The notes under the pieces are model-generated. The model saw only the letters and a list, made by a program, of their open reading frames with translations, had not been told where the DNA came from and did not search any database. Source: Bacteroidales bacterium (GTDB lineage Bacteria > Bacteroidota > Bacteroidia > Bacteroidales > JAAYJT01). From it: a stretch of DNA of 64,000 bases. Below, one piece after another: positions 1 through 64,000 of this stretch. A program made the translations under genes and the position numbers. How positions within the stretch are numbered: the stretch's first letter is position 1; the number at the start of each line of letters is the position of its first letter. The stretch lies in NCBI GenBank assembly GCA_014860575.1, contig JACZJK010000026.1, positions 1 through 64,000 of the forward strand, in the 5' to 3' direction.

Positions 1-128
1 CCCCAGGCCCCAGGCCCAAAGCTCAAAATCCAAAATCCAAAATCTGGAATTTTGAATTATTATTCCATTACTCCATTATTCCATTACTCCAACACTCCAA
101 ATCAATTAACCAATTAACCAAAAACCCT
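1..128. repeat. Intergenic phrase-repeat island
   Basis: This leader before rdgB is built from short near-repeated phrases: CAAAATCC in tandem, ATTCCATTACTCC twice, CAATTAACC twice, CCCCAGG twice. Read on the minus strand, the phrases TTAATTGG, GGAGTGTTGG, ATGGAGTAATGG, GAGCTTTGG follow in much the same order as on the plus strand near 35880-36040, so the two look like members of one dispersed family in opposite orientation. No ORF or promoter stands out in it. Confidence 0.6.
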
Positions 129-135
129 CACCCAT

Positions 136-750
136 TTGAAAACACTCGTATTCGCAACACAGAACAAGCATAAAATTGAAGAAATCAACGCTGTGCTGCA
201 AACCAACATGGTTCAGCAGCAAAACCCAATCTGGAATATTATCGGGCTGGCCGAAATCAATTGTTTTGAAGATATTCACGAAACCAGTGACACACTCGAA
301 GGCAATGCCTTGCAAAAAGCGCTCTACGTCAAAAACAACTTCGGGCACGACTGCTTTGCCGATGATACTGGCCTTGAAGTTGATGCGCTTGATGGAAGGC
401 CGGGGATTTATTCGGCTCGCTATGCAGGGTCGCACAGGAGTTTTGATGATAACATCAGCAAGATTCTCGAAGAGCTTAAAGATGAGAGAATAAGAAACGC
501 CCGGTTTCGCACCGTTGTTGCCCTGGTGCTAGGTTCGGATCATTATTTTTTTGAGGGGAAGGTTGAAGGCCGCATTATTCATGAAAGGCATGGAAGCAGC
601 GGCTTTGGATACGACCCTGTTTTCGTGCCTGACGGATTTGAAAAAACTTTCGCGGAAATGACATTGGATGAAAAGAATCAAATTAGCCATCGTGCGCTGG
701 CTGTGAAAAAACTCATTAATTTTCTTAAGACTTATGATTCACACCGTTGA
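136..750 (+). CDS. rdgB: RdgB/HAM1 non-canonical purine NTP pyrophosphatase
   Basis: House-cleaning enzyme of the Ham1/RdgB family that hydrolyses XTP, dITP and ITP to monophosphates in the cytoplasm, keeping deaminated purines out of nucleic acids. The N-terminal FATQNKHKIEE nucleotide-binding signature, FADDTGLEVDAL, GRPGIYSARYAG and the C-terminal SSGFGYDPVF and SHRALA motifs are all present; 204 residues is the usual length. The only start that preserves the N-terminal signature is a TTG at 136; no in-frame ATG lies upstream. The 3' end overlaps the convergent ddl gene by 26 bp. Confidence 0.95.
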   Translation: MKTLVFATQNKHKIEEINAVLQTNMVQQQNPIWNIIGLAEINCFEDIHETSDTLEGNALQKALYVKNNFGHDCFADDTGLEVDALDGRPGIYSARYAGSHRSFDDNISKILEELKDERIRNARFRTVVALVLGSDHYFFEGKVEGRIIHERHGSSGFGYDPVFVPDGFEKTFAEMTLDEKNQISHRALAVKKLINFLKTYDSHR

Positions 751-1747
751 TGTATTTCCGGCGTTTTCCATGCCAGTGAATGGATTCTTCGATGGCCATA
801 GTAAACAGTTCCTTCATTTCAAGGCCCATGTTCCTGGCCATCTTAGGGACAATGCTGTTTTGTGACAATCCCGGAATAGAATTCACTTCAAGAAAATAAA
901 ATTCCTCGCCTGAAAGCATATAATCGAAGCGCACAATGCCTTTGCAATTCAATTTTTCATACAGAAATGCGGAAAGATCCTGACACTTTTTAGTCAGCTC
1001 GTCGCTGATGCGTGCCGGCACAATTTCATCAGCCATGCCATCGGTATATTTTGCTTCGTAATCGAAAAACTCCTTTTTGCTAACTACCTCGCAAAGCGGA
1101 AGAATAACAAGTTCATCCTTATACCTGAGCAAGCCACAGGTAATTTCAATTCCTTTCAATAATTTCTGAACCAAGACTTCATCATCGTGCCGGAATGCCT
1201 CTTCAATGGCTGGTACAAGCTCATCCTCATTTTTAACTTTTGTAATTCCTACACTCGAACCGTTCTTGTTGGGTTTTACAAAACATGGCAATCCTAATTG
1301 ATCCACCAGGATTTGTGAATCAAAGTTTTTGCCAAGCTTTAAGATCTGAAGTTTGCCGGTTTTAATTCCGAGGTTCTCAACCACCAGGTTCGTAAAGAAT
1401 TTGTTGAAGGTCAAAGATGAAGTGTAAACATCGCAAGCGGTGTAAGGGATGCCAAGCATATCAAAATATCCCTGAAGCTTGCCATCCTCTCCCGGTGTGC
1501 CGTGAATGGCAATAAACACACAATCGAAAAAATACTTTTTACCATCGAGTGTCAGGGAAAAATCGTTTTTATCAACGTAAGTCCTGCTTGTTGCTTCCTG
1601 GAATATCCAGTCCTTGCCCTGAATAACGACTGTAAATACATGGAACAGGTTTTTATCAAGCTGTTGGCTGATCACTTTAGCGCTGTTCAGCGAAATTTCA
1701 AGTTCACCGCTGCTTCCACCGGTAATGAGTGCAATATTTTTCTTCAT
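725..1747 (-). CDS. ddl: D-alanine--D-alanine ligase
   Basis: ATP-grasp ligase joining two D-alanines for the peptidoglycan stem peptide. An N-terminal Rossmann-like region starts KKNIALITGG; the ATP-grasp core shows CFVKPNKNGSSVG near residue 155 and the C-terminal Mg-ADP/D-Ala site EVNSIPGLSQNSIVPKM. About 340 residues from the ATG at 1747, typical for Ddl; an upstream in-frame start at 1789 would add 14 residues before the conserved beginning and is less likely. It is divergent from the PASTA gene, a pairing common in Bacteroidota together with rluD. Confidence 0.95.
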   Translation of the reverse strand: MKKNIALITGGSSGELEISLNSAKVISQQLDKNLFHVFTVVIQGKDWIFQEATSRTYVDKNDFSLTLDGKKYFFDCVFIAIHGTPGEDGKLQGYFDMLGIPYTACDVYTSSLTFNKFFTNLVVENLGIKTGKLQILKLGKNFDSQILVDQLGLPCFVKPNKNGSSVGITKVKNEDELVPAIEEAFRHDDEVLVQKLLKGIEITCGLLRYKDELVILPLCEVVSKKEFFDYEAKYTDGMADEIVPARISDELTKKCQDLSAFLYEKLNCKGIVRFDYMLSGEEFYFLEVNSIPGLSQNSIVPKMARNMGLEMKELFTMAIEESIHWHGKRRKYINGVNHKS

Positions 1748-1842
1748 AATACCTTTTTTCAGGGATTGGTTGAATGTATGGGTTAACAAATTCAGTTAAT
1801 GCCGGCTGCCACGGCGTCCGGTCAATGCTTTGGTTTAATTCA

Positions 1843-1850
1843 TATCTTTG
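1843..1850 (+). promoter_or_regulatory. -7 element (TATCTTTG) ahead of the PASTA gene
   Basis: Exact match to the Bacteroidota -7 consensus TAnnTTTG, about 95 nt before the ATG at 1946. No good -33 TTTG at the usual 19-21 nt spacing; the nearest TTTG (1829-1832) is only 10 nt away. Confidence 0.4.
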
Positions 1851-1945
1851 CCCCGGTCAGACAATAAACAAAGCTTTGTTGGTGTTATTAAGTGTGTTCG
1901 CAATCAACTATTGCCGGGCCGAAAAACGGACTAAAAGTACACAAA

Positions 1946-2788
1946 ATGAGTTTGGGTCGGTTTCTAATCAGCAGGATTTTTTTCAAGCAACTTTTAATTG
2001 CATTTGTCATTGTAGTAGTTCTGGTATTCCTGGCATGGCAGGGCCTGGCAATTTACACACAGCATGGCAAGCATCTCAGTGTGCCTGATTTTTCAGGACT
2101 CACTCTTTCAGATATTGATAAATATCGCATTGGACAGGATTTTGAATTTGTCGTGCTGGATTCTGTTTACGATAATTCGCTGCCGAAAGGGAGCATTGTT
2201 GTGCAAGATCCACAACCCAATTCATTGGTAAAACAGGGTCGGAAGATTTACCTTACCACCGTTGCTATTCTTCCTGAAAAAGTGCAAATCCCCGATCTGG
2301 TTGACCTTACTTTCCGGCAGGCTGTTTCATCGCTTGAAACGCATGGCTTATTGGTTGGCAAACTTGAATACATTCCCGATATAGCTAAAAATGCAGTTCT
2401 GCAACAACTTTTTGAAGGCGAAGTAATTGCGCCGGGAACATTCGTACTCAAGGGCTCGCAGATTGACCTGGTACTTGGCCAGGGCCTCGGAAGTGAAAGA
2501 ATTTCCGTTCCATTTCTTCTTGGTCTGACCCAGGCCGAAGCTCACCACCTTATACGTGAAAACTTTCTTAACACCGGTGCAAACATTTTTGAAAGCGGTG
2601 CAGATAGCAACGCCAGGGTCTATAAGCAAAATCCGCCCTGGAAAGCAGATGCATATCTCAAAATGGGCCAACAGATTGACTTATGGTACCGTGCTGAACT
2701 TGATTTTAATTTTGACTCCTTGTTGCATATTTATCTTCCTGACACGTTGTTATACAACGACAGCATTTACTCTGATCCTATCTTTTAA
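1946..2788 (+). CDS. Membrane-anchored PASTA-domain protein
   Basis: One N-terminal transmembrane helix (about residues 10-35, rich in V/I/L) followed by three PASTA repeats: residues about 42-105, 110-180 and 187-255, each opening with a VPD/IPD/VPF strand and a GLT- or DLT-type turn. PASTA domains bind peptidoglycan fragments or act as structural spacers outside the cell. There is no kinase or transpeptidase domain, as is usual for this stand-alone Bacteroidota family. The start was set at ATG 1946 because the membrane helix follows directly; 18 upstream codons lack support. The next gene starts 2 nt after the stop, so the two are probably cotranscribed. Neighbours ddl and rluD are its usual companions. 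Confidence 0.85.
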   Translation: MSLGRFLISRIFFKQLLIAFVIVVVLVFLAWQGLAIYTQHGKHLSVPDFSGLTLSDIDKYRIGQDFEFVVLDSVYDNSLPKGSIVVQDPQPNSLVKQGRKIYLTTVAILPEKVQIPDLVDLTFRQAVSSLETHGLLVGKLEYIPDIAKNAVLQQLFEGEVIAPGTFVLKGSQIDLVLGQGLGSERISVPFLLGLTQAEAHHLIRENFLNTGANIFESGADSNARVYKQNPPWKADAYLKMGQQIDLWYRAELDFNFDSLLHIYLPDTLLYNDSIYSDPIF

Positions 2789-2790
2789 TT

Positions 2791-4722
2791 ATGATCCGTA
2801 CAATAACAATTTTAATAACCTTCATCCTGCTTGTCGGAATTTTACCAGCGCAGGAAGTTTTAACAGGGCTTCAGGTTAATACAACGGTAAAAGGGGCAAT
2901 TGCAGCACAAGGCAAGCCATCATTAAAAAATGATGTCCTGCTCACGCTGCCTTTCTTCGATGATTTTTCTGACGGGGAAGTCTTTCCGGCTTCAGCACGC
3001 TGGACTGATCATGATGTGTTTATTAATACTGACTACCCGGTATTTCCAATCACTGCCGGGGTGGCTACATTCGATGCCATTGATGCCAACGGTGAACTTC
3101 ATTCAAATGCTTCTGACAATCGCTTCAGGTCTGATTATCTAACTTCACATCCAGTTCGTCTTGATTCTGTTTTTCTGCCTGAACCCAAAGCGCTTGATGC
3201 ATCGGATTCAATTTACCTGAGCTTCTATTATCAGCCCGAAGGCCTGGGATTTGCCCCTGCCGAAGGCGACTCCCTTGTACTTGAGTTCTTTCACGATCAT
3301 GCAGTTGATTCCCTGAAACAATGGGTGAAAGTGTGGAGCACTCCGGGGATGACATTGAATGCATTTTTTGCCCTTCATGGTTCGTACTTCAAGAATGTTA
3401 TGATTCCAATTGTGGATACGGCATACCTAAAACCAGGATTCAGGTTCAGGTTCTATAATATTGCCAGCATCCGCTACCCCACTGCTCCAAGTTGGCAAAG
3501 CAACCGCGATCATTGGCATGTTGATTACATTTACATCAATGCCGGTCGCTCAATCGATGATGTTTTTTATCCCGATATAGCCCTGGTAAACAATCCGGGT
3601 AGTTTGCTGAAAAATTATCAGGCAATGCCCTACCGCCAATACAAACAAAACTTTGTGAATGAAATGCGCGACTCGCTCCGGGTGCGGGTCAGCAATCTTA
3701 ATAATGCAGCAACTACAGGATCGTATAGTTATACTGTTACCCGATCCGATGGCAGTCACTTACAAACCTATGAATCTGGTAATTTTACTTTTCAACCCTT
3801 TGCCAATGCAGGTTACGTGAGCCAGCCAGCTATTGCCAGGCCGCCAGTAAGCTTTGTTTTTCCTGTAAATAACGATCAAGAAGCAATCTTCAAGATCACA
3901 CATATTTTGAAAAGCCAGGATAATTATATTCCTGGACCTAACGACACTTTACATTTTACCCAATCTTTCCGCGATTATTACGCTTATGATGATGGAACAG
4001 CCGAAGCTGGCTATGGGCTGTCAAGTGCAGGGGGCATGATGGCGTACAAGTTTCGCCTGAATTCACCGGATACACTAACCTCGGTGAGCATTTTCTTTAA
4101 TCAGACACTGAACGATGCCAACCAGCGATATTTTCATTTTCAGGTTTGGAACGACATTGGAGGAAAACCCGGGGATCTTATTTATGAGCAACTCTTTGAC
4201 AGGGTTGAATACGGCGAGGGCCTTAACGGTTTTCGGGCCTACAATTTCAACGAGCATATTTTTATTGACAATGCCGGGTTTCCCGGCCTCGTGTTTTACG
4301 TTGGTCTGGAACAAACCACTGCCGATCTCCTGAATATTGGGTTGGATCGCAACAACATAGCCAACGAGCAAATGTTCTATTTTCTGGGTGATACATGGTT
4401 CAACTCAATGTTTGACGGCGCTTTGATGATACGGCCGGTTTTGGGTACCACTGGTGTTTCGGGCATCGGGCCAGGTTTTGCGGCAAGCATTCCTTTGCTC
4501 GTTTTTCCGAACCCCGCATGCGATGGGTTTATTAATATAAAGATTGATGAGCAGTTGATAGGATCAGGCATATTTCAAATCCTGAACCTGACCGGTGTTT
4601 TGATGCAGGAAGGTACAATCAGCAAGCGCATGGATATTTCGTACCTGCCTTCCGGGATGTATCTGTTGCGCTTAATTAGCGGCCAACAAACCGGAGTTAC
4701 GCGTTTCACGGTTCTTAGGTAA
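2791..4722 (+). CDS. Secreted protein with T9SS type A sorting domain
   Basis: A 643-residue secreted protein. Residues 1-20 form a Sec signal peptide ending at LPAQ; the body has no motif that I recognise and is rich in aromatic beta-strand sequence; the last about 75 residues are a type IX C-terminal sorting domain, with VFPNPACDGFINI, a GVLMQEGTI strand pair and the LPSGMYLLRL motif before a basic end. It should be exported by Sec, carried through the outer membrane by T9SS and anchored or released. It sits inside the usually compact ddl-PASTA-rluD neighbourhood. The function of the body is unknown. Confidence 0.8.
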   Translation: MIRTITILITFILLVGILPAQEVLTGLQVNTTVKGAIAAQGKPSLKNDVLLTLPFFDDFSDGEVFPASARWTDHDVFINTDYPVFPITAGVATFDAIDANGELHSNASDNRFRSDYLTSHPVRLDSVFLPEPKALDASDSIYLSFYYQPEGLGFAPAEGDSLVLEFFHDHAVDSLKQWVKVWSTPGMTLNAFFALHGSYFKNVMIPIVDTAYLKPGFRFRFYNIASIRYPTAPSWQSNRDHWHVDYIYINAGRSIDDVFYPDIALVNNPGSLLKNYQAMPYRQYKQNFVNEMRDSLRVRVSNLNNAATTGSYSYTVTRSDGSHLQTYESGNFTFQPFANAGYVSQPAIARPPVSFVFPVNNDQEAIFKITHILKSQDNYIPGPNDTLHFTQSFRDYYAYDDGTAEAGYGLSSAGGMMAYKFRLNSPDTLTSVSIFFNQTLNDANQRYFHFQVWNDIGGKPGDLIYEQLFDRVEYGEGLNGFRAYNFNEHIFIDNAGFPGLVFYVGLEQTTADLLNIGLDRNNIANEQMFYFLGDTWFNSMFDGALMIRPVLGTTGVSGIGPGFAASIPLLVFPNPACDGFINIKIDEQLIGSGIFQILNLTGVLMQEGTISKRMDISYLPSGMYLLRLISGQQTGVTRFTVLR

Positions 4723-4736
4723 ACGCAATCCCTGAA

Positions 4737-5771
4737 ATGAACGATCTCATAGAACTTCTGGAAGAAGAAACCGATCTTTACGAGCACCACCGCCTGGTTG
4801 TTGACAAAGGCCAGGGTTTGTTGCGTATGGACAAGTTCCTCATGGGCCGCCTTGAGAATGTGACCCGAAACAGGATACAAATTGCAACCCATGCAGGCAA
4901 CATCCTGGTAAATGGCAAAGCCGTAAAACCCAACTACAGGGTCAAACCAAACGATGTGATAACCATTGTTCTGGCTCAGCCTCCACGTGAGTTTGAGCTA
5001 ATTCCCGAAAACCTACCTATTCATATAGTTTATGAAGACAATGATGTTTTGTTGGTGAATAAAGAAGCCGGAATGGTTGTGCATCCCGGATATGCGAATT
5101 TTACAGGAACATTGGTGAATGCACTGCTGTTTTATTTCCAGCAGAAAAACTATGGTGAGGGAACCTATCCTTATTTGGTTCACAGAATTGACAAGGATAC
5201 AAGTGGAATATTGCTGGTAGCAAAAAATGAACTTGCTCAAACACGGCTTGCACGCGACTTTTTCGAGCACACTATAGCAAGGAAATATATCGCCTTGGTT
5301 TGGGGCGATGTTGCAGAGGATGAAGGCACAATTGAAGGACATATTGGGCGCAGCGCCAAGGACAGGCGGGTCATGTTCGTTTATCCGGATGGTGAATATG
5401 GTAAACCGGCCATCACACATTATAATGTAATGGAGCGTTTTGGCTATGTGACCCTGCTTGAGTGCCAGCTTGAAACCGGACGAACTCACCAGATCAGGGC
5501 GCATATGCGTTTTATCGGGCATCCATTGTTTAATGATGAAAAATATGGTGGGAACCAAATTCTAAAAGGAACAACTTTCACAAAATACAAGCAGTTTGTT
5601 CAGAATTGCTTCAATCTGATTCCGCGGCAGGCCTTGCATGCAAAATCGCTTGGATTCAAACATCCCATTACTGGAAAGGAATTGCATTTTGATTCTGAAT
5701 TGCCAGCGGACATGCAAGCCGCAATAGATAAATGGAGAAAGTATTCCATTTCAGGCCATCAGTTGGAGTAG
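4737..5771 (+). CDS. rluD: RluA/RluD family 23S rRNA pseudouridine synthase
   Basis: RNA pseudouridine synthase, probably modifying 23S rRNA helix 69 as RluD does, although the exact target cannot be read from the sequence. The N-terminal S4 RNA-binding domain (about residues 28-85, MDKFLMGRLENVTRNRIQ) precedes the catalytic domain with the active-site aspartate in HRIDKDTSGILLVAKN and the ETGRTHQIRAHM motif. At 344 residues it is full length. The 3' end overlaps the convergent protease gene by 13 bp. Confidence 0.92.
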   Translation: MNDLIELLEEETDLYEHHRLVVDKGQGLLRMDKFLMGRLENVTRNRIQIATHAGNILVNGKAVKPNYRVKPNDVITIVLAQPPREFELIPENLPIHIVYEDNDVLLVNKEAGMVVHPGYANFTGTLVNALLFYFQQKNYGEGTYPYLVHRIDKDTSGILLVAKNELAQTRLARDFFEHTIARKYIALVWGDVAEDEGTIEGHIGRSAKDRRVMFVYPDGEYGKPAITHYNVMERFGYVTLLECQLETGRTHQIRAHMRFIGHPLFNDEKYGGNQILKGTTFTKYKQFVQNCFNLIPRQALHAKSLGFKHPITGKELHFDSELPADMQAAIDKWRKYSISGHQLE

Positions 5772-7705
5772 AGTTGCCGGTCAATAATTAGTTTGTGCCT
5801 GCTGGTAGAGCCATTGTTGCGCGATATAGTAACAATATAAACCCCGCGTTTTAGCTCTGATGTATTCAGGTTTATCGAATATAGGTTCTTAATCCCGTAC
5901 TGCCATGAAGTTACTGGCCGTCCGGTAATATCAGTTACATGAAATATTAACTCCTCATCATCATGGTTGCCTAAAAGCATGGTCACATTGTCGTTGGCCG
6001 GATTTGGAAACATCCCCGGAACAACATTTATATAATTTTCACGAACCAGGGTATCGGTGCTGTACTCGTTTTTTACAATCAGGGTAACATCATAATCCCC
6101 ATAGGTATAGTAAGTAATATGACCCGGATCTCTGCCAGTTACCTCAGCAGGTTCGCCACCCTGAAAAATCCATTTCCATTCAGTGGGTTCACCAATTGAG
6201 ATGTCTCTGAAACCAATGCTCTGGCCGGCCTGCAAAGCACTGGTATCTGCAAGGAAGAGAGAAACCACCTGCAATACATTAAAAGTTCCTTGAAGTTTTT
6301 CCACCCCTGTGTTATCAGGATCCAGCCAGTATTTTAACTGCCTGTCCGGTGTATCACCCATTGACTCCCATGATTTGGCAATTTTCCCATAATAATCCGC
6401 ACCGGTCAGGTTTGTGCAGGAAGCCGCACCACCCGTAAGCTGACCCACAATCAGTCCTTCATTATTAAAAATTGGCGATCCCGAAGAACCTCCTTCGGTA
6501 ACACCATGTCCGTTTTGTGTTTCGCTCCATCTCACCTGCCAGTACATGTTTGGAGTATTGGAGTTAAAGTTGCTCGAAACCAAAGGTTCAGTGTATGTTG
6601 AAATCTTTTTGATGTCTCCCTTAGGATGATGGATACCAACGCCTGACGGTGAAGAAGAGTCAACTCTTGACCATCCGTTGAAATAGGGTAATACTGCCGG
6701 CGGTAATTCATTGTTAAGAAGTACAAGGCAGAAATCACTTCCCATATACGAATTACCACCGCCTATATTGGCTTTAAGTGATGCACCTGTGAGCGATACT
6801 GCTGGTGGTTCTATCATCGGTGTCGGACAATCGCTGGCTTCATAATTGAAATAAAAAACCCACTGGCCTATGTCAGATTCGGAAGCATAGGTAGAACCTG
6901 AGCGGGCGCAGTGATCGGCGGTAAAAAGATAGGGTTGGTAGTCAAAGCGGGTATTGTTTAAAAGGCTACCGGAGCATCTGAAAACGGTACTTCCCACACG
7001 CGAATTGATCTTTACGATTCCTCTTTTCTGATCCTGCCAACCGAAACCTTCGATACAATTTACATTAACATTGCATGAACCGGAGCTTCTAAACTGTTTT
7101 AGATCATTGTTTTCAATTTTGTAAGCATACAACAAATCCGTGATGGTGAATGAAGGTTGTTCTGGCACATCAGCAGGAACAACCATTTCAATGATCAGCG
7201 ATTCGCCGGAAATCAGCTCTGTAGCGAATAGGCCGCTTTCATGATTATTTTGCTGAGTAAAGGCACCAATGAGTTTGGTTCTTTTAACATTGTAAACATA
7301 TAACTCACACCCTTGTGGGAGATAAAAATCCTCGAAATATAATGATAATTGCTTTGCTTTTTCAGAGCCGATGAGCAATCGCCATTGCTTGCTGTTATTT
7401 GGGAGACGTTTCCAGACTCCATTATTGTAAGGCGTAATTTGAATTGGCAGGAGTACGCCTATTCTTTCGGCTACACCCCATTTGCCCGCTTCTTCATCTT
7501 CCTTGAGCAAGGTTTCGGTTTCCGGAGCAGGAACCATTACTGTTTGAATTGTTGGATCATCCGATTTTTGTATGAACCCCGGAGGGATACCACCACTACT
7601 GATCTGCGCGGCAGCAAGGAATGGTAACAATAAGGCAAATACGAATACTGATTTTATGAGTATCAATTTCAAGGCTGCAGCAAAGTGTTTAAACGATCTG
7701 GTCAT
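5759..7705 (-). CDS. Secreted trypsin-like serine protease with PKD-like and T9SS domains
   Basis: A 648-residue secreted protease. Numbering from the ATG at 7705: signal peptide about 1-33 ending FLAAAQ; trypsin-fold domain with catalytic His 265 (TADHC), Asp 324 (GSDFCLVLL) and Ser 408 (GGSSGSP), resembling lysyl-endopeptidase-type S1 enzymes; a PKD-like immunoglobulin fold at about 490-560 (WKWIFQGG, YTYGDYDVTLIV); and a type A T9SS sorting domain from MFPNPAND to the end. An alternative start at 7822 adds 39 residues and a second hydrophobic stretch; 7705 gives the cleaner signal peptide. Substrate preference is not known. Confidence 0.88.
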   Translation of the reverse strand: MTRSFKHFAAALKLILIKSVFVFALLLPFLAAAQISSGGIPPGFIQKSDDPTIQTVMVPAPETETLLKEDEEAGKWGVAERIGVLLPIQITPYNNGVWKRLPNNSKQWRLLIGSEKAKQLSLYFEDFYLPQGCELYVYNVKRTKLIGAFTQQNNHESGLFATELISGESLIIEMVVPADVPEQPSFTITDLLYAYKIENNDLKQFRSSGSCNVNVNCIEGFGWQDQKRGIVKINSRVGSTVFRCSGSLLNNTRFDYQPYLFTADHCARSGSTYASESDIGQWVFYFNYEASDCPTPMIEPPAVSLTGASLKANIGGGNSYMGSDFCLVLLNNELPPAVLPYFNGWSRVDSSSPSGVGIHHPKGDIKKISTYTEPLVSSNFNSNTPNMYWQVRWSETQNGHGVTEGGSSGSPIFNNEGLIVGQLTGGAASCTNLTGADYYGKIAKSWESMGDTPDRQLKYWLDPDNTGVEKLQGTFNVLQVVSLFLADTSALQAGQSIGFRDISIGEPTEWKWIFQGGEPAEVTGRDPGHITYYTYGDYDVTLIVKNEYSTDTLVRENYINVVPGMFPNPANDNVTMLLGNHDDEELIFHVTDITGRPVTSWQYGIKNLYSINLNTSELKRGVYIVTISRNNGSTSRHKLIIDRQLYSN

Positions 7706-7925
7706 GTATGAACAAAGATTGATTAGAAAATTGAGGGTAAAAGTAGCAATTATCAACGATAACGTTGAAAATTGCAAAAACATATCTTTTGGTTTCGATG
7801 GGTTGTAATGGTTCACCACCATGGTTCAGCCAATAACCTTCTTAAAGTTGCTATTTCGCTAATGATCGTTTTTGTTAACACATACGGATCGCATAATGAA
7901 TCCAATACATTACAAACGGTTTATG

Positions 7926-7933
7926 TATTTTTG
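7926..7933 (+). promoter_or_regulatory. -7 element (TATTTTTG) ahead of hldD
   Basis: Exact TAnnTTTG match 45 nt before the hldD ATG. No TTTG was found at the expected -33 spacing. Confidence 0.4.
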
Positions 7934-7978
7934 CATGGTTCTGATTACTCATTTGAATTTCACTCAATACCTTAGGAA

Positions 7979-8944
7979 ATGATTATTGTTACCGGCGCAG
8001 CGGGATTTATAGGCAGTATTTTGGTTGGCAGGCTGAACGAGGATAAGATTGATGATCTTGTGCTCGTTGATGACTTTTCAACTCAAAGCAAGCAGAGTAA
8101 TTTTGAAAATAAGAGTTTCCGGTGTTTGGTCAACCGGAATGATTTTCACCACTGGTTACTGCAACATCAGGGCGATGTGCGCTTCGTGTTTCATATTGGT
8201 GCCCGAACCGATACAACCGAAGTCAATCAGGATATTTTTGACGCACTGAACCTGAATTACTCCAAAATGATTTTCGAAATGTGCGCCAATGCTGGCATCC
8301 CGCTTGTTTATGCTTCATCAGCAGCTACCTATGGACAGGGTGAGCATGGCTACAGCGATAATCATTCACTGGTTGAAAAGCTTCAGCCTTTAAATTCTTA
8401 TGGCAAATCAAAAAATGACTTTGATAAATGGGTTCTGAAGCAAAAGAAAATGCCACCTTTTTGGGCCGGGATGAAGTTCTTTAATGTATATGGACCAAAC
8501 GAGTACCATAAAAACCGGATGGCCAGTGTTATCTTTCATGCTTACAACCAGATGAAAAATTCCGGTAAAGTGAATCTTTTCCGGTCGCATCATCCTGATT
8601 TTGCTGATGGAGGGCAACTCCGCGATTTTGTTTATGTGAAAGACGTGGTTGAGGTACTGATGTTTTTAATGCGGACGCAACCCGAATCAGGTATTTACAA
8701 TCTTGGAACCGGTAAAGCCCGTAGTTTTGCCGATCTTGCAAAGGCTACATTTGTTGCTGCAGGTTCAGAAGAAAACATAATTTATATTGACACGCCAGCT
8801 GATATCCGCGACAAGTACCAATATTTTACTGAAGCTGACATGCATAAGCTTCGCCGGGCCGGCTATAAGCATGCTTTCCATACTCTTGAAGAAGGGATAA
8901 AGGACTATGTTGCAAATTACCTCGAGAAAAAGCTGTACTTCTAA
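7979..8944 (+). CDS. hldD: ADP-L-glycero-D-manno-heptose 6-epimerase
   Basis: Short-chain dehydrogenase/reductase-type epimerase making ADP-L-glycero-beta-D-manno-heptose for LPS inner core. The NAD(P)-binding TGAAGFIGS lies at residues 5-13; a serine-rich ASSAATYG loop and the Y-x3-K pair in NSYGKSKNDF supply the catalytic residues; the family-specific FNVYGPNEYHKNRMASVI is present. 321 residues, full length. The upstream pathway enzyme (heptose-7-P kinase) is encoded at 18171, so the pathway is split but local. It converges on the MerR gene with a 12-bp gap. Confidence 0.93.
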   Translation: MIIVTGAAGFIGSILVGRLNEDKIDDLVLVDDFSTQSKQSNFENKSFRCLVNRNDFHHWLLQHQGDVRFVFHIGARTDTTEVNQDIFDALNLNYSKMIFEMCANAGIPLVYASSAATYGQGEHGYSDNHSLVEKLQPLNSYGKSKNDFDKWVLKQKKMPPFWAGMKFFNVYGPNEYHKNRMASVIFHAYNQMKNSGKVNLFRSHHPDFADGGQLRDFVYVKDVVEVLMFLMRTQPESGIYNLGTGKARSFADLAKATFVAAGSEENIIYIDTPADIRDKYQYFTEADMHKLRRAGYKHAFHTLEEGIKDYVANYLEKKLYF

Positions 8945-8956
8945 TAATTAAAGGAA

Positions 8957-9316
8957 CTACCTTGCCTCCTTCTGAAGATTATCCAGTTCGTCCTTAATAG
9001 AAGTAAGGAATTCGCGCATTACCTTGAGGGATTTCACCAATTCAAATTCCTGGAGAGTGTCCTGTGGATTGTTTTTTAATTTTTCTTTTGCACCTTGCAA
9101 GGTGTAACCTCTTTCTTTAACCAGGTTGAAGATGAGATGGAAGTTGTCAACATCAGTGCGGGTAAACAAGCGGTTGCCTTTTTTATTTCGCTGTGGTTTT
9201 ATGATCTCAAATTCATTTTCCCAAAAGCGGATCATGCTCGTGTTAACCCCAAAGAGTTTAGCTACCTCACCAATGGTGAAATACATTTTCTCAATTTGTT
9301 TTTTAGAGCGGGGCAT
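8957..9316 (-). CDS. MerR-family transcriptional regulator (short)
   Basis: A 119-residue MerR-type regulator: an N-terminal winged helix-turn-helix (YFTIGEVAKLFGVNTSMIRFWENEF) followed by KGNRLFTRTDVDNF and a helical dimerisation segment, but no effector domain. No metal-binding cysteines are seen. ATG 9316 is preferred over a TTG at 9331. It starts 11 bp after the M23 peptidase stop and is probably cotranscribed with it, a conserved arrangement in Bacteroidota. Its target genes are unknown. Confidence 0.88.
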   Translation of the reverse strand: MPRSKKQIEKMYFTIGEVAKLFGVNTSMIRFWENEFEIIKPQRNKKGNRLFTRTDVDNFHLIFNLVKERGYTLQGAKEKLKNNPQDTLQEFELVKSLKVMREFLTSIKDELDNLQKEAR

Positions 9317-9327
9317 CTTTGAAAAAA

Positions 9328-10299
9328 TCAATCCATCGTTTGACCAGGGCGGGCTGAGAGTTCAATCAACTGGTCGTATTCTTCGGGTGTGATATCGCTG
9401 TAAAAGAAGTGAATTGGGTTGACCGGCTTACCATTACGCCTAACCTCATAATGAAGGTGCGGGGCAGTTGATTTCCCGGTATTGCCAACATAGCCAATAA
9501 CTTGTCCGCGTTTGATCTGCTGACCTCTTTTAACGTTGAATTTTGATAAATGGGCATACAGGGTTTCATAACTAAACCCATGATTTATCACAACATAATT
9601 TCCATATCCAACTTTCAAACGCTCAACCTTGGTAACAACACCATCGCCAGTAGCATAAATTTCGGTTCCAACCGGCGCAGTAAAATCAACGCCTTCGTGG
9701 AATTTCTTGATTTTGTAAAACGGATCGGTACGGTAGCCATAAAATGAACCAATGCGGCGCAAATCACGATTACTTACCGGTTGAATGGCCGGAAGTGCAG
9801 CAAGCAGTTTTTCTTTATTCTTAGCCATATCAAATACTTCGTCGAAAGATTTTGACTGAACATAAAGTTTGCTGCTGATGATATCAATCTTCTGGGCTGT
9901 GTTGACAACAATATCCGAATGAGCAAATCCGCTGAGTCTTGCATATCTGTCTGTTCCACCGAAACCTGCTTTACGCATGGAGGTGGGAACCGGTTCGGCC
10001 TCAAAAATTACACGGTAAATATTATCGTCGCGGTCCTGCAGATCTTCGAGCACAGTGTACAATTGATCAAGCCTGTCGTTAAGGATTTCGTAATTCAGTT
10101 TCAGGTTCTCAATTTCACGATGCTGCATCTTTTCCTTGGGCGACTCAAGAAAATTATAGGCAAAAACAATTACAACTGTAGCGAAAACTACTCCGGTAAG
10201 CATGTGTGAAAAAAACCGGCGAAGTCGGTCTTTAGATGTAACCTGTACTTTTTCAAACTCAAGTGTTTTGTTGTTGAAACGATACCTGTTTTTAGCCAT
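9328..10299 (-). CDS. M23 family metallopeptidase (LytM-like), membrane anchored
   Basis: A cell-wall peptidase with a single transmembrane helix (about residues 32-52), a coiled-coil segment (about 58-95) and a C-terminal LytM/M23 domain. The zinc ligands are intact: the H-x3-D motif in HEGVDFTAPVG and HLH in HLHYEVRRNG, so it is predicted to be an active endopeptidase acting on peptidoglycan cross-links, unlike degenerate EnvC/NlpD activators. 323 residues. The upstream gene alaS is divergent. Confidence 0.9.
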   Translation of the reverse strand: MAKNRYRFNNKTLEFEKVQVTSKDRLRRFFSHMLTGVVFATVVIVFAYNFLESPKEKMQHREIENLKLNYEILNDRLDQLYTVLEDLQDRDDNIYRVIFEAEPVPTSMRKAGFGGTDRYARLSGFAHSDIVVNTAQKIDIISSKLYVQSKSFDEVFDMAKNKEKLLAALPAIQPVSNRDLRRIGSFYGYRTDPFYKIKKFHEGVDFTAPVGTEIYATGDGVVTKVERLKVGYGNYVVINHGFSYETLYAHLSKFNVKRGQQIKRGQVIGYVGNTGKSTAPHLHYEVRRNGKPVNPIHFFYSDITPEEYDQLIELSARPGQTMD

Positions 10300-10332
10300 C
10301 CTAAAGAATTATTGGAGAATATAATGGGTTCG

Positions 10333-10368
10333 CAAAATTAGGAATGAGAATTGCCCTCGGGTCACAAA
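10333..10368 (-). promoter_or_regulatory. Promoter for the M23 peptidase-merR pair
   Basis: On the minus strand, -7 TAATTTTG (10340-10333) matches TAnnTTTG and TTTG (10368-10365) lies 24 nt upstream, slightly longer than the usual spacing. Confidence 0.45.
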
Positions 10369-10383
10369 ATTAATAAATAAAAG

Positions 10384-10391
10384 TAACTTTG
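10384..10391 (+). promoter_or_regulatory. -7 element (TAACTTTG) ahead of alaS
   Basis: Exact TAnnTTTG match 57 nt before the alaS ATG. It argues against the earlier in-frame TTG at 10389, which lies inside it. Confidence 0.5.
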
Positions 10392-10448
10392 CAAGTTTTT
10401 GATAAAACTGACCTATTAACAGCCATTATTTTACGAATTTTTAACTCT

Positions 10449-13061
10449 ATGAACTCATCTGAGGTAAGAAAAAAATTTTTGCAATTCTTTGAGAGCAAGG
10501 GCCATCAGATTGTTTCTTCGGCGCCGATGGTGGTTAAGGACGACCCGACACTGATGTTTACAAATGCCGGTATGAACCAGTTCAAGGATATCTTTCTTGG
10601 CAATAGCCCGGCAAAGTACAAGAGGGTGGTGAATACGCAAAAGTGCCTTCGCGTTTCAGGAAAGCATAACGACCTCGAAGAAGTGGGGCACGATACTTAC
10701 CACCACACCATGTTCGAAATGCTTGGCAATTGGTCTTTTGGCGATTATTTCAAGAAAGAAGCCATTGCATGGGCCTGGGAATTATTGACAGGGGTGTATA
10801 AAATTTCGCCTGAGCATTTGTACGTTACCGTTTTTGGCGGCGATGAACACGATGGAATCCTATGGGACGAAGAGGCTTTCGGTTATTGGAATGAAATTGT
10901 TACCGAAGATAAAATCCTTAAAGGAAACAAAAAGGATAACTTCTGGGAAATGGGCGATACCGGTCCATGTGGCCCATGTTCAGAAATTCATATTGACTTA
11001 AGAAGTGATTCTGAAAAATCTCTGGTTCCAGGAAAAGACTTAGTAAACACAGGGCATCCACAGGTTATTGAGATTTGGAACCTTGTGTTTATTCAGTTTA
11101 ACCGCCAATCGGATGGCAGGCTGGTTTCACTGCCGGCTCAGCATGTGGATACAGGTATGGGTTTCGAACGATTGTGTATGGCTTTGCAACATAAACAATC
11201 AAATTACGATACCGATGTTTTTCAACCCGTAATCCGTAAAATTGAGTCAATTACCGGTTTTAAATATGGAATCAAAACCGAGACAGACATTGCCATGCGC
11301 GTTATTGCTGACCATCTCAGAGCCGTAAGCTTTGCTATTGCTGATGGTCAACTTCCGTCGAATAATAAAGCCGGTTATGTGATCCGAAGGATACTGCGCC
11401 GGGCAGTCCGGTATGGATATAGTTATCTTGAACGCAAAGAGCCGTTTATCTTCGAACTTCTTCCAGTACTTGTTGGAGAAATGGGTGATTTTTTTCCAGA
11501 ACTCAAATCACAGCAGCAAATTATAAGTAAGGTAATTCATGAAGAAGAAGCTTCATTTATCAGAACCCTGGCCACCGGAATCAACCGGTTTAAGAACTAC
11601 ACCAGGGAAGAGAAACATGGTGGTGTAATTTCAGGATCGTTTGCTTTTGAACTTTATGATACCTATGGTTTTCCGATTGATTTGACCCAACTCATGGCCC
11701 GCGAAGAGAACCTTGAAGTTGACATGAAGCAATTCGAATCTGAGCTCAGCCTTCAGAAGCAACGTTCGCGCAATGACGCAGTTGTGGAAACCAGCGATTG
11801 GATCATGCTGAGCCACGAAAGCGAAACCAGGTTCACAGGTTGGGATGAAACCAAGGCACAGGTGAATCTTTTAAGGTATCGTTTAGTCAAATCCAAAGGA
11901 AAGGATCTTATTCATGCCATCACTGACATTACTCCTTTTTACCCCGAAAGTGGAGGGCAAATTGGCGACAAAGGTTTCTTCGAGCAGAATGGCGTCCATT
12001 ATCAGGTTATTGACACCCGCAAAGAAAACAACCTGATAATTCATATTCTTGAATCTTTTCCAGCAAAGCCGGAACCTGTCTTCGATGCGATTGTTGATGT
12101 CGGAAGCAGGACGCTCACAGCCAATAATCACTCGGCTACACATTTAATGCACGAGGGCTTGCGTAAAATTCTGGGATCGCATGTTGAGCAGAAAGGTTCG
12201 TACGTGGGGCCGGATTACCTGCGTTTTGACTTTTCGCATTTCAGTAAAATGACCCAGGAAGAGATCAAAGCGGTTGAGGCGTTTGTGAACCAGAAGATCA
12301 GGATGAACCTTCCGATTGACGAACACCGCAACATGCCACGGCATGATGCTGAGAAAATCGGCGCCTTGATGTTTTTTGGTGAAAAGTATGGTGAAGAGGT
12401 CCGTGTGATCCGTTTCGGCGAATCCGTTGAACTCTGCGGAGGAACTCATGTTTCTGCTACCGGGCAAATCGGATTGTTCCGGATCATCTCGGAAAGTGCA
12501 ATTGCGGCTGGCATTCGGCGGATTGAGGCTGTAACTGCCACAAAAGCTGACGAATATATTGAAAACAAGATTGCTTTGCTGGATGAACTGGCTGGCTTGA
12601 TTAAAAATACTGCCGATCCACTCAAGGGACTTAAGAATTTGTTGGATCAGAACAACCTGTTGCAAAAACAGTTAGCTGAAAAGGATAGTTTGCTTGCACA
12701 AATTGAGAAAGACAAGCTTTTAGCGCTTGCCATCCCTATTAATAATATGAATCTTGTAACGCAAACCACACAGCTTGATGCAAATGCTATTAAAGAATTA
12801 GCCTATGATCTGAAGGAAAACGGGGAGCGATTGGTAATGTTATTAGGTTCGGTAAAAGATTCAAAACCAAACCTCAGCCTGATTATAAGTAAGGATTTGC
12901 TTGCTGAAGGCAAACTTGATGCAAGTAAAATGATAAGGGAGTTAGCGAAAGAAATCCAGGGTGGAGGAGGAGGGCAACCTTATTTTGCAACCGCAGGCGG
13001 GAAAAATGTCATAGGCATTGACATTGCATTCGATAAAATTCGTCAGATGCTCCAAGATTAA
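10449..13061 (+). CDS. alaS: Alanyl-tRNA synthetase
   Basis: Class II synthetase charging tRNA-Ala. 870 residues from ATG 10449. The catalytic core begins MNSSEVRKKFLQFFESKGH with motif 1 (SAPMVVKDDPTLMFTNAGM); the editing domain carries the zinc-site residues HSATHLMH and CGGTH; the short C-Ala domain ends with GGGGGQPYFATAGG. All expected domains are present at normal length. The upstream 20 in-frame codons overlap the promoter and are not used. A hairpin (TTCAGC/GCTGAA) follows the stop but lacks a T-tract. Confidence 0.97.
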   Translation: MNSSEVRKKFLQFFESKGHQIVSSAPMVVKDDPTLMFTNAGMNQFKDIFLGNSPAKYKRVVNTQKCLRVSGKHNDLEEVGHDTYHHTMFEMLGNWSFGDYFKKEAIAWAWELLTGVYKISPEHLYVTVFGGDEHDGILWDEEAFGYWNEIVTEDKILKGNKKDNFWEMGDTGPCGPCSEIHIDLRSDSEKSLVPGKDLVNTGHPQVIEIWNLVFIQFNRQSDGRLVSLPAQHVDTGMGFERLCMALQHKQSNYDTDVFQPVIRKIESITGFKYGIKTETDIAMRVIADHLRAVSFAIADGQLPSNNKAGYVIRRILRRAVRYGYSYLERKEPFIFELLPVLVGEMGDFFPELKSQQQIISKVIHEEEASFIRTLATGINRFKNYTREEKHGGVISGSFAFELYDTYGFPIDLTQLMAREENLEVDMKQFESELSLQKQRSRNDAVVETSDWIMLSHESETRFTGWDETKAQVNLLRYRLVKSKGKDLIHAITDITPFYPESGGQIGDKGFFEQNGVHYQVIDTRKENNLIIHILESFPAKPEPVFDAIVDVGSRTLTANNHSATHLMHEGLRKILGSHVEQKGSYVGPDYLRFDFSHFSKMTQEEIKAVEAFVNQKIRMNLPIDEHRNMPRHDAEKIGALMFFGEKYGEEVRVIRFGESVELCGGTHVSATGQIGLFRIISESAIAAGIRRIEAVTATKADEYIENKIALLDELAGLIKNTADPLKGLKNLLDQNNLLQKQLAEKDSLLAQIEKDKLLALAIPINNMNLVTQTTQLDANAIKELAYDLKENGERLVMLLGSVKDSKPNLSLIISKDLLAEGKLDASKMIRELAKEIQGGGGGQPYFATAGGKNVIGIDIAFDKIRQMLQD

Positions 13062-13107
13062 ACTTCAGCATTGCTGAATCGCTGTGATACAAAAGAATGT
13101 AAAGTCT

Positions 13108-13130
13108 GGTATATTGAGGGTATTATTGAG
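13108..13130. repeat. Tandem GGTATATTGAG / GGTATTATTGAG pair upstream of the MerR-B12 gene
   Basis: An 11-bp and a 12-bp copy lie directly next to each other about 140 bp before the regulator's start. Their period is close to one helical turn, as in CarH operators, but the sequence differs from the repeats at the sigma and EamA promoters. Confidence 0.35.
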
Positions 13131-13271
13131 TTTTACAAACTTTTTCATTAAAGAATTGTTAACCTTTATGCATTACTACTGATAAGTCGTGATACGATTA
13201 AACATCTCAAATATTTACTACTAATCCTTTCCATAGGGCAAAAGTCATCAACACAAAACCAGCAGACATCA

Positions 13272-14150
13272 ATGGTTAACTATTCCATCACTGATCTTGA
13301 AAAAATAACTGGGATCAAAGCGCACACTATTCGTATCTGGGAAAAACGCTACCGGGTTGTAACTCCCGAACGTACCACAACAAACATCCGCTATTATTCT
13401 GACAATGATCTGAAAAGGCTACTGAATATTTCTATGCTTAACCGCTATGGTTACCGGATTTCTTCAATCGTAAAGATGTCGACAGATGAGTTGAGTAAAA
13501 AAGTGATGGATATTTCAGAGAGTTCAAATGATTATAATCTTCAGATCGAGCACCTCATTGTATCTATGATGGAGCTAAATGAAGAAAAGTTTGAAAAAGT
13601 TCTTTCCAATGCCCTAATAAAACTCGGTTTCGAAAATGCGGTTACAGGTATCATTTATCCATTTCTCGAAAAAGTCGGGATACTCTGGTTAGTTGGCACC
13701 ATTAATCCTGCACAGGAGCATTTTATTGTAAATCTTATCCGCCAAAAAATTATTGCAGCCATTGATGGTCTGATGGTAACCCCATCGCCTGAGGCTAAGA
13801 AATTCATTCTTTTTCTTCCGCCAGGCGAATTGCATGAATTAAGTCTTCTTTTTTCCTGGTACATGTTAAAAAAGCATGGTCATAAAGTGCTTTATTTCGG
13901 ACAATCACTTCCCATCGAGGATTTAAAAAAAGTGTCACAAATCCAGGCTCCGGATTATATGCTCACTGTAATCACTGCAGCACAAACAAACGAACAGTAC
14001 CTTTATCTGATTAATACTCTGTCAAGAGGCCTCCCTGATGTCGTAATCTTTATTACAGGATTGCAAACCCGCGAGCATCTAATCAGCCTGCCTGAAAACA
14101 TCATCCTTCTTGAGAACCCGAGCGATATCCCTGATTTTATTTCCGTATAG
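13272..14150 (+). CDS. MerR-type regulator with B12-binding domain (CarH/LitR-like)
   Basis: A 292-residue regulator. Residues 3-70 are a MerR winged helix (SITDLEKITGIKAHTIRIWEKRY); 88-165 a four-helix B12 cap; 176-292 a Rossmann B12-binding fold. The CarH cap signature W-x9-EH is exact (W139, E149, H150), and the lower-ligand motif is E186-L-H188-E-L-S191, i.e. (E/D)xHxxG with Ser for Gly. Known relatives use adenosylcobalamin as a light sensor: a dark tetramer represses, light releases it. This is therefore probably a B12 photoreceptor or B12 sensor. No carotenoid genes are nearby; the next same-strand gene is an ECF sigma factor, as in several Bacteroidota loci. Confidence 0.85.
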   Translation: MVNYSITDLEKITGIKAHTIRIWEKRYRVVTPERTTTNIRYYSDNDLKRLLNISMLNRYGYRISSIVKMSTDELSKKVMDISESSNDYNLQIEHLIVSMMELNEEKFEKVLSNALIKLGFENAVTGIIYPFLEKVGILWLVGTINPAQEHFIVNLIRQKIIAAIDGLMVTPSPEAKKFILFLPPGELHELSLLFSWYMLKKHGHKVLYFGQSLPIEDLKKVSQIQAPDYMLTVITAAQTNEQYLYLINTLSRGLPDVVIFITGLQTREHLISLPENIILLENPSDIPDFISV

Positions 14151-14403
14151 ATTAGCGGGCATTTCCATTTTTTTTATTTCAAAAGCATACCTGAGTACGA
14201 TTTAATGGTATCAGGATTATGACACCGACAACCTGTCACGAAACATGTAGTCGCATAAAACTACTTAACTGTCTATTAAATAGGATTATAAAATTATGAT
14301 TAATATCTACTGTTTAATATGCATGATTTTTGTATGAACTAAGTGAAGTAATTCTTAATAGATGTAACAAGCATGGAATCAGTCAAATAATGACGTACAA
14401 TAT

Positions 14404-14425
14404 TTTTTAACAAATTTTTAACAGT
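14404..14425 (+). promoter_or_regulatory. Two 11-bp direct repeats (TTTTTAACAnn), candidate operator
   Basis: TTTTTAACAAA (14404-14414) is followed directly by TTTTTAACAGT (14415-14425), with a weak third copy TTTTGATACCC. They lie just upstream of the expected -33 region of the ECF sigma promoter. CarH-type proteins are known to bind tandem 11-bp direct repeats at their promoters, and such a regulator is encoded directly upstream. The binding itself is inference. Confidence 0.5.
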
Positions 14426-14455
14426 TTTTGATACCCGGAAACCTGACTTTGTGTT

Positions 14456-14463
14456 TAACTTTG
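14456..14463 (+). promoter_or_regulatory. -7 element (TAACTTTG) of the ECF sigma gene
   Basis: Exact TAnnTTTG match 50 nt before ATG 14514. The nearest TTTG (14427-14430) is 25 nt upstream, longer than ideal, which fits a promoter that needs help or is repressed. Confidence 0.5.
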
Positions 14464-14513
14464 CTTCATCAAGATTTAAACAAACAAAATTATTAATCAA
14501 ATCCCGAACCATT

Positions 14514-15020
14514 ATGACAGCGATCGAATTCAACCTCGAATTAATCAATCTGCATAGCAGCCTTAAATTTTTTGCCAATACTCTTGCCTCAAGTTCCGAA
14601 GAAGCTGACGACCTGATTCAGGATACATACCTTAAAGCTTTAACCAACCGGGATAAGTTTGCCGAGAATACAAATCTGAAAGCCTGGACATACACAATAA
14701 TGAAGAACACTTTCATTAATAATTACAGGCGCAATGTAAAAGCCAGCACTATTGTTGATTCCACCAAGGATCTTTATTATCTGAATGTTCCACGCAGAGA
14801 GCAGCAATTTACACCTGAGGGCGAACTTTCAACCAAGGAAATCCATGCCAGCATCCTTGAACTGGATGAAGAGCAAAGATTGCCATTTGAAATGCATACT
14901 GCCGGATATAAGTACAAGGAGATTGCTGATGAGCTGAATCTATCCATAGGCACAGTGAAAAGCCGCATTTTCTTTACCCGCAAAAAATTGATGGAAGCTC
15001 TTAAAGAATTTCAGAATTAA
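14514..15020 (+). CDS. ECF-type RNA polymerase sigma factor
   Basis: A 168-residue sigma-70 family factor with only regions 2 and 4. Region 2 covers about residues 8-70 (SSEEADDLIQDTYLKAL, LKAWTYTIMKNTFINNYR); region 4 about 105-160 (YKYKEIADELNLSIGTVKSRIFFTRKKL). No anti-sigma gene is adjacent, so control is probably at transcription, by the preceding MerR-B12 protein or otherwise. ATG 14514 is used because the in-frame TTG/ATG-like starts upstream overlap the -7 element. Its regulon is unknown. Confidence 0.9.
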   Translation: MTAIEFNLELINLHSSLKFFANTLASSSEEADDLIQDTYLKALTNRDKFAENTNLKAWTYTIMKNTFINNYRRNVKASTIVDSTKDLYYLNVPRREQQFTPEGELSTKEIHASILELDEEQRLPFEMHTAGYKYKEIADELNLSIGTVKSRIFFTRKKLMEALKEFQN

Positions 15021-15053
15021 GTGTGAATTTCTTAGGATTATGAATCTGATCAG

Positions 15054-15084
15054 GTTCGGTTAGCCTATAACCGGACTTTTTTTT
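15054..15084 (+). terminator. Intrinsic terminator after the ECF sigma gene
   Basis: A 9-bp stem with one G-U pair (GTTCGGTTA / TAACCGGAC), 5-nt loop GCCTA, followed by eight T. It separates the sigma gene from the convergent EamA gene. Confidence 0.8.
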
Positions 15085-15096
15085 GCAACACTTTAT

Positions 15097-16035
15097 TTAT
15101 GACTCTGCTGAAGCGTGCCTTAGGTTCAGCATAACTATGGCAAACATCAGTATTAATGCACTGATCCATTGTACTGCTGTTAATTGCTGCTTGTTTATGA
15201 GATAATCAAGGAGTATAGCTGTGAGGGGAAAACATAATTCGCAAATTGTTGCAACCATAGCCCGCACGTGCCTCAAACCATAATAATACAGGAAAATGGC
15301 CCCAGAACCAGTGGTAAATGCTATGATGAAGAAAATAAGCCAGTTACGTGTGGTTGTCAACGCCAATTGTTCAAATTGGTTCGTAAGAATAACAAAAATC
15401 AACATAAGTACAGTAGTAAAGCCATAGCGGTAAAAAGTGGCTGTATGGAATGAATACCGGTTCAGAATTTTTTTCCCAAAAACCGTTGCACTTCCAAAAG
15501 AAGCTGCAGCAAGCAGTGCAAACAAAGAAGCATAAATTGTCTGTCTATTTGTTTCTACATCCGGAAGTTTGAACCCAAAAGTTAAAAAGTAGCCTGCAAA
15601 TATAGCCAGAATCGCCCAGATAAAAAACCCCTTGCGTGGCCTTTCGCCGAGCATAATGGCTGCCAGAGCAATTGCAAAAATTGGCTGGGTTTTCTGCAAA
15701 AGAACTACTATACTCAGTTTCTTAAACTCGACTAAAAAAAGTGCTTTCACTATGGATAGTGTACCAATAGCTCCTCCGAACAAGGCAACCAATAACAAAA
15801 TTCCTACATCAGCCCTTGTAAATTCCTTTACATGCCTGTATTCCCTGAACAGGAAAATATTCATGATTGTGAATGGAATCAGATGTAGCATAAATACCAC
15901 GTACCCAACATCAAGGTTGTAAAGATTTGGCGTGAGTACGATGCCATCAACACCCCACATTGCTGCCGCAAAGCAGATAGCTATGGCTCCTGAAATTGCT
16001 GCCCTTCTGTTATTGGTTAATGGATTTGGTGTCAT
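15097..16035 (-). CDS. EamA/DMT-family transporter
   Basis: A 312-residue inner-membrane protein with about ten hydrophobic helices in two EamA repeats (about 15-145 and 165-305), typical of drug/metabolite exporters. Small motifs such as FGGAIGTLSIVKALFL and GERPRKGF fit the family. The substrate cannot be told. The ATG at 16035 lies only about 20 bp from an eight-unit 11-bp tandem repeat that spans its promoter. It is separated from the sigma gene by a terminator and may belong to the same regulatory circuit. Confidence 0.88.
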   Translation of the reverse strand: MTPNPLTNNRRAAISGAIAICFAAAMWGVDGIVLTPNLYNLDVGYVVFMLHLIPFTIMNIFLFREYRHVKEFTRADVGILLLVALFGGAIGTLSIVKALFLVEFKKLSIVVLLQKTQPIFAIALAAIMLGERPRKGFFIWAILAIFAGYFLTFGFKLPDVETNRQTIYASLFALLAAASFGSATVFGKKILNRYSFHTATFYRYGFTTVLMLIFVILTNQFEQLALTTTRNWLIFFIIAFTTGSGAIFLYYYGLRHVRAMVATICELCFPLTAILLDYLINKQQLTAVQWISALILMFAIVMLNLRHASAES

Positions 16036-16048
16036 TTTTTGGTCATCC

Positions 16049-16080
16049 GAAAATTATACAATGTTCATACAGTGTTCAAA
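16049..16080 (-). promoter_or_regulatory. Promoter of the EamA gene inside the 11-bp repeat
   Basis: On the minus strand, TTTG (16080-16077) and TAATTTTC (16056-16049) are separated by 20 nt; only the last base of the -7 consensus differs. The -33 box lies in the third repeat unit and the -7 box runs into the first, so the repeat array forms the promoter. The predicted transcript leader is very short. Confidence 0.5.
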
Positions 16081-16142
16081 CAATGGTCATACAATGGTCA
16101 AACAGTAGTGGAGCGATGGTCATACAATGATCATACGATTGT
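16055..16142. repeat. Eight-unit 11-bp tandem repeat (consensus CATACAATGGT)
   Basis: Units begin at 16055, 16066, 16077, 16088, 16099, 16110, 16121 and 16132, each exactly 11 bp. The ACA at unit positions 4-6 is kept in six of eight; unit 6 (GGAGCGATGGT) is the most diverged. The period is one helical turn, so all units face the same side of the DNA. The array covers the EamA promoter and runs about 85 bp upstream. Confidence 0.9.
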
Positions 16143-16191
16143 AGAGCAAGCCGCTTTGCCCTTTGCTCTAAGCCCTTCGCTCCTTGCTACT

Positions 16192-16713
16192 CTACAAAAA
16201 TGTTCCCGCCTCTTCTTTAACAGCTCCAATCGCCCTGGCAACCGGATCATGTTCAAGAGAAGCATGTAATTCGAGAAGCCTGGAGGCCAGATCATGTGCC
16301 TGCGAATCACCACGCAATTGGCCAGCCGCAGAATTTATCAGCCTGATCATCTCTTCCCGCGCAGTTCGTACCAATTCCCAGGCTCCACTTGAGATATACA
16401 GTTGTTGTGATAAATTGTGGTCGAATTCATCCCTGATGTTTTGAACCAGCAAAGCTTGAAACTGCAGGGCGTTTATACCCGGTTGGCTGATACGCAAAAT
16501 CAGATGGTTAGGTGAAATGCGTTCGAGCAACAAAATTATCCTCTCGTAGGCTTGCATGCGAACCGGAAAAATTTCTTTTTGCATGGCCCGGTGACGCTCA
16601 TTTTCAAACTTCAAAGCTTCATGCTTAAAAAATCTGTGAATTATCAGATATACCGCCAGCAACATGATAGCCGCCGGAAGAGTATATTTTAAGATTTCGA
16701 GAAAAATTAGCAT
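16192..16713 (-). CDS. Conserved membrane-anchored protein of unknown function
   Basis: A 173-residue protein with one N-terminal transmembrane helix (about residues 7-27) and a long helical cytoplasmic part. It resembles a small family found throughout Bacteroidota (PVRMQAYERIILLLERISP region at about 50-70), for which I know no function. No catalytic motif is visible. It stands alone between a phrase-rich spacer (16143-16191) and the divergent aminotransferase gene. Confidence 0.7.
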   Translation of the reverse strand: MLIFLEILKYTLPAAIMLLAVYLIIHRFFKHEALKFENERHRAMQKEIFPVRMQAYERIILLLERISPNHLILRISQPGINALQFQALLVQNIRDEFDHNLSQQLYISSGAWELVRTAREEMIRLINSAAGQLRGDSQAHDLASRLLELHASLEHDPVARAIGAVKEEAGTFL

Positions 16714-16858
16714 AGCCAGGAATCTGATTTACAGTTTTCAATTCGGTGGCAAATATCGCTAAATAGTTTGAAATGGCCATTTCATCATCATTTCAATTAA
16801 AGCAATGGCTAAATATTTAGAGGCATATAATGTCATTAACAATTTACTTGTTTTTACT

Positions 16859-16866
16859 TACATTTG
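16859..16866 (+). promoter_or_regulatory. -7 element (TACATTTG) ahead of the aminotransferase
   Basis: Exact TAnnTTTG match 33 nt before ATG 16899; it supports that start over the earlier in-frame ATG at 16830. No clear -33. Confidence 0.5.
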
Positions 16867-16898
16867 CCCTTTCATCAACTCATCAAAAACTACAGAAT

Positions 16899-18101
16899 AT
16901 GGACTGGATATCGCAGCGGATAAACAATCTTTCAGAATCGGAAACCCTTGCCATGACTCGCAAATGCCGGGAGTTAAAAGCTATGGGGCATCATGTCATA
17001 AATCTCAGCATTGGCGAACCCGATTTCAACACCCCCGAATTTATTAAGGAAGCAGCGAAAACCGCTATTGATCAAAACTTTACGCATTATCCGCCGGTTG
17101 CAGGATATCTGGAACTCCGGGAGGCAATCTGCCAAAAACTTAAACGCGACAACAATCTTGATTACAAGCCGGAACAAATCATCGTTTCAGGAGGGGCCAA
17201 GCATTCCATCGCAAATGTTATTCTCTCTCTTGTTGATCCTGGTGATGAGGTGCTGGTTCCGATTCCTTATTGGGTTTCATATAAAGAACTCATAAAACTT
17301 GCTGAAGGAGTTCCGGTATATATTGAGGCTCCTATCAGCCAGGATTTCAAGATCACACCTGAACAACTTGAAGCTTCTATTACACCCCTTACCAAGCTGA
17401 TGATTTACAGCAGTCCCTGTAATCCTTCAGGCTCAGTTTATACAAAGAGCGAGCTGGAAGCCTTAGCTAATGTTTTGGTTAAATATCCGCGCGTACATGT
17501 TATTTCTGATGAGATTTATGAACACATAAACTTTACAGGCAAGCACGAGAGTGTTGCACAGTTTGATAGCATCAAAGGCCAGGTTATAGTGATCAATGGT
17601 GTTTCAAAAGGTTTTAGTATGACCGGCTGGCGTCTGGGATATATGGCTGGTCCGCTGTCAATTGCCAAGGCTTGCGACAAATTGCAGGGGCAGGTTACAT
17701 CAGGCATTTGCACCATTTCACAGCGTGCTGCTATTACCGCTTTGCTTGCCGATCCAAATGAATCGAAGGATTTGAAAGAAATGCAACAGGCTTTTCTCAA
17801 TCGGCGTAACCTTGTACTCAAGCTGCTGCGTGAAATTCCTAATATAATAGTTAATGAACCTCCAGGGGCATTTTATGTGTTCCCTAATTTCACTGCATAC
17901 ACTGGCAAGATGCATGGTTCGCAGAAAATTGAAAACTGCGATCAACTCTGTGATTATATCTTGAACGAAGTTCATGTAGCACTTGTACCAGGTTCTGCAT
18001 TCGGAAATCCAAATTGCATCCGGATTTCATACGCCGCATCCGAAGAGCAATTGATTGAGGCAGTTGCGCGTATTCGCAAAGCGCTTGATAAGCTGAGTTA
18101 G
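16899..18101 (+). CDS. Aspartate-type class I aminotransferase
   Basis: PLP-dependent aminotransferase of the AspC/AAT I-gamma type, probably aspartate:2-oxoglutarate, although substrate cannot be fixed from sequence. 400 residues. Seen: INLSIGEPDFNTP near the N-terminus, FTHYPPVAGYLELREAI, SSPCNPSGSVY (the Asn contacts PLP), SDEIYEHI, and the PLP lysine in NGVSKGFSMTGWRLGY at about residue 237, with a C-terminal substrate arginine in CIRISYA. The start follows the promoter evidence. Confidence 0.88.
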   Translation: MDWISQRINNLSESETLAMTRKCRELKAMGHHVINLSIGEPDFNTPEFIKEAAKTAIDQNFTHYPPVAGYLELREAICQKLKRDNNLDYKPEQIIVSGGAKHSIANVILSLVDPGDEVLVPIPYWVSYKELIKLAEGVPVYIEAPISQDFKITPEQLEASITPLTKLMIYSSPCNPSGSVYTKSELEALANVLVKYPRVHVISDEIYEHINFTGKHESVAQFDSIKGQVIVINGVSKGFSMTGWRLGYMAGPLSIAKACDKLQGQVTSGICTISQRAAITALLADPNESKDLKEMQQAFLNRRNLVLKLLREIPNIIVNEPPGAFYVFPNFTAYTGKMHGSQKIENCDQLCDYILNEVHVALVPGSAFGNPNCIRISYAASEEQLIEAVARIRKALDKLS

Positions 18102-18133
18102 CTTTGCTGAGTCTTTTTTGGAAAAACATTCTG

Positions 18134-18164
18134 TTGAAAATCGTTGTTATAAAACTTAAATTTC
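18134..18164 (+). promoter_or_regulatory. Candidate promoter of hldE kinase-ubiE
   Basis: TTG (18134-18136), 20-nt spacer, TAAATTTC (18157-18164, last base off consensus). The predicted start of transcription falls at or next to the TTG start codon at 18171, suggesting a leaderless or nearly leaderless mRNA. Confidence 0.4.
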
Positions 18165-18170
18165 CGAACC

Positions 18171-19193
18171 TTGATTGATCATAACCTGCTACGGCAAATC
18201 TTTGATGACTTCAGCAATGTTCATGCGCTTGTAATTGGCGATGTGATGGTTGATGCATATTTATATGGACAGGTTGACAGGATTTCGCCTGAAGCACCAG
18301 TGCCGGTTGTGTCGCTTACAAGCAGGAAAAATATGCTCGGCGGAGCTGCCAATGTTGCCCTCAACATCAAAGCGCTTGGTGCGTCCCCTTTGCTTTTTTC
18401 AGTGATCGGTAAAGATCGTAAAAGCCAGGAATTCCTTGAATTGATGGCAAAAGAAAACCTTGATACTAGTGGAATACTTGAAAGCCAGGAAAGGATTACA
18501 ACAACCAAATTCCGCATTATTGGCAATAAGAACCAGATGCTGCGGGTTGATGAAGAGATTACCAGCGACTTAACTCCAGCAATTGAAAACTTGCTCTTTG
18601 AAAATATCTCATCTGTGATCCGGGAGAAAACAATACAGGTCATAGTTCTTCAGGATTACAACAAGGGAGTTCTCACAAAATCACTTATCGAAAAAGTTAC
18701 TGGTTTGGCACAAACCAGAAATATACCCGTGGTTGTTGACCCAAAGAAAAAGAATTTTGAAACCTACCGGGGAGTGAAACTGTTTAAACCCAACCTGAAA
18801 GAATTGCGCGAAGGGTTGAAAACCAATTTCCATGCTTCTGATAAAACATCCCTGATTGAAAGTATTGCATTACTACAGGAAAATCAACAACTTGAAATGG
18901 TAATGGTAACGCTTGGCGATGAGGGCCTTGTAGTACGTTTCAAAGAACATGATCAATATAAGGTAGATATCCTTGCCGCACATTTGAGATCCATTTCGGA
19001 TGTTTCAGGAGCCGGAGATACAGTGATAAGCGTTGCAGCAATTGGTGTTGCCCTTGGTGTTGAACCTTATATTATGGCCTTTATTGCGAACCTTGCCGGT
19101 GGAATAGTTTGCGAATATTCCGGTGTGGTTCCTATTGATAAAGATCGCTTGCTTCGTGAAGTGTTGAATATAGACATTGGGGGAAACGTATGA
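18171..19193 (+). CDS. hldE: D-glycero-beta-D-manno-heptose-7-phosphate kinase (HldE N-domain type)
   Basis: PfkB-family sugar kinase of the RfaE1 type, phosphorylating heptose-7-phosphate at C1 for ADP-heptose synthesis; the cytidylyltransferase half of bifunctional HldE is absent, so that step must be encoded elsewhere. 340 residues. GDVMVDAYLYG opens the fold, GGAANVALN is PfkB signature 1, and DVSGAGDTVIS near residue 278 holds the catalytic aspartate. The only start before the conserved N-terminus is TTG 18171; upstream in-frame sequence reaches a stop at 18150. Its stop overlaps the ubiE start by 4 bp (ATGA). Confidence 0.9.
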   Translation: MIDHNLLRQIFDDFSNVHALVIGDVMVDAYLYGQVDRISPEAPVPVVSLTSRKNMLGGAANVALNIKALGASPLLFSVIGKDRKSQEFLELMAKENLDTSGILESQERITTTKFRIIGNKNQMLRVDEEITSDLTPAIENLLFENISSVIREKTIQVIVLQDYNKGVLTKSLIEKVTGLAQTRNIPVVVDPKKKNFETYRGVKLFKPNLKELREGLKTNFHASDKTSLIESIALLQENQQLEMVMVTLGDEGLVVRFKEHDQYKVDILAAHLRSISDVSGAGDTVISVAAIGVALGVEPYIMAFIANLAGGIVCEYSGVVPIDKDRLLREVLNIDIGGNV

Positions 19194-19918
19194 ACCAGGC
19201 CTCCAATACGAAGGTTGCACCCGAAAAGAAAAAGGAGCAGATACAGCAGATGTTTAACAGCATCGCTCACCGTTATGACTTTTTAAATCATTTTTTATCT
19301 TTAGGCATTGACCGGCTCTGGCGAAAACGGCTTGTAAAAATTGTCAGAACCTTTAAGCCACGCCTTATTCTTGATGTTGCTACCGGCACAGCAGATCTTG
19401 CCATTGAACTGGCTATGATAAATCCTGAAAAAATTACCGGCGTGGATATTTCAGAAAAAATGCTGGAATTTGGGCAGCAAAAGCTGATGAAGCTTAAGCT
19501 GGATCAAAAAATCACCCTTAAACATTCTGATGCTGAGAAACTACCTTTCAGCGATAAATCATTCGATCTTGTTGCGGTAGCCTTTGGGGTCAGAAATTTT
19601 GAAAACCTGCAAAAAGGCCTGAAAGAAATTAACAGAGTGCTCAAAGTCAATGGAAATATTGCCGTGCTTGAGTTCACCATGCCATCATATTTTCCTGTAA
19701 AACAGCTATACAAGTTTTATTTCAAGCATCTTCTCCCGCGGTTCGGACGCTGGATTTCCCGCGATTTGGGCGCATATTCCTACCTTCCTGAGTCAGTTGA
19801 AACTTTTCCACATGGCAAGGCTTTTGCCGCTGAGTTAGAAACAGCAGGTTTTAGCAGTGTGAAAACCTATCCGTTAACATTTGGGATTGCCAGTATTTAT
19901 GTTGCAGCGAAGTCGTAA
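19190..19918 (+). CDS. ubiE: Demethylmenaquinone methyltransferase (UbiE/MenG)
   Basis: SAM-dependent C-methyltransferase that makes menaquinone from demethylmenaquinone. 242 residues. It has MFNSIAHRYDFLNHFLSLGIDRLWR, the SAM loop LDVATGTADLAIEL, the acidic VDISEKML, and the AVAFGVRNFENLQKGLKEI region specific to UbiE. Translation is coupled to the kinase upstream. Menaquinone is the expected electron acceptor of the Na+-NQR encoded at 28.7-34.6 kb. Confidence 0.93.
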   Translation: MNQASNTKVAPEKKKEQIQQMFNSIAHRYDFLNHFLSLGIDRLWRKRLVKIVRTFKPRLILDVATGTADLAIELAMINPEKITGVDISEKMLEFGQQKLMKLKLDQKITLKHSDAEKLPFSDKSFDLVAVAFGVRNFENLQKGLKEINRVLKVNGNIAVLEFTMPSYFPVKQLYKFYFKHLLPRFGRWISRDLGAYSYLPESVETFPHGKAFAAELETAGFSSVKTYPLTFGIASIYVAAKS

Positions 19919-19966
19919 AAATAAAATCACAAGTAGGCCGTTAATCATTACATTATCCAAAAGTAA

Positions 19967-20740
19967 ATGATGATTCCTAAAAAGCCCGTCCTGTTTTTGT
20001 TTTCTTTGCTTGTAATCCAAAGTTGTGTCGAGCTTTCAGCACAAACCAAGAGACCACATAATCTTATTCATTTCGATCACAAGCCCTATAATTTTGGTTT
20101 CACACTTGGGATCAACCAGATGTTGTTCTCAATTGAACATATGCCTTTATACACCCACACAATTTACACCCCCGAGCAAACACCTGATATACCCGCCGAT
20201 TGGGCAAGGTTAAATACTGTTGAATCCAACCCAAACTGGGGCTTTACCATTGGAATTGTATCAAACCTGCGTCTGGCCAATTATTTCGATTTGCGTTTTA
20301 TCCCTTCGCTTTCATTTGGCGAACGCAATTTGGAATATCTTATTGAAAGAGAGTTTCAGGGCGTTGTGGAAAACATTATTGTTAGGAAGCCTATACAATC
20401 CACTTTTGTTGATTTTCCACTGCTTGTAAAATATAAATCCAAACGATTAAATAATATCCGCAGTTATCTGATCGCTGGCCCAAAATATTCTATTGACCTT
20501 ATTTCTGATGCCCGGCGAAGTGAGAAAACGGATGGAACAGTAATCAAGCTTTTCAGAAATGATATTTACTTCGACCTTGGCGTTGGATTTGATTTTTATA
20601 ACGAGTATTTTAAATTTGGAACCGAAATCAGGATGTCATACGGCTTGAGAAACCTGCTTAAAAAGGAAAACATCATTTATACAGAAGGCATTGATCAGTT
20701 AAGATCTAAGATTTTCACCCTGGCGTTCACATTTGAATAA
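19967..20740 (+). CDS. porT: PorT-family outer membrane protein of the T9SS
   Basis: A 257-residue protein with a signal peptide (about 1-25) and an eight-strand-type beta-barrel pattern (FGFTLGINQM, GFTIGIVSNLRL, FDLRFIPSLSFGERNL, IAGPKYSIDL, KFGTEIRMSYGLRNLL). The sequence and its place directly after ubiE match PorT/SprT, a T9SS component needed for secretion and gliding. It would serve the three sorting-domain proteins in this window. Either of two adjacent ATG codons may start it. Confidence 0.8.
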   Translation: MMIPKKPVLFLFSLLVIQSCVELSAQTKRPHNLIHFDHKPYNFGFTLGINQMLFSIEHMPLYTHTIYTPEQTPDIPADWARLNTVESNPNWGFTIGIVSNLRLANYFDLRFIPSLSFGERNLEYLIEREFQGVVENIIVRKPIQSTFVDFPLLVKYKSKRLNNIRSYLIAGPKYSIDLISDARRSEKTDGTVIKLFRNDIYFDLGVGFDFYNEYFKFGTEIRMSYGLRNLLKKENIIYTEGIDQLRSKIFTLAFTFE

Positions 20741-20759
20741 AAAAATTTGGGGGTCATGT

Positions 20760-20789
20760 TTTGTGGATTTAAAAAAAGTACTACTTTTG
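20760..20789 (+). promoter_or_regulatory. Strong Bacteroidota promoter for tRNA-Glu (and rpsT)
   Basis: TTTG (20760-20763), 18-nt spacer, TACTTTTG (20782-20789): a full match to the Bacteroidota consensus, 17 nt before the tRNA 5' end. Confidence 0.8.
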
Positions 20790-20806
20790 CAGTCCCGAAA
20801 CAAAAC

Positions 20807-20878
20807 GGCCCGTTCGTCTAGGGGTTAGGACGCCAGGTTTTCATCCTGGTAACAGGGGTTCGATTCCCCTACGGGCTA
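20807..20878 (+). tRNA. tRNA-Glu(TTC)
   Basis: 72 nt folding as a cloverleaf: acceptor GGCCCGT/ACGGGCT, D stem GTCT/GGAC, anticodon stem CCAGG/CCTGG with loop TTTTCAT (anticodon TTC at 20840-20842), variable TAAC, T stem AGGGG/CCCCT with loop TTCGATT, discriminator A at 20878. The genome continues CA, so CCA is not encoded in full. It is probably on one transcript with rpsT, which starts 25 nt later. Confidence 0.97.
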
Positions 20879-20902
20879 CAAAAAAGTTAGAAAGAATAAG
20901 CA

Positions 20903-21154
20903 ATGGCAAATCACAAATCAGCAATAAAACGCATCAGGGCAACTGAGAAAAAGAGATTATACAACAGGTATTATGCCCGTACCATGCGTAACGCAATTAA
21001 GGAATTCCGTTTAATGACGGACAAAAAGGAAGCAGGCGAAAAACTTCCGGGAATAGTTTCCATGATTGACAGAATGTCAAAAAGGAATATCATTCACAAG
21101 AACAAAGCTGCTAACCTTAAGTCAAAGTTGACCAGGAAGGTGAATTCTCTATAG
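20903..21154 (+). CDS. rpsT: 30S ribosomal protein S20
   Basis: An 83-residue basic protein beginning [12 protein letters not shown], with [21 protein letters not shown] and [19 protein letters not shown]: all-helical S20, which binds the 5' and 3' minor domains of 16S rRNA. It lies directly after tRNA-Glu and ends at a strong terminator, so tRNA and S20 form a two-gene unit. Confidence 0.97.
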
Positions 21155-21181
21155 TAATTCTTTTCCATGGTTTGTTTGGGG

Positions 21182-21212
21182 GGGTCATTATGGAAACATA
21201 ATGACCCTTTTT
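21182..21212 (+). terminator. Intrinsic terminator after rpsT
   Basis: A perfect 11-bp stem GGGTCATTATG / CATAATGACCC with a GAAA tetraloop and a TTTTT tail. Confidence 0.92.
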
Positions 21213-21240
21213 CTTATTTTAGCATTCTAAAACCATCACC

Positions 21241-21939
21241 ATGGAAACCTACGACAAAAAGCCATCCATCCGTCAATGGGCCGAAGACGAACGCCCACGC
21301 GAAAAACTTTTACTAAAGGGAAAAAGTGCTCTCAGCGATGCTGAGTTACTTGCCATCCTTATTTCTTCGGGCAATAAAGAAGAATCAGCCGTTGATCTGT
21401 GCAAACGCATTCTCAGTTCAGTAGAAAACAACCTTGTTGAACTTTCAAAACTTGATGTAAAGAGTCTGTCGAAGTTCAAAGGGATTGGTGAAGCCAAAGC
21501 CTTAGCAATCGTTGCAGCCCTTGAACTTGGGCGCAGACGCCGTGCCGCAGATTCCTTGCAGAAACCCTCTATAAGCACCAGCAGGGATGCTTACGAAATT
21601 GTGCAAAGCCTGATTGGCGAGAGCCAATACGAGCAATTCTGGATATTGCTGCTTAACCGTGCCAATAAAGTAATTCGCAAAGAAAATATAAGTGATGGCG
21701 GTATAACAGGTACTGTTGCAGACCCAAAACGGATTTTCAAAATTGCGATTGATCACAGCGCGTGTTACATCATTTTGGCGCATAACCATCCTTCAGGAAA
21801 CCTGCGCCCAAGTGAAGATGATATTAAACTGACCCGTAAAATCAAACAATCCGGTGACCTGCTCGACATCAAAGTGCTGGATCATATCATTGCCGGTGAG
21901 AATAATTACTATAGTTTTGCTGATGAAGGATTAATTTAA
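21241..21939 (+). CDS. radC: RadC family JAB/MPN domain protein
   Basis: A 232-residue RadC-family protein: an N-terminal helix-hairpin-helix region (LSKFKGIGEAKALAIVAALELGRRR, about 80-100) and a JAB1/MPN-type metalloprotein domain with the zinc motif HNHPSGNLRPSEDD near residue 180. The DNA-repair name is historical; the biochemical role is not settled. Full length; stands alone after the rpsT terminator. Confidence 0.92.
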   Translation: METYDKKPSIRQWAEDERPREKLLLKGKSALSDAELLAILISSGNKEESAVDLCKRILSSVENNLVELSKLDVKSLSKFKGIGEAKALAIVAALELGRRRRAADSLQKPSISTSRDAYEIVQSLIGESQYEQFWILLLNRANKVIRKENISDGGITGTVADPKRIFKIAIDHSACYIILAHNHPSGNLRPSEDDIKLTRKIKQSGDLLDIKVLDHIIAGENNYYSFADEGLI

Positions 21940-22077
21940 AATTCAAGAAATTCAAGATTCAATATTCTTGATTCAAGATTCAAGATTCTGGATTCAACAT
22001 TGTTCCTTATCTAGTTAAAACAGAGGATTTTGAATTTCGAATTTTGAATTTTGAATTTTGAATTAAAAATAAATTAA
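21940..22077. repeat. Low-complexity phrase repeats between radC and wecB
   Basis: Repeats of ATTCAAGATTC-type words (21945-21995), then GAATTTTGAATTTTGAATT runs just before wecB (22030-22065). The words resemble those of the islands at 1-128 and 35727-36043. The two halves partly complement each other (TTCAA/TTGAA), so a long weak hairpin is possible. Confidence 0.7.
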
Positions 22078-23229
22078 ATGATTAAGCTACTAACAATAAT
22101 CGGCGCAAGGCCACAATTCATCAAAGCTGCCGCATTGAGCCGTGCAATAAAGAATTCTTTCAGTGATCGGATCACGGAAGTGATACTGCATACCGGGCAA
22201 CATTACGATGATAACATGTCCAGGGTGTTTTTTAATGAACTTGAGATTCCTGCGCCTGATTATAACCTTAGGGTCGGTTCGGCCAGCCATGGGGTTCAAA
22301 CTGCCGAGATGTTGGAAGGAATAGAAGGCGTGATCCTGATCGAAGAACCCGATTGCATAATATTATACGGTGATACCAACTCTACGCTGGCAGGCGCTGT
22401 GGCTGCTGCTAAATTACAGGTTCCGGTCGTGCATATTGAAGCAGGTTTACGATCTTACAATAAATCAATGCCCGAAGAGATCAACCGAATTGTTTGTGAT
22501 CATTGCTCTACATTGCTTTTTTCACCAACCATGGCTGGCTACAGCAACCTGATAAAAGAAGGGTTCAACCCACAAAACGACAAGCCTTATACACCGGATA
22601 ATCCTGGTATCTTTCATTGCGGTGATGTAATGTACGACAACACTTTGGTTTTTGATAATATTGCAAAGCAGCGTTCTGTTATTCTTGAAGATTTAATACT
22701 CGAACCCGAAAAATACATCTTAACTACTCTGCATCGGCCAGCAAACACCGACGACCCGCAAAGACTTGAAGAGATTATGCTTGCACTTGACGGGATTACG
22801 CGGCTTTACAACCTGAATATTGTACTTCCCCTTCATCCGCGAACTGCCAAAATGATTCAGCAGCTTGGGGATTCTGACCTGAAGTCAAAGATTACAAAAA
22901 ACGAAAAACTAAAGATGATCCCGGCAGTATCATTTCTTGATATGACTATGCTTGAAACAAATGCTTCCATGATCATCACAGACTCGGGCGGGGTTCAGAA
23001 AGAAGCATACTTTTTTCAAAAACCCTGTATTATCCTACGTAATGAAACCGAATGGGTTGAGATTGTTGAAAATGGCTGTGCAATCCTCGCTGGGACCAGC
23101 ACGAAAAGTATACTTGATGCTTTCAACCAATTTATGAACGATCCTCCGAAGTCTTATCCTTCACTTTTTGGCGATGGCAGGGCGGCAGAGTTTATATGTG
23201 GAGAGATTCTACAGAATTTCAGCAAATAG
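22078..23229 (+). CDS. wecB: UDP-N-acetylglucosamine 2-epimerase (non-hydrolysing)
   Basis: GT-B-fold epimerase converting UDP-GlcNAc to UDP-ManNAc for surface polysaccharide. 383 residues. Seen: IGARPQFIKAAALS at the N-terminus, LHTGQHYDDNMS, VHIEAGLRSYNKSMPEEINR, TLHRPANTD and TDSGGVQKEAYF, all diagnostic of the non-hydrolysing type. No other polysaccharide gene is adjacent, so it acts as an isolated housekeeping-like gene here. Confidence 0.94.
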   Translation: MIKLLTIIGARPQFIKAAALSRAIKNSFSDRITEVILHTGQHYDDNMSRVFFNELEIPAPDYNLRVGSASHGVQTAEMLEGIEGVILIEEPDCIILYGDTNSTLAGAVAAAKLQVPVVHIEAGLRSYNKSMPEEINRIVCDHCSTLLFSPTMAGYSNLIKEGFNPQNDKPYTPDNPGIFHCGDVMYDNTLVFDNIAKQRSVILEDLILEPEKYILTTLHRPANTDDPQRLEEIMLALDGITRLYNLNIVLPLHPRTAKMIQQLGDSDLKSKITKNEKLKMIPAVSFLDMTMLETNASMIITDSGGVQKEAYFFQKPCIILRNETEWVEIVENGCAILAGTSTKSILDAFNQFMNDPPKSYPSLFGDGRAAEFICGEILQNFSK

Positions 23230-23267
23230 GCTTCTGGTTATTCCATTGTTTATCTTCTATGAACATC

Positions 23268-23297
23268 TTGCTGCAATCAAATTATTTTCTACCTTTG
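23268..23297 (+). promoter_or_regulatory. Promoter of the rpsF-rpsR-rplI operon
   Basis: TTG (23268-23270), 19-nt spacer, TACCTTTG (23290-23297). The leader to ATG 23376 is about 70 nt with short inverted repeats (for example TTGCT/AGCAA); I cannot show that it is the known S6:S18 control element. Confidence 0.75.
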
Positions 23298-23375
23298 CAC
23301 CTCATTTTCCAAAAGGGTGTTTTGCTCTGAAGGAAAAGCAATTAATAAATATCAATAACCTTAATTTTTGTTGGA

Positions 23376-23738
23376 ATGATACGACAGTATGAAACCGTTT
23401 TCATTATGACTCCCGTTTTGTCTGAAGATCAGATGAAGGAAGCGGTAAAAAAAGTCAGAGATTTTTTAACAGGAAAAGGGGCGGAAATCGTTTTTGAAAA
23501 CGATTGGGGCTTGCGCAAGCTCACCTACCCGATTCAGAAAAAATCCACAGGATTCTTTCACCTTATCGAATTTCGCGGCGAAGGCAGCGTAATAGCCGAT
23601 CTGGAAGTAATGTACAAACGCGACGAACGTTGCCTGCGCTTCCTCACTGTTGCGCTCGACAAGCACGCCATTGCCTACAATGAAAAGAAACGGGCCGCCA
23701 AAGCAGCAGCCGCAGTTGAAGTACCTGTGGAATCCTAA
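23376..23738 (+). CDS. rpsF: 30S ribosomal protein S6
   Basis: A 120-residue S6: [15 protein letters not shown] at the start, [20 protein letters not shown] in the middle, [19 protein letters not shown], and an alanine-rich C-terminal tail. It partners S18 in the 30S platform. First gene of a typical S6-S18-L9 operon with a strong promoter upstream. Confidence 0.96.
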
Positions 23739-23767
23739 AATTTTATTGAACCTAAAATCTGTTAAAA

Positions 23768-24040
23768 ATGAGTGCACAAGGAAATGCCGATATTAAATAT
23801 CTGACGCCGATAGCCGTAGATATTAAAAAGAAAAAGTATTGCCGCTTTAAGAAAAGCCGCATCAAATACATTGATTACAAAGACGCCGACTTCCTCCTGA
23901 AGTTCATCAACGAGCAGGGTAAGATTTTACCACGCCGTGTTACCGGTACATCTACCAAGTACCAGAAAAAAGTTGCCCAGGCCGTAAAACGCGCCAGGCA
24001 CATTGCTATATTGCCTTATGTTGCTGACTTATTAAAATAG
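23768..24040 (+). CDS. rpsR: 30S ribosomal protein S18
   Basis: A 90-residue S18 with [23 protein letters not shown], the IDYKD and [31 protein letters not shown]-type core (here with AILPY). One cysteine only (in YCRF), so it is a zinc-free form. It lies between rpsF and rplI, the usual order. Confidence 0.96.
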
Positions 24041-24052
24041 AGGGAGGAGATC

Positions 24053-24502
24053 ATGGACGTTATTTTAAAACAAGATATTCAGAACCTGGGCTACGCGAGC
24101 GATATCGTTACCGTGAAGGATGGTTATGCCCGAAACTTCCTGATTCCACAGGGACTTGCCATCGTTGCTGACAAGACAAACCGCAAGGTGAATGCCGAAA
24201 ACCTGAAACAAAAAACTCACAAAGAGAGTAAGGCCCGAAACGAAGCTGAAGCAATTGCTGCAAAACTTGAAAAAGTTTCGCTCAGCATCGGCGCCAAAGC
24301 TGCTACAACCGGCAAGATATTTGGTTCAGTAAACGCCCTTCAGATTGCCGAAGCCCTTAAGGAACAGTTTGATTATGATGTTGACCGCAAACGGATCAAA
24401 CTTGACGGCGATTCAATCAAAGAACTCGGTAGCTACGAAGCCATAGTTAATTTGCACAAGGATGTGAAGGCTACCATCAAATTTGAGGTGGTTGCTGAAT
24501 AA
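24053..24502 (+). CDS. rplI: 50S ribosomal protein L9
   Basis: A 149-residue L9: N-domain MDVILKQDIQNLGYASDIVTVKDGYARNFLIP-type (with GYARNFLIPQGLA), a long connecting helix rich in Lys/Glu/Ala, and a C-domain with GKIFGSVNALQIAEAL. A purine-rich ribosome site (AGGGAGGAG) sits just before the ATG, a rare strong Shine-Dalgarno for this genome. Last gene of the operon, followed by a terminator. Confidence 0.96.
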   Translation: MDVILKQDIQNLGYASDIVTVKDGYARNFLIPQGLAIVADKTNRKVNAENLKQKTHKESKARNEAEAIAAKLEKVSLSIGAKAATTGKIFGSVNALQIAEALKEQFDYDVDRKRIKLDGDSIKELGSYEAIVNLHKDVKATIKFEVVAE

Positions 24503-24528
24503 TCCTTCGTACAAAATGTTTATTTTAG

Positions 24529-24555
24529 CCCGGTTTAACCAAACCGGGTTTTTTT
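24529..24555 (+). terminator. Intrinsic terminator of rpsF-rpsR-rplI, abutting the next ATG
   Basis: A perfect 8-bp stem CCCGGTTT / AAACCGGG, loop AACC, seven T; the next gene's ATG begins at the following base (24556). Confidence 0.9.
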
Positions 24556-25338
24556 ATGCTCAGTCGCAGTCAAATTCAGTTTATCAGCTCGTTACAACAA
24601 AAAAAGTTCAGGAAGGAACACGGTTGTTTTATTGCCGAAGGCGATACTCTTGTTGAGGAATTACTGCAAAGTAACCTAAAATTCCATTCTATCTTTGCGA
24701 CCGGTGAATGGCTACAAAAACATAAGCCTTTGATTGTCAAAATGGAAATCCTGGCTTTTGAGGCAAGCGAGAATGAGCTCGAACGTATCAGCACATTGAA
24801 AACGCCAAACCAGGCAGAGGCTGTTTTGTATATTCCCATACCTTTTTTTGATCCGACCACAGCATCGGAGCAGCTCGTACTCATGGTGGATAACATTAAC
24901 GATCCGGGAAACTTAGGTACCATTGTGCGAACCGCCGATTGGTTCGGGATTAAGCATGTAATTTGCTCACCAGAAACTGTTGATCTTTACAATCCCAAAA
25001 CTGTGAAAGCAACGATGGGTTCAATTGCCAGGGTGAATGTTCATTATCTCGATTTACAAGAGACCCTCGGAAAACTGCGTTCAGAAATACCTGTTTACGG
25101 CTCATTGCTTGGGGGCGAACCAATCACCGAAACAGTGCTTACAAAAAATGGTATTATTATAATCGGCAGCGAGGCGCATGGTATTTCTCCCGGCTTGCTA
25201 TCGCATATTACTCATCCGGTTCGCATTCCTGCGCTCATACATGACGGCTCCGGAACCAAACGTCCTGAGTCGCTAAACGCCGCGGTTGCAGCAGCAATAC
25301 TTTGCTGGGAATTCAGAAAGAACTTCCTGAAAAACTAG
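24556..25338 (+). CDS. TrmH/SpoU-family RNA 2'-O-methyltransferase
   Basis: SPOUT-class RNA methyltransferase, 260 residues. The N-terminal part (LSRSQIQFISSLQQKKFRKEHG, FIAEG) is the substrate-binding L7Ae-like domain; the SPOUT knot has motif 1 NDPGNLGTIVRTADWFG, motif 2 GSEAHGIS and motif 3 SLNAAVAAAI. Substrate (rRNA or tRNA) is unknown. The ATG directly follows the T-tract of the rplI terminator, leaving no leader or ribosome site of its own; a poor -7-like TATTTTAG at 24521-24528 is the only promoter candidate. Confidence 0.9.
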   Translation: MLSRSQIQFISSLQQKKFRKEHGCFIAEGDTLVEELLQSNLKFHSIFATGEWLQKHKPLIVKMEILAFEASENELERISTLKTPNQAEAVLYIPIPFFDPTTASEQLVLMVDNINDPGNLGTIVRTADWFGIKHVICSPETVDLYNPKTVKATMGSIARVNVHYLDLQETLGKLRSEIPVYGSLLGGEPITETVLTKNGIIIIGSEAHGISPGLLSHITHPVRIPALIHDGSGTKRPESLNAAVAAAILCWEFRKNFLKN

Positions 25339-25387
25339 AGCCTGAAAATTTCTGCTTGCGAAGTTAGCTTTTCCACCTTACTTTTAT

Positions 25388-25395
25388 TAACTTTG
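25388..25395 (+). promoter_or_regulatory. -7 element (TAACTTTG) ahead of the chimeric regulator
   Basis: Exact TAnnTTTG match, with TTAG (25364-25367) 20 nt upstream as a weak -33. It places the transcript start near 25402 and so favours the GTG at 25432 as the start codon. Confidence 0.5.
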
Positions 25396-25431
25396 TCACC
25401 CAACAATTTAATAATCTTAACACTAAAAATC

Positions 25432-26907
25432 GTGAGTGAGCATATTCCAATTAATTACCACCTGATTGAACTCAAAATCACGGAAGGCCTTTCAGAAAGG
25501 GCAAAAAACATATGCCTCGACAATTCCCTCGATAGCCTGTTCAAGGTACTGGAGTTTTACAAGGAACATGGAGATTTTCTGTCATTGCGAAATTGTGGCA
25601 AAAAATCGAACAACGAACTGGTAGCCATGTCGGAAAAATATCTCAAGAAATACAAAGTAACACCTGATGAGATAAATTCCAATGACCACCACCGCACTTT
25701 TGAAGAATACAAACTATTCTGTTTTGAGCAGTTTAACCTGAGTTCGCAGGATGCTGAAAAATTCCGCCATGCATTTCTTGAAGAAAGATTCCCGTTTTTT
25801 CAGTTTATATTGCTGATCCTGAAAAAATTACTTAACGAAAGGGAATATTACATCTTTGAGCATAACCTCGGATATTTTGAGAATAAAAAAAAGCTAACCC
25901 TGCAAGCTATTGGCAATCAATACGGCATCACTCGTGAACGCATCAGGCAGGTATCGCACGAAATTCCATTTAAGATCAGGGAAATTTTAGCGCCTTTTGC
26001 CGATGAGTTGTCTTTTATTGATAAGCATTTGCAATACAAGTTAAAAAGAAATAAAGATTACATCCTTGTAGATGAAGAAATTAAGGATCAGATAAACCAG
26101 CTTGAAGAGTTAGGTTGTACGGCCCGGTTTTACGCATTCGGATTCTCCATGCTTTATCATAATGATTTATATTATTTTCAGGAACCGCTTAATAAATACA
26201 AGCATTATTATCTCATTAACCGCAAGTTGGCCGAGCAGTTCGACTTTGCCGAGTTTTATCACGACCTTTCAGAGAAAGCTTCTGCCCGCATCACTAAAAA
26301 TTATTTTATTGATTTCAGGCATTATGTGAGAACGTTTTACAGGCCTGGCAAGTTCTCATATTTTGAACGTATTGTAGATATGTGCAAACAGATTGCTTCC
26401 GGTGAGTTTGGCTATCGCTGCAATATCAATGATATGCTATTGGTTTTAAGGAATACAAAAGTGAAACTTTCGGAACACGTCATCCAGATATTAGAAGACT
26501 TTAAACGTCCCATGCATCTCAGGGATATTGCTGCCGAGCTAAAAGCAAGAAAACTCAGGCTTCCTCCAAGCATTGAATCGTTGCGATCTTCAATTCTTAC
26601 GTTGGATTCCATAGTTGCGATCGGAAAAACAAGTACTTATGCCCTTGCTTCCTGGGATCAGGTAAAAACCGGCACGATCAAACAAATCGCTCAGGAATAC
26701 CTCGAAAGCCATGATAATCCCCTGCACTTATCTGAAATTTCGAAACACGTGAATAAATTTCGGAAAACTCATGAAAAAAATGTTTATTCAAACCTGAAAC
26801 TTGATCGCACAGGTACCTTTGTGTTTTTCAAAGGTGGCTATATAGGTTTGGGTTCGAAGAATTATACTTCGATGGGCACAACAAACGGACAGTTAACCTT
26901 GTTATAA
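25432..26907 (+). CDS. Chimeric protein with alpha-CTD-like, sigma-4-like and delta-like winged-helix modules
   Basis: About 491 residues from GTG 25432. Residues about 19-70 resemble the RNA polymerase alpha C-terminal domain (LSERAKNIC, then LSLRNCGKKSNNEL, matching the LRNLGKKS turn that contacts DNA). About 133-187 resemble sigma region 4 (LTLQAIGNQYGITRERIRQVSHEI). About 348-409 and 412-475 look like two HARE-HTH winged helices of the RNAP delta-subunit type (MHLRDIAAELKARK..TYALASW; LHLSEISKHVNKF..GYIGL). The middle (190-345) is lysine- and aromatic-rich with no match. No region 2 is visible, so it is not a complete sigma factor. I infer a transcription regulator that touches DNA and possibly polymerase; function is unknown. 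Confidence 0.65.
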   Translation: MSEHIPINYHLIELKITEGLSERAKNICLDNSLDSLFKVLEFYKEHGDFLSLRNCGKKSNNELVAMSEKYLKKYKVTPDEINSNDHHRTFEEYKLFCFEQFNLSSQDAEKFRHAFLEERFPFFQFILLILKKLLNEREYYIFEHNLGYFENKKKLTLQAIGNQYGITRERIRQVSHEIPFKIREILAPFADELSFIDKHLQYKLKRNKDYILVDEEIKDQINQLEELGCTARFYAFGFSMLYHNDLYYFQEPLNKYKHYYLINRKLAEQFDFAEFYHDLSEKASARITKNYFIDFRHYVRTFYRPGKFSYFERIVDMCKQIASGEFGYRCNINDMLLVLRNTKVKLSEHVIQILEDFKRPMHLRDIAAELKARKLRLPPSIESLRSSILTLDSIVAIGKTSTYALASWDQVKTGTIKQIAQEYLESHDNPLHLSEISKHVNKFRKTHEKNVYSNLKLDRTGTFVFFKGGYIGLGSKNYTSMGTTNGQLTLL

Positions 26908-26945
26908 TTATTAGATCTACGAACTAATAAATCCCGCTAAAACTA

Positions 26946-27140
26946 ATGATGACTTTCCTGAAAGTAATGTTGATGGCAGTGTTGCTTGTAGGCCTTGCCT
27001 GGATCGGAATTGCAATAAAAATGTTTTTGCAAAAGAACGGACGCTTCACAAAATCCTGTGGCAGTGTTGATCCGGTTAGTGGCAAACCCATTGCATGTTC
27101 CTGCGAATTCAACAAACCAGAAACCTGCGAAAAGCTTTAA
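26946..27140 (+). CDS. nqrM: Small NqrM-like membrane protein (Na+-NQR maturation)
   Basis: A 64-residue protein: one transmembrane helix (about residues 7-27) and a short cysteine-rich tail with C38, C51-x-C53 and C61. NqrM (DUF539), required in Vibrio to assemble the NqrD/NqrE iron centre, has the same layout: one helix then C...CxC...C. A complete nqrABCDEF lies 1.6 kb downstream. Assignment rests on architecture and context; the spacer between the first and second cysteines is longer than I recall for the Vibrio protein. Confidence 0.65.
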   Translation: MMTFLKVMLMAVLLVGLAWIGIAIKMFLQKNGRFTKSCGSVDPVSGKPIACSCEFNKPETCEKL

Positions 27141-27178
27141 TTTTGGTAGTTCAGCTTTCGTTTCTGCTTAGCCGCAGT

Positions 27179-28489
27179 CTATAAAAAATCTCTTGAATTA
27201 AGCGTTTTTACACTGATCAGGTTGTCATAACGATTTCCCGGTTCACGATAATAAACATAAATCGTGTATTCATTTCCTGTGTCGGCGTGGTTGCCTTCGA
27301 AAAAGCCCGTATCAGCGCTCTTTTCACCCTTATTGAGCAAGGCGTAGTGGTAATTATAAAATCCTTGTTTCAAGTAAAGTGTCGCTTCGTAGGCCGATTT
27401 TTGCCTGTTGTATTGCATTCTGTTATCATCCCTGAACTGCCAGTCGCTGAGCATACCTGTGACGAAAACATCCGCGAGAGGAATAAAATTATCTACCTGC
27501 AACGAAAAGTGAACATATACATATTCTGAACCGATTGCCGGATCATACACATCTTCGGCCAATATCTGGTAACGGCCATTCAAGTCCTGCTCATGGGTGT
27601 AAGCAATAAAAGTACGGCGTTGCTCAGTCCAAAGATAAAAATGATAGCCTTCAGCATCGCGCTCTATTTCCTGCACACCTTTCGTGAGGTATCTCACGGT
27701 GCGAAGATCCAGGGTTCTGAACTCGTTCACAGCATAAAATGTGTTCGACTCATCGGCATAATTATAGTCCAGTTCATTGCCCCGGTCCTGATAAGGTTGC
27801 AGAAGAAGTTCATTGTCCCATCGGTTATTTTGCCTTACAATCACCTTTAAGTTCCGGTAAGGATCAATGATACGGTATTGCTGGGTATTGATCTTAAATC
27901 CGATTTCATGTTTCTTTGTTCGTTCTGATGAAGTGGGTGGCATCCGGATGCGGCCCTCAACATTGAGCTTTGTATCCACAACACTGAAACGACGTGTAAA
28001 TGCAACATTATCGGTATCGTTGCCAGGATAAACAATCAGCAGGTAATTGCCTGGTAAGGTAAACCCAAAATTATCATTTGGGAAAACCAGCTCATAATGT
28101 GTATATGGCTGCAGGGTGTTGAATGAGAACCTATGATTGTCAATTTGATCATCAGTAAATCCGCTTAAATAATCCGTTGGCCAGAGATCAGATAAATTCC
28201 AGGTGGCATCGCAATGGACAACGGTGTATTTGTAAGGCTTAACGTCGCTGTCCAGGTCATCGAACGACAAGTGAAATTGCTCACCTGCATTAAAATTGAT
28301 AACAGGAAATGACAATTCATGACCCAGCCTGTTGAGGTTTACAGTCCTTATGTTGTTGTGATAAACGTCGTCGTGGATGCGGTAGGCAGTGTTAGTATTA
28401 CCTTTTGAGGCAGCAGCAATGCCTGGTATATAACAGGTTGCCAAAGTAAAAAGGGTCGCAAAAACTATAAATTGTAACTTCCGGGTCAT
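27179..28489 (-). CDS. Secreted DUF5103 family protein
   Basis: A 436-residue exported protein with signal peptide about 1-26 (FIVFATLFTLATCYIPGIAAA). The body matches DUF5103 of Bacteroidota: an all-beta protein beginning VYHNNIRTVNLNRLGHELSFPVI-like sequence, with FNAGEQFHLSFDDLD, VVHCDATW and FFEGNHADTGNEYTIYVYYR near the end. Function is unknown. ATG 28489 was chosen because the signal peptide starts there; ATGs at 28504 and 28531 are alternatives. It converges on the NqrM-like gene and is divergent from nqrA. Confidence 0.82.
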   Translation of the reverse strand: MTRKLQFIVFATLFTLATCYIPGIAAASKGNTNTAYRIHDDVYHNNIRTVNLNRLGHELSFPVINFNAGEQFHLSFDDLDSDVKPYKYTVVHCDATWNLSDLWPTDYLSGFTDDQIDNHRFSFNTLQPYTHYELVFPNDNFGFTLPGNYLLIVYPGNDTDNVAFTRRFSVVDTKLNVEGRIRMPPTSSERTKKHEIGFKINTQQYRIIDPYRNLKVIVRQNNRWDNELLLQPYQDRGNELDYNYADESNTFYAVNEFRTLDLRTVRYLTKGVQEIERDAEGYHFYLWTEQRRTFIAYTHEQDLNGRYQILAEDVYDPAIGSEYVYVHFSLQVDNFIPLADVFVTGMLSDWQFRDDNRMQYNRQKSAYEATLYLKQGFYNYHYALLNKGEKSADTGFFEGNHADTGNEYTIYVYYREPGNRYDNLISVKTLNSRDFL

Positions 28490-28686
28490 AATATAGAAAC
28501 TCATACGGTTGCGTTTTTGGTGGTATGACAAAAATAGTTAATAAGTGTTTAAGAAAAAATTATGCTTTGTCGAGCAAGCAGTTTCAATTATCCTATTTTT
28601 GCCAATGCTTGCAAATAGCAAGCCAACAAAGACAGTTTTTCAACAGATTTATTTGATTTCAGCATTTATATATTTACTTTTCTGTA

Positions 28687-28694
28687 TACCTTTG
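28687..28694 (+). promoter_or_regulatory. -7 element (TACCTTTG) ahead of nqrA
   Basis: Exact TAnnTTTG match 38 nt before the nqrA ATG. The nearest TTTG (28652-28655) is 31 nt away, too far for a standard -33. Confidence 0.5.
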
Positions 28695-28731
28695 CAACCG
28701 AAAATGCTTAACAGATTTACACTCCCTCCTT

Positions 28732-30081
28732 ATGACCAAAGTTGTTAAGATCACCAAAGGACTTGATATTCCCCTGCTGGGTGAAGCCGAAAAGATAATG
28801 AAAGACTTATCTTCAAATCATTATGCTATTAAACCTACAGATTTTAATGGCGTTTTTCCAAAAGTTCTGATAAAGGAAGGCGATGAAGTAAAGGCTGGAT
28901 CGCCTCTGTTTTTTAACAAATACAACGAAAAGATATTATTCACTGCTCCGGTTAGCGGGAAGGTGATAGAGATTCACAGAGGCGATAAACGCGTTCTTGA
29001 AGAGATAAGAATTGAAGCCGATGGCATGAACTCACATATAGATTTTGGTAGCGCAGATCCCCAAAGTCTTAAGCGCGAAGAAATTGTTGAAAAACTTATT
29101 CAAAGTGGTATCTGGCCGTGCATCAGGCAGCGTCCGTTTTCAGTAATTGCCGATCCTTATAAAATGCCCAAAGCTATTCATGTATCAACTTTTGATACCG
29201 CTCCACTTGCACCTGATTATGATTTTATCATTCATGGAAAAGGGGAGTTGTTTCAAACCGGGTTGAATGCCCTTGCTAAGTTAACCAATGGCACTGTTCA
29301 TTTGAACGTACACAGCAAGTTAACAACTTCAAAGGTATTTCTGAACTCAAGGAATGTGCAGATCAACCATTTTGCCGGTCCTCACCCTTCCGGAAATGTT
29401 AGCGTACATATTGCAAAAACCGACCCGATAAATAAAGGAGATATTGTTTGGTATCTTAATCCTCAGGATGTGCTTGCGATTGGCCGGTTGTTTCAAGAGG
29501 GAGTTTATGATGCTTCAATGGTAATTGCCCTCACAGGATCGGAGGTTCTGAAACCGGTATATTATAAAACTTTAAGAGGCGTTTCAGTCAAAAACCTGTT
29601 ATTGGAAAACCTGTCGGAAGGACCGGTTCGCATAATCAGCGGCAATGTGCTCAGTGGTGACAAAATTCTGCCTGATGGATACCTGGGGTTTTATCACAAT
29701 CAGATTACTGTAATTCCTGAAGGTAACTTTTACGAGTTTATCGGATGGGCTACTCCCGGATTCGGAAAGTTCAGCTTTTCCAGGGCCTTTTTCTCATGGC
29801 TCAATAAATCAAAGAAATATAGACTTGATACCAACCTGCATGGAGGGCATCGCGCTTTTGTTATGACAGGCAAGTATGAGCAGGTTTTCCCGCTCGACAT
29901 CCTTCCCTTGCAATTACTCAAAGCCTGCATGATCAACGACATTGACCTGATGGAAGGGTTGGGTATTTATGAAGTGGATGAAGAAGACTTTGCGCTCTGC
30001 GAATTCATTGATACTTCAAAAACCGAGATGCAATCAATCATCAGAAAAGGTCTTGACCTGATGAGGAAAGAAACCAGCTAA
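28732..30081 (+). CDS. nqrA: Na+-translocating NADH:quinone reductase subunit A
   Basis: Soluble cytoplasmic subunit, 449 residues. It begins KITKGLDIPLLGEAE and keeps NqrA motifs VKAGSPLFFNK, FTAPVSGKV, FHLN/VHSKL and ITGSEVLKPVYYKT-like sequence. NqrA holds the ubiquinone/menaquinone-binding site at the membrane surface. First gene of nqrABCDEF, with a -7 element upstream. The complex oxidises NADH, reduces quinone and pumps Na+. Confidence 0.95.
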   Translation: MTKVVKITKGLDIPLLGEAEKIMKDLSSNHYAIKPTDFNGVFPKVLIKEGDEVKAGSPLFFNKYNEKILFTAPVSGKVIEIHRGDKRVLEEIRIEADGMNSHIDFGSADPQSLKREEIVEKLIQSGIWPCIRQRPFSVIADPYKMPKAIHVSTFDTAPLAPDYDFIIHGKGELFQTGLNALAKLTNGTVHLNVHSKLTTSKVFLNSRNVQINHFAGPHPSGNVSVHIAKTDPINKGDIVWYLNPQDVLAIGRLFQEGVYDASMVIALTGSEVLKPVYYKTLRGVSVKNLLLENLSEGPVRIISGNVLSGDKILPDGYLGFYHNQITVIPEGNFYEFIGWATPGFGKFSFSRAFFSWLNKSKKYRLDTNLHGGHRAFVMTGKYEQVFPLDILPLQLLKACMINDIDLMEGLGIYEVDEEDFALCEFIDTSKTEMQSIIRKGLDLMRKETS

Positions 30082-30121
30082 AAGTGATTCATTTTTCAGA
30101 CTTCTCATATACCTATTATAA

Positions 30122-31273
30122 ATGAAGGCGTTAAGAAAATACATTGACAAGATCAAACCACAGTTTAAGCCTGGTGGAAGATTTGGCATGCTTCATTCTA
30201 CCTTTGATGCATTTGAAACCTTCCTGTTTGTTCCAAACATCACAACACTCAAAGGCAGCCACATCCGCGATCATATTGATATGAAACGGACCATGAGCCT
30301 GGTAGTGCTTGCCATGATGCCGCCACTTCTTTTTGGAATCTGGAATGTTGGCTTTCAGCATTACAGGTCTTTTGGCGAAGCAATGCCACTCATGGATAAC
30401 TTCATGTTTGGGCTGGCGAAAGTGCTTCCTATCATTATTGTATCCTACGTAACCGGGCTGGCTATTGAGTTTATTTTTGCACAGTCGCGCAAACATGAAG
30501 TGAATGAAGGCTTTCTGGTTTCAGGGATGCTGATTCCGCTCATAATGCCTCCTGATATTCCTTTGTGGATGGTGGCAGTTTCAACCGCTTTTGCGGTTAT
30601 CATTGGCAAAGAGGTTTTTGGAGGCACAGGCATGAATATCCTGAACCCGGCTCTAACAGCCCGTGCTTTCCTGTTTTTTGCCTATCCTCAAGATATTTCG
30701 GGCGATCAGGTTTGGATTGCTGAAAAAGCAGATGCCTATTCTGGTGCAACCCCATTGGCGGAAGCCGCCTCCGGCAACCTTGACAATTTACCTTCGGCAT
30801 TTGATATGTTCTTTGGTTTCATCCCCGGATCCATTGGAGAAACTTCTACTTTCATGATCCTGATCGGCGCATTTATACTCATTTTTACAGGTGTTGGCAG
30901 CGCAAGGATCCTGCTTTCTGTTTTTGCCGGGGGGTTGGTTATGGGGCTGATATTTAATTTATGGGCATTTAATGAATTTATGCGCATTCCATTCTGGCAA
31001 CACATTATTATGGGGGGCTTTGCATTTGGCGCAGTGTATATGGCTACTGATCCTGTTACTGCTTCACAAACCAACCGTGGAAAATATATATTCGGTTTTC
31101 TGGTTGGGCTTCTTGGGATACTCATACGAGTAGTGAACCCGGCCTATCCCGAAGGTATGATGCTCGCCATCCTCCTCATGAATGTTTTTGCCCCTTTGAT
31201 TGATCATTATGTTATAGAGGCAAACATCAAGCGAAGATTGAAAAGACTCAAAAGGGTAACAATGAAATCGTAA
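30122..31273 (+). CDS. nqrB: Na+-translocating NADH:quinone reductase subunit B
   Basis: A 383-residue integral membrane subunit with about ten helices. The covalent FMN site is Thr210 in the motif SGATPLAEA, attached by ApbE; the loop GGTGMNILNPALTARAFLFF and MATDPVTASQTNRGK are conserved. NqrB carries riboflavin and FMN and forms the Na+ pathway. Starts 40 bp after nqrA. Confidence 0.96.
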   Translation: MKALRKYIDKIKPQFKPGGRFGMLHSTFDAFETFLFVPNITTLKGSHIRDHIDMKRTMSLVVLAMMPPLLFGIWNVGFQHYRSFGEAMPLMDNFMFGLAKVLPIIIVSYVTGLAIEFIFAQSRKHEVNEGFLVSGMLIPLIMPPDIPLWMVAVSTAFAVIIGKEVFGGTGMNILNPALTARAFLFFAYPQDISGDQVWIAEKADAYSGATPLAEAASGNLDNLPSAFDMFFGFIPGSIGETSTFMILIGAFILIFTGVGSARILLSVFAGGLVMGLIFNLWAFNEFMRIPFWQHIIMGGFAFGAVYMATDPVTASQTNRGKYIFGFLVGLLGILIRVVNPAYPEGMMLAILLMNVFAPLIDHYVIEANIKRRLKRLKRVTMKS

Positions 31274-31292
31274 ACCATTAAACCAGTGTACA

Positions 31293-32042
31293 ATGTTTAG
31301 TAACTCATATATTTTCCGGTTTGCGTCAATAATGGTAATTCTTGTGGCTACATTACTTTCTGCGGCGGCACTCTTGTTAAAACCAATGCAGGACAGGAAT
31401 ATCAGCATAGAAAAAATGCAGGACATACTTACAGCATCTAACATCCCTGCTAACGCCGACAATGCTATTGACCTTTACAACGAAAACATGGTTCAGGAAC
31501 TTGCCGTCAATCTTTCAGGTGAGGTTAAGGCTGTTTATACCAGCAGTGGCTTTGAAGAAGGCAATGTCAGGGCATTTGATATAAAAGTGAATGAAGCGCT
31601 GAAGCAAATTGCCGATTTTCGCACCGGCAAGAGTACTACTGAGCCTCTGCTTCCGGTATTCATCATTAAATCCCCTAATGATTCTAAGACATATGTATTT
31701 CCGATCCGGGGCGTGGGATTATGGGGGCCGGTTTGGGGCAATGTTGCTCTTAAAGAAGACCTTGTAACAATAGCTGGAGTAAAATTTGACCATAAAGGTG
31801 AAACGCCTGGGCTGGGAGCAGAAATATCAACAGATGATTTTGCGAACCAGTTCATTGGTAAACGGATATTTGACAGCCAGGGAAATTTCGTTTCTGTGAA
31901 GGTCATTAAAGGAGACGCCTCGGGTGACCATGAGGTAGATGCTATCTCCGGAGGTACAATCACCAGCGACGGTGTTTCTGAAATGTTGTATAGCGGTTTG
32001 GAGAATTATCTTCCATTCATTAAAAGTTTAAAAGTACTATGA
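31293..32042 (+). CDS. nqrC: Na+-translocating NADH:quinone reductase subunit C
   Basis: A 249-residue subunit with one N-terminal membrane helix (about 10-30) and a periplasmic FMN-binding domain. FMN threonine is Thr222 in SGGTITSDGV (usual motif S-G-A-T, here Gly for Ala). GLWGPVWGN and the ETPGLGAEI segment are typical. Its stop overlaps the nqrD start by 4 bp (ATGA), so translation is coupled. Confidence 0.95.
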   Translation: MFSNSYIFRFASIMVILVATLLSAAALLLKPMQDRNISIEKMQDILTASNIPANADNAIDLYNENMVQELAVNLSGEVKAVYTSSGFEEGNVRAFDIKVNEALKQIADFRTGKSTTEPLLPVFIIKSPNDSKTYVFPIRGVGLWGPVWGNVALKEDLVTIAGVKFDHKGETPGLGAEISTDDFANQFIGKRIFDSQGNFVSVKVIKGDASGDHEVDAISGGTITSDGVSEMLYSGLENYLPFIKSLKVL

Positions 32043-32692
32043 GTGAAATAAAAGAAAAAGAACCTTTGTTCTCGGCAAAAAACAGGAAACTGCTTACTGT
32101 CCCACTCGGAAGGGAAAACCCCATCACTGTGCAGGTTCTTGGAATCTGCTCTGCTCTTGCCATCACCGTTAAGCTGGAACCTTCGGTAGTGATGGCGCTT
32201 TCTGTGGTTTTTGTACTTGCAGTTTCCAATGTGGTCATCTCTATTCTTCGAAAAATGATCCCACCGCGCATTCGCATTATCACGCAGTTGATTGTGATTG
32301 CATCGCTAGTAATCATTGTTGATCAGGTCCTGAAAGCTTTTGTTTACGATGTGAGCAAGCAACTATCGGTATTTGTAGGATTGATTATTACCAATTGCAT
32401 CATTATGGGCCGTCTTGAAGCATTTGGTATGGCCAACAAACCCTGGCCTTCATTCCTCGATGGCATCGGTAATGGCATCGGATATGGTTTCATCCTGGTG
32501 ATCGTGGGCTTTTTCAGAGAACTCCTAGGCTCTGGCACTTTATGGAATTACCAGTTAATACCGCAGTTTATATACGATATGGGTTATAAGAACAATGGTT
32601 TCGTCATCCTACCACCAATGGCTCTTATCGTGGTGGGAATTCTTGTATGGATGCAGCGAACCCGTGACCGTGTGCTGATTGAAGACAACTAA
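32039..32692 (+). CDS. nqrD: Na+-translocating NADH:quinone reductase subunit D
   Basis: A 217-residue membrane subunit with six helices, paralogous to NqrE. Cys37 (LGICSAL) and Cys120 (IITNCIIMGR) are the pair that, with two of NqrE, bind the intramembrane iron centre. The N-terminus has a cytoplasmic extension. Translation is coupled to nqrC. Confidence 0.96.
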   Translation: MSEIKEKEPLFSAKNRKLLTVPLGRENPITVQVLGICSALAITVKLEPSVVMALSVVFVLAVSNVVISILRKMIPPRIRIITQLIVIASLVIIVDQVLKAFVYDVSKQLSVFVGLIITNCIIMGRLEAFGMANKPWPSFLDGIGNGIGYGFILVIVGFFRELLGSGTLWNYQLIPQFIYDMGYKNNGFVILPPMALIVVGILVWMQRTRDRVLIEDN

Positions 32693-32713
32693 CGACTAAA
32701 AAAGAGAACCGTC

Positions 32714-33331
32714 ATGCAGGATTTATTCAACATATTCATCAAGGCCATTTTCATTGAGAACATGATCTTTGCCTACTTCTTGGGCATGTGTTCGTACCTG
32801 GCCGTTTCAAGAACAGTAAAAACCTCAATGGGACTTGGTGTTGCAGTAGTCTTTGTGCTGGGCATTACCGTACCGGTTGATTATTTAATCAATAAATATT
32901 TATTGTTGCCGGGGGCGCTGTCGTGGCTTAGTCCTTCCTTTGCCGATGTTGATCTTAGCTTTCTTAGTTTTATTATTTTCATTGCTGTGATAGCATCAAT
33001 GGTACAGTTGGTTGAAATGGTAATTGAAAAAGTTTCACCCACATTGTACACCTCACTTGGTATCTTTCTTCCGCTAATTGCTGTTAACTGTGCGATCCTT
33101 GGAGGATCGCTCTTTATGCAGGAGCGGGAATATGCCACAATCACAGAAGCAACTGTTTTTGGACTTGGCTCCGGGGTAGGCTGGCTGCTTGCCATAGTTG
33201 CCATTGCTGCAATCCGCGAAAAAATAAGATATTCAAATGTGCCCGAACCACTACGTGGATTAGGCATTACTTACATAATAACGGGCCTCATGGGCATTGC
33301 CTTTATGAGTTTTATGGGAATAAAACTTTAG
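32714..33331 (+). CDS. nqrE: Na+-translocating NADH:quinone reductase subunit E
   Basis: A 205-residue six-helix membrane subunit. Cys26 (FLGMCSYLA) and Cys126 (AVNCAILGG) complete the iron site shared with Nqr[11 protein letters not shown]-type end is conserved. NqrD and NqrE insert with inverted topology around a pseudo-twofold axis. Confidence 0.96.
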
Positions 33332-33346
33332 CGTTCTAATACTAAT

Positions 33347-34618
33347 ATGCTATTTACCATGATGATACTAAATATCGGAACAGGCGCTACAATATTGATT
33401 AGTGTTGGTATTTTCCTTTTAATTATTCTGTTACTCGTGGCGATTTTGCTTTATGCAAGAAAGAAGCTCACGCCACAGGGAAAAGTGAAGATTACCATCA
33501 ACGATGATAAAGAGTTGGAAGTTGATCCTGGATCTACTTTGCTTACAACACTTTCAAACAAAGGTATATTCCTGCCATCAGCATGCGGGGGTGGTGGTAC
33601 TTGCGCCATGTGCCGATGCCAGGTTTTTGAAGGGGCTGGAGATATACTACCTACCGAGAAAGACTATTTCACCCGCAGGGAGCAGCAGGATAAATGGAGA
33701 TTGGGCTGCCAGGTTAAAGTGCGCGACAACCTGAAAATTGGTATTCCTAAAGAGATTTTTGGAATAAAAAAATGGGAATGTGAAGTGGTGAGCAATCGTA
33801 ATGTTGCCACCTTTATCAAGGAGTTTATTGTGAAATTACCAGAAGGTGAAATCCTCGATTTTCAATCCGGTGGTTATATCCAGATAGATGTTCCGAAGTG
33901 TGAGGTTGATTTTAAGGACATTGTTGTTGAGGATGAGTATCGCGAAGATTGGGATAAACTTGGCATATTCAACCTTACGATGAAGAACCCCGAGCCTATT
34001 TTCCGCGCGTATTCTATGGCCAATCACCCTGCTGAAGGCAATATCGTAATGCTAAACATCCGCATAGCCACTCCGCCCTGGGATCGCACGAAAAACAAAT
34101 TTATGAATGTGAACCCTGGTATTTGCTCTTCTTACGTATTCTCTCGTAAACCCGGGGATAAGGTCACGATATCAGGCCCTTACGGTGAATTCCATATTAA
34201 GAACACCAAAAAGGAGATGCTCTACATTGGCGGAGGTGCCGGAATGGCTCCTTTACGCTCTCAACTGTTCCATATGTTCCTGACTGAAAAAACCGACCGT
34301 AAAGTCAGCTATTGGTATGGAGCCCGCTCGCTACGTGAAGTTTTTTACGAGGATGAGTTTTATGCCATTGAGAAAGACTTTCCGAATTTTAAGTTTAACC
34401 TGGCATTGTCAGAACCACTGCCGGAAGACAATTGGAAAGGCTATACAGGTTTTATCCATCAGGTGGTTTTGGATAACTATCTCAGCAAGCATCCCGAACC
34501 GGAAGAAGTGGAATATTACCTTTGCGGGCCTCCTATGATGAACGATGCTGTGTTTAAAATGCTTGATAACCTGGGTGTTCCAAACGAAAGTATAGCCTTT
34601 GACGATTTCGGAGGATAA
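33347..34618 (+). CDS. nqrF: Na+-translocating NADH:quinone reductase subunit F
   Basis: The NADH-oxidising entry subunit, 423 residues: one N-terminal helix (about 14-36), a plant-type [2Fe-2S] ferredoxin domain with Cys80, Cys86, Cys89 and Cys121, and a ferredoxin-reductase domain with the FAD motif RAYSMANHP and the NADH-side GGGAGMAPLRSQL and CGPPMMN. It starts 15 bp after nqrE. An ATG pair four codons in (33359) is an alternative start. Confidence 0.96.
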   Translation: MLFTMMILNIGTGATILISVGIFLLIILLLVAILLYARKKLTPQGKVKITINDDKELEVDPGSTLLTTLSNKGIFLPSACGGGGTCAMCRCQVFEGAGDILPTEKDYFTRREQQDKWRLGCQVKVRDNLKIGIPKEIFGIKKWECEVVSNRNVATFIKEFIVKLPEGEILDFQSGGYIQIDVPKCEVDFKDIVVEDEYREDWDKLGIFNLTMKNPEPIFRAYSMANHPAEGNIVMLNIRIATPPWDRTKNKFMNVNPGICSSYVFSRKPGDKVTISGPYGEFHIKNTKKEMLYIGGGAGMAPLRSQLFHMFLTEKTDRKVSYWYGARSLREVFYEDEFYAIEKDFPNFKFNLALSEPLPEDNWKGYTGFIHQVVLDNYLSKHPEPEEVEYYLCGPPMMNDAVFKMLDNLGVPNESIAFDDFGG

Positions 34619-34718
34619 TAGCTACTGGAATCTTATCTTCATTTCGCTGTAGCTTCTGCAACCTCCAATAATGCTTACCAGTGATTGATGGGCGATACGT
34701 ATCATTAACATCTATATT

Positions 34719-35726
34719 ATGAGAAACCAACTTCTTACCGGACTGGTGTTTATTTGCCTGTATTCCTGTCAGCCAACGCCTCCTGACCAACTCTTCAAAT
34801 TCCAGGGGCGCGCCCAGGGAACATATTACGAAATAACATATTACGATACCAAAGGCCGGAATTTCCAGCCAGAAATTGATTCCCTGCTCAACGCTTTCAA
34901 CTTTTCATTATCCACCTACGAACCCAAATCCATTATTTCAAGAATAAACCGCGATGAGGCTGATGTAGAAGTGGATGAATGGTTCAGGACTGTTTTTCTC
35001 AAGTCCGTAGACGTGGCAGAAAAAACCGGTGGCAGCTTTGATTTCTCAGTTGGTCCGCTTGTGAATGCATGGGGCTTTGGTTTTACTGACCGTATAAAAA
35101 TAAACCCGCACGTCATAGATAGCTTGCTGAAATTTGTTGGTTATAAAAACTTTGAACTTCAGGGCAATAAAATAACCAAGAATATCTGCGGTTCAAAACT
35201 TGATTTCAACGCCATTGCCCAGGGGTATGCCGTTGATGTTGTTGGCGATTTTCTGCAATCGAAAGGTGTGAAGGTGTTCCTGGTTGATATCGGAGGGGAA
35301 GTGCTGGCCCACGGTCATAAACCGGATGGCAGCTTATGGAAGATTGGTGTAGAAAGCCCTGCGGACGAAGCGAGCAGCAGCCGTGAACTGAAAGCCGTTA
35401 TTGCCCTTGAAAACAGAGCTATTGCCACTTCAGGAAATTACCGCAAGTTTTATGAAGAAGATGGTATGCGATACTCCCACACTATTGACCCATTTACAGG
35501 CTATCCGGTTCGTCACAGTTTGTTAAGCGCTTCCGTGCTTGCCAGCGATTGCATGACTGCCGATGCTTATGCTACAGCTTTCATGGTTAAAGGGGTTGAA
35601 CCAACTATTGAATTTCTGAAATCTAATCCGGAACTGGAAGCTTACCTCATCTACTCCGCCGATAATGGTAAAATAAAAACCTGGGCCAGCGATGGGTTTC
35701 AGGCGTTGATTGAGAAAACCTATTAG
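34719..35726 (+). CDS. apbE: FAD:protein FMN transferase (ApbE), lipoprotein
   Basis: Flavin transferase that attaches FMN to the threonines of NqrB and NqrC outside the cytoplasm. 335 residues. A lipoprotein signal (CLYSC at about 15-19) anchors it; the ApbE fold shows QGTYYEITYY, STYEPKSIISRIN, LDFNAIAQGYAVDVVG, VDIGGEVLAHG and the metal/FAD motif TADAYATAFMV. It follows nqrF by 100 bp on the same strand, so the locus encodes both the pump and its flavinylation enzyme. Confidence 0.94.
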   Translation: MRNQLLTGLVFICLYSCQPTPPDQLFKFQGRAQGTYYEITYYDTKGRNFQPEIDSLLNAFNFSLSTYEPKSIISRINRDEADVEVDEWFRTVFLKSVDVAEKTGGSFDFSVGPLVNAWGFGFTDRIKINPHVIDSLLKFVGYKNFELQGNKITKNICGSKLDFNAIAQGYAVDVVGDFLQSKGVKVFLVDIGGEVLAHGHKPDGSLWKIGVESPADEASSSRELKAVIALENRAIATSGNYRKFYEEDGMRYSHTIDPFTGYPVRHSLLSASVLASDCMTADAYATAFMVKGVEPTIEFLKSNPELEAYLIYSADNGKIKTWASDGFQALIEKTY

Positions 35727-36043
35727 ATTTACGATTGAAGATTTACGATTTACGATTTAGGATTTTAATAGAACGCTGACACGTGCGCCGCGGCGTATGA
35801 CGCGGATTAAACAGATTTTCGCGGGTTTATTTGTGATGCAGTTATACTGTAGCGCAGTAGTCAAATAGTCAATTAGTTAAATGGTAAATTGGTGGAGAAA
35901 TGGAGTGTTGGGGTGATGGAGTAATAGAGTAGTGAATGGTTAATTGGAATTTGGGCTTTAGACTTTGAATAATGAGCTTTGGACTTCAAACTTGAGGCTT
36001 GGAACTTGGGATTTGGGACTTGAGACCTTGAGCTTGGGGCTTA
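35727..36043. repeat. Phrase-repeat island between apbE and the ABC permease
   Basis: 317 bp with no gene. It opens with GATTTACGATT repeats (35728-35765), continues with an ACGCGGATTAAACAGATTTTCG-like stretch (35810-35830), then TGGAG-, AATGGAGT- and TTAATTGG-type words, and ends with ACTTG/GCTTGG words. The 35880-36040 part repeats the vocabulary of 1-128 on the opposite strand. Confidence 0.7.
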
Positions 36044-37294
36044 TTACTCGTATCGCAACGATTCTACCGGATCGAGGTTCGCAGCTTTGGTTGCTGGCAA
36101 AATCCCTGATACCAGCGCAACTATAAAACACAGTACAACGCCACCAATGATCCATACCCAGGGTATTATAAATCCTGAGCCAATGAGTGCGCCAAGTCCG
36201 TTACCGGCAAGTATGCCTAAAATGATTCCCAGTATTCCGCCGAGCTGAGCAATTACGATAGCTTCTGCAAGAAACTGGTTACGGATTGTTCTTTTGGTGG
36301 CCCCAATTGCTTTGCGTATTCCTATTTCCCTGGTTCTTTCGGTTACCGAAACCAGCATAATATTCATCAAACCAATGGCAGCGCCTATGAGGGTAATAAG
36401 GCCGATTACTGTGGCAGCCATTGTCAGGTATTTGAGGTTATCGAAAAGCATTTCAGCAAGGTTGTCGCTTTTTGAAACATCAAAATTGGTTTCATCGCCA
36501 GCATTTACTTGCCTGATAATCCTGAAAAGACCAGTTGCTTCGCTCTCGGCAACAGGGAGCATTTCTGCATCGGGAACCATGATGTTGATTGAATATGTCA
36601 TATTGGGCCGTGCAAATTTCCGGCGCACAACGTCGAGAGGTACGATGCAATGGTTATCGCTTGATATGCCTATTGACGATCCTTTTTCTTTCAACACTCC
36701 AATCACCATAAACTTATCGGGTCCGATCCCAATCATTTGCCCCAACGGATCAACACCGGCTTTAAAAAGTGTTGAAACAATGCTGCTTCCAATAATGGCG
36801 ACATTTGAACCGAAAGACATTTCCATAACATTAAAATTCCGGCCACTGATAATTTCGTTGCCTGAAGTCATAATGTATTCGTCATCAGTGCCAATAACCG
36901 GAACATTCGGGTGGGTAGTTTCAGAACCAAAAGTAAGTGTTGCAATTCCGGTTCCATAAACAAATACGGAAGTATGGGCCGGAAAATCAAATTCTTCGCG
37001 GAAACGCATGGCTTCCTGATAAGTGATCGGACGATATGTTTTTGGTCTAGTACTGTTTGCGCCCATATGTACCCTTAAACCCCTGTTTTGAATGGTAAGT
37101 GTGTTGGCACCCATCATCGAAAAGTTTTGGTTCAGGAAATATTTAATCGAATCAATTGATGTAAGAATGCCAACCAGCGCTGTAATACCCAGGGCAATAA
37201 TCATAATAGTGATAACTGTTCTTAGCAGGTGACTCCGAATGGAATTCAGGGAAATCCGGATATTTTCCAGAATTAATGAATGCTTTACCTTCAT
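36044..37294 (-). CDS. ABC transporter permease, MacB/FtsX type
   Basis: A 416-residue permease: helix 1 (about 18-42), a large periplasmic MacB-like domain (about 45-270) and three C-terminal helices with [25 protein letters not shown]-type FtsX sequence, ending [10 protein letters not shown]. No ATPase or MacA partner is adjacent, so these must be elsewhere. ATG 37294 is used; 37303 is a TTG. It follows upp by 23 bp. Confidence 0.9.
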   Translation of the reverse strand: [416 protein letters not shown]

Positions 37295-37317
37295 GGTAAT
37301 CAATATTTTGATTAAAG

Positions 37318-37971
37318 CTAATTTTTTACACCGAAGGCGAGGTCACCGGCATCACCAAGGCCTGGAACAATATATGCCTGGGCAGTGAGCTCGGCATCAA
37401 TTACCCCAACCCAAAGTGTTGAGTCTGATCCTTTGAATTTCCGTTTCATAAATTCCACACCTTCAACACTGGCCAATAAAGATACAAAATGTGTATGCGA
37501 GGGTTTTCCGTTGGAGATGATTTCTTTATAACAAAGGTGCATGGAAAGGCCTGTTGCAAGCATTGGATCCGACAGGATCAGCACTTTACCTTCGATGTTC
37601 GGACAAGATGCATAATCTACTTTGATGTCGAATGAACCTTCCTTATGATAGCGGCGGTAGGCTGATACAAAGGCATTGGATGATCTATCGAAAAAATGCA
37701 ACATGCCGGCATGCAAGGGTAAACCGGCCCGCAGAATGGTGGCAATTACCGGGTAATCAGCGAGCATTGGCACATCAGCAACCCCAAGTGAGGTAGTAAC
37801 CTGGGTTGCCCTATAATCCAGTTCCTTGCTTATTTCATAGGCAAATATTTCGCCGATGCGTTCCATGTTTCGCCTGAAGCGCATACTGTCCTGCTGGATC
37901 TGCACATCCCTGACTTCAGCGATAAACTGATCAAGAATGGTATTCTGATTTCCCAAGGTTTTGACTAGCAT
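37318..37971 (-). CDS. upp: Uracil phosphoribosyltransferase
   Basis: Type I PRTase salvaging uracil to UMP with PRPP. 217 residues; ATILRAGLPLHAGM, the PRPP loop LILSDPMLATG and the uracil-binding YIVPGLGDAGD are intact. It is upstream of the permease on the same strand; a functional link is not evident. Confidence 0.95.
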   Translation of the reverse strand: MLVKTLGNQNTILDQFIAEVRDVQIQQDSMRFRRNMERIGEIFAYEISKELDYRATQVTTSLGVADVPMLADYPVIATILRAGLPLHAGMLHFFDRSSNAFVSAYRRYHKEGSFDIKVDYASCPNIEGKVLILSDPMLATGLSMHLCYKEIISNGKPSHTHFVSLLASVEGVEFMKRKFKGSDSTLWVGVIDAELTAQAYIVPGLGDAGDLAFGVKN

Positions 37972-38144
37972 AGGTGAATTTTATTTGCAGTTATAAACTC
38001 TTGATGTGACTTAGCCTTTTCAAATTTTGACAAATTTACATAAAGCTGCTTAAAAACAAGAAAAATATTGGGAGCCAAACGTACTGTTGTTCTTGCGTAT
38101 CTGCCGCCACGTTTTTTCTGGCTCCTGTTTTATAAAACTGCCTG

Positions 38145-39083
38145 TCACTTTAAGCGCAGCAACTGCAATAGGCGGATAGCTGAATTCACAGGAAATGGCA
38201 AGCGATTGTATGTGATTGATGGATAATAAGTTTCGGTTGATCCGAACCCGGCATAAAATCTTGCGAGCCCAGGGATTTCAGAACCTTCAAAATCGAAGGT
38301 GAGCGCCTGACCGGCATGCTGTTGAATCACACTATCAATCAGCAGGTGCATCGCGCCTGTTTGGCGTGCGGTTTTGTTGTTGGCTGAAAACAAGAATACG
38401 ATCCTGTGATGGCTTTTTAATAGAAATGCACCTGCACAGAGCTCATTATTTTTGTCAAATGCTCCTACGGTTATTGCCATGTTTTTATAAGCACTCCGGT
38501 AAATCAGTTTCTCAAGCATCTGGTATTGCTTGTCGCCAAGCTTTTTTATCTCAGCGCCTTTTTCCTGCCTGAACATAGTGATGATGCTGCCCGGATCAAC
38601 ATTGGTTACAATGCTGATTCCTTCGTTTTCCGCTTTGCGAATGTTGCGTGAAGTATTCGATGTGTAGTTGCTGCGGATTTCTGCGATGGGTTTGATGAGC
38701 TCCAGCTCGTAATTTTTCCGCATTTTTATATTGAAATCCTGGTGGTTTATTTTGTTATGCCTGTTGAGGTTTATTTCTGCGAACCGGTAATGAATTTTCA
38801 TCGAATCAAGGAATTCATTAACCGCCAGGTTGCCGGAAGGTATTTTTGAATACAACCCGAGTTGCTGCGTAAAAGGTGGCTGATAAAGATAATAGATGCC
38901 GTATTTTTTGCCTGATGTTAATGGCATCACTAGTTCATAATCTCCCTGAACCAGCGCCTCCCAACCTTCGCATACGAGATCAAGATACCACGACCATGCA
39001 TAAACATTGCCATTGAAAGCGCGGTCAATGCAGTCATCCCACTTTTCGTAATCAATTTCGTTGTTCTGGAGATATCTTATCAT
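38145..39083 (-). CDS. FemAB/GNAT-like acyltransferase
   Basis: A 312-residue GNAT-fold protein of the FemAB-like type (two related halves, about 1-150 and 155-300). IRKAENEGISIV near residue 150 and GAMHLLIDSVIQQHAG plus DFEGSEIPGLARFYAGFG fit aminoacyl/acetyltransferases that act on lipid or wall sugars. It starts 14 bp after the deacetylase stop; this pair is common in Bacteroidota, so both may act on one glycan. Substrate is unknown. Confidence 0.78.
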   Translation of the reverse strand: MIRYLQNNEIDYEKWDDCIDRAFNGNVYAWSWYLDLVCEGWEALVQGDYELVMPLTSGKKYGIYYLYQPPFTQQLGLYSKIPSGNLAVNEFLDSMKIHYRFAEINLNRHNKINHQDFNIKMRKNYELELIKPIAEIRSNYTSNTSRNIRKAENEGISIVTNVDPGSIITMFRQEKGAEIKKLGDKQYQMLEKLIYRSAYKNMAITVGAFDKNNELCAGAFLLKSHHRIVFLFSANNKTARQTGAMHLLIDSVIQQHAGQALTFDFEGSEIPGLARFYAGFGSTETYYPSITYNRLPFPVNSAIRLLQLLRLK

Positions 39084-39097
39084 GCCCGCGATTTTTT

Positions 39098-40405
39098 TCA
39101 GGTTGCTGCGTTATTCACCAGGTCCTCATAAACATGACGCCAGCCAATCCAGCGGCCGGTTTCTGATAAACTATCATTGTGCCACAAGCTAACAAACAAG
39201 CCATCTACTGATCGCACTTCTGCTATAAGCTTGTGTATGACTTCAATGGCTGCTTCAGGGCTGAGGTTCATATAATCACGCAATGTGCCATCCATTACGG
39301 CAAAAGGTACAACTGTAACAGGAATTACAGTTTCCAGGTCAACATCATAGAACTGATAGGGCGTACAAATGCCAGCCCTGAAGCCTGGCAATGCTGCAAA
39401 ACCCATGGTATGATCCGTTGTTATATCGTAAGAGGCAAGGTTGCGATATGTTTCAGGCAAATGCAGTTTCAGGAAATGCTGGCGGCTAAGCGAGATTTCT
39501 TTGTTAAGAACTTTGGATAGCTCTTTTATTTCAAGGCTAAGTGAATCATTTTCCGTATTGGAGGCATACGAAGGATGAATGCCGGCATCAGCATAATCAG
39601 CCAATCGCTTTATAAGCTGCCTGAAAGTTGTATTGGTTGTTGAAATGTTTTTGTCGTACCCGCCATACCTCGCAAAAAGAAAAAAGTAGATCGGTCGCAG
39701 ATGAAACCGCCTTTGCAGCTCTAATTGATAGTCGTATGTGTCAAACGGATCGGGCTCAGTTCCTGTAATTACTCTCATTCTTTTGGCTACATCCGAAAAA
39801 TTCCAGGCTAGTGCAGCTTTAAGAAATGCACCCGTGGTTCTTACAAAACCTTTTCCTTTGTATGACCATGCCTGGTCAATATCATAGGTAGGTACAAAGT
39901 GATACTTGTTCTGTTTGATCACAAGATCTGTATAACGCTTTTGCAAAGCCTCACCCAATTGCCTGGCCCAATGGTTTACAACTGGCTTCTGCAAAAATCC
40001 ATGTTTATGTGCGATGCTTTCCATGGCGGTGAATCGCCCGTACTGGTCTTTGCGGTAAGGCATGTACTCCTCGTAGCGTGTAACCATAAAAAATGCAGCA
40101 GAAAATGGATCGTAAGGTAAGGCAGAATTGCGTTCGAAAACCGGAAATAAAGCTTTAATACCCTGGCTTTCGATGACCTGTATCATTGGTGTGCCTATGC
40201 CTGTTTCAAACAATAAACCGAAGGAGGCAAAGTGCAGGTGGTTGCCTTCTAAAGTTTTACCATAGGTAAACTTTGGCCCGGAATAAGCATTGAACTCATC
40301 AATGTTTGCAGTGATGTTATATTCTAAACCCAACAGTTCACCAAGCATTAATCGCATAGTGTATCGCAGGCGTGAAGTAGACTTGGGAACATAGACCAGA
40401 AGCAT
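39098..40405 (-). CDS. Polysaccharide deacetylase family protein
   Basis: A 435-residue protein of the NodB-like carbohydrate esterase group. FVPTYDIDQAWS at about residue 165 carries the conserved Asp; HPSYASN and FRAGICTPYQFYD give the metal and arginine positions; SLWHNDSLS at the end resembles motif 5. The long N-terminal domain (about 1-155) is a separate module. ATG 40405 is preferred because the in-frame TTG at 40435 lies within the -7 element. Confidence 0.82.
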   Translation of the reverse strand: MLLVYVPKSTSRLRYTMRLMLGELLGLEYNITANIDEFNAYSGPKFTYGKTLEGNHLHFASFGLLFETGIGTPMIQVIESQGIKALFPVFERNSALPYDPFSAAFFMVTRYEEYMPYRKDQYGRFTAMESIAHKHGFLQKPVVNHWARQLGEALQKRYTDLVIKQNKYHFVPTYDIDQAWSYKGKGFVRTTGAFLKAALAWNFSDVAKRMRVITGTEPDPFDTYDYQLELQRRFHLRPIYFFLFARYGGYDKNISTTNTTFRQLIKRLADYADAGIHPSYASNTENDSLSLEIKELSKVLNKEISLSRQHFLKLHLPETYRNLASYDITTDHTMGFAALPGFRAGICTPYQFYDVDLETVIPVTVVPFAVMDGTLRDYMNLSPEAAIEVIHKLIAEVRSVDGLFVSLWHNDSLSETGRWIGWRHVYEDLVNNAAT

Positions 40406-40432
40406 ACAGGATTTCCAGGTTGATGTTGCAAA

Positions 40433-40467
40433 CAAAACTATGCATTTTTAGATCGCAATGTTCCAAA
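40433..40467 (-). promoter_or_regulatory. Promoter of the deacetylase-acyltransferase pair
   Basis: Minus strand: TTTG (40467-40464), 23-nt spacer, TAGTTTTG (40440-40433), the latter an exact TAnnTTTG match. Confidence 0.5.
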
Positions 40468-40508
40468 ACTTAGATTATTTTTACGGTTCGTACTAAAATG
40501 CATGAAGA

Positions 40509-41390
40509 ATGGAATTAAATGAAACATTGGAAAAAGTTCGTCAATTTTTCCTGGAACCAATTCTGACTTTAGGCTCAACCAGTTTTTCACTATGGGGCAT
40601 GATTCTTTTTTTTATGGTGATAGCCCTGTTATTCGTTATTACAGGCTTGGTGAAACGAATACTTGTTAATAAAATTCTTACTCGTTATTCGATTGAGCTT
40701 GGTGTAAGGCAATCTATTGGCTCTATTTTCAAATACATTACTATTTCGCTGGGCCTTTTCGTCATTGTTCAGTCTTCGGGCATTGACCTGAGCGCAGTTG
40801 GTTTATTATTCGGTGCATTGGGGGTAGGTATCGGGTTCGGACTTCAGAACATTACCAACAACTTTATCAGCGGGCTGGTCATACTTTTCAGCCGCCCTAT
40901 TAAAGTTGGCGACAGGGTGGAAGTTGGCAACACCGTAGGCGATGTGGTCGATATTTCGGCCAGGGCAACTACCCTCAATACCAACGATAATATTACCATC
41001 ATTGTTCCGAACTCAGAATTCATCAGCAACACTGTGATAAACTGGAGCCATAACGATCGGAATATCCGCTATAAAATTCCTGTTGGAGTTTCGTACAAGG
41101 AAGATCCGGCAAAAATTAAAAAACTCCTGCTACAGGTTGCAAGAGAACATCCAGGGGTGTTAACAAATCCGCCACCAGATGTCCAGTTTCATGAATATGG
41201 AGATAGCTCACTGAACTTTCTCTTACTGGTTTGGACTACCAGCTACATCAACAGGCCGTTTGTGCTGCGAAGCGATTTGTACTACGCGATTTTTGAAAAA
41301 TTTAAGGCGCAAGGCGTTGAGATTCCTTATCCCCAGCGCGACCTGCATTTAAAGAGCGGGTTCGAACCGTTGTTGACAAAACCTTTATAA
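40509..41390 (+). CDS. mscS: Small-conductance mechanosensitive channel (MscS family)
   Basis: A 293-residue channel: three membrane helices (about 28-50, 70-92, 95-125), the third lining the pore with GALGVGIGFGLQNITNNFISGL, followed by RPIKVGDRVEVG of the beta domain and a C-terminal mixed domain. It releases solutes on hypo-osmotic shock. Stand-alone, divergent from the deacetylase. Confidence 0.92.
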   Translation: MELNETLEKVRQFFLEPILTLGSTSFSLWGMILFFMVIALLFVITGLVKRILVNKILTRYSIELGVRQSIGSIFKYITISLGLFVIVQSSGIDLSAVGLLFGALGVGIGFGLQNITNNFISGLVILFSRPIKVGDRVEVGNTVGDVVDISARATTLNTNDNITIIVPNSEFISNTVINWSHNDRNIRYKIPVGVSYKEDPAKIKKLLLQVAREHPGVLTNPPPDVQFHEYGDSSLNFLLLVWTTSYINRPFVLRSDLYYAIFEKFKAQGVEIPYPQRDLHLKSGFEPLLTKPL

Positions 41391-41407
41391 TCCACCCGGT
41401 TTTCACA

Positions 41408-41437
41408 TTGCCGTTAAGCAATAAACCTGTAAGTTTG
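41408..41437 (+). promoter_or_regulatory. Promoter of dnaX
   Basis: TTG (41408-41410), 19-nt spacer, TAAGTTTG (41430-41437, exact TAnnTTTG), 27 nt before the ATG. Confidence 0.75.
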
Positions 41438-41463
41438 GACTCGTAAAATCCCGCAAGTCCGAT

Positions 41464-43233
41464 ATGGAAAACTTCATAGTTTCTGCCCGTAAATACCGCC
41501 CGGCTACGTTTTCAACAGTTGTTGGCCAGCCTTCCATAACCACTACATTAAAAAATGCAATACGCAACAACCAGTTGGCACAGGCCTTCCTGTTTTGCGG
41601 CCCGCGTGGCGTTGGAAAAACCACCTGCGCCCGCATCCTTGCAAAAACCATCAATTGCCAGCAGCTTACCAGCGAAATTGAAGCCTGCGACCAATGTCCT
41701 TCCTGTTTATCGTTCAACACATCAGCTTCTTTTAACATACATGAGTTGGACGCAGCTTCCAATAATTCGGTTGATGATATACGAAACCTGATTGACCAAG
41801 TGAGAATACCACCGCAGCTAGGTCGCTACAAAGTTTACATTATTGATGAGGTGCACATGCTCTCATCTGCTGCTTTCAATGCCTTTTTAAAGACCCTGGA
41901 AGAACCGCCATCGTATGCAAAATTTATTCTTGCGACCACCGAAAAACACAAAATTATTCCCACCGTACTCTCACGTTGCCAGATTTATGATTTCAGACGC
42001 ATCACGGTGGAAGATATTATGCATCAGCTTGAGTTTGTTGCTCAAAACGAAAATATAAGCGCAGAACCTGATGCACTCCACATCATCGCTCAAAAAGCCG
42101 ATGGCGCTATGCGCGATGCATTGTCAATTTTCGATCAATTGGTAAGTTTTTCGGGTCGCAGTATCACCTATCAGCAAGTAATTGATAATTTGAATGTACT
42201 GGATTACGATTACTATTTCCGGCTTACTGATTGCCTTCTCAACAATCATCTGCCTGATGCAATGCTGATCATAGAAGATATCATCAATGGCGGTTTTGAT
42301 GGTCAACATTTTATAGTTGGCATGGGCGATCATTTGCGCAACCTTCTGATTAGTAAAGATGCAGCAACACTCAAATTGCTTGAAGTAGGCGCCGGAATCA
42401 AGGATCGTTATTATAAACAAGCTTCACGCTGCGAAGCGGCTTTTCTGATCAAAGCGCTTGATATTGCGAACCGCTGCGATATTGATTACCGTGCCAGCAA
42501 TAACAAAAGATTGCATATTGAATTAGCGATTCTACAGATGGGCAGTTCATTGGGCGGTCAGGTTGCGCAACCCGTGCAGACCATCGCGATTCCTGTATCA
42601 GTTCCGGTTAAGGCAGAAGATAAAACATCAAAACCTGCTTACACACCGCCATCTGTGCAACAACATATTGTCAGCGAGCCAAAACCGGCAGCGCCGCCTT
42701 CGCCAACACCTGTTAAAGCTGAAGCTGTTCCATCCGCGATGCCTACAACAGGGATTTCAATTAAAACGGTCATCAGCAAGGAAGCGGATAAACCCATTGA
42801 AGTTGCTGCAGCAAATGACGACAGCTTAGAAGATGATGATGGTACGGGTGAACCGGTGGAAAGTTTTATTAGCAATTTTCAGCTCGAAAAGGTATGGGAA
42901 TCGTTTGCCAAAAGTGTTGCCGTAAAATCTCCGAACCTGCACGCGACACTTACACAATCGAAGCCCAGGCTTGTTGACGAAGCAAAAAGTGTAGTGCTCT
43001 TCACGATTCACAGCCAGCTTCAGCAAAAAGAAATTACGGATCATAAAACTGAATTATTAGGATATTTGCGGAACCAGCTTGCGAACCCAAAAATTTCGAT
43101 CCAAACCGAAATGGCTGACTCATTTCAGGACGACACTCCTTACACGCCGCTTGAGAAATACCGGAAGATGGCAGAGAAGAACCCTGAACTCGTCAAGCTC
43201 AAGGATAAACTAAACCTCGAAATTGACTTTTAA
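41464..43233 (+). CDS. dnaX: DNA polymerase III subunit gamma/tau
   Basis: Clamp-loader ATPase, 589 residues. Walker A GPRGVGKTT (46-54), zinc cysteines 65, 75, 78, 81, Walker B-type IIDEVHMLS, sensor ATTEKHKIIPTVLSRC. A proline/alanine-rich linker (about 365-440) precedes a C-terminal tau-like domain (about 465-580). No slippery A-run for gamma frameshifting was seen, so a single tau-length product is likely. Confidence 0.95.
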   Translation: MENFIVSARKYRPATFSTVVGQPSITTTLKNAIRNNQLAQAFLFCGPRGVGKTTCARILAKTINCQQLTSEIEACDQCPSCLSFNTSASFNIHELDAASNNSVDDIRNLIDQVRIPPQLGRYKVYIIDEVHMLSSAAFNAFLKTLEEPPSYAKFILATTEKHKIIPTVLSRCQIYDFRRITVEDIMHQLEFVAQNENISAEPDALHIIAQKADGAMRDALSIFDQLVSFSGRSITYQQVIDNLNVLDYDYYFRLTDCLLNNHLPDAMLIIEDIINGGFDGQHFIVGMGDHLRNLLISKDAATLKLLEVGAGIKDRYYKQASRCEAAFLIKALDIANRCDIDYRASNNKRLHIELAILQMGSSLGGQVAQPVQTIAIPVSVPVKAEDKTSKPAYTPPSVQQHIVSEPKPAAPPSPTPVKAEAVPSAMPTTGISIKTVISKEADKPIEVAAANDDSLEDDDGTGEPVESFISNFQLEKVWESFAKSVAVKSPNLHATLTQSKPRLVDEAKSVVLFTIHSQLQQKEITDHKTELLGYLRNQLANPKISIQTEMADSFQDDTPYTPLEKYRKMAEKNPELVKLKDKLNLEIDF

Positions 43234-43273
43234 TTCTGCACAACATAATGGCTTACCTAAGTTCAATTAAGAA

Positions 43274-43843
43274 ATGCTACAATCGCTAAGTCGTTTCATC
43301 TTAAAGCTTGCCGGATGGACAATCCGGGTGGAAGCGCATCAAACTTTTCAGCGTTGCGTATTGCTTATGGCGCCACATACCAGCAACTGGGATTTCGTTT
43401 TTGGGCGGCTTTCCCTTTGGGCCATTGGCGTTAAAACCAGTTTCCTCATCAAGAAAGAAGCGTTTTTCTTTCCACTGGGTTTTCTGTTGAAAAAAATGGG
43501 CGGCATTCCGGTTGACCGAAACCAGAGCAAGAAGGTAGTATGGCAGGTTGCGGTGCTTTTAAACAAATCAAAGGCCATGGCGCTGGTGATTACTCCCGAA
43601 GGAACGCGGAGTTTGAGACATGAATGGAAAAAAGGATTTTACTATATTTCCTCAATGGCCGAAGTGCCCATTGCTCTGGGGTATCTCGACTATGGCAAAA
43701 AGGAAGCTGGCATCGGGGGGATTCTCCATCCTTCAGAGGATTACAAAAGTGATCTTGCTAAAATCCAAGACTTTTATAAAAACTTTACAGCAAAGCACCC
43801 TGAAAGGTTTAACCTTTCACCGATGTACCGGGGGGGTAAGTGA
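43274..43843 (+). CDS. 1-acyl-sn-glycerol-3-phosphate acyltransferase-like protein
   Basis: A 189-residue PlsC-superfamily acyltransferase. The catalytic H-x4-D is H35-TSNW-D40 and the phosphate-binding motif is TPEGTRS near 105; GGIPVDRNQSKK is also conserved. It is shorter than classical PlsC and belongs to a soluble-looking glycerol acyltransferase subgroup, so the exact acyl acceptor is uncertain. It is 40 bp downstream of dnaX. Confidence 0.85.
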   Translation: MLQSLSRFILKLAGWTIRVEAHQTFQRCVLLMAPHTSNWDFVFGRLSLWAIGVKTSFLIKKEAFFFPLGFLLKKMGGIPVDRNQSKKVVWQVAVLLNKSKAMALVITPEGTRSLRHEWKKGFYYISSMAEVPIALGYLDYGKKEAGIGGILHPSEDYKSDLAKIQDFYKNFTAKHPERFNLSPMYRGGK

Positions 43844-43891
43844 GAGTGTGACTCACGGCTTCATTTTCCTGCAAGAACACAGATCATTAAT

Positions 43892-43920
43892 AAAAAAAGC
43901 CCAAGATGATCGGGCTCTTT
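43892..43920. terminator. Bidirectional terminator between plsC-like gene and glutathione peroxidase gene
   Basis: A 5-bp stem AGCCC/GGGCT with an A7 run on the left and CTTT(T) on the right, so it can act on both converging transcripts. Confidence 0.7.
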
Positions 43921-43938
43921 TGTTCTTTTTAGATGAGT

Positions 43939-44481
43939 TTACTCCGTGATCCAACTGACAATTTTGTCTGACATTGGTTTCTCACGTGGTGTGGCTACGT
44001 CAAACAACTGGCCGTTTTCGTCAATCATGAACTTCTGAAAATTCCACGATACCTCGGCATCCATTTTCCCATTCTGGCTTTTTTGTGTGAGCCACTGGTA
44101 AAGCGGATGAATGTCTTTCCCTTTTACCGATATTTTTTCCATCATCAGGAATGTGACGCCGTAATTGGTTTCGCAAAACTCAGCGATTTCCTCGTTTGAT
44201 CCGGGTTCCTGGTTCATGAAATTATTGGCCGGGAAGCCAATAATGGTGAAGTTCTTATTTCCATAAGTTTCATGTAATTCCTGGAGTTCTTTATATTGTG
44301 GGGTCATACCGCATTTTGATGCGGTATTTACAACCAGCACTTTTTGCCCTTTCAGCTGCGAAAGACTAAAAGCTTCGCCGGTAATAGTGTTCACAGTAAA
44401 ATCGTAAAATGATTTATCATTTTGGGCAGTAATGGCGAGGGTGAAAATCAACCCTGCAGCCAGTAAGATAGTTCTTAACAT
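43939..44481 (-). CDS. Exported glutathione peroxidase-like thiol peroxidase
   Basis: A 180-residue protein with a signal peptide (about 1-19, ending AITAQ). Catalytic Cys57 in NTASKCG and the tryptophan in WNFQKF are present; the usual NQF is NNF and the resolving-cysteine position (FPCN) is FPAN, a variant that I recall as common in Bacteroidota. It should reduce peroxides in the periplasm, with thioredoxin-like donors more likely than glutathione. Confidence 0.9.
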   Translation of the reverse strand: MLRTILLAAGLIFTLAITAQNDKSFYDFTVNTITGEAFSLSQLKGQKVLVVNTASKCGMTPQYKELQELHETYGNKNFTIIGFPANNFMNQEPGSNEEIAEFCETNYGVTFLMMEKISVKGKDIHPLYQWLTQKSQNGKMDAEVSWNFQKFMIDENGQLFDVATPREKPMSDKIVSWITE

Positions 44482-44564
44482 AGTTTAGTGTTTTTGTTAA
44501 TTCTATTAAACAAACAATGTTCCGCTTAAAAAGTTGTTATAAGCATTTCAAATTTTACCAGGGC

Positions 44565-45347
44565 TTAGAACTTTTCGTACCAGCCCAGGCCAAAAAGTGC
44601 AAAGTCATATTTTACGGGATCATCGGGATCCAATTTCCTGAGGTTTTTTGTTAGTTCAATGGCTGCTTTCCAATCGTTTTGCTTGCGCGATAAAAGACCC
44701 AGTTTACGTGCAACACTGGCGCTATGCAGGTCGAGCGGGCAAACGAGGCAGGAGGGAGGGATGCTTTTCCAGATTCCAAAATCCACACCGCGGTCATCAG
44801 ATCGGATCATCCAGCGTAAAAACATATTGATGCGTTTGGCGGCAGCATTTCGCAACGGATCAGAGAGATGCTTTCCGCTTCGGTCGGGATCAGACATGCC
44901 GAAGAATCTTTGTTTGAACCTGCTGATAGCGATGGCCATTGCGTTTTCCTGCGTTGGAAATGGCTCAAAAAAAGCATTCTCCAGCGTTTTATAATTATTA
45001 CAAACGTCCCTGAGCGAATAAACAAAAATCATGGCATCCAAAGCATTGAATGTGCGGTAAACAAAACCTGCAAGTGAGGCGATTTCTTCGTCAGACCCAT
45101 GCATTACAAATTCAGCAGGCTTGAAATCCATGCGCCGCATGAGTTCATTTCCGGCTTTGGCAATCATTTCGCGTCTTCCCCATGAAATAACGGCTGTAAG
45201 AAAACCGGCAATTTCAATATCTTCGGGTTCGGAAAAAAGATGTGGTACCGCAATTGGGTCGTTTAATATAAAATCCGGATTGTTAAACTGTAGATATTTC
45301 TCTTCCAGAAAAATTTTAAGGTTTTCTATGTTAGATTCATTCGCCAT
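44565..45347 (-). CDS. TIGR02757 family protein
   Basis: A 260-residue conserved protein that I recognise as the TIGR02757 group (DPIAVPHLF, EIAGFLTAVISWGRREMI, LDLHSASVARKLGLL, NLRKLDPDDPVKYDFALFGLG). No function is established; the helical make-up resembles HhH/DNA-glycosylase-like folds, which is inference. Its ATG lies 9 bp beyond the T-tract of the terminator ending the kor operon. Confidence 0.8.
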   Translation of the reverse strand: MANESNIENLKIFLEEKYLQFNNPDFILNDPIAVPHLFSEPEDIEIAGFLTAVISWGRREMIAKAGNELMRRMDFKPAEFVMHGSDEEIASLAGFVYRTFNALDAMIFVYSLRDVCNNYKTLENAFFEPFPTQENAMAIAISRFKQRFFGMSDPDRSGKHLSDPLRNAAAKRINMFLRWMIRSDDRGVDFGIWKSIPPSCLVCPLDLHSASVARKLGLLSRKQNDWKAAIELTKNLRKLDPDDPVKYDFALFGLGWYEKF

Positions 45348-45355
45348 GGGTTCAT

Positions 45356-45387
45356 AAAAAAACCTTACCAGGCTAGCCGGTAAGGTT
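45356..45387 (-). terminator. Intrinsic terminator of the kor operon
   Basis: Minus-strand hairpin: perfect 9-bp stem AACCTTACC / GGTAAGGTT, the inner part GGCTAGCC also self-complementary, followed by seven T (45362-45356). Confidence 0.88.
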
Positions 45388-45408
45388 AATTCGAGTTAGT
45401 GTTAGTTA

Positions 45409-45960
45409 TTATAGAGTGTGGACGGGTTCAATAATTTCCATTCCCCGGGTGATGGCTTTTTCATTTTCAGGGATCAGATGATGGTAGCGCGAGGGTAGTG
45501 ACTTTTTTAAACCAAGGATCACGTTCTGCATTTCAACGATAGGTTTCACTTTCAGGAACCCACCGAGTATGATCATATTAAAAACCTTGGTAAGCCCAAG
45601 TTTGGCAGCTTCATCAGCGGCGTCAACCTTAAAGATCTTGATGTCTTTGCGTTCGGGATGCCGTGTGATCCCATTGCTGTCGTAGATTAATGTTCCGCCG
45701 GGCTTAACAGATTTCTCAAACTTGTCCATTGATTGCTGGTTCAGAAGAATAGCAGTATCAAAGACATTGAGAATGGGTGAACTGATGCGCTCATCACTAA
45801 TAATAACTGTTACATTGGCTGTACCGCCGCGCATCTCCGGTCCATAGGATGGCATCCAGCTAACTTCCTGATCCTGCATTACGCCCGAATAGGCCAAAAT
45901 TTTGCCCATAGAGAGAACGCCTTGTCCTCCAAATCCGGCTATGATAATTTCTTCAGTCAT
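45409..45960 (-). CDS. korC: 2-oxoacid:ferredoxin oxidoreductase gamma subunit
   Basis: A 183-residue gamma subunit: IIIAGFGGQGVLSMGKIL at the start, WMPSYGPEMRGGTANVTVIIS, and an alpha/beta fold. With the delta, alpha and beta subunits upstream it makes the four-part oxidoreductase that decarboxylates a 2-oxoacid to acyl-CoA and reduces ferredoxin. Last gene of the operon. Confidence 0.93.
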   Translation of the reverse strand: MTEEIIIAGFGGQGVLSMGKILAYSGVMQDQEVSWMPSYGPEMRGGTANVTVIISDERISSPILNVFDTAILLNQQSMDKFEKSVKPGGTLIYDSNGITRHPERKDIKIFKVDAADEAAKLGLTKVFNMIILGGFLKVKPIVEMQNVILGLKKSLPSRYHHLIPENEKAITRGMEIIEPVHTL

Positions 45961-46005
45961 CGTTTGTATTTTTATTTCGATGTATGAGTAATACTTGTTA
46001 AAATT

Positions 46006-46788
46006 CTACTCCTTTTCTGGCACTTTAATATCGCCAAGCGGATAGAACGGGAACATGTTTTCAACCATCCATTCATTGGATTTGCGTGGGGTCATCTTCC
46101 AGCCTGAATTACAGTTTGAAACAATTTCTACGAAGCTGAGACCCATCTTTTTACTCTGGTATTCAAAGGCCAGGCGAATGGCTTTCTTTGCCTTGCGAAC
46201 CGCTGCCGGTGTATGCACTGCCTGCCGGGTCACAAAGCATGTACCCGGAAGATGTGCAACAAGCTCGGTCATTTTCAGTGGATTTCCCATGGTTTCAACT
46301 TCACGGCCATAGGGCGAAGTACTTGATTTCATGCCGGGTAGGGTTGTGGGCGCCATTTGTCCGCCGGTCATACCATAAATGCCATTGTTGATGAAAATGA
46401 TAGTGAAATTTTCACCCCGGTTGCAGGCATGGAGGGTTTCGGCAGTGCCAATGGCAGCAAGGTCACCATCGCCCTGGTAGGTGAAAACAAATTTTTCGGG
46501 GAGCATGCGTTTGATGGCTGTCGCCAGCGCCGGGGCACGTCCGTGGGCTGCCTGCTGCATGTCAATATCAAAAAACTTGTACGCAAGCACCGAACATCCA
46601 ACAGGCGCTACGCCGATTGTTTGTTCCTGTATGCCCATTTCTTCAATAACTTCAGCAACAATGCGGTGTGCAGTTCCGTGACCGCAGCCCGGGCAATAGG
46701 ATAGCACTTCATCAGTCATTACGCTGGTTTTTTTGTAAACCAGGTTTTCTTCCGTGCGTATATCTTCTTTGGTGATTATTTTGTCCAT
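46006..46788 (-). CDS. korB: 2-oxoacid:ferredoxin oxidoreductase beta (TPP) subunit
   Basis: A 260-residue thiamine-pyrophosphate subunit: YCPGCGHGTAHR, GVAPVGCSVLAY, and the TPP/Mg motif GDGDLAAIGTAETL...NNGIYGMTGGQMAPTT. Substrate may be 2-oxoglutarate or branched-chain 2-oxoacids; the sequence does not decide. It starts 3 bp after the alpha subunit's stop. Confidence 0.93.
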   Translation of the reverse strand: MDKIITKEDIRTEENLVYKKTSVMTDEVLSYCPGCGHGTAHRIVAEVIEEMGIQEQTIGVAPVGCSVLAYKFFDIDMQQAAHGRAPALATAIKRMLPEKFVFTYQGDGDLAAIGTAETLHACNRGENFTIIFINNGIYGMTGGQMAPTTLPGMKSSTSPYGREVETMGNPLKMTELVAHLPGTCFVTRQAVHTPAAVRKAKKAIRLAFEYQSKKMGLSFVEIVSNCNSGWKMTPRKSNEWMVENMFPFYPLGDIKVPEKE

Positions 46789-46791
46789 ATG

Positions 46792-47877
46792 TTATCCTCC
46801 GATAATTTTTTGTTCGAGCGCTTCCAAAACTTCTGAAGGACTTGGGATTATACCTCCGAAACGCCCGAAATGTTCAACTTTAACCTGGCCGCATGTTGAA
46901 AGCCTTACGTCTTCAATCATCTGGCCGGCATTCATTTCTACTACCAGCATGCCCTTAACCTGTTGAGCAAGTTTGGCCAGGGGTTTTTCCGGGAATGGGA
47001 AAAGTGTGATCGGGCGTAATAAACCGAGTTTAATGCCTTTGTCCCGGGCAAGCTGAACTGTTTTCTGACAAATGCGTGCGCTGGTTCCGAAAGCTACCAG
47101 CAGATATTCGGCATCTTCGCACATGATCTCTTCGTAACGAACTTCATCCTTAATCATTTGCTGATATTTGGCCTGGAGTTTCAGGTTCACCTGTTCCTGT
47201 TTCAAGGAATCCAGCTCTAATGAAGTGATGATATTCCTGGACTTTCCGTTTGGCTTTCCAAGAGTTGCCCAGGGACATTGTTCCCTGATCTCTTCTTCTG
47301 AGCGGCGTGGTTTCTGCTCTGACAATTCAACTTTTTCCATCATTTGGCCGATTGCGCCATCTGAAAGGATCATCACAGGATTGCGGTATTTGAAAGCGAG
47401 TTCAAATCCCAGGGTCGTAAAGTCAGCCATTTCCTGAACCGAGGCAGGAGCCAGCACCAGCAGCTTGTAATCACCGTGGCCACCGCCTTTTACTGCCTGG
47501 AAATAATCCGATTGTGATGGTTGAATTGTACCAAGTCCCGGGCCTGCACGAACAACGTTGACAACCACGCAGGGAAGTTCCGCGCCGGCAATATATGACA
47601 GGCCTTCCTGCTTCAGGCTTATGCCGGGACTTGATGATGAGGTGATCACCATTTTTCCGCAACCGGCTCCGCCATACACCATGTTGATGGCGGCAACTTC
47701 GCTTTCAGCCTGTAAAACAATCATTCCGGTACGTTCGTAGGGTTTTTCAGCCATCAGATATTCAAGTACTTCTGACTGTGGAGTGATGGGATAACCGAAG
47801 TAGCCATCAGCGCCTGCACGGATAGCAGCTTCAGCCACGGCCTCGTTTCCCTTCATGAGTCTTAACTCTTTCTTCAT
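46792..47877 (-). CDS. korA: 2-oxoacid:ferredoxin oxidoreductase alpha subunit
   Basis: A 361-residue alpha subunit: LMKGNEAVAEAAIRAGADGYFGYPITPQSE, ITSSSSPGISLKQEGLSYIAGAELP, GTIQPSQSDYFQ and a C-terminal domain II with LGLLRPITLFPFPE. Such proteins are often named VorB; KorA and VorA/B cannot be told apart here. Second gene of the operon. Confidence 0.92.
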   Translation of the reverse strand: MKKELRLMKGNEAVAEAAIRAGADGYFGYPITPQSEVLEYLMAEKPYERTGMIVLQAESEVAAINMVYGGAGCGKMVITSSSSPGISLKQEGLSYIAGAELPCVVVNVVRAGPGLGTIQPSQSDYFQAVKGGGHGDYKLLVLAPASVQEMADFTTLGFELAFKYRNPVMILSDGAIGQMMEKVELSEQKPRRSEEEIREQCPWATLGKPNGKSRNIITSLELDSLKQEQVNLKLQAKYQQMIKDEVRYEEIMCEDAEYLLVAFGTSARICQKTVQLARDKGIKLGLLRPITLFPFPEKPLAKLAQQVKGMLVVEMNAGQMIEDVRLSTCGQVKVEHFGRFGGIIPSPSEVLEALEQKIIGG

Positions 47878-47895
47878 TGCATTAAATATTTTGCG

Positions 47896-48126
47896 TTATA
47901 CAGCAGCTTTTTTGAGACGATATACAGTGATAACCCCGTCAGGGCAAACGATGGCGCAGTTGGCACAACCGGTACATTCATCGTTCACAGTTTCGGCATA
48001 GTGGTATCCTTTTCCGTTCACGTTTTTTGCGAGCGCAATCACTTCCTGCGGGCAGGCCGGGATACACACTTCGCAGCCTTTGCATCTTTCAATGTCAATG
48101 ACAATATCACCTTTGACTTTAGCCAT
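47896..48126 (-). CDS. korD: 2-oxoacid:ferredoxin oxidoreductase delta (4Fe-4S) subunit
   Basis: A 76-residue 2[4Fe-4S] ferredoxin: CKGCEVCIPACPQEV and CTGCANCAIVCPDGV, each CxxCxxCxxxCP. It starts at ATG 48126; an upstream start at 48156 adds ten residues without support. First gene of the delta-alpha-beta-gamma operon. A near-consensus -7 (TACTTTCG, 48178-48171) lies upstream. Confidence 0.92.
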   Translation of the reverse strand: MAKVKGDIVIDIERCKGCEVCIPACPQEVIALAKNVNGKGYHYAETVNDECTGCANCAIVCPDGVITVYRLKKAAV

Positions 48127-48421
48127 ATCTGTAATTTGGTATTTAAAAGTGAGCAATATTTTTCACTCTGCGAAAGTACGGAATTTAAGAATTTCGATCC
48201 CGCTTTATGCAAACGATTTCGGGGTTAGAGGGCTAATTTATAGAGGGTATAAATAAGGGTTAAATATAATGGAAGTAAGCCGTTCATGTTTTCTTTGTTC
48301 GAACCCTGTATGAGAAAAGTACACCGGTTGTATAGCCAAATATAGTACCCTAACACTTTGACCCCCCGGTGGAGCGGAATTTGCAGTTTCGTTTTCAACA
48401 GTTACGAACCCCCGCTAAGAG

Positions 48422-48453
48422 ATGCCGTAATTACGGCATACCGGACGTCCGGT
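48422..48453. repeat. Two abutting perfect palindromes
   Basis: ATGCCGTAATTACGGCAT (48422-48439, 18 bp) is followed without a gap by ACCGGACGTCCGGT (48440-48453, 14 bp), then ACC, so CCGGTACCGC also has a GGTACC core. Confidence 0.85.
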
Positions 48454-48646
48454 ACCGCCTGGAATCCAGATAGCTATCAGGAGTAATCTGCAATTATCCA
48501 ACTTCCCTGTTATAAAGCAATTGCATTTCAACACAGTTCGTGAATAGTTGAAAGAAGTCTGATCTCACTGAAAAACCTGCCAGGTTTTCATAACTATCAC
48601 TATGGCAACGTGTCAGATTGGTTACTCACAAAAAAGTATCATTATT

Positions 48647-48693
48647 AGTGATTCAAATCGAAAACAAATATAATATTAAGTGATTCAAATCGA
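48647..48693 (+). repeat. Direct repeat pair AGTGATTCAAATCGA
   Basis: Exact 15-bp copies at 48647-48661 and 48679-48693, 32 bp apart (about three helical turns), each preceded by a TATTA-type pentamer. Confidence 0.8.
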
Positions 48694-48805
48694 GAATTGA
48701 ACAAGGTTTGTCCGATTAACCTTAACACCTCATTCTTGTGAGCTTCTTCGTCGCACGGGTCACCCAGCGGTACAACTGTTCGTGTGGGTAACACCATAAC
48801 ACATT

Positions 48806-50119
48806 TCAGGAGTGATTTTCGTGAAACTTCTTCAACCGGTACTCAAGGTCGGGGAACTGGGAGCGTTGTACCAGGGAGACACAAGCGCGTAGACCTTCGA
48901 GGCGTTCGCTGCCGGTGATAGCCAACGAAATGGCGCTGATGCCATAGTACATAAATTCTTCAATCAGTTCTTCGCCGGTGAAACCCGGATAGGAAAGCGT
49001 GAAGTAAAATCCGTCGGCAATGGGTTTGTCTTCGTCCATGTCGTAAACAATTTGGAAGCCGTTTTCCGTAAACAGTTTTTTCATGATTTTAGCCTTTTCG
49101 CCGTATTCCTTCACCACTTCCACAAAATCAAATTTTCCTTCGTTGGCGGCTTTGAGCATGGCTGCGAGGGCATATTGCGCAGAATGGGATGTGCCGGAGC
49201 TCAGTGCATACACGGTTCCAAAAACCATAGCACGGCCCAATAAATCGCTGCCATAAAAGCGCAACAGATCGGGCGCATTGGTATTGAAAAGCTTGTCGCT
49301 GATAACCATCATTCCAATCCGTTGTCCTGCATAGCTAAATGCTTTTGAACTTGAGATCAGAAGAATATAATTATCGGTGTATTTGGCAACGGTAGGTTGA
49401 AATGGTGGCACGCCCGGCTTTGAGCAATCGAGGCGAAAATCCATGGCAATGTAAGCCAGGTCTTCGAGGATCACAACATTGTATTTGTTTGCCAGTTCGC
49501 CAATGATCTGAAGTTCTTTTTCTGTGAAGCAAATCCATGACGGATTATTCGGGTTGGAATACAGCACAGAGTGAATATGGCCTTTACTCAAAAAAGATTC
49601 GAGCTTATCGCGCAGTTTATCACCACGAAAATTATAAACATCAAAGCTTTCAAATTTTTGTCCTAACACTTTATGTTGCTGTTTGTGAACTGGAAAGCCG
49701 GGATCAATGAACAACGTTGTATCGCGCTCTTTGTACATGCGGTTCAAAGTAAGGAAACAGGCAAAACTGCCTTGCATAGAGCCAACAGTTGGGATGCAGC
49801 CGGCAGGGTTCACATCAACATCAAGAAAGTTTTTCACAAAACGGCTGATTTCGGGTTTGAGAACAGGAATCCCGTCAATATCGGGATAAATGGCAGCCAC
49901 ACCTCTTTGCAGTGCTTCAATTTCTCCCTGAACCCCAACCTGAGCCGCCGGCAAACCAGGAATTCCCATTTCCATACGTATGAACTTTTCACCAGTGGCC
50001 TTTTCGATGTTGTCAACCAGTCGCTTGATTTCGCGGATTGAAGCTTTTCCAACGCTTGGCAGGTTCATTTCCTTTATCTTCTCATTTACGATGTTGTAGT
50101 TGATGGGTGTATCTTTCAT
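48806..50119 (-). CDS. PLP-dependent class I/II aminotransferase
   Basis: A 437-residue fold-type I aminotransferase. IRMEMGIPGLPAAQ, AAIYPDIDGIPVLKPEI and YSNPNNPSWICFTE (PLP-contacting Asn), LEDLAYIAMDF (Asp) and LISSSKAFSYAGQRIGMM (PLP lysine at about residue 264) are visible. This subgroup is frequent in Bacteroidota; substrate is not known. ATG 50119 is preferred over 50173, which adds 18 residues without conservation that I can judge. Confidence 0.85.
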   Translation of the reverse strand: MKDTPINYNIVNEKIKEMNLPSVGKASIREIKRLVDNIEKATGEKFIRMEMGIPGLPAAQVGVQGEIEALQRGVAAIYPDIDGIPVLKPEISRFVKNFLDVDVNPAGCIPTVGSMQGSFACFLTLNRMYKERDTTLFIDPGFPVHKQQHKVLGQKFESFDVYNFRGDKLRDKLESFLSKGHIHSVLYSNPNNPSWICFTEKELQIIGELANKYNVVILEDLAYIAMDFRLDCSKPGVPPFQPTVAKYTDNYILLISSSKAFSYAGQRIGMMVISDKLFNTNAPDLLRFYGSDLLGRAMVFGTVYALSSGTSHSAQYALAAMLKAANEGKFDFVEVVKEYGEKAKIMKKLFTENGFQIVYDMDEDKPIADGFYFTLSYPGFTGEELIEEFMYYGISAISLAITGSERLEGLRACVSLVQRSQFPDLEYRLKKFHENHS

Positions 50120-50296
50120 AACAGCCTGTTTTAAGGTTATATAGTTAGAAATATAATTGACAGGGATTTGCACTTCAAATTAAAGAAAAAAGTTTCAGAT
50201 AGCCAAATCAGATTTTGGCACAGGCATACAATTTAGAAGCTAACCGGGAAATGTATATCCACGGATGCTGTTTCTTAAAGTGCGAAATCCGTGACT

Positions 50297-51523
50297 TTAG
50301 AAAAAGTAAAAGAAAGCAATCAGCAACCTCAAATTGCCTATTTCTTCGGTGTTGTTGACATTGCCTTTGTTATCCGGTGTGCCGTAAGTGACAGCGGTAT
50401 ATTCCAATTCTGTTGATATCTGAACGCTATTCGAAACAAATGACAGCGAAGGGGAAATTCTGTATGCGTAATCAATATCAGAGCCCCGTGCATAATATTT
50501 CCCGGTATTTTCATGGGTCGTACCCATGTTCTTTGAGAACCCGCCATAAACCCCCAACCTTACCGTTTTTCCATAACTGATGAAACTCCAGATGTTAAGA
50601 TGGTTGGTTGGTGTGTAGGTTTCAATCATGGTTGTGGTGTCAACGGTTCGCACGGCATAACCACCCAACATCAGGTTCTCTGTTAGATTCTGACCATAAA
50701 TGGTTTTACCGCTCCACAAAAACATATTGTTGGTATATTTATAGTATGCCATGAAAGCGTACGAACCAACCGACTCGCTGGTTTTGAAGCCCTTTGTTGT
50801 TTCAAGGCGCGGTTGCAACACCTTATAATCTGCTGCCAGTCCCCATACATGCTGATCGCCTTTATGCTGCAGTTGAAGGTGTAAGTTGGGAACCAGCGAG
50901 TTTCGCATATAAAGCGGCGAAGTTCCTACCGGCCCCTCGCTGGCATTGTCGCGCTGGGAGATAAAAGCGAGATTAAGGTTGAACTTATTGAAATACTGAG
51001 TGTAACTGATCTGTGGGTTGCGTATAAATGGCTGGAACGGTGCGCCGGTGTTCAAGGAGATTACATTCGGAAAAACCTCCGCTACAAAAATCGGGTGCCA
51101 GTATTGGCCAAACAGGAGTTCTGATTTCTCCCATCGCAGCTTGCCGTAAGCATGCCTTAATCTGAACCCGTTAATATCGGCATTGCTCATCCCTGAAAAA
51201 TCGGCTTCGATCACACCGGAGGTTTTGGCTCCGAAAGCATCCGGCCCTGTGATGACACCTGTGATCCTCGATGTAATTGCACTATAATTGAAAGTTGGAC
51301 GTGCATTAATGTCCTCACCGTTTACATCGAGGCGTTTGTTTGTGGGGAAAATCAAAAAAAGATCTTCACGTGCGGCTACAACGTGGCGGCTGTCGTACCA
51401 GTAATCGCTCTTCACAAAGCCTTTGAACTGGATACCGAACTTTTTAGGTTCATTGTTTTCTTTTTCCTGTGCATACAGGAGTCCGGTTGAGATAAGAAGC
51501 AATGCTGTGATAAAAAATCTCAT
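50297..51523 (-). CDS. Outer-membrane beta-barrel protein
   Basis: A 408-residue protein with signal peptide about 1-19 (ALLLISTGLLYAQ), then alternating beta-strand sequence ending in an aromatic residue (LLIAFFYFF), as expected for a barrel. GFVKSDYWYDSRHVVAAREDLFLIFP at the start and GFRLRHAYGKLRWEKSELLFGQYWHP resemble porin families. It begins 25 bp after the symporter stop, on the same strand, so the pair may import one substrate through both membranes. Confidence 0.78.
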   Translation of the reverse strand: MRFFITALLLISTGLLYAQEKENNEPKKFGIQFKGFVKSDYWYDSRHVVAAREDLFLIFPTNKRLDVNGEDINARPTFNYSAITSRITGVITGPDAFGAKTSGVIEADFSGMSNADINGFRLRHAYGKLRWEKSELLFGQYWHPIFVAEVFPNVISLNTGAPFQPFIRNPQISYTQYFNKFNLNLAFISQRDNASEGPVGTSPLYMRNSLVPNLHLQLQHKGDQHVWGLAADYKVLQPRLETTKGFKTSESVGSYAFMAYYKYTNNMFLWSGKTIYGQNLTENLMLGGYAVRTVDTTTMIETYTPTNHLNIWSFISYGKTVRLGVYGGFSKNMGTTHENTGKYYARGSDIDYAYRISPSLSFVSNSVQISTELEYTAVTYGTPDNKGNVNNTEEIGNLRLLIAFFYFF

Positions 51524-51548
51524 GATATTGGATGTTTTTTTGTTTGTG

Positions 51549-52985
51549 TTATAGTTTTTTCTTACTAGCAAACAGGCTGAATATGGGATTAACAACCAGT
51601 GATGCAATCATCCCGATAGTACCTGCCTGTGGAGAAGGCATTCCATAAAAGTACAATCCCAGGCAAAGGCTTAACCCAATAAGACCAGATGATAAGGCTC
51701 CGAAAAGGTTCACACGTTTTGAGAACAGCCCCCACACGAATGGCCCAAGAAAAAATGACCCGATTGCACCCCAGCTTATTCCAAGAATAGCCACTATGGA
51801 ATCAAAATTCATATAAGCAAGTAAAACTGAAAGTAATACGAAAAAGACGCTCATGAAGCGCATGAGTTTGGTAAGCGAGCGATCTGATATATTTTTCTTT
51901 ATAAATCCAGCATAAAAATCTTTTGAAAACGATGAACTGGAAATCAGTACAAGCGCCGCAAGGGTTGACATAGAAGCCGAAAGCATCAGCAGTAGGATCA
52001 CAACGGCGAGTGATTCAGGAATAACATTGGTCAAAAGTTCAGGCATCAGCCGATCAGCTATTGGTAGCCCATCGGCAGTAAAAGCTTCGGGCGTTGTTTC
52101 TGGTTTGATAAAGAGCCTGGTTGTTGATCCAACAAAATAGGCTACACCGCCAATAAGTAGAGCAAAAACTGTGGAAGCAATCATCCCTATTTTCACCGAT
52201 CTGCGGTCGCGGATCGCATAAAATTTCTGAACCAATTGTGGCATGGCAAAAGGTGCAATGCTGGTAAGGAACACCAGCGAAAACAATGGCCACCAGCCAG
52301 GAGGGCCAACTGCTTTGGTTAACGCCGGTTGAATTTCACGCAAGGAATTGGTAATGTTTGCGAGGCCGCCACCTTCCTGAACTGTGCTTGTAAAAAGGAT
52401 TATTACGCCTACAGTCATGATCAGCCCGAAAATCATGTCAATGCGTGCCATGGATTTGTAACCGCCAAGAACGAGATAAAGCGCTGTGAGAACCCCCATG
52501 AAAAGCAGCGCATATTCATAAGCGATGCCAAAATTTGTAGTAAACAGGTAGGATAGACCCATGAACACTGCCGCGGAGTAAGGAATCATGAAAATAAAAA
52601 TAACAATGGCTGAAAGCAGTTTTATTAGTGGGCTTTGGTAACGTTTTTCGAGAAATTCGCTCAAGGTGCTCACACCATATTCCGATGACATTTTCTTGAT
52701 TCGCCAGCCAAAAAGTGCCCAAACTCCCAGCACGCCTACAAAGGCATTAAAAAAGGCAATCCATAAGCCTGAATATCCAAAGTTCCAGCCTATCATTCCT
52801 GCGAACCCAATGAAAAGTACTGCTGAAAAATAAGCTGTGCCGTAAGAGAATGCAGTCATCCAGGGGCCGATATTGCCACCGCCAAGGAAAAAGTCGTTAA
52901 AGGATTTTGTTTTACGCAGACTGATCAGGCCAACAATAATGATCATGATTGCATAAAGTGCAACAACAGTGATTTTTAACGCCAT
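51549..52985 (-). CDS. Sodium:solute symporter (SSS family)
   Basis: A 478-residue transporter with about 13 membrane helices: FNDFFLGGGNIGPWMTAFSYGTAYFSAVLFIGFAG-type start, FAMPQLVQKFYAIRD and LGPFVWGLFSKRVN are SSS signatures. It imports an organic solute with Na+, fitting the Na+ gradient from NQR. The substrate is unknown. Confidence 0.9.
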   Translation of the reverse strand: MALKITVVALYAIMIIIVGLISLRKTKSFNDFFLGGGNIGPWMTAFSYGTAYFSAVLFIGFAGMIGWNFGYSGLWIAFFNAFVGVLGVWALFGWRIKKMSSEYGVSTLSEFLEKRYQSPLIKLLSAIVIFIFMIPYSAAVFMGLSYLFTTNFGIAYEYALLFMGVLTALYLVLGGYKSMARIDMIFGLIMTVGVIILFTSTVQEGGGLANITNSLREIQPALTKAVGPPGWWPLFSLVFLTSIAPFAMPQLVQKFYAIRDRRSVKIGMIASTVFALLIGGVAYFVGSTTRLFIKPETTPEAFTADGLPIADRLMPELLTNVIPESLAVVILLLMLSASMSTLAALVLISSSSFSKDFYAGFIKKNISDRSLTKLMRFMSVFFVLLSVLLAYMNFDSIVAILGISWGAIGSFFLGPFVWGLFSKRVNLFGALSSGLIGLSLCLGLYFYGMPSPQAGTIGMIASLVVNPIFSLFASKKKL

Positions 52986-53022
52986 AGAATTTGCAGTTTA
53001 GCTGATGGGATTTGAGAATTTG

Positions 53023-53055
53023 CAAATGTAGGGAAATTGGGTTTTGTGATGCCAA
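53023..53055 (-). promoter_or_regulatory. Promoter of the symporter-outer membrane protein pair
   Basis: Minus strand: TTG (53055-53053), 22-nt spacer, TACATTTG (53030-53023, exact consensus), 37 nt before the ATG. A hairpin ATGGCT/AGCCAT lies further upstream at 53083-53097. Confidence 0.55.
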
Positions 53056-53124
53056 GGAATCAGAGATTGATTTTGCTATGCTATGGCTTCCAGCCATGGT
53101 ATCGCTATTTCGTTTTTAGTTTTA

Positions 53125-55620
53125 TTAGGGTTCCGCTTGGTTGTTGCGTTCCCACTCCAAATGCTTGATCACAAACCTGAGTTCGCCCCAGCTAACATCA
53201 TCGCCAAGTACTGTTTTTGCAGGGCCGAGCGATTGGTCTTCGGTTTTGGAAAAATAGGTTTTTATTTTAGAAAGCTTTTCTGCGTCAATCAATTTGTCAA
53301 CGGTTATCTCGCCGGTTCCCACAAAATGGGAGAGATGCCCTTCAATGGTGGACGAAGCAAAGCCACGTTCTTTGGCAATTTCAGCAATTGATTTACCAGC
53401 GTTGAAGAGTTCATAACTTACTAGTTTGGTATCAGGCTTCTTTTCTTTCTTCTCAATGAGTAATGGTGAATTATCCACGGATTTCCCAATCTTGTTTTCT
53501 TCAAGGTACTCGCTGATAATTTCAAGGATTTCGCTACCGTATCGCTTTACTTTTTTCTGCCCCAGTCCGTTAATTTCCAGAAGTTCCTGTCGGCTTGCCG
53601 GTAATTTGTCAGCAATTTCGAGCATGGCTTGCCGCGAAATCACCCGGTAATGCGTTACGTCTTCTTCTTCTGCCAGGCGGTCTCTCCATTGTCTGATCCT
53701 GTTCAGCAAGTCCGGGTAAGAAACGCCGCTAGCCGGGTGGTCGGGAAGGCTGGCTTTTCTCCTGCGTGGCGGTGGCTCGATGGAGGATTTGGCTCGAACC
53801 TCAAGATATCCCGCCACTGTAAAACCATTCATGCAATGTTGCAGACAGGCATATTTCACTTGTGCCTCGTTCCCAAAGCGCTCGAGCAAATCGTCAACGG
53901 TTTTTTTAAGAACCTTGTTGTCAGCTTCTGCCTCAGGCATTGCTTTGATAACCATGACTTCGAACTTAGGGACAAAATAGGTGCAAGCTTTTTTAATGCG
54001 CTCCTGTAATTCTTCGTGCTTTTCAACATCAGGGTTTTTGGTCAGATAGTGATTAACATGGAACATGAATTTCTCAGCTACCTGGGTAACTTCTGCTCTT
54101 AGCTTCTGATCAAGTTTGCTGATGCTTTCAGCTTTGCCGGGATCGAAACTTGAAGCGTTTTCGCTGATCTGTTTCTGCAAATAACTGAGCCTTCGGTGAA
54201 AAAGCGAAAAATCAAACAGTTCGGCTATCAGCGAGCGCTGATATGCGTATTTGGCAGTTTCGAGGCGGTTTTCATCCGGAGCATTTTCTTCCAGTTTTTT
54301 TACATAATCCCCAACAGTCAAATCTGTTTTTAAAGCCTGGGATGAAATACTTGTGCTGAGTACCATACCTTCAAGGGTGCGGCATCGGCTCAGCGCAACA
54401 TACACCTGTCCGTGGGCAAAAGCCTGGCGGGCATCAATGATGGCTTTTTCAAAAGTCAGCCCTTGGCTTTTGTGAATAGTTACCGCCCATGCCAGTTTTA
54501 ACGGATATTGCTTAAAACTTCCAACTACGATTTCTGAAATTTCTTTTGTTTGCTCATTCAGCGTATAGCGACAATTCTGCCATTCGAGGGGTGTTACGCT
54601 GATGAGGCCATCATCGCCGGAACATTGAACATAAATTGTATCATCATCAATTCCGGTAATTTTCCCGATTTTGCCATTATAAAAAATCTTAAGCGGCGAA
54701 GGGTCATTTTTTATAAACATCACCTGTGCGCCTACTTTAAGTTTAAGAATTTCTTCAGTAGGATAATTGTACGTCGGAAAGTCGCCGGTAATCTCAGCAT
54801 TAAAAGTATGGGTTTTGCCTTTCAATTCGGTGAGTCGATAAGCATTGATATCCTGCGATTGGTAATTATGGGTTGTAAGCGTAATATAATCCTCATCAGG
54901 CCCGGGTCGGAAATTAGCAATATATCTTTTTTCAAGCGCAGCAAATGCCTCATTGTCGAGCTTGTTTTCCCGAACCTTTCCCAACAGTCGGATAAAATCT
55001 TCATCGCTTTGGCGATAAATAGTTGTAAGTTCAATGCTTACGTAATCGGTTTTTTGCAGCGCCTTGCTGCTGAAGAAATACACAGAATCATAATAGTCGC
55101 GCAGCAATTTCCATTCGTCTTCCTTGGCAATGGGCGCCAATTGCTGCAGATCGCCGATCATAAGCAATTGAATTCCTCCAAAAGGAATATTCCTGTTGCG
55201 GTAACGCCTAAGAACCGCATCAATGGCATCGAGCATGTCGGCTCGCACCATACTGATCTCGTCAATCACAAGCAGGTCAATGCTTTTTATTATATTGATC
55301 TTTTCGCGGGTAAATTGCTGAAATCTTGATGCAGAATGTTTGGCGTCTGAATTAGCAGTTGGAATGCGGTTGGCAAGTTCTTCCGGTATTTGCGGTCCAA
55401 ATGGCAATTGAAAAAATGAATGGATCGTAACTCCGCCCGCGTTAATGGCTGCCACGCCTGTGGGTGTGACCACAACATGGCGTTTCCAGGTAAGGTTTTT
55501 CAGGTTTCGCAAAAAAGTGGTTTTACCGGTTCCAGCCTTGCCGGTTAGAAAAAGATGCTTATCGGTATAGCGGATAAAGTTGGCGGCCAGTTCTAGTTTT
55601 GGGTTGGTTTGTAAAGACAT
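53125..55620 (-). CDS. Pif1-like helicase with HRDC and C-terminal HTH domain
   Basis: An 831-residue protein. A PIF1/RecD-type superfamily 1B helicase fills about 1-460: Walker A GKAGTGKTT (residues 27-35), Walker B LLVIDEISM, GDLQQLAP, and the C-terminal WAVTIHKSQGLTFE and VALSRCRTLEGM motifs. A helical linker follows; about 640-710 is an HRDC-like fold (YRVISRQAMLEIADKLPASRQELLEINGLGQKKV) and about 735-820 a RecQ-type HTH (SIAEIAKERGFASSTIEGHLSHFV). HRDC and this HTH are normally RecQ accessories, here on a Pif1 motor. It probably acts in genome maintenance at structured DNA. Confidence 0.85.
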   Translation of the reverse strand: MSLQTNPKLELAANFIRYTDKHLFLTGKAGTGKTTFLRNLKNLTWKRHVVVTPTGVAAINAGGVTIHSFFQLPFGPQIPEELANRIPTANSDAKHSASRFQQFTREKINIIKSIDLLVIDEISMVRADMLDAIDAVLRRYRNRNIPFGGIQLLMIGDLQQLAPIAKEDEWKLLRDYYDSVYFFSSKALQKTDYVSIELTTIYRQSDEDFIRLLGKVRENKLDNEAFAALEKRYIANFRPGPDEDYITLTTHNYQSQDINAYRLTELKGKTHTFNAEITGDFPTYNYPTEEILKLKVGAQVMFIKNDPSPLKIFYNGKIGKITGIDDDTIYVQCSGDDGLISVTPLEWQNCRYTLNEQTKEISEIVVGSFKQYPLKLAWAVTIHKSQGLTFEKAIIDARQAFAHGQVYVALSRCRTLEGMVLSTSISSQALKTDLTVGDYVKKLEENAPDENRLETAKYAYQRSLIAELFDFSLFHRRLSYLQKQISENASSFDPGKAESISKLDQKLRAEVTQVAEKFMFHVNHYLTKNPDVEKHEELQERIKKACTYFVPKFEVMVIKAMPEAEADNKVLKKTVDDLLERFGNEAQVKYACLQHCMNGFTVAGYLEVRAKSSIEPPPRRRKASLPDHPASGVSYPDLLNRIRQWRDRLAEEEDVTHYRVISRQAMLEIADKLPASRQELLEINGLGQKKVKRYGSEILEIISEYLEENKIGKSVDNSPLLIEKKEKKPDTKLVSYELFNAGKSIAEIAKERGFASSTIEGHLSHFVGTGEITVDKLIDAEKLSKIKTYFSKTEDQSLGPAKTVLGDDVSWGELRFVIKHLEWERNNQAEP

Positions 55621-55734
55621 GGTTGGAGATTGATAGGTTTAGCGAATAAAAATACAAAATAAGACAGGTTAAGAACCAATATCAGATAGTTTTTTGCACT
55701 TTTGCGAAAAATACACAACGCTAATCTTTGCATT

Positions 55735-55941
55735 ATGAGAGATACCAAAATTGTAATTATCGTCATTCTGGTGGTCGTGGCGCTGCTACTCATACTTCTG
55801 AATACAGGCTCAGTTATTGTAAACTTACTTTTTTTCCAGCCTGAAATACCTATGATCTTATTACTGTTGGTTACCACCGGCCTGGGATTCCTGATTGGCT
55901 TACTGGTAGCAAGAGGTGGGAAGAAGAAGCTACATAAATAA
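55735..55941 (+). CDS. Small LapA/DUF1049-like membrane protein
   Basis: A 68-residue protein with two hydrophobic helices (about 6-28 and 38-57) and a basic C-terminal tail (RGGKKKLHK), the LapA-domain layout. In this family the proteins sit in the inner membrane with roles in LPS assembly in enterobacteria; the role here is unknown. ATG 55735 is chosen over the alternative at 55702 because the upstream 11 residues are not conserved-looking. Confidence 0.7.
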   Translation: MRDTKIVIIVILVVVALLLILLNTGSVIVNLLFFQPEIPMILLLLVTTGLGFLIGLLVARGGKKKLHK

Positions 55942-55976
55942 CTTTCTTTTTTAATGAACTTTTTGCTCTGCCTTAA

Positions 55977-57779
55977 TCACTGCCCTGATTTGAGCCATTT
56001 TCCGTGAAACACTTTTCCCCTTTGGGTAATTAGCTGAAAAACATACAAACCGTCCGGCAATGGTCCAGTATCAATCAATTTACCGGGTTCATCCAATTGG
56101 AGCATAAGCATTCCGGAAGAGTCGTAAAATGCAATTCTTTTAACATTTTCCACACTGTTGATAATTACTCGCCCTGAGCCCGGGTTGGGCATTAGCGTTG
56201 CCTCACTTTCATAGCCAACAAGTTCTTTACCAACAGCAGTGGGTTCGCCAATAATTGTGAACGGAAGCATTGTGATATTTGTGTATGCCTCATTTTCCGT
56301 TGTCACTGTAAACTTCAGGAAACAATCATCCGAACCAAAATCAGGAACTGTCCACTGGTATTTTCCGTTATTCGGTAAACTGTCGGCCACCAGCCACCAG
56401 GGGCCTTCAGGCCCGAAAGCCGAGATTTCGATCTTAACTGTTGAGTTCTCACCGGCCGGCTCTGCCGATGCCCATTGAATGAAACGAACCGATCCGGGAT
56501 AGAAGTTCTCATTGCCCTTCGGATTTAATCCTTTGATCCATAACGAATCGGGTGTAGAGTTTTCGGCATAAACATACAATCTGTTTTGCCAGCTTACAAA
56601 TCCTGTTTTTTCATTTGCCAGGATTACAATATCACCATAACCATTCTTATTCAGATCGCCGCCAGCCCTGAATGCGCGAGCGCTTCCAGGATCCAGGTCT
56701 GTTTGGAAAGTAGCATCGGCGGTCCAATTTCCATTGCCATCACCCAGCCAGAGTTGAAAAGTTTGCGTACCGAAAGCCATCACATCCATAAATCCATCCG
56801 TGTTCATATCGAAAAGTTGGGTTCGCTCAAAAGAACCGCTTGACGGAAGATTGCCCGAACAGCTTACCCATGAATTGCCTGCATTGTCAAATTCGTAAAC
56901 CTCAACACCACCGCTGGTATTTGCAAATACGAGCCCTGCACTTCCATTATTATTAACATCACCCACTGAAACACCATAGCGGGGGGTAAACTCGCCATAT
57001 ACTGGAAGTCCTGTATCATTTTTAATGAAATTTCCTGAACCATCTCCAAAATAAGCTGTTCCGAGCGCATGCCCGGCAATAAAATCAAGATAACCATCAT
57101 TATTCAAATCAGCGAATTGGATCACAAACTCCGAATTGTTGCCAAGCAAGCCAAAACTTGGAACCCACGTGCCATCGCCCTGGTTCAGGTAAACATGAAA
57201 ACCGGGCCCGCTGCCAAAGCCAATACTGATCAGGTCAAGCAGTCCATCATTGTTCACGTCACCGAGATCGGTTCCAAACATACCCCAGGTTTCACCGTTG
57301 GTGGCAAGACCTTCATCCCAGGGAGTCCAGCTCATACCTGTGCCATCACCGAGCGCCACTTCAATCAGTTGGTTCCCGAAATTGGTTTGGGAATAATTAT
57401 GGTGCATTCCGTACCCGATATCTTTGAATCCATCATTATTGGCATCGCCAACAGCAATGCCGCCGTAACCGAAATTGCCTTGCATGTGCAGCGTGAAATT
57501 ACCCTGCCCGTTGTTAAACCAAATCAAGAGACCTTGCTGGTTAGAATTGATGAGGGGATTGCCATGATCGCCAATGGACAGCAGGTCAACATGGCCATCG
57601 TCGTTGATATCGTTCATGGCAAGGTCGGTACGGCCGCCTTCAAAGGTTGGAACGTTCAAACCATTGGTAAGGCGGGTGTAGTTAAGCGTGCTTTTTATTA
57701 AGCCTTGAGCCTGGCTATAATTGAACTGAGCTTGTCCGGCAAGAATAAGTGAAAGAGCATAAATGAATATTTTTCTCAT
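55977..57779 (-). CDS. Secreted FG-GAP/VCBS-repeat protein with T9SS sorting domain
   Basis: A 600-residue secreted protein: signal peptide about 1-25; six to seven FG-GAP/VCBS repeats (about 35-400), each with a calcium loop of the DxNxDGxxD type (DINDDGHVD, DANNDGFKD, DVNNDGLLD, DLNNDGYLD, DVNNNGSAG, DMNTDGFMD, DLNKNGYGD); a beta region (430-520); and a T9SS type A domain from LMPNPGSG to LPDGLYVFQLI. A seven-bladed propeller is likely. The fifth loop lost its last Asp. Ligand is unknown. Confidence 0.87.
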   Translation of the reverse strand: MRKIFIYALSLILAGQAQFNYSQAQGLIKSTLNYTRLTNGLNVPTFEGGRTDLAMNDINDDGHVDLLSIGDHGNPLINSNQQGLLIWFNNGQGNFTLHMQGNFGYGGIAVGDANNDGFKDIGYGMHHNYSQTNFGNQLIEVALGDGTGMSWTPWDEGLATNGETWGMFGTDLGDVNNDGLLDLISIGFGSGPGFHVYLNQGDGTWVPSFGLLGNNSEFVIQFADLNNDGYLDFIAGHALGTAYFGDGSGNFIKNDTGLPVYGEFTPRYGVSVGDVNNNGSAGLVFANTSGGVEVYEFDNAGNSWVSCSGNLPSSGSFERTQLFDMNTDGFMDVMAFGTQTFQLWLGDGNGNWTADATFQTDLDPGSARAFRAGGDLNKNGYGDIVILANEKTGFVSWQNRLYVYAENSTPDSLWIKGLNPKGNENFYPGSVRFIQWASAEPAGENSTVKIEISAFGPEGPWWLVADSLPNNGKYQWTVPDFGSDDCFLKFTVTTENEAYTNITMLPFTIIGEPTAVGKELVGYESEATLMPNPGSGRVIINSVENVKRIAFYDSSGMLMLQLDEPGKLIDTGPLPDGLYVFQLITQRGKVFHGKWLKSGQ

Positions 57780-57918
57780 GATTTTCAGATTGGTTTTCAA
57801 AAATACGGTTTTCCTCAAAATCTCTTTGCTTCATTGTTGGTATTTGCCAGCCGATTGTAATAATGGCCTAACTTTACCGATCCTTTGCCGGATAGTAAAC
57901 GATTTCGTGCGAACCCAA

Positions 57919-57935
57919 CAACAATTGGATTGTTG
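57919..57935. promoter_or_regulatory. Inverted repeat CAACAAT-TGG-ATTGTTG upstream of the GNAT-nitrilase gene
   Basis: A perfect 7-bp inverted repeat with a 3-nt spacer, 23 nt before the ATG. It may be an operator or an mRNA hairpin; no factor can be named. Confidence 0.4.
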
Positions 57936-57958
57936 TATTACTTAAACCTTGTTTATAT

Positions 57959-59473
57959 ATGGAAAAGATTGAAACCCGCAACCTGCAACTTAGCGATTAT
58001 CTTGAACTTAAAGAAGCAATGATGATGGCTTATGAAAACTGGCAGACAGCTTACTGGAGAGAACACCATATTGAGAAACTGCTTGAGCTTTTCCCCGAAG
58101 GCCAGTTATGTGTTACTGTTGACGGTAAAGTTGCGGCCTGCGCACTGAGTATCATAGTCAACTATGATCATTTTGGCGATGATCACACTTACAAACAGAT
58201 AACCGGCAATTATACTTTCAATACGCACGATTCTGAGGGTGATGTGCTCTATGGCGTTGAAATTTTTGTGCACCCCGATTTCAGGGGCCTACGGCTTGGG
58301 CGTCGCTTGTATGATGCACGCAAGGCGCTTTGCGAAAATCTTAACCTAAAAGCCATTGTTGCCGGAGGCCGCATGCCCGCTTTTCATAAATATGCCGATG
58401 AGATTTCTCCGCGCGAATACCTCTACAAAGTCAAAAAGAATGAAATTCACGATCCGACCCTGACTTTCCAGCTTGCCAACGATTTTCACGTTGTGAAAAT
58501 CCTGCGCAATTATATGCCTGGCGATGAGGAATCGCAGGAGTACGCCACATTACTTGAGTGGAACAATGTTTTTTATCAGAGCAAGAAAAAGTTGTTCCGC
58601 ACTTCCGACGAAACTGTTCGCCTGGGGCTTGTTCAGTGGCAGATGCGCCTGTACAAAGATTTTGAGGAACTCATTGACAATATTGAGTTTTTTATTGATA
58701 CCCAGTCAGGTTATACTTGCGATTTTATTCTTTTCCCGGAATTATTCAACGCACCATTGATGCGAGATTACAACCACCTAACCGAAGCCGAATCCATAAG
58801 AGAGCTTGCCAAATACACAGAGCCTTTGTGCGACCGTTTCCGTGAATTTGCTATTTCTTATAATGTGAACATCATCACAGGTAGTATGCCATTGCTAGAG
58901 AACGAACGCCTGCTGAATGTGGGTTATTTATGCCACCGTAACGGCACTGTTGAGCGTTTTGAGAAACTGCATATCACCCCTAACGAAATTGCTTACTGGG
59001 GTATGTCGGGGGGCAGCAAGCTGCAGGTTTACAAAACCGACTGTGCCCGCATTGGAATCCTTATATGCTACGATGTTGAATTTCCTGAACTTTCCAGGCT
59101 ACTTGCACACCAGGGAATCGATATTCTATTTGTTCCGTTTCTTACAGATACCCAGGCTGGCTTTAACCGTGTGCGAACCTGTGCCATGGCGCGTGCCGTT
59201 GAAAACGAGTGTTTTGTTGCCATCGCCGGAAGTGTAGGCAACCTTCCAAAGGTGAAGAATATGGACATTCAGTATGCCCAATCAGCAGTGTTTACCCCAT
59301 CCGATTTTCCGTTTCCTGTGAATGGCATCAAAGCCGAAGCCACTCCCAATAATGAAATGACGTTGATTGTAGATGTGGATATTTCTCTTCTCAAATACCT
59401 TCATCACCACGGTTCAGTAACTATTTTGAAAGACCGCCGGAAGGATTTGTATGAGTTGAAGTGGAAGAAGTAG
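57959..59473 (+). CDS. Fusion of GNAT acetyltransferase and carbon-nitrogen hydrolase
   Basis: A 504-residue two-domain protein. N-terminal GNAT domain (about 1-195): acetyl-CoA loop VHPDFRGLRLGRRLYDAR at 104-121. C-terminal nitrilase superfamily domain (about 218-500): catalytic triad E261 (LFPELFN), K336 (FEKLHIT) and C370 (ILICYDVEFPEL). Both active sites look intact. A known fusion family; the joint substrate is not established, possibly an amide or N-acyl compound. Stand-alone gene. Confidence 0.92.
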   Translation: MEKIETRNLQLSDYLELKEAMMMAYENWQTAYWREHHIEKLLELFPEGQLCVTVDGKVAACALSIIVNYDHFGDDHTYKQITGNYTFNTHDSEGDVLYGVEIFVHPDFRGLRLGRRLYDARKALCENLNLKAIVAGGRMPAFHKYADEISPREYLYKVKKNEIHDPTLTFQLANDFHVVKILRNYMPGDEESQEYATLLEWNNVFYQSKKKLFRTSDETVRLGLVQWQMRLYKDFEELIDNIEFFIDTQSGYTCDFILFPELFNAPLMRDYNHLTEAESIRELAKYTEPLCDRFREFAISYNVNIITGSMPLLENERLLNVGYLCHRNGTVERFEKLHITPNEIAYWGMSGGSKLQVYKTDCARIGILICYDVEFPELSRLLAHQGIDILFVPFLTDTQAGFNRVRTCAMARAVENECFVAIAGSVGNLPKVKNMDIQYAQSAVFTPSDFPFPVNGIKAEATPNNEMTLIVDVDISLLKYLHHHGSVTILKDRRKDLYELKWKK

Positions 59474-59593
59474 GAGCGTGGGGCATGGGGCAGAGGGCTG
59501 AGAGCGAAGGGATGCAAGCCCTGACCAGAGGGGATGGCATCCCTGGGTGTCGACATTTTCTTACCTTTGATCCATCACCAAAACCGCCAAACC

Positions 59594-60628
59594 ATGTACA
59601 ACAAAGCCATCATCAACATCAAGCCGTTGGGTTTTATGTGGGAAACCATTGATCCGTTTCTTTTTTGTGTTCACCATCTGGATCATTATCCGGCCGGAAA
59701 TGATCAAATGGGACCTGCTGCATTATTGCAGGGACGGAACCTGGGGCAGGATTTTGAAATCAAAGACGGCTGGCGCATGTATCACGGCGAAACCATTCCC
59801 GGGTTCCCGGCACACCCGCACCGTGGTTTCGAAACGGTAACCATTGTTCTGAATGGTTTTGTTGATCACAGCGATTCGCATGGTGCAGCAGGCCGATATG
59901 GAGAAGGGGATGTGCAATGGATGACTGCCGGTGCAGGATTGCAGCATAGCGAAATGTTTCCACTTATAAAAAAAGATGAAGGGAATGAACTCGAACTTTT
60001 CCAGGTCTGGCTCAACCTGCCAAAAGCAAAGAAGTTTGCCGAACCCCATTTTAAAATGCTATGGGCCGAAGACATCCCTGTTTACAGCACCAAAGATGAA
60101 AAAGGAAAACTCACCGAGGTGATTGTTGTTGCCGGCAAAATCGGGAACGTTGTTGCAACAGGCCCGGCACCCGATTCATGGGCTGCTGATCCGGCCAATG
60201 AGGTTGCTATGTGGAGAATTAAAATGGAAGCCGGTACCCAATGGACACTCCCCGCTGCTTCACCTGAAGTCAGGCGCACGCTATATTTTTATAAAGGTTC
60301 GCAAATCCGCATTGCCGGCCTTGAAATTGATCCCTACCATGCCATACAACTTTTGGCCGATGAGGAAGTGATAATTGATAACGGAGGAGAAGATGGTTAT
60401 ATGTTCATGTTGCAAGGACTTCCTATTGCTGAGCCTGTGGCTCAATACGGACCTTTTGTGATGAACACCCAGGAAGAAATCCACCAGGCTATCCGCGATT
60501 ACCGCTTAACACAGTTTGGTGGCTGGCCATGGCTCCGGCACGATAATGTGCATTCACGTTCCAAAGGCCGGTTCGCAAAACATGCTGATGGGAGAGAAGA
60601 GGAAAAACAAAACCCCGCCTCAACTTAG
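59594..60628 (+). CDS. Pirin family protein
   Basis: A 344-residue bicupin. N-terminal metal site in PHPHRGFETVTIVLNG and QHSEMFP-type (His56-like, His58, His101, Glu103 in family terms); the C-terminal cupin is more degenerate. Pirins bind iron, and some show quercetinase activity. ATG 59594 was chosen over 59534 because the upstream 20 residues lie in phrase-like low-complexity DNA (59474-59560). Its 3' end overlaps the terminator of the opposing M16 operon. Confidence 0.88.
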   Translation: MYNKAIINIKPLGFMWETIDPFLFCVHHLDHYPAGNDQMGPAALLQGRNLGQDFEIKDGWRMYHGETIPGFPAHPHRGFETVTIVLNGFVDHSDSHGAAGRYGEGDVQWMTAGAGLQHSEMFPLIKKDEGNELELFQVWLNLPKAKKFAEPHFKMLWAEDIPVYSTKDEKGKLTEVIVVAGKIGNVVATGPAPDSWAADPANEVAMWRIKMEAGTQWTLPAASPEVRRTLYFYKGSQIRIAGLEIDPYHAIQLLADEEVIIDNGGEDGYMFMLQGLPIAEPVAQYGPFVMNTQEEIHQAIRDYRLTQFGGWPWLRHDNVHSRSKGRFAKHADGREEEKQNPAST

Positions 60629-60638
60629 TGAAGCAGGG
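60601..60638 (-). terminator. Terminator of the M16 operon, overlapping the pirin stop
   Basis: Minus strand: CCCTGCTTCA / TGAGGCGGGG pair over 10 bp including two G-U pairs (loop 6), followed by TTTTGTTTTT. On the plus strand the same site has two C-A mismatches, so it is stronger for the M16 genes. It lies inside the last codons of the pirin gene. Confidence 0.65.
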
Positions 60639-60639
60639 T

Positions 60640-60850
60640 CTTGTTTCTTGTTTCAGTTTGTAGGTTTCAGATTCAAGGTTCAAGGTTGCAGGATTCCTGC
60701 CCTTTCGTCCCTCGTCCCCGATTCCTGTTTCTTGTTTATGGTTCCAGGTTGCTAGTTCCTCATCCCTTCGTCCCCTCATCCCTTCGTCCCTTCGTCCCTC
60801 GTCCCTGTTTCCTGTTTCTTGTCTCTTGTGTCTTGTTTCAAACTCTTCCA
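60640..60850. repeat. Phrase-repeat island between pirin and M16 genes
   Basis: TTCTTGTTTC, TTCAAGGTTCAAGG, CCCTTCGTCCC and TCCTGTTTCTTG words recur through about 210 bp, with no reading frame of interest. It belongs to the same style as the islands near 1, 21940 and 35727. Confidence 0.7.
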
Positions 60851-60852
60851 CT

Positions 60853-62907
60853 CTAATCAACCCGAAACAACTCGTCCTTCAGTTTAGGATTCACTTTCAC
60901 TGAAATTACCTTCAAATCAATTATCTGGGGTCCAGCAGATTGTTTGATTGCGAATGGGAACTTAATTCCGTCAACTTCACGGTAATCAGAGAATTCAGTT
61001 GCACCAGCAATAGTCAACGATTTAACTTTTAGTCCTGATTCAACATCATAATAGTTTGTAGTGGTATTTCCTGAAGGATAAGTAAGTTCCACCTTGTAGG
61101 CATCTTTTCCGTTTACAGCTTCAATACCCAACAGTTGCTGTTTAATGGCATATTGGTCGTAATAAAGTTCAATGTTCATGATGGATTGCATTTTCATTGC
61201 TTCCAGCATTTCGCCGGTAACTTCTTCTTTGCCCATGGGCGAAGTAGCCACAGCCCGCTGTCCATCAAAAATTTGTGTGCTGAAAATCGTTCCGCCACTT
61301 CCAATCTCAACCCTCGATTTATCAGGCGCTTTCTGATAATTATCAAAAGTAAGCGACATGCCCTGCATTTCGGTTGTTGCTGACATGGTCATATCTTTGA
61401 TACTACTCAATTTTTTTTCTCCTCCAATGGCGCTCACATACATTGCAGTAACTTTCTCTGCAGTCATATCGGCAGGCGCTGTTTTGAGCCGTTTGGCCGG
61501 GTCGTATTCATTGCCATCTTCATCAAAGTAATGGAGCCGCCCATCACCGGCAAATTTTTTGAGACTTTCAGCAACATCCGAGGCTTTACCCACAATCAGC
61601 ACATTTGCATTATCGGGATAGAGATACTTATTGGCTACATCCATGATGTCTTTCTCAGTAATGCCTGCCAGACGCTGCAAATAGGTAGAATAGTAATCTT
61701 CATGAAGATTATACCTTGCAATATTCAAGGCGAAATTGGCTACAGTTTGCGGATTCTCAAGCGATAATGCAAAGTTGCCATTCATCTCGTTTTTATATAG
61801 CCGCAGTTCCTCTGCTGATACAGGCTCTTTGCGTATTAGATTAATCTCATACAGTATTTCGTGAACCGCGCTGTCGGTCACCATATTTCTCACGTCTGTT
61901 GAGGCAGTGAACGAACCAATCAACTTATCACTGTTCAGGCTAGAGTATGCGCCATAGGTCCAGCCGTGGGTTTCACGCAGGTTATCAAACAATCTCGAAG
62001 TTCCACCACCAAGTATGTTATTCATTACGCGGGCACTTATTGCGTCTTCTGAACCGGGTTTGTATTCAACCGGAAAGCCTATTCTGATTACCGACTGCAC
62101 CGCGGTAGGCCTGTCAACAATGGCTACACGCATTCCTTTGGGTGGTTGTGGGTTCGGATAAATTTGTTCAGGAACATTGCCACGTTCCCATGCACTGAAA
62201 TACTTCTCAATCAGTTTTTGGGTTTCTTCAAATTTCACATCACCAACAATGGCCATATAGGTAACCTCAGGCCTGACATAAGCGTGAAAATATTTCTCGC
62301 ACATTTCCAGCGTGATTCTTTCAAAGCTTGCTTCGGTAGGGTTCACACCATAAGGATGATCTTTACCATACAGCAATACTTTGTTAACGCGCTCAGCAAT
62401 GGAGGTAGGGTCATTCTTTGCAGCAGATAAACCTGATTTTGACTGGGTAAGAATCCTGTCGAAATGCTCCTGTTCAAACTGTGCATTGATCAGTACATCT
62501 GCGATTAACTCAGCAAGTGTTTCTGTGTATCCCGAAAGACCTGATGCATACAAACTTGTTGCGCTTGCACTCAATGATGCGCCAATGAAGTCAATTTCAT
62601 CATCAATCATTTCTTTGGTGCGATTTTCGGTAGCTGTTCTGATCATTTGCCCGGTAATGTCCACCATTCCAGCGAAATCGCCTTCATGTACAGGACTGTA
62701 ATCAAAGATCATTGAAAAAGTTACGCGGGGAACCTTGTGGTTCTCAACAACAAAAACACGCAATCCATTATCGAGCGTAAACGATTTTGCGTTCCCGATC
62801 TCAATAAGAGGAGCGGGGCCCGGTTCAGGACGAATGGAGCGGTCAAGCTGGGCGTAAGCATTCGCCAGGACTAAAAATGAAACTATGGTTAAAAGTATGT
62901 TTTTCAT
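60853..62907 (-). CDS. M16 peptidase-family protein lacking the zinc motif, with C-terminal lipoprotein-sorting-like domain
   Basis: A 684-residue exported protein (signal peptide about 1-19, ANAYAQ). Two M16 halves (about 40-250 and 265-465) are visible, but the HxxEH site is gone: the equivalent region reads GDFAGMVDITGQM. It thus resembles the non-catalytic subunit of MPP/PqqF-like pairs. The last about 180 residues (505-684) resemble an outer-membrane lipoprotein-sorting-type beta domain (GKDAYKVELTYPSGNTTTNYYD). The neighbouring M16 protein is the likely active partner. Confidence 0.85.
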   Translation of the reverse strand: MKNILLTIVSFLVLANAYAQLDRSIRPEPGPAPLIEIGNAKSFTLDNGLRVFVVENHKVPRVTFSMIFDYSPVHEGDFAGMVDITGQMIRTATENRTKEMIDDEIDFIGASLSASATSLYASGLSGYTETLAELIADVLINAQFEQEHFDRILTQSKSGLSAAKNDPTSIAERVNKVLLYGKDHPYGVNPTEASFERITLEMCEKYFHAYVRPEVTYMAIVGDVKFEETQKLIEKYFSAWERGNVPEQIYPNPQPPKGMRVAIVDRPTAVQSVIRIGFPVEYKPGSEDAISARVMNNILGGGTSRLFDNLRETHGWTYGAYSSLNSDKLIGSFTASTDVRNMVTDSAVHEILYEINLIRKEPVSAEELRLYKNEMNGNFALSLENPQTVANFALNIARYNLHEDYYSTYLQRLAGITEKDIMDVANKYLYPDNANVLIVGKASDVAESLKKFAGDGRLHYFDEDGNEYDPAKRLKTAPADMTAEKVTAMYVSAIGGEKKLSSIKDMTMSATTEMQGMSLTFDNYQKAPDKSRVEIGSGGTIFSTQIFDGQRAVATSPMGKEEVTGEMLEAMKMQSIMNIELYYDQYAIKQQLLGIEAVNGKDAYKVELTYPSGNTTTNYYDVESGLKVKSLTIAGATEFSDYREVDGIKFPFAIKQSAGPQIIDLKVISVKVNPKLKDELFRVD

Positions 62908-62922
62908 GATTGATTCCTCCGC

Positions 62923-64000
62923 TTATTGTTCTGATTTTGGTAAATAATGCAAAACCACCCGGTTATCGTTGTTCAGATATTTATTGGCCACCTGCAGAAT
63001 ATCGTCCATGCTTACCTGCATATAACGGTCAATCTCTGTGTTGATCAGGCCTGCATCGCCGTAAAAGATATGATACTCCGCCAGGTTATCGGCGATTGTT
63101 GACATGCGGGCGTTGGCAGTTACAAAACTTGTTTCAGCCATGTTGCGCGATTTCTGGAACTCGCGTTCGCTCATGCCTTCTTTCTTAAAAAGCTCTATCT
63201 GCTCATCAATGGCAGCTTCAAGCTCCATTGGATCAATACCCATGTTGGCGATCCCAAAAACAATAAACAATCCCGGATCAGCCAATGGAAAAGGAAATGA
63301 GAATACAGCAAGGCCTTTCTGCTGATCATCAACAATGGCTTTGTGCATGCGTGAACTCTGACCCGATGATAGGATATTGGTCAGCATTTCAAGCGCGTAA
63401 CTGTCGGGATGGCCTTTTTGCGGGATGCGGTATGCCTGGATTACTGCCGGCAGTTGTATGTTGTCGTAAACAACATCCCTCACTTCGCCACCCAATTCAG
63501 GTTCATTAATATCCGGACGATACATTGATTTCTTACCTGAGGGTATTTCAGAAAAATACTTTTCAACCAATTCCTTGGTCACTGAAATGTCAATATCACC
63601 TGCAATGGCCAGCACTGCATTATTGGGCACATAATATGTCCGGTGAAAATCCTGGAACTCTTCCAGCTTCGCCTCGTCAATATATTGTACTGAACCGATA
63701 GGGGTCCAGTTGTAAGGATGCTTTGTAAAAGCACGCCTGAATATTTCTTCAAATATTGAACCGTAAGGTTGATTGTCATAACGTTGGCTGCGTTCTTCTT
63801 TTACCACGCTGCGCTGGGTTTCAACACCCAAGGAATCAATCACCAGGTGCAACATCCTTTCGGCTTCCATCCACAAACCAAGTTCAAGCTGGTTTGATGG
63901 CAGCAATTCGTAATAATGTGTTTTGTCCTGCGACGTGTAAGCGTTCACCTGCCCTCCGGCATCCTGAACGATTTTAAAATATTCTCCCCTTTCGATGTTT
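62923..64000 (-). CDS. M16 family zinc peptidase (5' end outside the window)
   Basis: The C-terminal 358 codons of an insulinase-type peptidase; the reading frame stays open to the window edge (upstream residues include GEYFKIVQDAGGQVNAYTSQD). Visible are the M16 markers NAYTSQDKTHYYE, LELGLWMEAERM and VVKEERSQRYDN with the third zinc-ligand Glu; the HxxEH motif would lie beyond 64000. It ends 15 bp before the catalytically dead M16 gene, giving an active plus inactive pair, cotranscribed. Confidence 0.9.
   Translation of the reverse strand, partial: NIERGEYFKIVQDAGGQVNAYTSQDKTHYYELLPSNQLELGLWMEAERMLHLVIDSLGVETQRSVVKEERSQRYDNQPYGSIFEEIFRRAFTKHPYNWTPIGSVQYIDEAKLEEFQDFHRTYYVPNNAVLAIAGDIDISVTKELVEKYFSEIPSGKKSMYRPDINEPELGGEVRDVVYDNIQLPAVIQAYRIPQKGHPDSYALEMLTNILSSGQSSRMHKAIVDDQQKGLAVFSFPFPLADPGLFIVFGIANMGIDPMELEAAIDEQIELFKKEGMSEREFQKSRNMAETSFVTANARMSTIADNLAEYHIFYGDAGLINTEIDRYMQVSMDDILQVANKYLNNDNRVVLHYLPKSEQ

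Follow-up and report, generated by a model that had tools for sequence, protein, structure and literature searches.

The gene pair described here, which encodes a CarH-like regulator and an ECF sigma factor, is probably the form that the CarH/LitR light circuit takes in Bacteroidota. The palindrome in front of the sigma factor gene would be the CarH operator through which this gene is repressed, and the adjoining EamA gene would be a passenger. From the comparison of sequences we assign this reading a probability of roughly 0.7. The pair is located in a stretch of 64,000 nucleotides (the window) from a Bacteroidales bacterium, and its features are listed in Table 1. In the dark, an oligomer of AdoCbl-bound CarH would sit on the palindrome and block the promoter. 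In the light, the cobalt-carbon bond would break and CarH would leave the palindrome, so that the ECF factor would be made. Together with directly derepressed genes, the ECF factor would then provide photoprotection.

Table 1. Features of the carH-ECF locus, with positions in the window
Feature	Position	Strand	Basis
CarH/LitR-like MerR and B12-binding regulator, 292 aa	13272..14150	+	Pfam, PDB sequence match, fold match
TTAACA pair with a period of 11 bp, may be a minor site for CarH	14407..14423	+	same place in G001 and G002
TGTTTAA-N17-TTAAACA palindrome, putative operator for CarH at the ECF gene	14452..14482	.	14/14 arm bases, conserved in relatives
TAACTTTG	14456..14463	+	fits what we take to be the Bacteroidota -7 element, TAnnTTTG; overlaps the left palindrome arm
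168-aa ECF sigma factor, putative main target	14514..15020	+	Pfam, directly downstream of carH
EamA transporter, judged a passenger outside the circuit	15097..16035	-	locus comparison, no palindrome
11-bp tandem array, copy of a dispersed minisatellite, judged outside the circuit	16056..16136	.	unit repeated elsewhere in the genome

The regulator consists of a MerR DNA-binding domain, followed by a B12-binding cap and a Rossmann domain. Pfam recognizes MerR_1 (8.8e-16) and B12-binding_2 (1.7e-7) in it, and the Pfam model of the Rossmann B12-binding domain gave no match. Its PDB sequence match is Thermus CarH (1.4e-18), and its predicted structure (mean pLDDT 86.3) matches full-length 5c8d with an E-value of 1.5e-15, TM-scores of 0.58 and 0.60 and an rmsd of 9.3. 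The assertion of the earlier note that the protein keeps W-x9-EH and the lower-ligand histidine was borne out. The protein carries W139-x9-E149-H150 and E186-x-H188, and the equivalents of W131, E141, H142 and H177 (Thermus numbering) are in register in a HMMER alignment with Thermus CarH. Among 15 orthologs, W139 and E149 are invariant, and H150 and H188 are conserved in at least 90%. All four signatures described for light-responsive cobalamin domains, GxxW, EH, GxxH and GxxxP (PMC11796333; this and the other papers are cited from excerpts), are found in the protein as well. Since the score of the best family match, the NCBIfam equivalog NF052513 (CarH), is below the cut-off (107.2 against 400 bits), we name the protein CarH-like and do not assign it to the equivalog. 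A cobalamin adenosyltransferase is encoded in the same genome, as it is in 53 of the 60 genomes compared.

The sigma factor contains Sigma70_r2 (6.1e-14) and Sigma70_r4_2 (1.5e-13), and its ATG start codon was picked by comparison with relatives. The comparison of gene order, which had been proposed as a check on the locus, bears out the carH-ECF half of the reading: in 16 of 25 loci at the order level, the ECF gene follows carH directly, and among 80 named carH loci from Bacteroidota, 51 contain an ECF relative with at least 45% identity. The suggested tie of a CarH/LitR-type regulator to an ECF gene is thus supported; the pair and an operator-like site before the ECF gene recur across Bacteroidota, and the B12 residues are conserved. 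Genomes were counted as carH-positive if they gave a match at 2.3e-40 or better, which applies to 24 of the 60 (the next best match is 2.3e-7). The ECF gene of one genome, G048, was scored as unlinked to carH; it may be adjacent, because both contigs end there.

The window palindrome ends 31 bp upstream of the ECF start codon, and none of 200 shuffles was as good. The list of elements in the earlier note does not contain it. In the 80 named loci (647 kb), TGTTTAA-N16/17-TTAAACA with at least 13 of 14 matching bases occurs 101 times, compared with three times in the reversed control. The spacer measures 16 bp in 82 of these copies and 17 bp in 19, and every other spacer from 0 to 59 yielded only 0 to 8 copies each. 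An ECF gene follows 70 of the 101 copies and carH follows 12. The palindrome precedes the ECF gene in 47 of the 51 named loci with such a gene; 21 of the 80 named loci are without a site. Both arms contain the CarH half-site TnnACA, inverted and about two helical turns apart, and nine of 25 close pairs of palindromes are spaced 62-64 bp, which is about six helical turns. At ECF promoters with a spacer of 16 bp, the left arm continues into TTTAAnTTTG in 15 of 46 cases, with TTG 19 bp before it in seven of the 15; in the window itself there is no TTG 19 bp upstream of TAACTTTG. Loose genome-wide patterns were useless here, since the counts in the genome under study with two mismatches allowed match those of the reversed patterns (49 vs 47; 62 vs 57). 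The pattern TGTTTA-N16/20-TNAACA gave no useful contrast either (18 vs 14-15).

The presence of the palindrome goes with carH rather than with the ECF gene. It is found upstream of the ECF gene in 15 of 21 carH-positive genomes and in none of 11 carH-negative ones (Fisher p 1.1e-4, kinship ignored). For this count, the best of the ECF copies in each genome was used (38 copies in 32 genomes); G031 was scored by its third copy, and G047 showed only 72 bp of upstream sequence. The site is also kept where carH and the ECF gene are on different contigs, namely in G033, G035, G039 and G042. At the threshold of at least 13 of 14 bases, it is missing at the ECF gene of six of the 21 carH-positive genomes (G009, G024, G026, G040, G045 and G059). 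Three exact palindromes, one of them before carH, are present in a Chryseobacterium MAG (completeness not stated) in which no ECF relative was detected at 1e-20. Across the 60 genomes, a 12-base pattern showed a modest contrast, with 63 occurrences vs 45 reversed in carH-positive genomes and 66 vs 123 in carH-negative ones. Exact sites were counted 58 times vs 6 reversed in selected carH-positive genomes and 7 times vs 15 in carH-negative ones, totals that are illustrative because the genomes were preselected: 10 of the 24 order-level carH-positive genomes, with a site already seen, 13 of the 80 named ones, chosen after their loci had been seen, and 16 of the 36 carH-negative ones. Outside predicted genes and at most 150 bp before a predicted start lie 17 of 24 carH-positive sites, which were picked for unknown genes (one of them, L398, is an ECF gene), and none of seven sites in carH-negative genomes.

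The 11-bp repeats with an ACA core that the earlier note placed at the ECF promoter do exist, as two TTAACA copies starting at 14407 and 14418 (Tandem Repeats Finder: 14402-14429, 2.5 copies). Just two half-sites are in tandem, fewer than the three taken as the minimum for a tandem-repeat CarH operator, and three TnnACA in a row at 11-bp spacing occur nowhere in the 64-kb window. Some reported CarH operators have one or two full repeats (PMC9304148). The direct repeat is kept in both other genomes of the genus (G001 and G002), and of the 51 named ECF upstream regions, eight have TWAACA pairs with a period of 11, for which reasons the pair may be a minor CarH site. Beyond the genus, an exact TnnACA pair turns up only sporadically. 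The second set of repeats, said to run across the EamA promoter, is real as an array of 7.4 copies (Tandem Repeats Finder) just upstream of EamA, but most of its units are without the half-site: the stretch from 16036 to 16160 holds one TnnACA on the plus strand (16055) and three on the minus strand (16062, 16073 and 16140). The array unit recurs in tandem at several unlinked places in the genome, as in a dispersed minisatellite, and no 11-bp array was detected in eight other EamA upstream regions. For these two reasons the link to EamA fails. The exporter was therefore rejected as a CarH target, since in addition the best palindrome score at its promoter is only 9/14. EamA is a neighbor of carH and the ECF gene in 6 of the 25 loci at the order level and in 3 of the 80 named ones, and both the gene and the array seem not to be part of the circuit.

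That carotenoid and photolyase genes are lacking is true of the window but not of the genome, where phytoene synthase is encoded on C57 and photolyase on C21. The earlier suggestion that a sigma factor and an exporter take the place of carotenoid genes is not supported: in this genome crtI and crtB stand in a row with a NUDIX gene and a hydroxylase gene, crtI has an upstream palindrome of only 12/14 (p about 0.013), and some carH-positive relatives have exact palindromes before crtI. A site of at least 12/14 precedes crtI or crtB in 9 of 19 carH-positive and 0 of 6 carH-negative genomes; the carotenoid loci of the other 10 carH-positive genomes have no site of this quality. Phytoene synthase co-occurs with carH (19/24 vs 6/36 genomes, p 2.3e-6, kinship ignored), and crtI and crtB are found within the stretch in 19 of the 80 named loci, in 16 of them together with the ECF gene. 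Among ten flanking proteins in this order, none looked pigment-related as judged by eye. Photolyase co-occurs weakly with carH (11/24 vs 8/36 genomes). As a direct target in the genome under study it was discarded, as a loose-pattern match over its start codon failed the scored test (10/14, p 0.26); the promoter of carH itself is likewise without a palindrome there (10/14, p 0.49). In relatives, the palindrome also precedes carH, carotenoid, TonB-receptor, fasciclin and other genes. We lean towards the view that CarH throughout the Bacteroidota reads an inverted TnnACA operator with a spacer of 16 or 17 bp, unlike tandem repeats, and thereby governs one shared light or B12 regulon, comprising its own gene in some species, ECF, carotenoid, fasciclin, DUF4397, SRPBCC-like and pterin genes and one orthologous TonB receptor.

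The palindrome could instead be the promoter of the ECF factor itself, in which case the arms would be -35 and -10 elements and the factor would activate its own gene and others. A 16- or 17-bp spacer would fit an ECF promoter, and most copies do precede an ECF gene. We nevertheless regard this as unlikely, as no carH-negative genome of the 11 retains the palindrome before its ECF gene, the Chryseobacterium MAG has its three exact copies with no ECF relative detected (its completeness is not stated), and the arms are mirror images, for which a promoter has no need. Moreover, at L125, L126 and L381 the copy is separated from the predicted start codon by 0 to 2 bp, which leaves too little room for a -10 element. 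It is quite unlikely that another dimeric regulator co-occurring with CarH reads the site. Palindromes are usually the mark of a symmetric dimer, and co-occurrence is not binding, but 12 of the 101 copies precede carH, most of the remaining ones precede an ECF gene located next to it, and both arms hold the half-site known for CarH (PMC9304148).

If CarH is the reader, it might still report B12 status with no part played by light. The class includes B12-independent members, and the recurrent TonB receptor in six genomes could be a nutrient uptake system. All four light-responsive signatures (PMC11796333) are present, however, and the targets include carotenoid genes, which makes a pure B12 sensor improbable. 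The circuit first proposed, in which 11-bp direct repeats would let CarH control both the ECF gene and EamA, is very improbable. The TTAACA pair, with its conservation in the genus and its period in some named ECF upstream regions, speaks for it; the unconserved minisatellite at EamA and the sporadic occurrence of the exact TnnACA pair elsewhere speak against it.

The preferred reading, CarH repressing the ECF gene from the palindrome, can be compared with several known systems. The CarH proteins of Thermus, Bacillus megaterium and myxobacteria share the domain order, the B12 residues, the TnnACA half-site and carotenoid targets with the present case. However, they use operators made of 11-bp direct repeats in tandem, whereas the main conserved element here is an inverted repeat with a 16- or 17-bp spacer. 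This counts against the reading, since direct repeats in tandem are what the CarH proteins studied so far bind, and a proposal of inverted repeats for CarA has been discounted (PMC9304148). In Streptomyces, LitR and LitS likewise combine the gene of a B12-based MerR sensor with an ECF sigma gene, an arrangement also seen in the window, and LitS directs the carotenoid crtE promoter. They differ in that they belong to another phylum and LitR promotes litS transcription in light; the excerpted text mentions no palindrome (PMC12705666). The CarQ-CarR-CarS and CarA system of Myxococcus similarly joins an ECF factor and a CarH-type regulator in light-induced pigment synthesis, but CarQ is freed from an anti-sigma factor (PMC9304148). 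In Chryseobacterium lacus, a member of the same phylum, carotenoid is made in light and a gene beside crtB was guessed to be CarA/LitR-like; regulator and operator were not identified in the excerpted account (PMC7064467). The open-access literature searched, part of it in excerpt, yielded no description of the palindrome or of any Bacteroidota CarH operator. The wiring of sensor to sigma factor is already known from LitR-LitS, and the palindromic operator and the shared regulon look new.

If this is true, a large phylum shares a computable operator for B12-based light sensing, and the regulon could therefore be read from genomes, including those of uncultured species. The operator would be testable with one 31-bp probe. 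A CarH-type protein on inverted half-sites would also be useful for green-light genetic switches. The orthologous TonB receptor, which is 49-63% identical among the six genomes, would then be a candidate for a light- or B12-controlled uptake system.

The ECF upstream regions of the relatives share a palindrome, TGTTTAA-N16/17-TTAAACA, which is also present in the window (see table). Both of its arms contain TnnACA, the half-site described for CarH (PMC9304148), and the two half-sites face each other. Among 80 Bacteroidota carH surroundings, gathered by CarH alignment as the best 80 among the matches listed, we counted 101 copies that match 13 or more of the 14 arm bases, compared to 3 in the reversed sequences. 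The spacer is 16 in 82 copies and 17 in 19, while every other spacer from 0 to 59 gives only 0 to 8. At least one palindrome occurs in 59 of these loci and none was seen in the other 21. Within 260 bp downstream of the copies lies an ECF gene (70), carH (12), a fasciclin gene (6), crtZ (4), crtI (1) or a photolyase gene (1), with 7 other cases. An ECF relative (identity at least 45%) is encoded in 51 loci, and in 47 of these a palindrome precedes it. Among 25 pairs less than 260 bp apart, the spacing is 62-64 bp in 9 and 130-153 bp in 9, an arrangement that could reflect cooperative or looped binding. The spacing of 62-64 bp corresponds to about six helical turns and is found before the ECF gene in L313, L317, L328, L333 and further loci.

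As to whether the site belongs to carH or to the ECF gene, a carH orthologue (match at 2.3e-40 or better) occurs in 24 of 60 genomes of the order, and an ECF relative is present in 32 at a threshold of 1e-30. A site with at least 13 matching bases, at most 250 bp before the ECF gene, is present in 15 of 21 carH-containing genomes versus 0 of 11 without carH (Fisher p 1.1e-4, kinship among genomes ignored); no good palindrome was found at the ECF gene in the other 6 of the 21. It is kept in G033, G035, G039 and G042, though carH sits on a different contig there. In the named genomes G061, G062, G066 and G067, where the ECF gene is either not beside carH in the stretch taken or below 45% identity, the ECF match is preceded by an exact palindrome at a distance of 14 to 38 bp. 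A Chryseobacterium MAG of unstated completeness has three exact palindromes, one of them upstream of carH, and no ECF relative at 1e-20. These comparisons favour CarH as the reader of the palindrome.

The Bacteroidota -7 element is TAnnTTTG. In 15 of 46 spacer-16 ECF promoters the left arm extends into TTTAAnTTTG, which fits this element, and the other 31 do not have this form. A TTG lies 19 bp upstream in 7 of the 15 and 20 bp upstream in 2; the window palindrome has the -7 part and lacks a TTG at this distance. A protein bound on the palindrome would mask a promoter of this kind, and repression is therefore the natural reading.

The window regulator can still be called CarH-like. As the earlier note had claimed, its tryptophan, EH pair and lower-ligand histidine are kept, in register with Thermus CarH (alignment 1.4e-18). 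The best fold match of its AlphaFold model (mean pLDDT 86.3) is full-length Thermus CarH (E 1.5e-15, TM 0.58 and 0.60), with an rmsd of 9.3 that indicates differently placed domains. The NCBIfam CarH model is the top family match, yet with 107 bits against a cut-off of 400. Two diverged relatives, L051 (G046) and L052 (G056), have neither the EH pair nor the lower-ligand histidine and are possibly B12-independent, as CarA is; neither genome has an ECF relative at 1e-30.

The premise that carotenoid and photolyase genes are missing does not hold for the own genome, which possesses crtI, crtB, NUDIX and hydroxylase genes in a row and a photolyase gene. A 12/14 site lies upstream of its crtI (p about 0.013); no palindrome was found at its carH and photolyase promoters. 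Within about 180 bp before crtI/crtB, 9 of 19 carotenoid loci from carH-containing genomes of the order have a site of at least 12/14 (7 of at least 13), versus 0 of 6 from genomes without carH. Phytoene synthase is present in 19 of 24 and 6 of 36 genomes, respectively (p 2.3e-6, kinship ignored).

Exact palindromes number 5 in the own genome versus 0 for the reversed pattern; degenerate searches gave no excess over it. Sites one base off precede a SOUL haem-binding gene and, by about 80 bp, a DUF4397 gene. In other genomes palindromes again precede TonB receptor, DUF4397 and SRPBCC-like genes, and also 6-pyruvoyl-tetrahydropterin synthase, GTP cyclohydrolase-like, phytoene desaturase and CrtD-like genes. 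The orthologous TonB receptors are 49-63% identical across six genomes, and in every case an exact palindrome lies upstream of the start, at a distance of 2 to 124 bp.

Features of the window and related sites
Feature	Location	Strand	Remark
alaS	10389-13061	+	
MerR-B12 (CarH-like) gene	13272-14150	+	Pfam MerR_1, B12-binding_2
TTAACA pair	14407, 14418		upstream of ECF gene, spaced 11 bp
Palindrome	14452-14482		
ECF sigma gene	14514 (ATG)-15020	+	
EamA gene	15097-16035	-	
11-bp array, read as minisatellite	16056-16136		unit like ATACAATGGTC
Similar units, own genome	C16:311412, C16:185210, C16:212797, C19:30029, C21:140919, C21:160437, C26:122478, C5:239351		
DUF7935 gene	16192-16713	-	
Other short tandem arrays	24-99, 21950-22064, 35726-36042, 60650-60839		units 7 or 8 bp and multiples
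Exact own-genome site 1			before ECF gene
Exact own-genome site 2			before fasciclin gene
Exact own-genome site 3			before DUF6992, then glutathione peroxidase gene
Exact own-genome site 4			before SDR gene, then gene without Pfam match, SRPBCC-like by eye
Exact own-genome site 5			before TonB receptor gene
TonB-dependent receptor, CarboxypepD_reg-like N-terminus	L128:595-2976 (own contig C56)		relatives L375, L376, L381, L387, L179

The earlier note had tied the CarH-like gene, the ECF gene and an EamA exporter together by 11-bp repeats. All three genes and both repeat sets are real. The TTAACA pair before the ECF gene recurs at a similar position in both other genomes of the genus, and period-11 TWAACA pairs are found upstream of the ECF gene in 8 of 51 named loci, the top count among periods 1-40 (runner-up period 7, n=5). 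The EamA array is a genuine 11-bp repeat array, but most of its units lack TnnACA, the unit also occurs in tandem elsewhere in the own genome, and no such array was seen upstream of the 8 other EamA genes examined. We read it as a dispersed minisatellite and reject EamA as a circuit member. The observation is confirmed in part, and of the proposed circuit the link between a CarH-like regulator and the ECF gene is supported. A longer repeated stretch of a different kind, unlike the window array, lies upstream of EamA in L033 (G059).

Searches of the open literature turned up no account of a CarH operator from Bacteroidota; light-induced pigment has been reported for a Chryseobacterium, with no regulator assigned to it (PMC7064467). 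Described CarH operators are tandem direct repeats, whereas the Bacteroidota palindrome consists of inverted half-sites; inverted repeats were once proposed for CarA and later discounted (both PMC9304148). In the LitR-LitS system of Streptomyces, a B12-based MerR sensor controls an ECF sigma factor, which transcribes crt genes (PMC12705666), so the sensor-to-sigma wiring is not new. Judged from its genes, the window pair of a B12-MerR sensor and an ECF sigma factor would resemble LitR-LitS.
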